Assembly: GCA_023091735.1 (NCBI GenBank)
Contig: JALKBU010000516.1
Location: forward strand, 1 to 35,876
Origin: Trichomonas tenax
Lineage: Eukaryota > Parabasalia > Trichomonadida > Trichomonadidae
Length of the DNA: 35,876 bases
Direction of reading: 5' to 3'
How positions within the stretch are numbered: position 1 is the first letter of the stretch; every line of letters starts with the position of its first letter. A program made the translations under genes and the position numbers. The notes below the pieces were generated by a model. The model ran no database searches and was not told the DNA's origin. It saw only the letters and a list, made by a program, of their open reading frames with translations. This document shows, one piece after another, positions 1-35,876 of the stretch.

Positions 1-159
1 GACCGAGTTTCTTGGTTTGGAGTGCAACAAAAACTTGCAATGAACTACGTTTATGGTCTTCATACTCAGCGTGGAGTTTCAATCTATAAATGTCATTATT
101 GTTTAGACTACAAAGATATTTATAACATTTTTTATAAAGGTGACAATTTGCCTACATAA
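1..159 (+). CDS. 3' end of an unidentified protein (partial)
   Basis: An open frame runs from the first base of the window to a TAA at 157-159 and encodes 52 residues. The peptide is rich in aromatic residues (motifs such as WFGVQQ and YKCHYC, a CxxC-type pair) and does not look like random AT-rich translation. The 5' end lies outside the window. I do not recognise the family. It could be the tail of a transposon-encoded protein, because the 80 bp after the stop contain several forward and reverse copies of a GTGACA/TGACACTTTT word, but this is only a guess. Confidence 0.45.
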   Translation, partial: DRVSWFGVQQKLAMNYVYGLHTQRGVSIYKCHYCLDYKDIYNIFYKGDNLPT

Positions 160-361
160 AAAAGTGACAGCTTATTCATGAAAAGTGACTTTAAGGTTCT
201 CTGACACTTTTTGATGTTCACTTTTGTCCTAGACTCTTTTTATTATTAATTAAACAATACATTTTAATAACAAATTATAGAAATTATTGGTATTTCGATA
301 TAAATGATAGAAAAATTGCTTAATTTATGGATATTATGGAAATTATAATTATGGATATTCT

Positions 362-420
362 CAGAGTGGGATTTTTTGGGTTTTGGACAAAATTTTGGAC
401 TACCAAAAAATCACACTCTG
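362..420. repeat. Hairpin-forming inverted repeat upstream of the TMEM18-like gene
   Basis: An 18-nt arm at 362-379 is the reverse complement of 403-420 with two mismatches, around a 23-nt loop that contains two copies of a TTTTGGAC word. The rest of 160-536 is plain AT-rich spacer. The hairpin ends about 115 bp before the start of the next gene, so it could be a small MITE relic or a structural element near the promoter. Confidence 0.6.
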
Positions 421-536
421 TATACTGCTTTTATCGCGATGAAAGGGCTTGAAATGTGATATTTATGAAATTGGCATGTAAAATATTGAATGTCAGAAAT
501 GTCACGTAAAATGTAAAATAAATTGTCAGAAATACA

Positions 537-1049
537 ATGGATCAGCAACAACTCTTTGCATCTCCACCAGAATACAAAGTTGACATCAAAGGGATATTTG
601 CAAAAGTTAAATGGACAGATATTCCAATTGTTGTCACAATTGTGTTTTATTTAAGCTTATTAATTTTCGCATTAAAAGCTAGAAGGAATCCGAGAAAGAG
701 AACCATCGTTTTCGTATTGTGTCTTGGTATTACAATGCTTTTCGGACAGTTTGGTCACTTAATTGAAGAAAATTGGAAAAAATTTGGCTTTTCAGACAAT
801 TATTTCGACGAATTCGGTGTTTTCCTTACATTCTTCTTTGCTTTACCACCAGTTTTCATTGCCATTTTGCTTCTTTCACAATTGGTCGGAAACATCAGCG
901 ATAAATTGATCGGAAGATACGTTAACAGTAAACACAAGAAGAACAAAGAGCAAGAGAAGGCCGAAGAGACAAAGAAAAAGGAAGAAGAGGAAAAGAATGA
1001 AAAAGAACAAAAATCTGAAGAGAAAGAAGAAGGCAAGTTATCAGAATAA
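537..1049 (+). CDS. TMEM18-family membrane protein
   Basis: This is a 170-residue protein with three predicted membrane segments at about 29-46, 56-72 and 94-117, and a highly charged Lys/Glu C-terminal tail from about residue 132. The order and spacing match TMEM18. After the second helix comes an E-x-NW motif (residues 78-80), then YFDEFGVF (89-96), which corresponds to the YFDSRGMF segment of the animal protein, followed by the third helix and a basic tail. TMEM18 proteins are small nuclear-envelope/ER membrane proteins. In animals the tail is proposed to bind DNA or nuclear-pore components, and the function in protists is unknown. The tail here is longer and more acidic than in animals. 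I chose the first ATG after an in-frame stop-rich leader. The family call rests on my memory of the motif. Confidence 0.65.
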   Translation: MDQQQLFASPPEYKVDIKGIFAKVKWTDIPIVVTIVFYLSLLIFALKARRNPRKRTIVFVLCLGITMLFGQFGHLIEENWKKFGFSDNYFDEFGVFLTFFFALPPVFIAILLLSQLVGNISDKLIGRYVNSKHKKNKEQEKAEETKKKEEEEKNEKEQKSEEKEEGKLSE

Positions 1050-1129
1050 CTTCAATACATGTATTTATATAATAAAATAATACGAACGTAAATTAAAATT
1101 AACATTTATTTTTTTGAAACAGAAAAAGA

Positions 1130-2287
1130 TTACTTATGGAAGTTTTCATTTCTTTCAACTGCATACTTATTCAATCGGCTCGTTTGCGGATCTGTCTTGA
1201 ATGATCTACGAGGAACATTAAGCTTTTCGTCTTCAATATCTGGTGAATCTGAATCTGAAGCCTTTATCTTGAGGAATTGCTTATCCATAGGTGAGCCATG
1301 ACTAACTAAGCTTGAATCGGCATTTCTAGATTTAACAACTTTCTTTTTAGGTTTATCTGACGTCTTTGTTGATAATGTTGAGTTCTCTGACATCTGTGAC
1401 CGTATCTCTTCTTGCTTCTTCTTCTCTTCCTCCAGTAGACGCTTTGCATTTCTTTCATTCACTTTTCTCGTTGTTTCAATTAATTCTTCAAGTCTTGGAT
1501 CATTCTTTTGCTGAACTTTCTTCTGTTTTGGTTGTTTTCTGTGTTCTGGTAATACCAATTCCTCATCAGAAGAGCTTGAAACCAAGAATTTACTTGTTTG
1601 TTTCTTGGCTTCCTTTGGAAGATCAATTTTCTCATTCTTCTTTTCTTCGGGCTTTTCATCGATGCTAAGCGACTTTATTTTGTCATCAGAACTTGATGAT
1701 GATAAGTATTTATTATTTAATTGTCCTTGTCCTTCTTTTTCTATTTTCTGTAATGCTTTGGTAGCCGGTTTCTCGTTGTCAGAATCAGAACTGGACACGA
1801 ATAATAAGTATTTGCTTTTTCCTTTTAGTGATTTAACTTTATTTGACGATTTACTTGCGCTTTTATGAACACTTTCTGATACTTCACGCTCTCTCAGCCA
1901 CTTATTCTCCTTTCTTACTTCTCCTGTTGGTTTATTTTCGCGATCTTCGGAATCGTCTTTGAAAAGATACTTCCTTTTACCATTTTTGTATTTAAACGGC
2001 TTGATTTCTTTGTATTCGTAGTCTTGTTTTTCCTCTTTCGCTGGTTTTGATTCTTCCTTATCTGAATCATTATGTGATTTGAGTTCAATTTCCTCATCAT
2101 CGTTTTTCTCTTCCTCGTGTTTCTCGCTTTCTTGTGATTTTTCGTCCTCTTTCTTTTCAGATTCTGATTTAGGCTTCAATAAGCTCTGAACTTCTTCAAC
2201 AACTTTCTCGGCGCTCTCTTTTGACTTGTTTTCGTCTGTGTAATATCCCGTGTAGTCGGAGTCTGAGTAATATTCGGATTTGCTCAT
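1130..2287 (-). CDS. Acidic Ser/Glu/Lys-rich protein with KYL-SSSSD repeats
   Basis: This is a 385-residue, very hydrophilic protein that is probably mostly disordered. A short motif recurs four times: a K(Y/F)L core followed by a serine run and acidic residues, at about 105-116, 158-170, 192-202 and 232-243. The serine-acidic runs are typical casein kinase 2 target sequences (inference). A Lys/Glu-rich helix at about 265-300 could form a coiled coil. The N-terminus is Tyr/Ser/Asp-rich. No enzyme domain is visible and I do not recognise the family. A CCTTT (M5-type initiator) lies on the coding strand at 2326-2322, about 35 bp before the ATG. The gene is convergent with the TMEM18-like gene, with an 80-bp gap between their stops. 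Confidence 0.75.
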   Translation of the reverse strand: MSKSEYYSDSDYTGYYTDENKSKESAEKVVEEVQSLLKPKSESEKKEDEKSQESEKHEEEKNDDEEIELKSHNDSDKEESKPAKEEKQDYEYKEIKPFKYKNGKRKYLFKDDSEDRENKPTGEVRKENKWLREREVSESVHKSASKSSNKVKSLKGKSKYLLFVSSSDSDNEKPATKALQKIEKEGQGQLNNKYLSSSSSDDKIKSLSIDEKPEEKKNEKIDLPKEAKKQTSKFLVSSSSDEELVLPEHRKQPKQKKVQQKNDPRLEELIETTRKVNERNAKRLLEEEKKKQEEIRSQMSENSTLSTKTSDKPKKKVVKSRNADSSLVSHGSPMDKQFLKIKASDSDSPDIEDEKLNVPRRSFKTDPQTSRLNKYAVERNENFHK

Positions 2288-3022
2288 AATTTTTTTTGTT
2301 TACAAATGTAAAATTAACGTAAAAGGTTTATATTATTGGGAATTAATATTTGGAACATCTATGAGGAATTAAATAAAACCATCAGCAAATTAGTCGCAGA
2401 CGGCTTGGATTTTAAGATATTGAAATTCAAGATTTGGTATTAAACAAAAACAATATTATTTTTATACTATACTCGGTGATAAAAAGAATTTTATAACTGG
2501 AAACTACTTACATTCCATTATAATTTGTTGATATTTTTGATTTTGATGTATCAAATGGTTTTCTGATCATAGAATTAAGATAGATATATTAAAATGTGTC
2601 AGTTGTTCAATTGCAAATGCTGTAATGGTTGTTATCAATTATTTCAGGCAATTAAATTAAATCTTCTCCTTTTGCCGAGTTAAACTTTGAGAAGCATATG
2701 TTATAATCAAAATTCAAAATTTCGAAAATAACATACGAAATGAATGAAAATTACACAGGCAATGACGAAATTCAAAATTGAATCAGCATATTTTAATGTG
2801 TTATTCTAATATACACGATGTGCACAGCATACAAGCAATGTTTCTAATAAATCAATATAACAATTACTATATTTTCATATATATTGAAAGATTTTAAATT
2901 AAAATATAAAAACAATATTCGAAAACTTAATGCAATGATGCAAAAGAAAGAGAGGTAAAGATTAGTCTCAAAAAAAATCACAGAAATGCGCACAAGGTGT
3001 TGCACGACTGAAAAGATTAAAA
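2288..3022. other. Divergent intergenic spacer, no gene seen
   Basis: An AT-rich spacer of about 735 bp between divergently transcribed genes. Apart from the CCTTT near 2322-2326 serving the minus-strand gene, I see no RNA gene, conserved ORF or strong repeat. Confidence 0.6.
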
Positions 3023-3679
3023 ATGTCACTTTTAAAAATCACAATGTTTTCATTTTTATTTGTTTCTGCTGCATCATTCGGATCACTTGATATAAAAGAG
3101 TTGATGCAAGGCTACTGGAAGGGTAACATGAGCGATCCAAAGCAAAGTCACGTTAATATGAAGCAATACAGATTAAATGTCACGAATATCGAGAAATCTA
3201 ACTCATCAAACTACTACATAATCGATATGGAAACTAATATTACCGTTAAAAAGTATATAGCTACATACCGCTCGAAATCTGTTTTCGAATTATTCGAAGG
3301 AAACAAATTTGTCGCAAAAATCGACTTCTCTCCGCTTATACAGCCTACAGCCTCATGCTCAGGAAAGTGGGAAGACTCAAAAACATTCAGCGCCGCATTG
3401 GTCAATGCTCAAACGATAAATTTGCACATTTTCGACACTGACAACAAGGAATGGTCCTTCTTCACGTTCTTCAAAGACATTGATGCCATGGACTTAGAAC
3501 CGAATTCTTGGAAAGATACTTTGTTCGGATGGGCTTTTCTCGGTGTGACGATGCTTCTCGCTTATCTCGTCTCGACTCGCGTTCAGAAATGCGTTCATAA
3601 CAGAACACTCAAGAAAGCTTTGCAAATCTTGAAAGATGAAGATGAACAAGAGAAGAAGAAAAAGAAGAAAACTAACTAA
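3023..3679 (+). CDS. Type I ER membrane protein with C-terminal KKxx signal
   Basis: The 218-residue product starts with a signal peptide (hydrophobic core about residues 5-18, small residues before residue 20). A luminal domain of about 145 residues follows, with several N-glycosylation sequons (near 35, 52, 60 and 72). There is one membrane helix at about 166-183 and a basic cytosolic tail. The protein ends in KKTN, which fits the dilysine KKxx signal for retrieval from Golgi to ER. It is therefore most likely a resident type I protein of the ER or early secretory pathway. A GYWKGNM segment near residue 30 recalls the G-x-W of lipocalin-like beta-barrels, but this is weak. I do not recognise the family. 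The first ATG was chosen because it gives a proper signal peptide. Confidence 0.75.
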   Translation: MSLLKITMFSFLFVSAASFGSLDIKELMQGYWKGNMSDPKQSHVNMKQYRLNVTNIEKSNSSNYYIIDMETNITVKKYIATYRSKSVFELFEGNKFVAKIDFSPLIQPTASCSGKWEDSKTFSAALVNAQTINLHIFDTDNKEWSFFTFFKDIDAMDLEPNSWKDTLFGWAFLGVTMLLAYLVSTRVQKCVHNRTLKKALQILKDEDEQEKKKKKKTN

Positions 3680-4022
3680 GTAGAGTATCCTGTAGATGTA
3701 TATTTTGAAATGAAATAGCTTTTATATTAGTTTTTCTATTCATAAAGATTTATTTTGATTTTAATAACTTCAGCTCAAGGTATAAACTTATTAACATGTT
3801 TTAATATTAAAATTGATTTGATTACTATGTAAAAGTGTTCTGGAGGAGAAAAGCGCATTTTATCGCCAAAAATATACTGATGAGCCTCAATAAATTAGGC
3901 AAGTTTAAACAAAGTACAACACATGTAACTATTGGGTATGATTATAGTGGCAGATAATAAAAATTTCGTCAAGATAATTTCAAAATAATTTACTAATAGT
4001 ATATCTGAGCAATATATGATAT
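3680..4022. other. Convergent intergenic spacer, nothing seen
   Basis: A 343-bp AT-rich spacer between the KKxx protein gene and the 3' end of the ankyrin pseudogene. No RNA gene, repeat or ORF could be supported. Confidence 0.6.
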
Positions 4023-5044
4023 TTATTGCTTTGCACCGTAATCAAGAAGAAGTTTCTTCATTTGTTCATTTTTGCATATTTTAATGGACTATCTCCCAAA
4101 TTAACATCTACATGTTTCACTTTAATAAGGTACTCTGCAATATCATAATAATCATAATGTGATGCTGCCCAAAGAGGTGTTCTGTTGGAACCTGATAAAC
4201 AGTTTGGATTAACATTTGGAAGTTCACATAAAGATTTGACAGCTTCAATGTTATTTTTGCGCGTGAACAAAGTCAAAGGAGAATCATTTAGATACCCTCT
4301 TTATGATAGATTCACGCCGCACTCCGTCATCAATTTGATAAGTTTGAAGTTATTTTTATATGCTCCATGATATGCTATATCACCAATTTGAGTCACATTG
4401 TGATATTCATTGCTGATCGCATGACTAATAGCTGAAATATCGTTCTCGTTTGCCATCTTCTCTAAAATTTCATAAATCTGTTCGAAATGATCTTTGTTTT
4501 TTGGAATCTTTTTCAGATTTGTATAGTTATTGGAGCTAATATATTTTCGCATAGATTCTGTTACGTTATTAATCTTTTCGCTCAGTATTTCGATTTGAGA
4601 TGAGAATTTTCTATGAAAATCGCTACTAAAAGAGTCGAATTCGTTTCTGATGTCTTTGATGCTGCTTTCGTAATGTTTGTTCAAATTTTCTTGTGAATAG
4701 TTTTCGTTTTTGTGAGAGCAATCGAGGATAATGTCGCATAGTTTGTCGAGTAATGGAATTTTGAGAACTTTAGAGACAACACGAATGCTTTCAATAGATT
4801 TGAGAATATCTTTTTCACAAACAACAAAAACGTGTTCCAGCATCTCAAGGATCGATTCCTTCTTATTGAAAAATGATGCTTTTATAAATAATGTATTGAA
4901 TTATCCATTAGTTAGTTTTGCGAATTCGAGAATTTTGCAAATCTCAACTTTCGATCTTGTCTTGAAGAAAGACTCGTTATTGATATAAGCGTCTATGTTA
5001 TCTGCGATTGTTTCCCAATCTGAGCTTAGATTCGCTGTTTCCAT
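4023..5044 (-). pseudogene. Ankyrin-repeat protein pseudogene (trichomonad family)
   Basis: Reading the minus strand from an ATG at 5044-5042 gives a continuous family-like protein. It has an alpha-helical N-terminal region of about 180 residues, then ankyrin repeats with TPLWAA-type helices and Asn-rich loops. The frame is broken by two in-frame TAA codons (4903-4901 and 4303-4301) with no frameshift between them. Near the 3' end a one-base shift around 4060-4070 separates the frame from a good family C-terminus, MKKLLLDYGAKQ, which ends at the TAA at 4025-4023. Ankyrin proteins with this architecture form very large families in Trichomonas, and decayed copies are expected. The sequence shows the breaks; the original function (protein-protein scaffold) is inferred from the family. 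Residual intact pieces are 180 and 72 codons long. Confidence 0.85.
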
Positions 5045-5472
5045 CGAGTTAAAATATTCTAAAATTTTCCACCAAGATTTTTTGATTATATAAATTGCTG
5101 TGACTAAATATTTTCAGAATATCTCACAGAAAAAAATCAGTGTGTTGCCTCAATTTTCGGCGGTTTATAGTAAAGTCAAATAAATATTTTGCCATTTGAT
5201 GACGATAGGGGAAGTTTGACTAAAGCGGAACCTTAAATCATTCAATATTGAAGATATATGAATAAACGTCGAATCATTATTCTCAAGATCTTTAGGGGCA
5301 TTTATGATTATTTGATGTCATTTCCTGAATACATCATAGGTGTTGAAAAGGTCGATTTTATGGGTTTTCTGTCAAATTTTATCGAGGCATTTAATCAACA
5401 TATATCTTACTTCTAGAGTTGAATTCCTATATTGTAGTATAACCAATCAAAAGCTTATTGAAAAAAAGGTAA
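5045..5472. other. Intergenic spacer, nothing seen
   Basis: A 428-bp AT-rich spacer between the start of the ankyrin pseudogene and the stop of the next minus-strand gene. I see no gene, RNA or clear repeat. Confidence 0.55.
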
Positions 5473-6765
5473 TCATCTTAAACTGAGATTTCTAGCGTAT
5501 TCTTCGTATTCTATGATATCCTTTGTGAGAGAGTCGAATTTTTGCTTGAGAGGATATCCAGGAGATGAATTAGAAACAAGAGATCGTTTGAGATTTGTTG
5601 AGAATTTGCAGATATGATCAACATCAGTTTTCAAGTCTATTCCGCCTATTTTCGTGCCTAAACTATCAGCAATCATTGCCAGATACGTGAAAAGCATGTT
5701 ATCCTTTGTGTTCTGTTTAATTAAGTCATATCTTTCTTTGAGTTGATTAAACTTTCCTTTGTGTTTTATTAGTTTTTCTTTTAATATTTTTGCGATTTGT
5801 TTCGTGTTTATATAGTTTTTATGGCATTCCTTCAACTGGTCATTGAGTTCAATGATTTTGAATGCCATGTCATCATTATCACTTTTTAGTTTTGTAATAT
5901 CAGCACGATTTGATTCCGTTTTTGCTAATTTTAGTTGTAATTGCTGCTGATCATTCTGAAGACTACGTATAATGTCACTTGACTTCTGGAGCTGCAATTT
6001 GAGTTGTGTGACTTCATTGTTGTTGTTTTCTTGATCTTTAATTATCTTTTGTAACCTTTTGTTGGATTTTACTGTGTTTCTTAATACTAACTCTGTTTCT
6101 AACATTTTCTCGTTCAATCGTTTGATTTCTTGTTTGTGTTCAATCGATTCTTTAGAATTTATCGAGTTTTCTTCAAATTTTTGTATTAGTAATGAATTTA
6201 TTACGTTTGAGAGCTCAAACATGCCACATAGCTCTTGAAATGCATGTCTTACTTCGTCAATGTCCGCTGAATCTTCGATTTGATTCTTCAATAATTTTAT
6301 ATCAGAAAACTTCTGAAATATGTTTTCCAAACGTGTATTTTGGAAGTTTGGTAGGTCAATAGTTTCCATTTTGTTGTTTTTGGTGAAATTTTTAAATAAC
6401 GAGATTTGATTTTCGAAGTAATCTTTCGGTATAAGTTTGAAATTATTCCCAAAATTTGGTGAAACTAAGAACAATTCGAATATTTCTTGCTCACACGAAA
6501 GAGATTGTAGAAAATTGATCAAAAAGTTCATCAAATTAACTAATCTGGAGTTCTGTTCTTCTATGAAATTGTTTTCTGGTTTGATTTTAAGAGAATTTAC
6601 TTGCGTTAATAGATGTACACAAAGCAGAATAAGTTTTTCGAATTTACCATTTTGAGTTGTTTCACTTAGGATGTCAGAAAACAGTTTAACTTGGTCTATA
6701 TTCGAAATATCGATGTTTTCTTCGATACTTTTCATAAGTGACCCTTTATCTTTTCCTCCTTTCAT
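5473..6765 (-). CDS. Coiled-coil protein, 430 aa
   Basis: The product has an N-terminal helical domain (about residues 1-200) with several Phe/Leu-rich segments. A coiled coil follows at about 205-350, rich in Lys, Glu, Gln and Asn with a leucine heptad pattern, and then a short C-terminal helical region. There is no signal peptide, membrane helix or enzyme motif. It is probably a cytoskeletal or scaffold protein, since trichomonads encode many such proteins for their mastigont system, but the family is not recognised. The start codon is well supported because an Inr-like TCATTATA directly abuts the ATG and a CCCTTTT tract lies just before it. Confidence 0.75.
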   Translation of the reverse strand: MKGGKDKGSLMKSIEENIDISNIDQVKLFSDILSETTQNGKFEKLILLCVHLLTQVNSLKIKPENNFIEEQNSRLVNLMNFLINFLQSLSCEQEIFELFLVSPNFGNNFKLIPKDYFENQISLFKNFTKNNKMETIDLPNFQNTRLENIFQKFSDIKLLKNQIEDSADIDEVRHAFQELCGMFELSNVINSLLIQKFEENSINSKESIEHKQEIKRLNEKMLETELVLRNTVKSNKRLQKIIKDQENNNNEVTQLKLQLQKSSDIIRSLQNDQQQLQLKLAKTESNRADITKLKSDNDDMAFKIIELNDQLKECHKNYINTKQIAKILKEKLIKHKGKFNQLKERYDLIKQNTKDNMLFTYLAMIADSLGTKIGGIDLKTDVDHICKFSTNLKRSLVSNSSPGYPLKQKFDSLTKDIIEYEEYARNLSLR

Positions 6766-6786
6766 TATAATGAATAAATAAAAGGG
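6766..6786 (-). promoter_or_regulatory. Trichomonad core promoter (M5 CCTTT plus Inr-like TCATTATA)
   Basis: On the minus strand, CCCTTTTATTTAT (6786-6774) leads straight into TCATTATA (6773-6766) and the ATG at 6765. CCTTT is the published M5 initiator and TCA-Py-T/A is the classic Inr. Having both within about 20 bp of the ATG implies a very short 5' UTR, as is usual in Trichomonas. Which element is used cannot be told from sequence. Confidence 0.5.
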
Positions 6787-7177
6787 TCTAAAAATATAAA
6801 ATAGGGTGATATATTTTTTGGCAATGTAAACTAGAATTGTTAAATTGATATCAAAGGGTTTTCAAAGCATCTATATCTATTTCTCTTGAATTACAATCTA
6901 ATTTTTGAAGCAGAAGTCATTTTCGTCATCTTTCAAAAAATGATTCAATATTTTCATCTCTCGAAAATACTTGAGGCCTGGATTTTTGTAAAAATATATA
7001 AATAAATATAAGCTTTTCGAATATGAATGAGAGAAATCAAAATCTAGAATTATCATGGACATTGAATAATATAACATTTTGTGATTGTTTGAAGTTAGAA
7101 AATGATATGAAAGGTTCTAAAACTAATAGTTAAAACAATTTTTAACATATATAATAAATACAAATAAAATAATAAAA
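6787..7177. other. Intergenic spacer, nothing seen
   Basis: A 391-bp AT-rich spacer between two minus-strand genes. No gene or distinct repeat could be supported. Confidence 0.55.
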
Positions 7178-9595
7178 TTAAAAGTCAGCACTCTTAGAGA
7201 AACTTGTGTTTGATTCGTTATTCTTCTTTTTCTTTGGCGATTCGGGAGATCTCATTCTTTTGACTATGCTCTTGACATTCACCGGTCCAATATCTAATAT
7301 TGTCATCTTCGATCTCATGTTGGAGTCTCCTTTAAGAGGCTTCGCTCTAAATGATGTTCTAGTGACTGTTCCATCCTTTGGTTTTGCATTTTCGAGACGC
7401 CTCACAACAATCATTGATGTGTAGAGTTTCTTGTCTCTTTCTGTCTCTAAGTCTCTGATCTGTGTGTATCCTCTCTGCCTGAGGCATTCTAATTCCTTCT
7501 GTTGTTTGGCTTCAAGCTTCGTGAATGCTTGGCGCATAGCAGCAGTGATTCTTTCACGTGCTTGTTGCGTTTCACGCTTCTGGAGTTCATCTGCTTGGAT
7601 CTTCAATGATTTCGCTCTCCTGAACTTCTTACTTAAAGCGAAGTGTGTTTCGCTCTGTCTGAGATAGAGAAGCTGCGGTGATGGCTTCTGGAATGGATAA
7701 AGAGTTTCTGGAGACTCCCAGACTTTAGATAACTCTTCTATCTCCTTCTCGTGCTGCTGGCGAAGTTGCTCTTCTCTTCTGACTTGGTCCTGCTTTGCAT
7801 TCTCGATTGCCTCGGTGTATTGCTTCTTGACGGATTCGTGGCGATCTTTTGCTTTATCGAGTCTTGTTTGGTTCTCTTTGACCTGAATTTCACGAGATTT
7901 CTCTAATGGCGAATAATCGACATACGACTCAAGGAACTTTTGAAGGCTCTCGTATTGCTCAGCTTCGGAGTACTGAGAGTTGATGACGCACTTCTCCATC
8001 TTCTCTTCGAGATAGTGATCCAAGTCCTGGCTCATTGACTGATCAGGGAATTTGTTCTTCTTGAGTGTGCTGATTCCCTTCTCGAGCTCTGCCTTGGAAT
8101 ACAAATAGTTGTATTGGCGATTCTGTGAATTGTTGAAATTATTATGCTTCGCTTGATTGGACCTCCTTGGAGCTCTTGCAGACTCTTGTGTTGATGGCGG
8201 AGCTGTAGGAAAAACTTCACCTTCATTATTCTGAGATTTGTTTTCTTTTTCTTTGTTGCTTTCGTCAATAATTACTGGTGTCGCTTCGATATATTCTTTG
8301 AGGTCCCACATCTTCTTCTGCTCCTCTTTGCTTCTCGGTGGAGGTTCATGTACTTTGATTGGAGAACTTTCTTCCTGTGGAGAAGCTTCTCCATCATCGA
8401 AAATGATGCTTGATTTTCTCTTTTGATCTCTGCGAGGATCAGCTTTATCTTCGTCATTGATCTTGAATGAAATAGCTTGATCAAGAAGCTTATGGATGGC
8501 TTCCGATAATGGTTTCTCTTCTTCTTTTTCTTTCTTCTCTTCTTCCTCTTTCTTTTCTTCTTCATGAGGAAGTTCTTTCTCTTCTGTTTTCTTTTCAGGT
8601 GCTGTGTCATCGATGAAAATACCTGATGATGAATCTTCTTCCTTCTTGTGGTCTGAATCTTCCTTTTCTTTAGGTGGTTCATGAACTGGATGTTTTTCTT
8701 CCTTTATTTCGAATTCGTTTCCATCATCAGAAAAAGATCTCTTCTTTTCATCATCAGATGATGAATATTTCTTCTTTTCCTCTTCAGGTTTGATCTCAGA
8801 CACGTTGTTGTCTTTGTCTTTATCATCAAACTCGACTTCTGATGATTCGAATGAATCGTGTTTTTCTTCTTTCTTTTCTTCTTCAATCTTCGCCTTTTCT
8901 TCTTGTTTCTTCTCTTCTACTGCTTCTTCTTGAATATCTTTAGTTTCTAGTGATTTTTCTTCTGCTAGAGGCTGAATTTCTTGTGATTTTGTGGCATCAA
9001 ACTCATTGGATGAAAAAGAAGAATTCGATTTTGATTCATTTTTAACTTCATTTTTTTCTTCAACCTTTAGCTCTTCCTTCTGTTGCTCTGTAACCTCCTT
9101 CGGCTTTTCTTCTTCTCTGTTGTCTTCTAATTCAAAATCATCTTCATCTTTCTTTTCTTCTTTCTCGGCATCGTTATTCTTATCTGTAGGCTCTAAATTC
9201 TTTAATCCTTCCTCTAAATTGTTCCTGTGAAGAGTTAATTCTGTTGGTTTATTTTCTTCCTTTTGATCGCGCTGTGGTTCTAAGTTTTCGATGTTTTTGA
9301 GGATTGGAGATGTGTTCAGTGTGAGTGTATTTGCTGGAGAAGGATCTGGAGTTACAATATCGCTCATATCGAACTCTAGCTCCCCATTATCGTTTTCTTT
9401 TGGTGAAATTTCTGAGTTTTGGGTTGTGTTGAGCTTCTCTTCGGGTTCTTTTCCCTTTTTTGGAGAATCAAAATCAATTTCATCGATAAAATTGTTGTCA
9501 GCGTCGAAATTGTCGTTGTTAACATTCTTAACATCACCCGCTTTGTCTTCTTTTAGGCCTCGTGAGAGCGCATTGTTAAAAGCTGAAGACAACAT
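7178..9595 (-). CDS. Large protein with acidic disordered N-half and conserved helical C-half
   Basis: This is an 805-residue protein. Residues 1-490 are low-complexity and strongly acidic (Glu, Lys, Asp and Ser runs, with scattered SP/TP sites) and are probably disordered. From about residue 496 the composition changes to a well-behaved helical domain that runs to about 735. Its features include an LDHYLEEKMEKC-like segment, a long charged coiled coil (about 570-625), a SPQLLYLRQSE turn near 640-650, and two further amphipathic helices rich in Gln, Arg and Glu. The tail is basic with SP motifs. I suspect the C-half is a conserved trichomonad cytoskeletal module, but I cannot name the family. 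The frame is open throughout and the first ATG follows an AT-rich leader. Confidence 0.75.
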   Translation of the reverse strand: MLSSAFNNALSRGLKEDKAGDVKNVNNDNFDADNNFIDEIDFDSPKKGKEPEEKLNTTQNSEISPKENDNGELEFDMSDIVTPDPSPANTLTLNTSPILKNIENLEPQRDQKEENKPTELTLHRNNLEEGLKNLEPTDKNNDAEKEEKKDEDDFELEDNREEEKPKEVTEQQKEELKVEEKNEVKNESKSNSSFSSNEFDATKSQEIQPLAEEKSLETKDIQEEAVEEKKQEEKAKIEEEKKEEKHDSFESSEVEFDDKDKDNNVSEIKPEEEKKKYSSSDDEKKRSFSDDGNEFEIKEEKHPVHEPPKEKEDSDHKKEEDSSSGIFIDDTAPEKKTEEKELPHEEEKKEEEEKKEKEEEKPLSEAIHKLLDQAISFKINDEDKADPRRDQKRKSSIIFDDGEASPQEESSPIKVHEPPPRSKEEQKKMWDLKEYIEATPVIIDESNKEKENKSQNNEGEVFPTAPPSTQESARAPRRSNQAKHNNFNNSQNRQYNYLYSKAELEKGISTLKKNKFPDQSMSQDLDHYLEEKMEKCVINSQYSEAEQYESLQKFLESYVDYSPLEKSREIQVKENQTRLDKAKDRHESVKKQYTEAIENAKQDQVRREEQLRQQHEKEIEELSKVWESPETLYPFQKPSPQLLYLRQSETHFALSKKFRRAKSLKIQADELQKRETQQARERITAAMRQAFTKLEAKQQKELECLRQRGYTQIRDLETERDKKLYTSMIVVRRLENAKPKDGTVTRTSFRAKPLKGDSNMRSKMTILDIGPVNVKSIVKRMRSPESPKKKKNNESNTSFSKSADF

Positions 9596-10030
9596 TTTAT
9601 TTTTTCGAAAATTTTTTGTTAACGTACAGAAATATTTATACGTTTATATTTTATTTAGGGGGAGACGCCAAACTCATAAACGAAAAATACTTTATATTCA
9701 AAAACTATATATACATCTTTTCGCTTAGTTTTAAATATTTTTGTTTATCTTATTTTATATTCGAAATTTTTAAAAAAAATACCCAAAATAGCTTTGTCGC
9801 TTTACGCAACATTATAATTTGCAAAGATTAGCTTAAATTTGTTTGGAGACTTGATAATTTTGATTTTCGTAGAATGATTAAATCTGAAATTTCTATTATT
9901 GATTTTAAAGATTGAAATCTATATGACTGCATTCCATTTGTAATGTATAATGGAGCCCAATGATAAAGAAGTGCAAAAAAATGAGTAAATAGGTTAGAAA
10001 AGATGAGTTTTTTTGGATAAAGATGCAACA
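9596..10030. other. Divergent intergenic spacer, nothing seen
   Basis: A 435-bp AT-rich spacer between divergent genes. No RNA gene, repeat or conserved ORF is evident. Confidence 0.55.
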
Positions 10031-10603
10031 ATGAACATCACTTGCGAGCCATATCAATTTGAAACGTCCAAGATACCAGAGCCAACACCATTCAATTATC
10101 CTCCAATACCAATAACAAGACTACCGATGCAAACAATCAATCAATATTTGGCAAAATCATTCAATGAAATGACGTTCTCTAACTATCCATATTCAATGGC
10201 ATCCTCAATGAGAATTAGTGGTTCTATTATATGGCCATTAATTCCAAAAGAGACGCCATCCATAAGTCCTTCAACAACGCCATCTTCAACTCCTTCAACA
10301 ACACGCAAAAAAGAAACACTATCAGGAACAAATATAATCATCATTGCTGTTTGTTCGTTTGTATCATTATGTATTGCAGTGATTGGATTGTACCTTTATA
10401 GGAGGGAAAACGCAAATATGGATCAAAATAGTCAATATTCGGAAACATCAGATGATTATATTAAATCAAAAACGATTGAACCTGAAAACTTCCCAAAGGT
10501 CATCGCATTTAACGACAGTAACACTGATATGCTTGGTAAATTCCATGTATTAGATGAATTTCCTGCTGATGAAGACGAACTTTACATGCAGGGCGAATTT
10601 TAA
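10031..10603 (+). CDS. Small single-pass membrane protein with Ser/Thr/Pro stalk
   Basis: From the ATG at 10031 the product has 190 residues. It has a Pro-rich N-terminal region of about 75 residues, a Thr/Ser/Pro stalk (about 75-92) of the sort that is often O-glycosylated, one membrane helix (about 101-123), an RRE stop-transfer, and an acidic cytosolic tail with Tyr-containing motifs that ends in YMQGEF. This is the C-terminal layout of many trichomonad surface proteins, such as BspA-like ones, but the ectodomain is tiny and no signal peptide is present. The open frame extends six codons upstream only through a TTG. A different-frame ATG at 10003 sits before a run of seven Ts, so a homopolymer frameshift or a 5' truncation is possible. 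The family is not recognised. Confidence 0.6.
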   Translation: MNITCEPYQFETSKIPEPTPFNYPPIPITRLPMQTINQYLAKSFNEMTFSNYPYSMASSMRISGSIIWPLIPKETPSISPSTTPSSTPSTTRKKETLSGTNIIIIAVCSFVSLCIAVIGLYLYRRENANMDQNSQYSETSDDYIKSKTIEPENFPKVIAFNDSNTDMLGKFHVLDEFPADEDELYMQGEF

Positions 10604-10663
10604 GCATTTTGTTTGTTATTTGTAAATACTATTTGTTATAGAAACTACATACAAACAATTTTA

Positions 10664-11533
10664 TTACACAATCTTGTTATATCTCCCATATCGAACTAAT
10701 TTTGGTAAATTAGACTTTTCGTAAGCTGGAGGTGTATTAATATTGAGCATCTTATCTTTCTGCTGCCTATAAAACTCTCTACGCTTATCTATTTCCGCTT
10801 CTAAATCAGGATTCTTTGATTTGTCGTGTTTTCTAGGTGGTGCTGAGTTATTTGCAATTTCAGGAGGCATTGGTTTGAAATTTCCCTCTAAAAGTGTCTC
10901 TATTTTGCTTTCTAATTCTGATGGAATTTTTGGTGGTTCATTTTCGATGATTTTTGGTGTTTTTGGAGATTTTCGTTCGAACTTTCGCTTCCTTTTTGGG
11001 GTTTTGGGGCTTACTTTCAGTAAATCTTTTGTTGAATTACAATTGACTGCGATTAGGTTGTTAATTCTTTCATTTTGCGATTTAGCTACAACTTGCGAAA
11101 ACAAAACAGCGAGTTTTTCCTTATCTATTCCTGGCTTATTTAACTGATCTTGAAATTTCGACAAAACTTGAGCGATATCGTAGTCAATATTTTGGTTAAT
11201 TATCATCATCTGTTTATGGAATTCCTGAAAAGACATCGCATTTTGGAATATATTGATCACAACCAAAGCTTTTACTTTAAAACTTTTTGCACAGCTAAAT
11301 AAAGTCCATTCTAATGTCTTCTCGTTGGTATTTGACGCTTTTGCAATCTTGTTGTCGACTAAATCAGCCACTAAATCGGTAAATCTGAGGAAAATTTTGT
11401 ATTGTTCTATATTATAGTTTTGTTCTTTGAATTTGTCGGCGTTGTCGTACATAAACGATATAATGGGCCGCCACCAAAGTTCTGACGACACAAATTCCGC
11501 CGCTTTGCCGAGAATGAATTCCTTAGTTTCCAT
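10664..11533 (-). CDS. BART-domain protein, CFAP36-like
   Basis: The product has 289 residues. Residues 1 to about 145 fit the BART (ARL2-binding) domain: an F-V-x(5)-WW-x-P-I-I-x-F first helix, an F-K-x-Q-N-Y-x-I-x-Q-Y segment, LVADLVDNKI, and the closing FQEFHKQMMIINQNIDYDI helix that corresponds to the F-x-x-F-x-x-M-x-x-x-N-x-x-L motif. The second half is disordered, with repeated SPKTPK basic motifs and a final Arg/Tyr-rich tail. BART domains bind ARL2/ARL3-type GTPases. CFAP36 (CCDC104) is a ciliary member with the BART domain at its N-terminus, which suits a flagellated protist. The call rests on pattern resemblance rather than a database search. ARL2BP is the main alternative, but its protein is shorter. 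Confidence 0.55.
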   Translation of the reverse strand: METKEFILGKAAEFVSSELWWRPIISFMYDNADKFKEQNYNIEQYKIFLRFTDLVADLVDNKIAKASNTNEKTLEWTLFSCAKSFKVKALVVINIFQNAMSFQEFHKQMMIINQNIDYDIAQVLSKFQDQLNKPGIDKEKLAVLFSQVVAKSQNERINNLIAVNCNSTKDLLKVSPKTPKRKRKFERKSPKTPKIIENEPPKIPSELESKIETLLEGNFKPMPPEIANNSAPPRKHDKSKNPDLEAEIDKRREFYRQQKDKMLNINTPPAYEKSNLPKLVRYGRYNKIV

Positions 11534-12165
11534 AAAATTTTATAAACATTTTGGCACTTTTTTAATGCAAATAATCACCGAAAACTCTTTCATTTTTATG
11601 ATAATGCATCACTTCTATTTAACAAACTTGTCTAACTTTTCTTTGCCCATCTTAGAATAGTGATGTTCGACTGAAATATGAATGATAAATCATCAACTGA
11701 TCAATAAGTTTGATTTATTCAATATTTTTCGGGAAATACGTATCTACCATCTATTTTTAAGTATTGCTGTTGATTTAAAAATGTTAAATTCAAAGTCTAT
11801 ATTAAGAAAAAAGTATTTTAGGCATTTCAAAATTAATGTGAAAAGCTGTTGTTAAAGAAAGATAAATCCTTTAATATAGATAAAATATCGATATCAAAGG
11901 TATGATAATAGTGAAAACGAAGGGCAAGACTAATATGTGGCAGTGGATAATAAAACAGAGAGTCTTTTGAAAATTGTTTTTAAATCTCAAGAATCATTTG
12001 GTATTAACAATTGGCAATAACACATATTGTAGCACTAAAGGATAGTGATCTTTTTATCTTTTTGGTTTTATGATCTAAGATATACATCAATAAGAAAAAC
12101 TAAAATAAGAAAATAGAATTTTGATAATAATATGTTAGATAAATAATATCACTACAATTGGAATA
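11534..12165. other. Intergenic spacer, nothing seen
   Basis: A 632-bp AT-rich spacer upstream of both the BART-domain gene and the tRNA gene. I see no ORF, RNA gene or strong repeat. Confidence 0.55.
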
Positions 12166-12238
12166 GCCTGTGTAGCATAGTGGTTATTGTGTGCGCCTTG
12201 TAAGCGCAAGGTCGCCGGTTCAACTCCGGTCGTAGGCA
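12166..12238 (+). tRNA. tRNA-Thr (anticodon UGU)
   Basis: A complete 73-nt cloverleaf. The 7-bp acceptor stem pairs GCCTGTG with CGTAGGC and is followed by the A discriminator. There is a short D arm with GTGG in its loop, a perfect 5-bp anticodon stem TGCGC/GCGCA enclosing the loop CTTGTAA (anticodon TGT at 12199-12201), a 5-nt variable loop, and a T arm GCCGG-TTCAACT-CCGGT. CCA is not encoded, as usual in eukaryotes. UGU reads ACA threonine codons, which are abundant in the genes here. There is no intron. Confidence 0.95.
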
Positions 12239-12242
12239 TAAC

Positions 12243-12254
12243 TTTTTCCTTTTT
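12243..12254 (+). terminator. RNA polymerase III terminator (T runs)
   Basis: Two T5 tracts (12243-12247 and 12250-12254) start 5 nt after the tRNA, the normal position for Pol III termination. Confidence 0.8.
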
Positions 12255-12617
12255 CCCATTAAAAATTAATTCTCCTTACAGTTTCTTAATTGATGTGTCA
12301 TTATTGGTCGAACGTTAGACGCTCAAATCATCAGGAAAAAATTGATTTCAAAATCTTTACACTTTTTGATGTATTACTTAAAACCGAATTATCAGCACTT
12401 TTTATCGTATAAAATTTTTATTTTTCTATTGTCGTCAATTTTCTGAAGAGCTTTTCAATGAATAAAAAGTTTCGTTTTTATTCTTGTGCATTTATTTTGC
12501 CGATCTATACACAGCTAATTTTTATGTAATTTTGCTTATTATCAAAATTATGGTGAAAACAAGCGCTCTAATGTAAATTCTCAAATATTTCAAAAGAAAA
12601 TTTTAAGTAAAAGGTTT

Positions 12618-14539
12618 GTGCTGTTTCTCGTCCTCAGTTGCTGCAAGAAGCCGAAATTCCACTGCGGATTCACACGCGTGAGAGGTGAAGACCAGCACAA
12701 GAGAATTAAGTTTCCTGTTGCAAGGCCAGAGAGATCTGGAAAACCTAATAATCCAACGAATGGTGGTAACCAACCAATTCACTATAACAAGACACGCCCT
12801 ATTCTCATCGATCATAAACCTCTTAAGACTACTCCTTTTGAACAAATCAGGATCGAAATTGATACAAGATATCTTAATGGAACATTAGATGATCCAATGA
12901 GATGCAATGAAGTTGGACAAGTGATCAATTGGGATGACAAATATACATGTACTTCAGATGATATGCTTTCAGAAAAGAAAATTAATGCAACCATTGAAAC
13001 ACTTGAGAATGTTAAAGTATTCGTTCAAGAGCTGTTGTTAGTGCAAAGACTGTCATCTGGTTTCTATCCCGATAACTTCGCTTCTTACACAGATTTCAAC
13101 ACATCTGAATATGTTGAGGATGTTGAGATGCATTTCACTGCTATTTTGAGGCCATATGGCAGCAGTTTAAACATTATTGCTTCTGCCGGAGCCTGTCAGT
13201 TTGAATCAGAGTTTTTCAGACCGATTCAAGGTGTTATCTTCACTAAGCCAGCTCAGGTCTCAGAAGAGCCATTAAACTATAACTCATGGAACAATAACTA
13301 CTTCTATAAGCTAATACACGAAATGTGCCACGCCTTTGGTATTTCTCCACATATTTATGAATTTTATCACCCACAGAACACAGTTACACCGCATGAAAAC
13401 ATAACATGCAGCTTTACGAAGTCGGGAAAAACGTTCACATTCCTCATTACGCCTCAGGCACACTTATTCGCGGTCAAACACTTTAGCCAAGAGTATTTTT
13501 ACGGCGACAATGGACAAAAGTGCTGGTCGTGAATTGAGCTCGAAGACGGAGGTGGTGCTGGCACAGAGATGGCACACAAAGAGTCCCACGTTTTCATGTC
13601 TGAGATGATGGTCGGAATCAACATCCAAAGCGAAGCAGGTCCATTCAACAGATTGACTGATGTCTCGATGTTTTTCTTGATAGATTCCACTAACTACGAA
13701 GTCAATTGGACTAAACTTCAGCCAATATTTGGGGCAACAAGGAATCCACTAACGGAAACTACTTCACTGACTTCGCTACAGGACAAGCACAGCTTTCTTC
13801 CCATAAGCATATTTGTATAACGCAACGTATAACTTTGACACCTGTTTTGACTTCAAGTTCTTCGGTGGTAACGCTCAGACATCGGTGTCTTCATACAAAT
13901 GCCAATCAAGAAATGAAGAGATCCAACCATATTTCGAAGGTAAAGAGTTCTACAACGTTTTGAATGTCGACGAGGTCGGCGATGAATGGCCTTACGACTA
14001 TATTCCATTTAAGTTCCCAGAAACTGTTTGCGGTGACGGACAAGCTGTTCTACCAGGCATGGCTACTTGTGGGCAGTACACATGCAATGGCTACAACAGT
14101 TTCCAGATAAATGTGATTACAGCAGATTCCTATAATAAACAGCAAATCATTACATGCGATAACACGACTATTGGAAAGAGTTACACATTCAGCTACAACA
14201 CAGCTTGGGCCTACAACAAGATCTCAGTAACATGCGTTAACCCAAAGAGATTTTGTAGATCAGTTTCTCTCAGTGAAATGAAGTTTAACTCCAATCTATT
14301 TAGTTTAGAGACAATTTCTCCAAATAACACCTTCAAACTCAACAATTCCCGCTGTTACCTCAAAGACATCGTTACCGCCACTGATAATTCTAATCATTGC
14401 CTTATGTGTCATTGGTTTTGCCGGATTAATTGTAATAATTTTTTTTGTTGTCTTAATTATTAAAGGATCTAAGAAGCCCAAGACCTTGCAGAAGGGCGAA
14501 GCTCAGAGAGAGGAGGAAAATGCTGCAATTGACGTTTAA
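12618..14539 (+). pseudogene. GP63-like (leishmanolysin, M8) metallopeptidase pseudogene
   Basis: The translated pieces match the GP63-like family of zinc endopeptidases that trichomonads carry in many copies. The HExxH zinc motif reads HEMCH (codons at 13317-13331). A downstream GGGAGT...H segment supplies the third zinc His, and an EMM Met-turn follows. The C-terminal region is Cys-rich. The 3' end encodes a membrane helix and a charged cytosolic tail that stops at 14537-14539. The gene is broken. No in-frame ATG precedes the signal-like Leu/Val segment (the frame begins with GTG or further upstream), there is a TGA at 13530-13532 in the active-site domain, and frame changes are seen near 13735, near 13810 and near 14340. 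The intact copies are surface proteases that act on host proteins; this copy cannot make one. Confidence 0.9.
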
Positions 14540-15374
14540 ATATAATATTTTTTGTTCATTATAAAGTTTATTCATTCTATTTATTACCAACCAATTGTTA
14601 TATTTCTGTATTGTGTAGTGGTCAAGAGTTTATATGATGATTTGATAAAAATATTAATTCGAAATATAATTTGGAATAACAATCGGCTTAATGCAGGTAT
14701 TCTGTAAAAAGAATGTATGGCTATGTGAAATCAATAGCGCTTGTGTTTAAAAAAACAATATGAATGAAAAAGATGATATCAAAATGGGATTTAATAGAAA
14801 ATCACCGAAAAACAATCACAAATCGAACAGCAAAAGGCCGTGAGAATGGATATTTGGAAAGTTGTTCAATGTTTATCATCAACCTCATTTTAGAGTTGAA
14901 ATTTCGAAGCAAAAATTATATATTAATCAATTTCAAGTCCATCTATATCTAATCCCTGATTCAAAAATAGAAAAAAGCCTTTGACGGTTTAACTTAAAAA
15001 ATTCTTTTAGAGCCTTTCAAATCCAAAAGATTTTGTGAAAATCATTTCTATGTTTTCATTCATATAGTCCAAATATGAAAGAAAAGAATTGAAAATGTAT
15101 ACAAAATAATCAATTCAATTTCTCGATATTTTGAATTATCATTGCAATAGATCACAAACATCATTACAACTATATTTTGGTATACCAAATAATTGAGAGC
15201 TTTATTTCAAAACAATTTTGTTTGTCTTAAACCAATTCAACCCTAAAACCATACATGCAAGAATGATGCTATAATATAAGCAGCACCTTTGGCGCCAATG
15301 GTGGAACGATAAAGAAAAGGTTATAATTTTTTACAAATTTGTATGCTCTTCTTAAATTGACATTTTTCGCGTAT
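14540..15374. other. AT-rich region with no supported gene
   Basis: 835 bp downstream of the GP63 pseudogene with only short unconvincing ORFs. An E2F-like palindrome TTGGCGCCAA at about 15289-15298 lies inside a possible minus-strand coding relic (an AKGAAYIIASF-like peptide), but nothing firm can be called. Confidence 0.4.
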
Positions 15375-16862
15375 TTATATGGATTTTTTTACACACGAAG
15401 TACATATTAATGCACTAGCTAATGTTTGATATATTTGCTGAATCAAGTAATCTTTGTTATATGAAGCACCACTTTGTGCCTGAAAAAATGAGTTAATTCC
15501 AGCGCCATGGTGCTTGAAGCCGTACTCAAATGTTTCCAAAATGATACACTGAGCTCGTGTGGTGTCATAGAACGATAATTTAGTTTTGCACCATTGCAAT
15601 TCAAGAAATTATTCTGAAATTCTTTCGAAATATATTTTCAATCGATTTTATGGGCTTGCAAATGATTATTTGATGCGTTTATTAAATAATTGTTCAACCA
15701 AAAATTAAGGTTATTTGTTAAAAATAAGTTGTTATGGCTGGTGCTCCACAGGCTTCAATCCACTGATCATAAAATTAGTGAGGTAGTAAATAGCGCATTG
15801 CAAAGAACCTAATAGCACATGGTGCATTAACTTTTGCCATAAATCTTTCATCAGATTATACACAATATCGATTTCTGACAAAGCAAATAGCGTAACCACC
15901 TTTTTTCATTTACAGCTGATATTATTTCGGTGTCCAAGATACAATTTCATGTTTAACAAAACATTACCAACATTTCGAGTCAAAAAACATAGGTGCAAGT
16001 TAAGCAATCAATTGCAAAGACTTAGATTTTAGTTATATATACTTTTTATGCCTACAAAACCATGCCTCCATTTATCTTTATCAATTTTTGATATCAAAAT
16101 ACGGTAAAATTTTATGATATTTGAGATCGCTGCACATATTTATAATATCCGTCTACAATGACCGAATAATATCATAGTTATATAACGTTTTAATACAATT
16201 TATTTTCGCAATTAGATATCAGAAGCTATGAACTACTAAATAAGTTTCGATTAACAATAAAATAATCATAATAACATTTTTATTTCAAAATCTCTGGATA
16301 ATTCTTTCGAAAACGATATGAAGGAAATATATGTGCATCTTCTGCTGCTTTCGTTTGCACAATCCACAACTAATGGCGGATAAAAATGTTGATGATTTTT
16401 AATCTATTTTTCCGATTATGATAAAGCATAATGTATTGTCAATAGTTGAGTCTAAGCATTCAATTTTTAAAAATTTGTTCCCCTTGCAACTCTTTTTAGA
16501 AACAATTATGTTGCTCCATACTTCACAAATAGTACACGCATACAAACAAATGCTAACTATAGAGAGATAAGCAGAAAAATTAAGTTTCAAAAAAATTAAA
16601 TTTGATGATCAGCTTTTAAAATTCTTCATTTTATTGTATTAATGTTGCCAAATGATAGTGCATGAAGTGTACTTACCAAGGATACATTTATTATTGATTG
16701 AATCATACAGCATTGCTGTATCGACTGCGATTAATGCACCCGTGAAAATAAACGGTTGCGCTATCCCTTAAAATCAGTGAATCAATATTGTGGATTTTTT
16801 GGTGGAGAGTGCTCTGGATCATATTCATAACCATCAGGAAGAGGAATAACATGTCTTTGCAT
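15375..16862 (-). pseudogene. Scattered minus-strand coding relics, unidentified
   Basis: Several minus-strand stretches read like real protein but are separated by stops and shifts. One begins with an ATG at 16862-16860 (MQRHVIPLPDGYEYDPEH, 26 codons to a TGA). A second is an AQPFIFTGALIAVDTAMLYD segment near 16757-16700. A third lies at 15900-15732, with two stops in 58 codons and a DERFMAKVNAPCAIRFFAM motif. A fourth is a 75-codon piece at 15599-15375 with FEYGFKHHGAGINSFF. They may be one or more decayed genes, possibly from a mobile element. The family is not recognised and the joins are uncertain. They could also be unrelated short ORFs. Confidence 0.3.
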
Positions 16863-16888
16863 TAATATTAACGTTACTTTTTAGAATC

Positions 16889-16907
16889 AGCGGTTTGACA
16901 CTTTTTG
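16889..16907 (+). promoter_or_regulatory. Orphan M3-like plus TGACACTTTT promoter-type motif
   Basis: AGCGGTTT (16889-16896) fits the trichomonad M3 consensus and runs into GACACTTTTTG. The 11-mer CGGTTTGACAC recurs at 25659-25669. No intact gene follows on this strand, so it may be the promoter of a lost gene or of a non-coding transcript. Confidence 0.25.
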
Positions 16908-18252
16908 CACTAGCGTTATGGATTTTTGGCACCATTTTGTCACTTTTACACCACTTTTGCATGTATACCTAAAACAGAACACTTTATCTGAAATATTTAA
17001 TCAAAACCAGAAAAGATTCATTTGATTTTGTGAAGTGAAATGATTTGTGAATATTTTCGATTTTTGAGCGCTCAAATGATGGATACACAGCAATAGCTTA
17101 ACTCGAGAAGTGTTAAAAAGAGTAAATAATCGACTTTCAAATTAAAACAAATTTGTGAAGTGAAATGAATCGGATTTCTCAAAATCTTTGATCTTCAATT
17201 TCCTGAACTAAAAGCTCTTGTCACACTCTTCGGTAAGCCGAGGCAGGCCAGGAAGAAGACCCAAATATAATTTACAATGATTGAGTGATATATTTTTCTG
17301 AATTTTTTTATAATTGATGATACGTTTATTCATGTATTTCTATATAATATTATGTGCATGAATTTCATTGAATAATAAACAGCATTCAATTTTGAAAGTA
17401 GCTCATTTATATTTTTTATATATATAGCATTTACCCCCATAATGAAATCGGATTTACAAATTATTGTAGTAATTTTTTGTATTAAACTGTTTTTTTAACT
17501 TAATTTTTGTTTACTTCTTTTCTCTCTTGAACATCAAGAAACACTTTCATTCACAATGACCATTGAATCATTAAAATATGGCTTCAAGTGGATCTATTGG
17601 TTGAACATTTATTGCATTTCTAATTAATTTTTAATTATTTTATTAATTTTCGCAAATTGACAAAGTTATGATCTCCATAGCCTTTAATTCATGTTCCTTA
17701 TATCTATTAATGCTCCAATACCGATTTTCATTAAAAATGAATAAAAAATAACAAATTTGATATATTTTCATTGTTTCAAGCCAATCCAATTTATCATCAA
17801 AGATCATTGCATGATATGCTATTATATTCCATAAAGGCAGGTCATTAATCCCATTATTACAAAATATTTAATTTTTTCTCCACAATTTTTCTTGTGAGTT
17901 TCACCCAATGATTATCAACCAATTTGAAATTCACAATGCCAATAATATTATCATTTAATTACCAACTCCAATTCCAATTTTTTGATAATAATTTTCACAA
18001 AACATATCTACTGTATAATTATTAATCATTAATAGAAAATATATAATAAGCTACTAAATGGAATATCATTTATTTTATCAAAATCTACCGTTGTCGATGA
18101 CAATATCAATTTTATAATTTCATTTGCGAATCAAGAAACATATCTTGATATAAAATACAATTTAGAAACATATCTACAAGGGATGACAATCTATAATGGT
18201 AATTTTTTGCATGTTTTGGAACATAATTACAAAAACATAACAAATTCTGTCA
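16908..18252. other. Long AT-rich region with a short direct repeat and one C-terminal-like ORF relic
   Basis: About 1.3 kb without an intact gene. A 17-bp direct repeat (TTTGTGAAGTGAAATGA) lies at 17027-17043 and 17152-17168. A GC-richer patch near 17220-17270 translates to a peptide resembling a protein C-terminus (LVTLFGKPRQARKKTQI then TAA), possibly a gene fragment. The rest shows nothing. Confidence 0.4.
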
Positions 18253-18693
18253 TCAGTGGTAATTCAACAGCTGCCGAACATCAGATGGATCTAACAAATT
18301 CTGTTCACTTTTCATATCAGGTGACGAAATCTGTTCTATGTATTCAGATTCTGACTCCTTCTTTTCAAACCTTATGTCTGCAATGTTCGGTTGTACTATA
18401 TTCCAGTTCTCAGCGATCCAGCATAGCAACGCATTTCGATTCCGTTTGGCGAGGCGGTCGACTTTGACTTTATATTTATCAGCAACAGATAAAGCAAACG
18501 ATAGAAGTTGAGCGCTTGTAACATGCTCTCCCATTATTCTGTCCATGTACTCTGATACAAAATCAATTTTGATTCCATTGTTTTTCACGCGTTGCAAAAT
18601 ATCATTGTAGTCCTTCTCATTCTGTGCGGATTTGCTCTTGTGTTTGCGAATTTTCCTCGCGCTTATAATCTCTTTCATGTATTTGACATGCAT
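18253..18693 (-). CDS. Trichomonad-type conserved hypothetical protein, 146 aa
   Basis: The product has a Lys/Arg-rich N-terminus and a helical core ending in the motif KVDRLAKRNRNALLCWIAENW (split: KVDRLAKRNR and NALLCWIAENW, about residues 76-96). An acidic tail follows. This core looks like a short domain I believe recurs in many T. vaginalis hypothetical proteins, but I cannot give a function. The basic, helical character would suit nucleic-acid or protein binding (inference). Translation could start at the first ATG or, more like the family, at the ATG five codons later (18678). It is the only intact coding frame between 14.5 and 22 kb, so it could be a live gene or a recently stranded fragment. 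The short C-terminus may be truncated. Confidence 0.55.
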   Translation of the reverse strand: MHVKYMKEIISARKIRKHKSKSAQNEKDYNDILQRVKNNGIKIDFVSEYMDRIMGEHVTSAQLLSFALSVADKYKVKVDRLAKRNRNALLCWIAENWNIVQPNIADIRFEKKESESEYIEQISSPDMKSEQNLLDPSDVRQLLNYH

Positions 18694-19366
18694 TTTTTAA
18701 AATAATTATTTGAATTGAATTTTCTTTGTCAAAAGAGATATATTTTCAACATGTGTGTGTTTTGCATATAAAACGAACTCTAATAAGATTGAGTGATCCC
18801 ATAAACAATTGAATTGTGGTTAATACAATTGAAGAAAAAGTTTTCTAAGGTTTATCTATGAATAATCATGAGCATTTAGATCATTTTGTGACTTCTAAAA
18901 GGATTTTTCTAATTTTTAGTGAAATCAGAGAAAGTCTTCAATTCGTCAAAATTTCAAATTCATTATTTTTATTTGTTAATCACAAAGCAAAGAATTGCAA
19001 TATTATATAAATTAATAATTTGAGATCGAAAATTATATTGGCCTTATTTCATCCAAATTGTAGATCAAAGAGACCATAATCATTTTATAGATGATTTGAG
19101 ATAAAATCTTATATCGTCAACAATTTACACACCTTATAGTGTACGTGTTGTAGCGTACAGAAATTGTGCTCCAAAAAGTGTCAGTAAAAGTAAAGTAACA
19201 CCACCTGCCATGTAAACACATGAAAATGACATGTAATTAATTTATATGTTAATAATTTGCTCGCAAATTGATTTCAGCTAATGCCTCCAAAGAGGAAATC
19301 CCACATAGTTGAGCAGTACATACCTTTCGCATTTATTTGAAGAACAAGTTGAAATTTAAATTAATT
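18694..19366. other. AT-rich spacer with a 19-codon mini-ORF
   Basis: No full gene is seen. At 19281-19340 an ATG opens a 19-codon frame, MPPKRKSHIVEQYIPFAFI, whose basic PPKRKS start resembles the N-terminus of a nuclear or transposase-type protein. It ends at a TGA 27 bp before the hairpin array. It may be the head of a decayed gene. Confidence 0.35.
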
Positions 19367-19468
19367 GGAAATACTGATTCTATATCCACTACCAGTAAAT
19401 AGGGAGTCAGTGCAGCATCAGTATATCCTAATATTTTGAAAAAGTCCAGATCCTCAAATTATCCACAG

Positions 19469-19587
19469 TTTTGTTTAGCATTTAAGCTCAAATCATAGCA
19501 CAGTTCCATTATGTGAGGCAAGCCTATCATGGATCAGCCTCAAATGATGGAGCTGTACTATAATTTGAGCTAAAAAGCAAAATAAAA
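19469..19587. repeat. Hairpin with 51-nt arms (longest of the array)
   Basis: The arms 19469-19519 and 19537-19587 are complementary at 42 of 51 positions with no gaps and enclose a 17-nt loop. Several mismatches would be G-U pairs in RNA from one strand or the other. This is far beyond chance for random AT-rich DNA. Confidence 0.85.
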
Positions 19588-19605
19588 GTCGATTATTACA
19601 AAGCT

Positions 19606-19700
19606 CGCCTATTTGTCAATATTATGCACGAAGTATGTATGGAATCTAATATCTCTGTGCACTATATGCATTCTTAGTGCAAAATATTGACAAATAGGTG
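19606..19700. repeat. Hairpin with 35-nt arms
   Basis: The arms 19606-19640 and 19666-19700 match at 30 of 35 positions and enclose a 25-nt loop. The hairpin begins only 19 bp after the previous one ends. Confidence 0.85.
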
Positions 19701-20209
19701 ATTTGTTAAATATCTACTATATTTATTCATAAAACATGGATATTTAACTAAATCATGTATATGAAACGAACATGCACATGAACCCAGTTAATACAATATG
19801 TGTGATGAAGTCAGATATCCATATTTTTGAAAAGTTCAAACAATGTTTCTAAATTAATGAAAAATAAAAATTAATCATGCAGAATGACTCATTATATATG
19901 AGGGAACTGCATCCATATGGAGTGAGTCATTCTACATGATGATCTTGTAAAAACATTATATAAATTGGAATTTGTCTTGCTGCAATTCTGTTCACAAGAT
20001 ATGATCAAGGATACAATATACATTTATGAGCAGCATTGCAGAGAGAAAAATAGGATTCTCAAAAATAAAGGCATTGAAATTTCGTTGATTTCACAATTTT
20101 ACAACATTATCATTGAAAACAACCCAATGCATAATGTTGGTAAGACATCCCATCCAGTGATCCATTTTTCATGATGATTTTGGTCAAACCAAAAAACTCA
20201 ACGAAATTT

Positions 20210-20298
20210 CATGGTTTTCTTGAGGTAATTCTGCTCATAATGGTCAAAATTGTCCGTGTAAGGCCACTTGATAACAGAATTGTCTCAAGAATACCATG
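20210..20298. repeat. Hairpin with 24-nt arms
   Basis: The arms 20210-20233 and 20275-20298 match at 21 of 24 positions. The left arm overlaps by a few bases the right arm of the preceding inverted repeat (20072-20091/20194-20213). Confidence 0.8.
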
Positions 20299-20345
20299 AA
20301 AGCGTAAAAAATGTATTCGATTTTGAAATGAATTTAATCTTTTTA

Positions 20346-20424
20346 AATTTCATCACAAAGAGTGACTGAGTGCATTGAACTTGTGTCATATCCTACGCAG
20401 TGAGCCACTCCTTGTGATGAAATT
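20346..20424. repeat. Hairpin with 22-nt arms (last of the array)
   Basis: The arms 20346-20367 and 20403-20424 match at 20 of 22 positions, with weaker pairing continuing inward. Confidence 0.8.
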
Positions 20425-21993
20425 GGTGCAAAGCATGAAGTGTGCTAGCATGTAAAACCTGACAAAAACACTTTACATACTGTCACTTTTCCTGACACTT
20501 TTTTAGGCAGGATTTCCGTACTCTACACTTAAAGTTTTGTGTTTATTTTTGTACAAAGCATAAAACTTGCGTTTAAAGCTTATTTTTGTGTTGCACATCT
20601 ATGAAATATATGCCAAGCATATTTTTCGATTTATGGTGATCAAATTGTACATTTTTGGCCAATATTTGGGAATATTTCAATATATACCTTTAATTTTACT
20701 TAACACAGTTGAATATAATAAGGCGAAGGAATTCCTAGTTGGTGTTGAGAGTATGAGCCTTTAATATTAACTTTTTTAGACAAAAAATGTTTCAAATATT
20801 TTCATCCTCATGTTTATTTTAAACCAAATAAGGGAATTTGTTTGAGCTGTAGTAAATATCAAAACGCTGGCTTAAGAGCTTGATATATAATCTTCACAAA
20901 GTTACAGCTCGTTAAAGTCGCATAAGAGCTCGGAAACATGGCCATTAGAAAGAGCATTGAAAAGTTAGATATATTTTTTGTAGATAACGCTAGGATATCA
21001 GAAATAAATTTTCAATGAATGATTTTAACATGATATAAAGCGAGAACAACAATCAACAAAAAGCACTATTGGATTATAGTGATATGTATAAAATTAATTA
21101 ATTCAGTAATAATGATAATCCCTCAATTTTGATTTGAAATTTGATTCGTAATACTCATACAGGAGCTATTCAACAATATGCACCTTCAAGTGTTGTATAC
21201 AATTTTAAGAGAACAAATCTAATTGCTAAAAGATGAAAATATAGGCCGACAAAGTTTTGCATTATTATATATTTCACTTGGCAACAATGTGTACATTTGA
21301 TTCGCGCTCAGGTTTAGCTGCTTTTGAAATTTCCCGATTAATGAACAAATTTTTAATACAGTGATGTCTCAGCAACGTTGAAATTTACACAGCGAGTGTA
21401 TCAATCGTTCTTGAGATAAATGGTTTTAATTGGTTTTATAGTACGAATATATATTAAACACCATATAAGCATATTTCTTAATGACAAATAAAATGACCAT
21501 TTCATGGTTATTAAAACCTATGATAACAAAATCTCATAACTCAAATTTTTATTGAAAATCGGAAAATCCAAAATCAACAAAAGACTTCATAATATTTTCT
21601 TTATTTATGAGATAAAGATTTTATATTTAGGCAATTAGGTTCTAAAGATCAAATACTTTTTTAAATTCAAAAATCATAAAATGAACAAATTTCTTTATAA
21701 TGATTCAACTATCTATAAATTATATATTAAAATACTGAACTATGAAGTCTTAGGGATTCATAAAATTTTTTCAAATTCAACTTTATTAAAATTATGATCT
21801 GAGAGATGAAATATAAGATATTCAGTAGCTAGAAAGATTAGACTCAAAAGATTAGGTACCAAAAGCAAAACTTCAAATTTTGAATAAATTAAATATCAAT
21901 GGTTAGCGGCTATTTTCTTTGCTGAAAGAGTTTACACACAATAGAGTGACTAAAAACGAGAAGAAAACCCTGTTTACACATATAACAGAAACT
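20425..21993. other. Long AT-rich spacer, no gene supported
   Basis: About 1.57 kb. Near 20480-20510 it contains two CACTTTT words (GTCACTTTTCCTGACACTTTT type) that recur elsewhere in the window. Otherwise I see nothing I can support. Confidence 0.5.
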
Positions 21994-22007
21994 GGCGGTT
22001 TTTCATA
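21994..22007 (+). promoter_or_regulatory. M3 motif followed by Inr-like TCATA
   Basis: GGCGGTTT (21994-22001) matches the M3 consensus and is followed immediately by TCATACTT, an Inr-type start (A at 22005). This puts transcription start about 40 nt before the ATG at 22045 and inside the open frame that could otherwise begin at 21919. It argues for the downstream start. Confidence 0.6.
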
Positions 22008-22044
22008 CTTTACAAAATTTTACAAAAAAATAAAGGAAAAAAAA

Positions 22045-25000
22045 ATGAGTGAGCAAGAAACTGATTTAAATCCTCAACAGATGATAATCAGTGAAGTTGA
22101 CGCCACGAGAATCAACTCCATTGCGACGATCTGCAACTCCTTCATTGAAATTCCACCAGAATTGGTCGAAATCGCGAAAGATAACCAAGATCTTAAAACA
22201 ATCGCCGAAAACATGCACGATATTTTATCCGGAGACAGCGACGTTAAATTCACGGCGAATGACCGCAAAACTCTCGAACAAGCGATTTGCACATTAGCTT
22301 ATCATTCATCTATGCAGCCAATGACTGAACAGCTGGACGCCAGGGAACAAAATAACCAGCTTAAAGAGATGAGACAGCAGCTTGTGACAGCTAACGAACA
22401 AATTCGGAAACTCGAGAACGAACTAACAAAGCAATCGAATAATTCTCGCCTCCTTCAGAACCAAATCGACACCCTCAAGGCAGAAAACAACGAATATTTC
22501 GAAAAATTAACACAATCAAACGAGAAAAACAATAAATTAAGAAAAGGCAACAATGCAGCTCAGACCCAATTGAAGGCAGAGATCACCCAGCTCCAAGATA
22601 CAATCCAGGACCTCAGAGATCAACTGAAAATGTCTGAGATTTCAATAAACCGTTTAAACTTACAAGTTGAGCAATCCAACAAAGAACTCTCTGAGGCGAA
22701 CATTGAACTCAACAAATTGAAGAGCAACGATGATTCGAAGAGAATAAAGATCAAGAACCTTCAATCTGAGAAAGTTAAACAAAATCTCAAGATCCAGGAG
22801 CTTGAAGCTGACAAATCCAGATTGATTTCTGAACAGAACCAGTTAATCAACAGCTTGAAGGACGCTCAAGAGCAAATTATCGCTTGCAATCCTGAAAATA
22901 TTAAGCATCTCGAAGACCAATGCGATGGATACAGAAACACAATCGGAAAGCTTCAGGAACTCACAGATTCACAAGCTACTGATATCGTTGAGCTCAGAAA
23001 CGAACAAACGAAGATGCTGAATTTAGTTCAGAAACAGAACGCTTTTATCCAAGCATACGACTCACGTATCCACCAGCTCCAGCATGATTTGGATGAAGCA
23101 AACAACCAAAACAACGAATTAAATACAATGGTCGACAATCTTCAGTCACAGGTTGATAATGCTCAAGTCAAGAGCCGCGACATCGATTGCTCATCAATTC
23201 TCGAGAATATGGATCCACAGACAAAGGAATTAATCTCAAAGAAATTTGGAGATGTCACATCAGTCAAATTACCAGATGTTTTGAACAATCTCGTTGACAC
23301 AGACACCAACAAGGAGCTCAGGGCACAGAATGCACGCCTTATCAGCGCTTTGGAGAACCAGTTGAGATTCTTGCAATCGGCATCTGTTAAAGGCGTCATT
23401 TCGACAGCTCTTCTCAGCCCGGAGAGCCAGAGCGACCCTCTCATCGACGAGAAGACAGTCAGAGACAAGATGCTGATCGAAATCGCGAGAACGAAGCAGT
23501 TCATCACATCAAACAGACTCGAAGAACAAAAGTTTCCTGAGAAGTCTCCAAAGTTGTCGGAGAAGGACATCAAAGCACAAACAGACCAACTCGACACGCC
23601 AGACAATCTCAGGCAGCGCGAAGCATTCGCTGTCATCGCTCTTGAAGCCGAGAACTCAGACATCATGCGCAGATACTGCGACAAGCTCAAGAATTGGCGC
23701 GAAGGCGTTGTCAGCCAACTCAATGTTGTTGGCGAAGCTCTCAATGTCATCGGAGAACCAGAAGAGATCATCGCTAAGGTCATCGACGTCATTATGGCAG
23801 TCCAGAACTTCTCCAAGAAGGTCAAACTGATCTTAGACGGCGACTTCAACGAACAAGACTTTGAGTCAACAAGCGCATTCATCACTAAGTACGTCCAGAG
23901 CTCTTCACTCATCCTCAAGCACGTCGACAACGAGCTCAGACAAGCAGTCAAGTTCGATGGTGAATTGCAAGATTTGCCATTCTACGCGGTCGAAGTCGTC
24001 AACGACTTGCTCAAGATGATCACCGCAACAAAGGAGCAGTCTGTCGCAGACATGAGATCGCAGCTCGACAGAATGAAGGCTGAAGCTGAGGCAGAACAGG
24101 AGAAGCTCGTCGAGAATGTCGCCAAGCTCGAGAAGGACTTAGAGCACATGCGCGAAGTCAACGATCAGCTCTTGAAGAAGATCGATGCCGAACAGAGAAA
24201 GTCCGCTCAGGCGCAGACAGCGACAAAGGACGTCGAACAAGAAAGGAACGAAGTGCAGGAGAAGTTGTCGAGAGTAATGTCGAACTATTCTCAGGTCGAA
24301 ACAGAGTTAGATGAAGCAAGAGAAGAAACAGAGAAAGTCAGAGAGCAACTCAAGCAGAAGAGTGCACAGTTCGAGCAGAGGTTAGAGCACATGCTCCAGA
24401 ACCAGCGCGAGCAGCACGTCCAGGATATGCAGCAGTTCGAGCAGAAGCTCAAGCAGAGAGAAGAGAAGCATAGAGAAGAAATCAACACAAAGCACACAAA
24501 GCTTCAGGAAACAAAGTCCAAGCTTAGAGAAGTCATCACGACATATGATGCCGCATTCAAGCAGCAGAAGGAGGCAACAGCAGTCTTGAGGCAGCAGAAC
24601 CAGGAGTTGATCATGAGGCTGCAGACAAGAACAGAGAACAAGTCCACAGGACAGAAGGCACAGACAACATCAACAGCAGAAGTCGAGCAGCTTAAGACAG
24701 ACCTCAAGACAGCTTTGCAGGAGAAGGCAATCCTCGAGTCCAAGTTGCAGCAGACAATCTCCGCAGCAGAGTCTGCCAGACAGGTCAGAGACTCATACTG
24801 GGAGTCACAGCTTTCGATGCAGCAGCAGACGATGGAGAGATCAATCCACCACGAGTCTTTGGAACTCGAAGCAGAGCTCTCCGAGTTCACATCTCAGGTC
24901 AAGAGCGCTCTCAAGCTCGATGACACTGTTCCGCAGGAGAAGATCGTTGAGGCCGCCCAGGACTTGACAAAGAGAGTCGAGAAGGCCGAAGAGGAGTTGG

Positions 25001-25374
25001 ATGCTCTCAAGAAGCAGCGTGCTGCAAGACAGGCAGCTCTTCCACAGAAGGGCGCGGACTACCAGAAGGTCCAGCAGACAGTCCAGGCTCTCCAGGAGTG
25101 GGACAGATGGGCTCGCGATCTTTACGTCAACTGCACAGACGGCGACATCCCATCGCAGTCAGCTAAGGACTTGAGATTCGTCATCGGAGAGATGGCACTC
25201 GCATCAATCGGCCACAGGCAGCTCATCTACAGGCTTGAAGCTCTCCGCGCTCAGAAGAAGGCGTTCGTCAACGCTGACATCCCAACAAAGAGCGAAGGCC
25301 CACTCAAAATGAGATCAACAATTTTGTATGTTCAGTTCGCATTCAGACTCCTCAGGAAGTCTGGAAACATTTAA
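22045..25374 (+). CDS. Giant coiled-coil protein, 1109 aa
   Basis: From the ATG at 22045 the product is 1109 residues. It has a small globular N-terminal region (about 1-85), a long coiled coil rich in Gln, Asn, Leu and Glu (about 100-390), a less charged central helical domain (about 400-680), and a second long coiled coil (about 690-960). A helical C-terminal part follows. It is most likely a structural protein of the mastigont cytoskeleton or a Golgin/SMC-like tether (inference). No motor, ATPase or membrane motif is visible. The open frame extends 42 codons upstream to 21919, but an M3 plus Inr pair lies inside that extension and the sequence around 22045 (A-run before ATGAGTGAG) is a typical trichomonad start. 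Codon use drifts from AAA/TTA-rich at the 5' end to AAG/CAG/CTC-rich at the 3' end. Confidence 0.85.
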   Translation: MSEQETDLNPQQMIISEVDATRINSIATICNSFIEIPPELVEIAKDNQDLKTIAENMHDILSGDSDVKFTANDRKTLEQAICTLAYHSSMQPMTEQLDAREQNNQLKEMRQQLVTANEQIRKLENELTKQSNNSRLLQNQIDTLKAENNEYFEKLTQSNEKNNKLRKGNNAAQTQLKAEITQLQDTIQDLRDQLKMSEISINRLNLQVEQSNKELSEANIELNKLKSNDDSKRIKIKNLQSEKVKQNLKIQELEADKSRLISEQNQLINSLKDAQEQIIACNPENIKHLEDQCDGYRNTIGKLQELTDSQATDIVELRNEQTKMLNLVQKQNAFIQAYDSRIHQLQHDLDEANNQNNELNTMVDNLQSQVDNAQVKSRDIDCSSILENMDPQTKELISKKFGDVTSVKLPDVLNNLVDTDTNKELRAQNARLISALENQLRFLQSASVKGVISTALLSPESQSDPLIDEKTVRDKMLIEIARTKQFITSNRLEEQKFPEKSPKLSEKDIKAQTDQLDTPDNLRQREAFAVIALEAENSDIMRRYCDKLKNWREGVVSQLNVVGEALNVIGEPEEIIAKVIDVIMAVQNFSKKVKLILDGDFNEQDFESTSAFITKYVQSSSLILKHVDNELRQAVKFDGELQDLPFYAVEVVNDLLKMITATKEQSVADMRSQLDRMKAEAEAEQEKLVENVAKLEKDLEHMREVNDQLLKKIDAEQRKSAQAQTATKDVEQERNEVQEKLSRVMSNYSQVETELDEAREETEKVREQLKQKSAQFEQRLEHMLQNQREQHVQDMQQFEQKLKQREEKHREEINTKHTKLQETKSKLREVITTYDAAFKQQKEATAVLRQQNQELIMRLQTRTENKSTGQKAQTTSTAEVEQLKTDLKTALQEKAILESKLQQTISAAESARQVRDSYWESQLSMQQQTMERSIHHESLELEAELSEFTSQVKSALKLDDTVPQEKIVEAAQDLTKRVEKAEEELDALKKQRAARQAALPQKGADYQKVQQTVQALQEWDRWARDLYVNCTDGDIPSQSAKDLRFVIGEMALASIGHRQLIYRLEALRAQKKAFVNADIPTKSEGPLKMRSTILYVQFAFRLLRKSGNI

Positions 25375-25656
25375 GTTTTTTATATATATTTATATTTTTT
25401 ATATCGATTTGCATTTTATGTTCTTCATAAAATATTTCTTTTTTGCTAAAATCATTCTCAAAGAAAGAAAATCAAAAATATGTGTACAAATTGAGACGAA
25501 GTGCAAAATATTTTGGTTCTCTTTGCCGTCAAAATCTGAAAAGTTTATGATGCGGCTGGAGGGGGTTCGTCAACTTGTTTCGAAAAATAATTTTAAAGTG
25601 AAAATGATTTTTACATAATCCATACATCATTATTTTAAAGTTATGCTTTTTCGGTT

Positions 25657-25800
25657 AACGGTTTGACACAAACACTTGGATGGGAGCGTTCGGTCGCTAG
25701 TGATCCGAGACCATTCATTTCCTCAATTTAACCTCGAATCCTTAATCGAGACTCCTTGCAGATGGATCCCTCAAGCCATCAATCCTTCTCCTTGAAATTT
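25657..25800 (+). ncRNA. Candidate structured non-coding RNA behind an M3-like motif
   Basis: In the 628-bp spacer after the coiled-coil gene, 25657-25800 is clearly richer in G+C than its surroundings and lacks an ORF. AACGGTTT (25657-25664, M3-like) is followed by GACAC. Nested pairings follow: GGAT 25678-25681 with ATCC 25703-25706 around AGCG 25685-25688 with CGCT 25695-25698, then CTCGA 25733-25737 with TCGAG 25746-25750. The 13-mer ACTTGGATGGGAG (25674-25686) matches the conserved 3' part of eukaryotic 5S rRNA, so a 5S fragment is an alternative. The flanks at 25375-25656 and 25801-26002 show nothing else. No known RNA family was recognised with confidence. Confidence 0.25.
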
Positions 25801-26002
25801 TGGGAAATCAAATTTATATTTCCAGCTCAAATCCGCTGATTTTGTTTTAGCACTTTTCAAGATTTTCCAATTTTGATATTTCAAAATTGTGAATCACTAT
25901 TAAAACAAGCAATATATTTTTTGAAATTTGTGTATGAACCCTTAATGAAGGTAAAAGATAAAAGTTAGGAGTTAATTTAGATATCACCTAGTCATTTTTT
26001 AT

Positions 26003-27763
26003 TTAATCTGTGTGCTTGAGGTTGTACTTCTCACGAAGGAGGAGGTCATCCTGGACAGCCTTGACAACGGAGCTAAGCTCGTTTGTAGCCTTCTCGAGGT
26101 TCTCAGCGCCGAGCTCTATGTACCATTTGATCTTTGGCTCTGTGCCGGATGTACGGATTGTAGCAGCTGTGCCATTGTCGAGGTAGAATGTGATCATCTG
26201 GCCGGACTGCTTTGGAAGAGCTGGGACGTGGTCTGGTGTGCGTGAGTCGTAGCCGAGTGTCATATCACGAACGCCTGTGACGTTGAACTGACCAACCTTC
26301 TGGATGTGTTTGCTGTCTGGGCCGGATGTTCTCATGTGGACGAAGACAGCCTTGATGACTTCTGGGTCGTGGCACATGAAGTAGGAGTTGTTGAAGAGGT
26401 AGTAGCCGTACTTGGCGTAGATCTCATCGAGCTTGTCTGTGAGGGACTTCTTCTCAGTTCTCATGAGGTGGTGAGCCATTTCGAGAACGACGGCTGTTGT
26501 GGAGATAGCATCCTTATCTGGTGTTGTGCCTGGGACCATCTCGAAGCCGATGGCCTCTTCGAAGGCAAGGAGTGGAGTGATTCCCTGCTCAGCGGCCTTG
26601 AGAGCAGCGTTACCGAGCCACTTGAAGCCAGTGAGTGTTTCCTCGTACTGGAAGCCCTCAACCTCAGCGATTCTCTGTTGCATCTTTGTTGAAACTGTGG
26701 ATGAGAAGAACTTAGCCTTGGAGCGGTCGCCCTTGAAGTGCTGGATGTACCACCATGTGAGGAGTGTGCCCGTGTGGTTGCCGTGGAGGATGCGGAACTG
26801 GCCGTCCTTCTGGCGGACAGCAATGCCGACACGGTCAGCATCTGGGTCCTGGCATATGATGAGGTCAGCGCCCATCAAATTAGCGCGAGCGATGGAGTGG
26901 CGGAAGACTGGTTCGCCCTCTTCTGGGTTCGGGAAGGCAGATGTTGGGAAGTCGCCGTTACCTTCGCACTGCTCTGGGACTGGGATTGGGAGTGGAAGGT
27001 TGAATGTCTTGCATGCCCAAAGTGTTGGCTTGTGGCCGACACCGTGCATGGCAGAGTAGACAACGCGAAGGCCGGATGGCTTGTTGTTCTCCTCGTAGTG
27101 GAAGCAGAGCTTCTCGCGGATCATCTTGCCGTAGGCGGCGCGGACATCATCGAGTGGGTCGACACAAAGATCTGATGTGACGAATAACGATGGATCGAAG
27201 TTCTCCCATCTGATGAGGTTCTTCTGGATGGCAGCGGAGATGCCGGCATCGTGTGGTTCGATGATCTGAGCACCATTCTCCCAGTAGACCTTGTAGCCGT
27301 TGTCTGTGGCTGGGTTGTGGGAAGCAGTGACCATGACACCACCGGCGGCGTTGAGGAAGCGGATGGCGAAGGCAACATATGGAGTTGGGATGATTGTAGA
27401 GAACAAATAAACCTTGATTCCCTTCATAAGGAAGACTGATGCTGTGATTTCAGCGTACTCGCGTGAGTATTTTCTTGCATCGTAGCCAATAACGATACCA
27501 CGCTTCTGCATTGTCTCGATTCCTAATGTCTCGATGCAGTAAGCGCAGTAGCCCTGAGCTGTCTGTAAAATGAGACCTGGATTAATCTGTGTGTAGCCTG
27601 GGCCTGTGCGACCACGGATGCCGGCTGTGCCGAATGCAAGACGGCCTCCGAAGTACTTCTTGAGCTCAGCTTCGTTGTCAAGGATGCCCTTGATTGTCTC
27701 GATGTACTGCGGGATGCTCTCGACTGTGAGGTATTCCTCTGCGGCTTTGCGGAGTGCAGACAT
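26003..27763 (-). CDS. Phosphoglucomutase/phosphomannomutase (PGM2-like alpha-D-phosphohexomutase)
   Basis: This 586-residue enzyme interconverts hexose 1-phosphate and 6-phosphate, linking glycogen and nucleotide-sugar metabolism to glycolysis in the cytosol. All four signature loops are present. The catalytic phosphoserine motif is TASHNP (Ser148), the metal-binding loop is DPDADR (306-311), the sugar-binding loop is EEAIGF (402-407), and the phosphate-binding loop is RTSGTEPK (537-544). The FGTAGIRGR segment near the N-terminus (44-52) is typical of the PGM2/PMM branch, which acts on glucose 1-phosphate and/or deoxyribose phosphates, rather than the PGM1 branch. There is no targeting peptide. 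The codons are GC-richer (AAG, CTC) than in neighbouring genes, which suggests high expression. The start is fixed by an Inr 11 bp upstream. Confidence 0.92.
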   Translation of the reverse strand: MSALRKAAEEYLTVESIPQYIETIKGILDNEAELKKYFGGRLAFGTAGIRGRTGPGYTQINPGLILQTAQGYCAYCIETLGIETMQKRGIVIGYDARKYSREYAEITASVFLMKGIKVYLFSTIIPTPYVAFAIRFLNAAGGVMVTASHNPATDNGYKVYWENGAQIIEPHDAGISAAIQKNLIRWENFDPSLFVTSDLCVDPLDDVRAAYGKMIREKLCFHYEENNKPSGLRVVYSAMHGVGHKPTLWACKTFNLPLPIPVPEQCEGNGDFPTSAFPNPEEGEPVFRHSIARANLMGADLIICQDPDADRVGIAVRQKDGQFRILHGNHTGTLLTWWYIQHFKGDRSKAKFFSSTVSTKMQQRIAEVEGFQYEETLTGFKWLGNAALKAAEQGITPLLAFEEAIGFEMVPGTTPDKDAISTTAVVLEMAHHLMRTEKKSLTDKLDEIYAKYGYYLFNNSYFMCHDPEVIKAVFVHMRTSGPDSKHIQKVGQFNVTGVRDMTLGYDSRTPDHVPALPKQSGQMITFYLDNGTAATIRTSGTEPKIKWYIELGAENLEKATNELSSVVKAVQDDLLLREKYNLKHTD

Positions 27764-27786
27764 TGATGAAAAGTGAAAAACGATAA
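27764..27786 (-). promoter_or_regulatory. Inr (TCACTTTTC) and Myb-type TTATCGT motif
   Basis: On the minus strand, TTATCGT (27786-27780) precedes TCACTTTTCATCA (27776-27764) and the ATG at 27763. TCACTTTTC is close to the best form of the trichomonad Inr, giving a start at about 27774 and an 11-nt 5' UTR. TTATCGT resembles the Myb recognition elements described for T. vaginalis. Confidence 0.65.
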
Positions 27787-27899
27787 TTTCATCGACTTCA
27801 CCTTTTTATCAATCGACGACCACTTATAAAATCTCTTCTACAACCATTGGGCTTTGAGAATATCATGAAATTTTCGAAAAATAAAATAATCGAGATTGA

Positions 27900-28369
27900 A
27901 CTTTATCGGAATAAAGTAGTTTAACTGAATTAAGTACCCTTTATTTTTTAAATCCGAAATAATATGAATTGCGAATCAATATAAGGTTAAATCCATTAAT
28001 GGGTAAGGGTAAATTTTTGAAATCAAAGGGAAACTTTCTGAGCAATCATTATACAATAATCAAAATATAGCATTTATGCATCTTAGCTTTTAGCATATAA
28101 ATATATTAAGTGTTCATTCGTTGGTGACAACAACAGAATGTGCTCTAAAGCAAATAACTGTTCACGAATCCTTAAACCCTATTCCTCACCAAAAAGTTTA
28201 TTCCAATAGACTATATTGACTTAAGTCTTAATTCCAATAGGGGCGATAATTCCATATATTTATGGCAAATCGGATAAACTCCAATGACAAATTGCAGCGG
28301 TTATTCCTAATTGAGTTTATCAGGAAAAAAGGTACTTAATTCCGTTAAACTACTTTATTCCGATAAAGT
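27900..28369. mobile_element. 470-bp MITE-like element with 39-bp TIRs
   Basis: 27900-27938 and 28331-28369 are inverted copies matching at 38 of 39 positions. The outermost 18 bases, ACTTTATCGGAATAAAGT, are themselves a hairpin (7-bp stem, CGGA loop), so each end can fold alone. The interior has no ORF and holds several ATTCC/TTCCAATAG-type short repeats. This fits a non-autonomous DNA transposon. I could not see a target-site duplication next to the ends, so the family is unknown. Confidence 0.75.
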
Positions 28370-30521
28370 CCATTTTCGACTATTTGTTGCATATTTGGGG
28401 AATACTCTGTCGATAATAAATAAAAAATGATTCCAAATTGATCAGTGATCGAATGGATATAAGGCTAAAATGGACATTGAGTTTTATGCATAGTTTTTGG
28501 AAAATGATGAAATCAAATTTTATGAATTAAAGAAGGGGGCGCCGGTAACCTTAAAATCAAGGACTCATATTTTATGGGGATACTCTATAGATCATAGGGA
28601 TGCTCTGTTTTAGAGGATTAGTCGAAATACGAATCTTGGTGTTCGAGAGATTTTGTGAATCAAAAGTGACAGTTTTTCCCCAATGGAGGCCTCGAGCACC
28701 AGAGCTCCACAGTTAGACTTCTAAAAGATGTGTGTTGTGGCGTTATGTTTCCATATGCTTGTTTGGCTTAAATATTAAGAATCTTGGATTTTTATTAGAC
28801 TTTGATATTTTCCAAGAAATAATTTTTCGTCTTTTAGTTAAAATAGCATACCATATTTGTCTGCAATGTGTGTGAAGAAGAGGTATTAAAGCTTTTAAAT
28901 ATCTCCATCCTGAGTTCATCTTTTAAACGATTCCAATAGATTTCCAGAGCTTCTATCATCAATCAAATATTATGTAGATTTGCTATCGATGTAGCATGAA
29001 ATTGAGCCATAAATTCTAAATAAATTTTGTTCCAAATTTATATCTGAGGAATTGATGATAAATAACTTGGATTATACGTACACTGACTGAATCATTATGA
29101 TTTACCTTAAAAAAAAAAGATATATCTTTAAACATTTGAAATGCCACTTTTTAGCCCAAAAGTGAAGTGGTGATTTGACAAAATTTACGCTTTGCGAAAA
29201 TTTGGTTATCCATTTAATAGCTATTATATCTTATGAAAAATCCAAATATCCAAAATTTTTGCAAAAATCCCATTATTTTTCTGTGCCCTCCCTTCTTAAA
29301 TTAATACCTGTAAAGAGGGGGTCGTCAATTTTTTTTCGTACGATTATTTTCTGACGATCTTTGACAAATAAAATTTGTTTCAAAATTTACTTGCCAAATA
29401 TCCATTTTACTTGACAAACAAGACCGTTTACTATTTAATGATTCCTTCACTCATGAGTGGTTATTTGAGCCGAATATCATGAAGTAAAAGCTGCTTACAT
29501 CAGTTCAAACATAACTGAAAACTCAGCTGCAGCGAATTTGCTCAGTTTTTCTCGAGAATACACTCAAAATTATTGGATTTTATACCCGAAATCAATATTC
29601 AGCATCCTAAACTAGCTTGGCATGTCATACAATTAGTTGTATTCTCTCAAATACCATCTCTTGATCCTTAAAGCCCTATAATCTAGGCTTCATTAATTAT
29701 TGTTTACCATTCATGCTTAGATTATTTCCCAACTTACCTGGGTACACCACGAAAGTCGAAATACTCAAGAATTTTCATATCTTTCAATGCATATTCCATA
29801 TTTATTCTTTTAATCTTTTCTTTTTCTTTTTTATTTAGTAAATATATGCTTATTGTAGTATTTTTAATCAAAATAAACTTTACAAAAAAGATAGCAATAG
29901 AATAATACTTTGTCTTTTCAATTCCTTTCAATTTTGCGATCCTATTATTTCGAGGACTATATACTAATGATCAACTTTATTATGGCTTAATGTTAAAAAT
30001 GAGTTCAAAGGCAATTTTAATCTGTGACATATTAAATAAAATCCATGGAGAAATGGTTTATATGTGTCGGATTCCATATGCTGTACATCATATTCTTTCC
30101 ATCCAAGAAATATATTGTCGATAACATAAAAACTCATTTATGAGGCAATTCCTTTTGGCAATTATACAGCAACAACACATACAATAGAACCCATGAATAT
30201 TGGCTCTTGGTTTATTTACGAAGACGAAAAGCGATGACAATCAAAACGTTTTTGATGTTTCCAGTAATACTATGTACAATAAAAACAAAATATGAAGACA
30301 TACTTTGTTTTTATTTTGAACGTTTATCATCATCGTTTTTTTGTAAATATAGAATCAACACACAATAGAAACACTATAGAAACGAAATAAAATTATTTTT
30401 GTACAATTCTCAATTTTTCTTTGAGTTTTGAAATTGAAATTTAGATATATGCTTATTATAACGAACAAATGCAGAATATAAAGAAAATTTCGAGTTTGTT
30501 CTGAAAGAAAATTGAGAAAAC
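28370..30521. other. Long AT-rich spacer, no gene supported
   Basis: About 2.15 kb with only short unconvincing frames. It contains a 10-bp inverted repeat (next entry) and a GAGGGGGTCGTCAA word near 29317-29330 that is similar to one at 25559-25573. An imperfect 19-mer repeat of ACAAAATATGAAGACATAC type near 30285 is unremarkable. Nothing else can be supported. Confidence 0.5.
28638..28700. repeat. Short GC-rich inverted repeat
   Basis: GGTGTTCGAG at 28638-28647 pairs with CTCGAGCACC at 28691-28700 (one G-T difference) around a 43-nt interior. It could be a hairpin of a small RNA or a relic. There is no other support. Confidence 0.35.
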
Positions 30522-30529
30522 AGCGGTTA
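30522..30529 (+). promoter_or_regulatory. M3 core promoter motif
   Basis: AGCGGTTA matches the M3 consensus exactly and lies 22 bp before the ATG of the aminotransferase gene, the usual distance in trichomonads. No strong Inr follows. Confidence 0.55.
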
Positions 30530-30551
30530 TAGTTTTTTTAATTGATTAAAA

Positions 30552-32030
30552 ATGAGTATTTCGAGATCATTCTCGTACACTCCACGATTCCTTCAGAACA
30601 AGCGCGCTCTGAACATCAACACCATAAGGAAGGAAGTCGTTGAATCGAGTTATTCGATTCGTGGAAATTTAAATATTGTCGCTGATCAATTAAGAAAGAG
30701 GATTGCTGCAGGCGAGAAATTACCCTTTGATCACATTATTCCATGCAATATCGGTAATCCATTAGCTGTTGGCAAGAATCCGTTGACTTTTCCAAGAGAT
30801 GTCGTTTCTTGCATTGAAAACGAGAGATTGCTCAACTCCAATGATATTCCTGAGGAGGCCAAGGATAGGGCCAGACAGATCATCGCTTCAGTTGGCGGAA
30901 CATTCGGTGCTTACACGAAATCAGAAGGAATGATGATTGTAAGACAGCACATTGCAGAATTCATCCATAAAAGAGATGGATATCCTTGCAAGCCGGACAG
31001 CATCTATCTTTCTGATGGCGCTTCCTCAGCAATCTCATTTTTGATGACTTTAATTATTTCACATCCAAATGTTGGCATAATGACTCCATTCCCAACATAC
31101 CCAGTTTACACAAGCGAGGCAGCAGTTCACAACGGAAAAATCGTTCCATTCTACTTAAGAGAGTCCAATAATTGGTCATGTGACATCGATGAGATCACAC
31201 GTGCATACAACCTCGCAATCAAGGAAGGAATTGACGTCAGGGCTATGGTTATCATCAATCCAGGCAATCCAACAGGCCACGTTTTGCGTCCAGAGACAAT
31301 GAGAATTATTGTCGACTTTTGCGAGCAGAACAACATCCTTCTCATTGCTGATGAAGTTTATCAAGATGTTGTATATAACAAAGAACGCCCATTCTATTCT
31401 TTCAAGAAGATTGCAAGCCAAATGAAATCTGAAATACAGCTTGTTTCTCTTCATTCCATTTCTAAGGGTTTCATGGGTGAATGTGGCCATCGCGGCGGGT
31501 ATTTCGAGCTTTATCACTTCCCAGAAGACGTTAAGCAGCAAATCACAAAGATGGCAACATTCGGATTGTGTCCAAACGCAGTTGGTCAAGTCATTGTTGA
31601 CTGCATGGTCCATCCACCAGAGTCACCAGAAAACAAGTCAGTTTGGGAGAAAGAAAACTCTGATTACATCAACAAACTCCAAGCGAAGTCAATTAAACTT
31701 GCAGAGTGCTTCAACTCGCTCCCAGGAATCAAGTGCAAGCCAGCAGATGGTGGATGGTACCTGTTCCCATCAATCAACCTTCCACTAAAAGCTCTCGAAG
31801 CAGCAAAGAGCTGCCGGTGGCATGGTGAAGTTATGCCTCCAGATTTCTTCTGGTGTTTGAAGCTTCTTGAGGAGACTGGTATCATTATTGTCCCAGGATC
31901 AGGATTTGGACAGGTCCCAGGAACATTCCACTTCAGGTCAACATTCTTGCCAGAAGATGATAGATTCGATCAAGTCATCGAAAGAATTACAAAGTTCCAA
32001 AATGACTTCATGAAGAAGTATGATGATTAA
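30552..32030 (+). CDS. Alanine aminotransferase-like (class I/II PLP aminotransferase)
   Basis: A 492-residue enzyme of the alanine aminotransferase group, which transfers the amino group between alanine and 2-oxoglutarate using PLP. Family marks visible are the DGASSAI phosphate-binding segment (155-161), PFPTYPVY (179-186), INPGNPTG (235-242), the cofactor-contacting IADEVYQDVVY (265-275), and the Schiff-base Lys305 in SLHSISKGF followed by GECGHRGGY (309-317). The length is normal for the family. The N-terminus, MSISRSFSYTPRF, carries an SRSF motif like the R-x-F cleavage motif of hydrogenosomal presequences, so hydrogenosomal import is possible but unproven. Alanine is a major secreted end product of trichomonads, which fits a role at pyruvate. 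An M3 motif lies 22 bp upstream. Confidence 0.9.
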   Translation: MSISRSFSYTPRFLQNKRALNINTIRKEVVESSYSIRGNLNIVADQLRKRIAAGEKLPFDHIIPCNIGNPLAVGKNPLTFPRDVVSCIENERLLNSNDIPEEAKDRARQIIASVGGTFGAYTKSEGMMIVRQHIAEFIHKRDGYPCKPDSIYLSDGASSAISFLMTLIISHPNVGIMTPFPTYPVYTSEAAVHNGKIVPFYLRESNNWSCDIDEITRAYNLAIKEGIDVRAMVIINPGNPTGHVLRPETMRIIVDFCEQNNILLIADEVYQDVVYNKERPFYSFKKIASQMKSEIQLVSLHSISKGFMGECGHRGGYFELYHFPEDVKQQITKMATFGLCPNAVGQVIVDCMVHPPESPENKSVWEKENSDYINKLQAKSIKLAECFNSLPGIKCKPADGGWYLFPSINLPLKALEAAKSCRWHGEVMPPDFFWCLKLLEETGIIIVPGSGFGQVPGTFHFRSTFLPEDDRFDQVIERITKFQNDFMKKYDD

Positions 32031-32723
32031 TCTAATGAATACCATATAAACTCTTTTTGTCTATTTATCAATTTAAATCACATCTTTAATCAATTTAAAA
32101 TAAATGAAAGTCATAAATGATGCTTTTTTTTATTTCTTATAAATCACTTCTGAAATGATGCTTTTTTATTTTTTATGCCTTTTTATATAAGATTGGAGAA
32201 GTGCTGTAGTAGTATATGTTGGGGGTTGTTTGCCAAAATTTGCAAACACGTTGATATCATAAATTTTTATATATTGACCCCATTTTTGGAGGATTTATCG
32301 TTTGATTTCCGACAGTCTGAATGATTCAATATTACGGGCTCTTTGAGCCCTGCGGGTCAAGGACCCACAAGGCTGCAAGTTAATTTTAAAAAAATAATGT
32401 ATGAGTCATAAATGAATTATATTTTTGGATGTTAGTGGGGGAAAGTTTTGAAAAATTTTGTTATTGAATACGTATAGAAAATTGAGAGGGGTTAAAATCG
32501 AAATCGCGAAAATATTTTGCTTTGAATTTTGAATAGTGTCTCAAATGTGAAAATGTGAAAATATGAGAGATAATGAATGATAATTAAAATATACAAAGAG
32601 ACGGTTAATGAAATTTTTTCATAAAATAATAAAGAAATGTTAATAAATAATTTAAAATTTTATGAAAAGATTTGAATTTACTCCCTTGTTTACGTAAAAT
32701 TTGATTGAAATCGTTAAACGACA
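32031..32723. other. Left flank of the primase-helicase element
   Basis: An AT-rich spacer. It has a 16-bp AAATGATGCTTTTTT-type direct repeat near 32117 and 32156, a GTTTGC/GCAAAC hairpin near 32230-32248, and the double hairpin at 32336-32366. The last 30 bp (32691-32720) contain an inverted copy of the ACGATTTCAATCAAA word found in the right TIR, so the element may start a little before the TTAG tract. Confidence 0.5.
32336..32366. repeat. Double hairpin (6-3-6 then 5-3-5)
   Basis: GGGCTC-TTT-GAGCCC (32336-32350) is followed after 3 nt by GGGTC-AAG-GACCC (32354-32366). Both stems are perfect and GC-rich in a very AT-rich background. The geometry is the same as at 32816-32845, although the sequences differ. 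Confidence 0.75.
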
Positions 32724-32815
32724 AACTAACTAACTAACTAACTAAAAAAAAGAAAGCGTAAGGATTTTGAGACTTCGAAAATTTAAAAAATAATTTTTGA
32801 GTGTTTATGATTAAA

Positions 32816-32845
32816 GAACCCTCAGGGTTCCCGGTGCTAAGCGCC
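32816..32845. repeat. Double hairpin inside the left TIR
   Basis: GAACCC-TCA-GGGTTC (32816-32830) is followed after 2 nt by GGTGC-TAA-GCGCC (32833-32845, one T-G pair). It has the same 6-3-6 plus 5-3-5 layout as 32336-32366. It is absent from the right TIR, so it looks like an insertion into the left copy. Confidence 0.75.
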
Positions 32846-32874
32846 AAATTTAATGTTTTAAGTCAATTTTTTAT

Positions 32875-32952
32875 GTGGACCAGGTGGACCGAGTGGACCA
32901 GGTCCAAAAATCGTATTGAAAAAATGTGACAACATGACATTTTGACAACATG
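32875..32952. repeat. Iteron cluster of the left TIR (putative origin)
   Basis: Three contiguous 9-mers read GTGGACCAG, GTGGACCGA and GTGGACCAG (32875-32901) and are followed by GTCC, making a GGACC-AG-GTCC palindrome. Two exact TGACAACATG copies lie at 32927-32936 and 32943-32952. Iterons next to a replicative primase-helicase gene are typical of replication origins in plasmids and viruses. That role is inferred here. Confidence 0.6.
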
Positions 32953-33012
32953 GGGGTATGAACAAAAATAAAGTTAATTTTTTCAATAATTTATTTTTTT
33001 AATTTCTCTAAA

Positions 33013-35292
33013 ATGACAACAAACAACAACACTGAACAAATCATAAATTCATTAGTTGAGGAATTAATTAAAACTGAATCACAAACATTAAATGAAAGGA
33101 TAAATGACAACTTTGTTGAATTAAACAACTATTTGAAACATGATGGCGGAAAAGGAAGAAAAACTGGTAGGGCTTTATTAATAAATAAAATTCCAAATTT
33201 AACTATAATTGACATTGACATTAACAAAAATTACAGTGATAAACAAAAAGAAAATGTCAGAAACGATTTATTGAATAAATTATCAGATTTAGACGTTATC
33301 GTTAAAACCGCTTCAGGAGGAATGCACATTTATTGCAACACTAATTTCTTCACTGTTTCTTCAAACAGAATGATTAAATGCTATTCATGTTCAGATTTTG
33401 ATATTGATTTAATGAGTTCATTTGACGAATCCAAAAAATCATTAGTCGTTGCAGCAAATTCAAGAGTTCGTAAAAACGCGACTGAACCCATTTGTTCATA
33501 TTCATTTATTCGTGGTAATTATGACTCAAAACTAACTAGAAGCGTTAATGATGTATTAAATGATTTAAACATTAAATTACAGATTAAAGACAATCAAGAA
33601 ATTAAGGCAATTATTGAAAAACATGAAGGAATAGAAATTTCTGAAGAATTAGCTCGTGCTTTAGTCGATGGAATAGCAGATTTTGAAGTTCATAACGACG
33701 CAGGAAATATGACGATCGAAAAAGAAATTACTTTATTTACACTATTTCAAGCAATTAATTCATTACCGAAACAGTTTATCGAAGAAGCTTACGATAACGT
33801 TTATACCTTCTGTAAGCTTACCGATAACGCCAAAAATAATTTTGAAAACGCAAGAGCTCGTTATTCAAATCTCTACACATCCCCATTTGTTCTAGCAAAA
33901 ATTTTAAGGATTTACCAAAAGGAATATTATGATGAATTCGTTAAACCTTTGATTCAAAAGAAAGCCTTAATTTTTGATATTGATTTATCCGAACAATTTG
34001 ATTTAAATTCAATAATTAAAAAAGCTGATAATAAAGAATATAAGACGCAAAACGAAGTAATGACAGATTTAACAAAAGTTATTCGTCGAATTGATGGAGA
34101 AAATATTATGTTTATCAAGAAAACATTTGACGTTTATGCAAATAAATATGTTTTCAGTTTCTGTTCAAATCAAACGATGAAAGAAATGCTAAAAGCAGTT
34201 AAACTTTGGAAAGATGGTTTAAAATATTTCACAGCTTGGGAGGTATTAAGTCAAAATATAAGCATGATTTCGTGTAAAGGTGTTAAGTTTAACAGCAACG
34301 ATAAAAACATATTTTCATTATTCCAAGGGTATAAATATAAAGTTCTTGACAGCATTAATGAATTGTTAATCAAACCGTTCCTGAATTTAATCCATGAAGT
34401 CATTTGCGACAATGATAATGAAATATATAATTATGTCATTAATTGGATTTCATACATAATTCAAAATCCAGGATTAAAAACAGAAACAGCGTTAGTGCTT
34501 AAAGGATTGCAGGGAATTGGTAAAAATACATTTACTGATGTTATTTCAGAACTTCTCATAGGTTATTCAATAAAGAATTTAACAGAAATTGCAGAATTAA
34601 CGGGTTCGTTTAATTCAGTAGTTGAAGCCAAAATGTTAATTGTTTTAAACGAATTAAGAAATATTGGCGAAGAACGTTTAGCTAATTTCGATTCATTAAA
34701 GTCAATCATTACCGATAAAACAATAAGAATTAATGAGAAATTCCAACCACGTCGAACTGCTGAAAACGTTTCTAACTTCATTTTCGTTTCTAATAACGCT
34801 TACCCCGTCAAAATTGAATCTGGAGACAGACGTTATGTTGTGCTTGCATGTAATGGAAAGTATAAAGGAAATCAAAAATATTGGTCTAATTTATTCTCTT
34901 TATTCACCACAGAATTTTATGAAAACTTAATGACATATTTTATGAAACACGATATTAAAGAATTTAACCCTCGTATTATTCCTATGACTGAAGCAAAACA
35001 AGATTTAATCGAAGCCTCCAGAACTCCTTTAGATAATTGGATTTGCGAACATTATGATGAATTAATATTAGGTATTTCGTGCAGTGATGCTTTAACATCA
35101 AAGCCGTCAGAAATGAAAGATAAAAATTTCCAACTTCAGATTAAAGATAAATGCAACCGTAAGCGAATAACAATTCATGGGAAACGTGTATGGTGTTATA
35201 TCCTAAAAGATGAATGTAAACAAATATACAAACAAATACTGCATGAAATTGATGAAGAAATTGATATTGATGATATACCAACTCATGAATAA
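33013..35292 (+). CDS. Primase-polymerase fused to SF3 (D5/DUF5906-like) helicase
   Basis: A 759-residue replication protein. The N-terminal part fits the archaeo-eukaryotic primase/PrimPol fold: motif I is the metal-binding D-I-D at 67-69, motif II is SGGMHIY with His105, and motif III is the acidic FDIDLM at 129-134. A linker follows. The helicase domain starts near 435 (FQGYKYKVL). It has a Walker A at 498-505 (GLQGIGKN), a hydrophobic Walker B ending in Asn546-Glu547 and the sensor VSNN (592-595). The arginine-finger type G-D-R-R-Y lies at 604-608. This resembles the DUF5906 helicases of phage NrS-1-type and NCLDV/virophage-type primase-helicases. It would prime and unwind DNA, probably for replication of the element that carries it. 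The gene is intact and AT-rich (AAT, AAA, TTA codons), and its stop lies 4 bp before the right TIR. Confidence 0.88.
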   Translation: MTTNNNTEQIINSLVEELIKTESQTLNERINDNFVELNNYLKHDGGKGRKTGRALLINKIPNLTIIDIDINKNYSDKQKENVRNDLLNKLSDLDVIVKTASGGMHIYCNTNFFTVSSNRMIKCYSCSDFDIDLMSSFDESKKSLVVAANSRVRKNATEPICSYSFIRGNYDSKLTRSVNDVLNDLNIKLQIKDNQEIKAIIEKHEGIEISEELARALVDGIADFEVHNDAGNMTIEKEITLFTLFQAINSLPKQFIEEAYDNVYTFCKLTDNAKNNFENARARYSNLYTSPFVLAKILRIYQKEYYDEFVKPLIQKKALIFDIDLSEQFDLNSIIKKADNKEYKTQNEVMTDLTKVIRRIDGENIMFIKKTFDVYANKYVFSFCSNQTMKEMLKAVKLWKDGLKYFTAWEVLSQNISMISCKGVKFNSNDKNIFSLFQGYKYKVLDSINELLIKPFLNLIHEVICDNDNEIYNYVINWISYIIQNPGLKTETALVLKGLQGIGKNTFTDVISELLIGYSIKNLTEIAELTGSFNSVVEAKMLIVLNELRNIGEERLANFDSLKSIITDKTIRINEKFQPRRTAENVSNFIFVSNNAYPVKIESGDRRYVVLACNGKYKGNQKYWSNLFSLFTTEFYENLMTYFMKHDIKEFNPRIIPMTEAKQDLIEASRTPLDNWICEHYDELILGISCSDALTSKPSEMKDKNFQLQIKDKCNRKRITIHGKRVWCYILKDECKQIYKQILHEIDEEIDIDDIPTHE

Positions 35293-35367
35293 ACAATTTA
35301 TTTTTGTTCATACCCCCATGTTGTCAAAATGTCATGTTGTCATAGTTTTTCAATACGATTTTTGGAC

Positions 35368-35394
35368 CTGGTCCACTCGGTCCACCTGGTCCAC
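35368..35394. repeat. Iterons of the right TIR
   Basis: The mirror of the left cluster: three 9-mers CTGGTCCAC, TCGGTCCAC and CTGGTCCAC. The two CATGTTGTCA copies lie at 35317-35326 and 35333-35342. Confidence 0.6.
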
Positions 35395-35399
35395 ATAAA

Positions 35400-35611
35400 A
35401 AATTCACCCAAAACATCAAATTTTGCGTATATGTTGCCCAATATTCAAAACTTTACATATAAATTCACCCAAAACATCAAATTTTAAGTATATGTTGCCC
35501 AATATTCAAATCTTAACGTATAAATTAACTTAAAACATCAAATTTTGTGTATATAAAGCCTCAATATTCAATTCTTTACGTATAAATTGACGATTTCAAT
35601 CAAATTTCAAA
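35400..35611. repeat. 61-62-bp tandem repeat in the right TIR
   Basis: Units begin at 35400, 35461, 35522 and 35584 (the last one partial). They share AAATT-start, AAAACATCAAATTTT and CAATATTCAA words, and the copies diverge outward. The same unit, internally deleted, reappears outside the TTAG tract at about 35699-35752. The left TIR has no such array. Confidence 0.85.
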
Positions 35612-35697
35612 CATAAACACTCAAAAATTATTTTTAAATTTCCTAACTCATAAAATCCTTTCGCTTTCTTTTTTTAGTTAGTTAGTTAGTTAGTTAG

Positions 35698-35876
35698 TAA
35701 ACTTAACTTAAAACATCAAATCTTTACGTATAAATTGACGATTTCAATTAAAGTCCATAGCATGCCACAAATATATATCATATAATCTATCATATAATCT
35801 ATCAAGAGAATATCTTATATTATAACATCTGCGCGCATGTTTAAAATGATCCTCATCTTTATCATCAATGTTCAAA
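35698..35876. other. Right flank of the element
   Basis: It begins with a rearranged copy of the subterminal repeat (to about 35752), then AT-rich sequence with two ATCATATAATCT copies near 35778-35802. No gene is seen before the window ends. Confidence 0.5.

Follow-up and report, generated by a model that had tools for sequence, protein, structure and literature searches.

Mavericks or Polintons are bounded by terminal inverted repeats (TIRs) with a 5'-AG start and lie between 6-bp target-site duplications. They encode a family-B DNA polymerase of the protein-primed type, an rve integrase, a packaging ATPase and capsid proteins. Virophages are marked by capsid genes of their own type, and transpovirons are linear plasmids of giant viruses. 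Replicases of the PrimPol-SF3 (DUF5906/D5-like) kind have as their hallmark the primase motifs DxD, sxH and D, together with the Walker A, Walker B and arginine finger motifs of the SF3 helicase. A Maverick primase is a gene type already in print: the accessible part of PMC7845603 lists a 'Mav1.6 DNA primase domain protein' with 2,716 open reading frames (ORFs) in Trichomonas vaginalis Mavericks. For virophages and Polinton-like viruses, the replacement of genes is likewise described, as far as the accessible parts of these papers go (PMC8547959, PMC12220804, PMC3671162). Specifically, polymerase genes of Polinton-like viruses show replacement (PMC4642659, PMC12220804), and among the EMALE virophages some types have both a primase/helicase and a pPolB, and TIRs are regenerated after truncation (PMC8547959). 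The combination of a primase-helicase with a family-B polymerase is called 'not common' in the accessible part of PMC3671162, yet it occurs in some EMALEs (PMC8547959).

Here we analyze 35,876 nt of Trichomonas tenax DNA, the whole of which we call the window; other contigs of the genome are given C numbers. Probably, the last part of the window is the leftmost 3.7 kb of an element of the Maverick/Polinton type, with the right TIR, the element's own duplication and its other genes cut off by the contig end, and this element contains a PrimPol cassette that is exchanged between Mavericks by recombination (Table 1).

Table 1. Features at the right end of the window, in nucleotide positions of the window
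Feature	Position	Strand	Remarks
Left terminus (TIR) of Maverick	32208..32334	+	begins AGTAGTATATGTTGGGGG...; recurring start after unrelated flanks
Subterminal repeat blocks	32395..32717	+	blocks 32395-32455, 32468-32673 and 32666-32717 recur on other contigs
Outer arm (OUT), left	32721..32836	+	(ACTA)n plus AAAAAAAGAAAGCG...; bounds gene c6 elsewhere
Inner arm (INN), left	32863..32972	+	9-nt units GTGGACCAG at 32875-32903
PrimPol-SF3 primase-helicase gene (DUF5906, NrS-1/D5-like)	33013..35292	+	759 aa, intact
Inner arm (INN), right	35297..35404	-	9-nt units at 35366-35394
SAT, 61-bp tandem repeat	35400..35588	+	3.1 copies; adjoins arm exterior in several sister copies too
Outer arm (OUT), right	35606..35698	-	(TTAG)n at 35674-35698
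C-terminal 43 codons of another gene	35744..35876	-	severed by contig end

A Maverick-type terminus in the window

A Maverick-type terminus lies at 32208, 177 bp past the stop of an aminotransferase ORF. When the left flank (32031-32735) is used as a query, repeats start at 32205-32208, and among the 40 of 107 candidates that were scored no match besides the window itself starts earlier. The same start, AGTAGTATATGTTGGGGG, is found in C725 and C1487, and as AGTAGTATATATAGGGGG in C471, in each case after unrelated DNA. Its 27 nt occur at 69 sites in the genome with at most three mismatches, compared with 0 sites for a reversed-pattern control. Terminal inverted repeats are represented by the left end in the window and by two facing ends in the sister contig C978, the only pair that was examined, which are 2.5 kb apart and are each followed on the outside by CATCAT; the C978 stretch between them covers 4086-6612 and ends in L052 and L053. 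In the window, TGCTGT at 32202-32207 is a candidate target duplication, present on the left side only, its partner lying beyond the contig end. At the right edge, the severed gene fragment has 72-87% DNA identity to 11 other places, including an 86-aa ORF on C1374.

The rest of the window has probable host genes, i.e., a BART-like gene (10664-11533), a leishmanolysin-like gene (12618-13532), a phosphoglucomutase (26003-27763) and the aminotransferase (30552-32030). Many copies lie at contig ends, which had suggested a subtelomere, and an exact search for (TTAGGG)3 was empty. We dropped the idea because the shared start and the C978 duplication fit Mavericks breaking the assembly.

The primase-helicase gene and its copies

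The initial annotation described a single intact PrimPol-SF3 gene between inverted repeats whose inner arms are identical at 106 of 108 positions, and both points were confirmed when the ORF, its motifs and the repeat arms were read again. Judged by its sequence, the 759-aa protein is a primase-SF3 helicase. Its helicase part is matched by DUF5906 in Pfam, and the protein also matches phage DNA primase families in PHROGs. The nearest solved relative in the PDB, by sequence and by predicted fold, is the C-terminal region of the NrS-1 primase; the fold comparison covered chiefly the C-terminal region. In an alignment of 17 homologues the primase residues are invariant, and the primase DxD, sxH and D motifs and the SF3 Walker A, Walker B and arginine finger motifs are all invariant or nearly so. 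No relative of the protein was confirmed among viral contigs.

The gene is multi-copy and under purifying selection. At least 62 PrimPol matches lie on 52 contigs of the genome (59 of 125 first-look candidates scored), which supports a family with many copies, and two of these matches, in the window and in C206, are nearly full-length and free of stops. Comparison of the window gene with six genomic copies gives dN/dS values of 0.08-0.16, with stops in the copies excluded; for C206, C279 and C222 dS is saturated, at a value near 2.

Sixteen of the 52 PrimPol contigs have a packaging ATPase (9), an rve integrase (3) or a terminus (5), compared with 1.8, 1.1 and 2.3 expected by chance if all contigs are weighted alike, so the rve and terminus counts, taken singly, are near chance; the other 36 have no match to any of the three. 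In the whole genome there are 33 rve matches and 79 matches to the PF03175 polymerase, the latter on five of the 52 PrimPol contigs (C1374, C373, C1322, C413 and C1507), and neither gene is visible within the window. The statement in the initial annotation that PolB takes the place of such an enzyme in Trichomonas Mavericks is an oversimplification, given these five shared contigs and the Maverick DNA primase in the accessible part of PMC7845603. On C1374 (22.4 kb) a partial primase (76% identical) shares the contig with a family-B polymerase, a packaging ATPase and an rve integrase, which may belong to one element.

The packaging ATPase P0007 matches a phage terminase (2.5e-7) and has no Pox_A32 match in Pfam; its relative P0132 matches Pox_A32 (1.2e-5). 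The capsid candidates P0009 and P0010 have no convincing family match, and their labels are guesses. P0006, which adjoins the 75% PrimPol copies and was read as a polymerase from its motifs, has one weak polymerase match, below the cut-off (E 9.5e-4), and none in other searches; its reading as a polymerase was dropped. C373 has a KilA-N gene. On C12, the protein encoded by L009 246-2003 resembles phage tail or baseplate proteins, with matches to Gp10_C (5.5e-21) and to a phage tail repeat (1.4e-10), and an HNH-like match falls below the cut-off (E 5.7e-4).

Repeat arms and proposed exchange between Mavericks

Within a copy, the two arms are 98.1% identical in the window, 97.3% in C12 and 91.5% in C599, but only 78.2% in C367. 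Between the window and C12 the stretch of gene and arms (2,548 nt) is 92.5% alike, the arms themselves are 79-82% alike, and the similarity ends at the outer ends of the arms. Apart from C367, these values agree with one arm serving as the template for the other, or with both arms being exchanged as a pair, and fold-back or template switching of linear DNA during replication would be expected to have this effect. Short units are repeated in tandem in the arms. The unit of the window is GTGGACCAG; by eye, C12 has GTGCACCAG and C1471 has GGTTCCTA-like units, and the outer arms have ACTA. For six arm pieces picked by eye, the self-similarity was equalled by 0 of 1000 shuffles in four, by 1 of 1000 in C1471 and by 60 of 1000 in C1374, the one piece of the six in which the short-unit signal is absent.

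The same cassette is found in different element surroundings, and other genes are found at corresponding sites. Specifically, C1471 1-890 corresponds to C12 8355-9202 (88.7%) and C1471 4328-5706 to C12 11848-13175 (88.2%), and between these collinear flanks C12 has a window-type cassette (arms of 107 nt, 100%) where C1471 has a 36%-identical primase on the opposite strand with other arms (113 nt, 98%). The window and C369 similarly share 32411-32815 (87%) and 35615-35709 (92%), with PrimPol in the window and the unrelated gene c6 in C369. The window has its PrimPol gene at a distance of 805 from the TIR, and c6 follows at 797 in C327 and 838 in C284, in both of which the match to c6 is confined to its first 32 residues. 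Other copies depart from this spacing: PrimPol of C430 is at 971, a 46% relative in C452 at 878, and c6 in C1319, met from its 3' end, at 573. Behind the packaging ATPase, c6 with outer arms is present in C1065 (90%) and C207 (92%), a 30% c6 relative follows another repeat in C1374, C279 has no c6, and C373 and C1036 have other DNA.

The c6 gene of C369 (412 aa, L047 1747-2985) forms an (ACTA)n-bounded cassette of its own; its family has 63 matches in the genome and 20 public relatives, whereas Pfam, PHROGs and NCBIfam yielded nothing convincing. A further family, c3 (207-247 aa, in which an internal repeat can be made out by eye), lies near these repeats on several contigs (L048 1091-1834, L047 528-1151, L034, L033), in two ORFs on some of them, and is absent from the window; it has no convincing match in Pfam or PHROGs.

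These comparisons suggest that the gene and its arms act as an exchangeable cassette, which would be swapped between Mavericks by recombination. It is rather unlikely that PrimPol is instead an ordinary resident Maverick gene, its arms being intergenic repeats such as terminators, promoters or recombination by-products without a role in exchange, and the differences between copies reflecting old divergence and rearrangement. Such a reading would accommodate the 75% copies (C206, C222, C279), which have no near-complete arms at the gene and only partial arm matches farther away, as well as the similar repeats between other genes. However, in C12 and C1471 genes on opposite strands, each with its own arms, replace each other between flanks that are 88-89% identical, and PrimPol and c6 do so between common flanks; both swaps are block changes at repeat borders.

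We consider it improbable that each cassette is a small cut-and-paste transposon nested in Mavericks, with c6, c3 or the PrimPol protein as an unrecognized transposase, even though the end of the similarity between the window and C12 at the arms and the presence of c6 behind the ATPase in C1065 but not in C279 would agree with it. Neither in the window nor in C12 did we see a direct target duplication at the arms, whose flanks are themselves inverted on both sides, and the profile searches with c6 and c3 gave no convincing match, a result that is still compatible with a novel transposase.

The surroundings of the arms bear on whether the unit stands alone. We read the 14 contigs with near-complete inner arms (C842, C150 and C17, with partial arms, were left out), and on 12 of these SAT or OUT repeats lie just outside an arm. 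C18 has neither at its arm, but the 388 bases beyond it are 67-90% similar to other loci of these elements. The cassette of C12 sits among Maverick-like genes. Neither plain host DNA at an arm nor a unit ending in host DNA with its own target duplication was met on any of the 14 contigs, and swaps were found but no clean empty site for the PrimPol cassette.

The initial annotation had read the locus as a minimal stand-alone replicon, and had itself named repeats belonging to a larger Maverick as the finding that would speak against this. The arms apparently do belong to one, with its terminus on the left and a shared gene fragment on the right; what survives of the proposal is the PrimPol-SF3 gene type, the many copies and a repeat-bounded unit that recurs in different surroundings. 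An autonomous small linear replicon or satellite, i.e., one gene between composite TIRs with integration enzymes supplied in trans, is therefore largely refuted by the terminus and highly improbable, and the absence of host DNA and of direct duplications at the arms also counts against it. The short public contigs of PrimPol homologues are what a short repeated unit would give: at most 700 nt lie beyond the gene for 50 of 93 homologues, while the same is true of 42 among the 120 listed of 493 ATPase homologues (Mann-Whitney p 0.03). However, public contigs of c6 are equally short (13 of 20), and fragmented assembly of repeats accounts for the short PrimPol contigs too, which makes this a weak argument. 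A single gene between inverted repeats can pass for a small transposon.

For a cassette exchanged by recombination, the following course may be envisaged. The cassette, bounded by inverted repeats and carrying one PrimPol-SF3 replicase gene, lies about 805 bp inside the Maverick TIR. Its enzyme would open and prime the linear DNA of the element beside the family-B polymerase, perhaps starting at the short units of the arms; that it binds its own arms is a guess. Cassettes would then trade places through homologous recombination or template switching, with the arms and flanking repeats of co-replicating Mavericks as exchange partners, and would move without a transposase of their own. A bolder reading, which we hold to be unlikely, is that Mavericks here are partly built of inverted-repeat-bounded single-gene cassettes with their own iteron-like arms, the PrimPol cassette being a replicator plus origin that amplifies inside a replicating Maverick and recombines into others, and hence a hyperparasite of a virus-like transposon.

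Comparison with described elements

Among the closest counterparts is T. vaginalis Tv1.6, which shares the primase gene of a parabasalid Maverick. TVAGG3_0043110, a protein of T. vaginalis G3, has 61% identity with the window protein and is presumably the Tv1.6 primase; the accessible part of PMC7845603 does not mention arm-bounded cassettes. With the NrS-1 primase-polymerase and the D5-type PrimPol-SF3 replicases the window gene shares the DUF5906 helicase, NrS-1 being the best PDB match by sequence and fold, but it belongs to a eukaryotic genome, and its contigs carry Maverick genes.

The arrangement of gene and arms as an exchangeable cassette looks new: we recognized no repeat-bounded cassettes in the accessible parts of the literature, although this does not prove that none have been described. 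Polinton-like viruses with AEP-S3H or TVpol-S3H (PMC4642659, PMC12220804) have a primase-SF3 fusion replicase in a TIR-bounded element, but repeat-bounded single-gene cassettes are not mentioned in the accessible parts of these papers. The EMALE virophages of Cafeteria resemble our elements in that the primase/helicase gene is replaced between related elements, though the accessible part of PMC8547959 says nothing of matching inverted arms that flank the gene being exchanged. The T. tenax genome likewise has contigs that pair a primase-helicase with a family-B polymerase, and repeat-bounded cassettes at recurring slots would give gene replacement a visible DNA mechanism.
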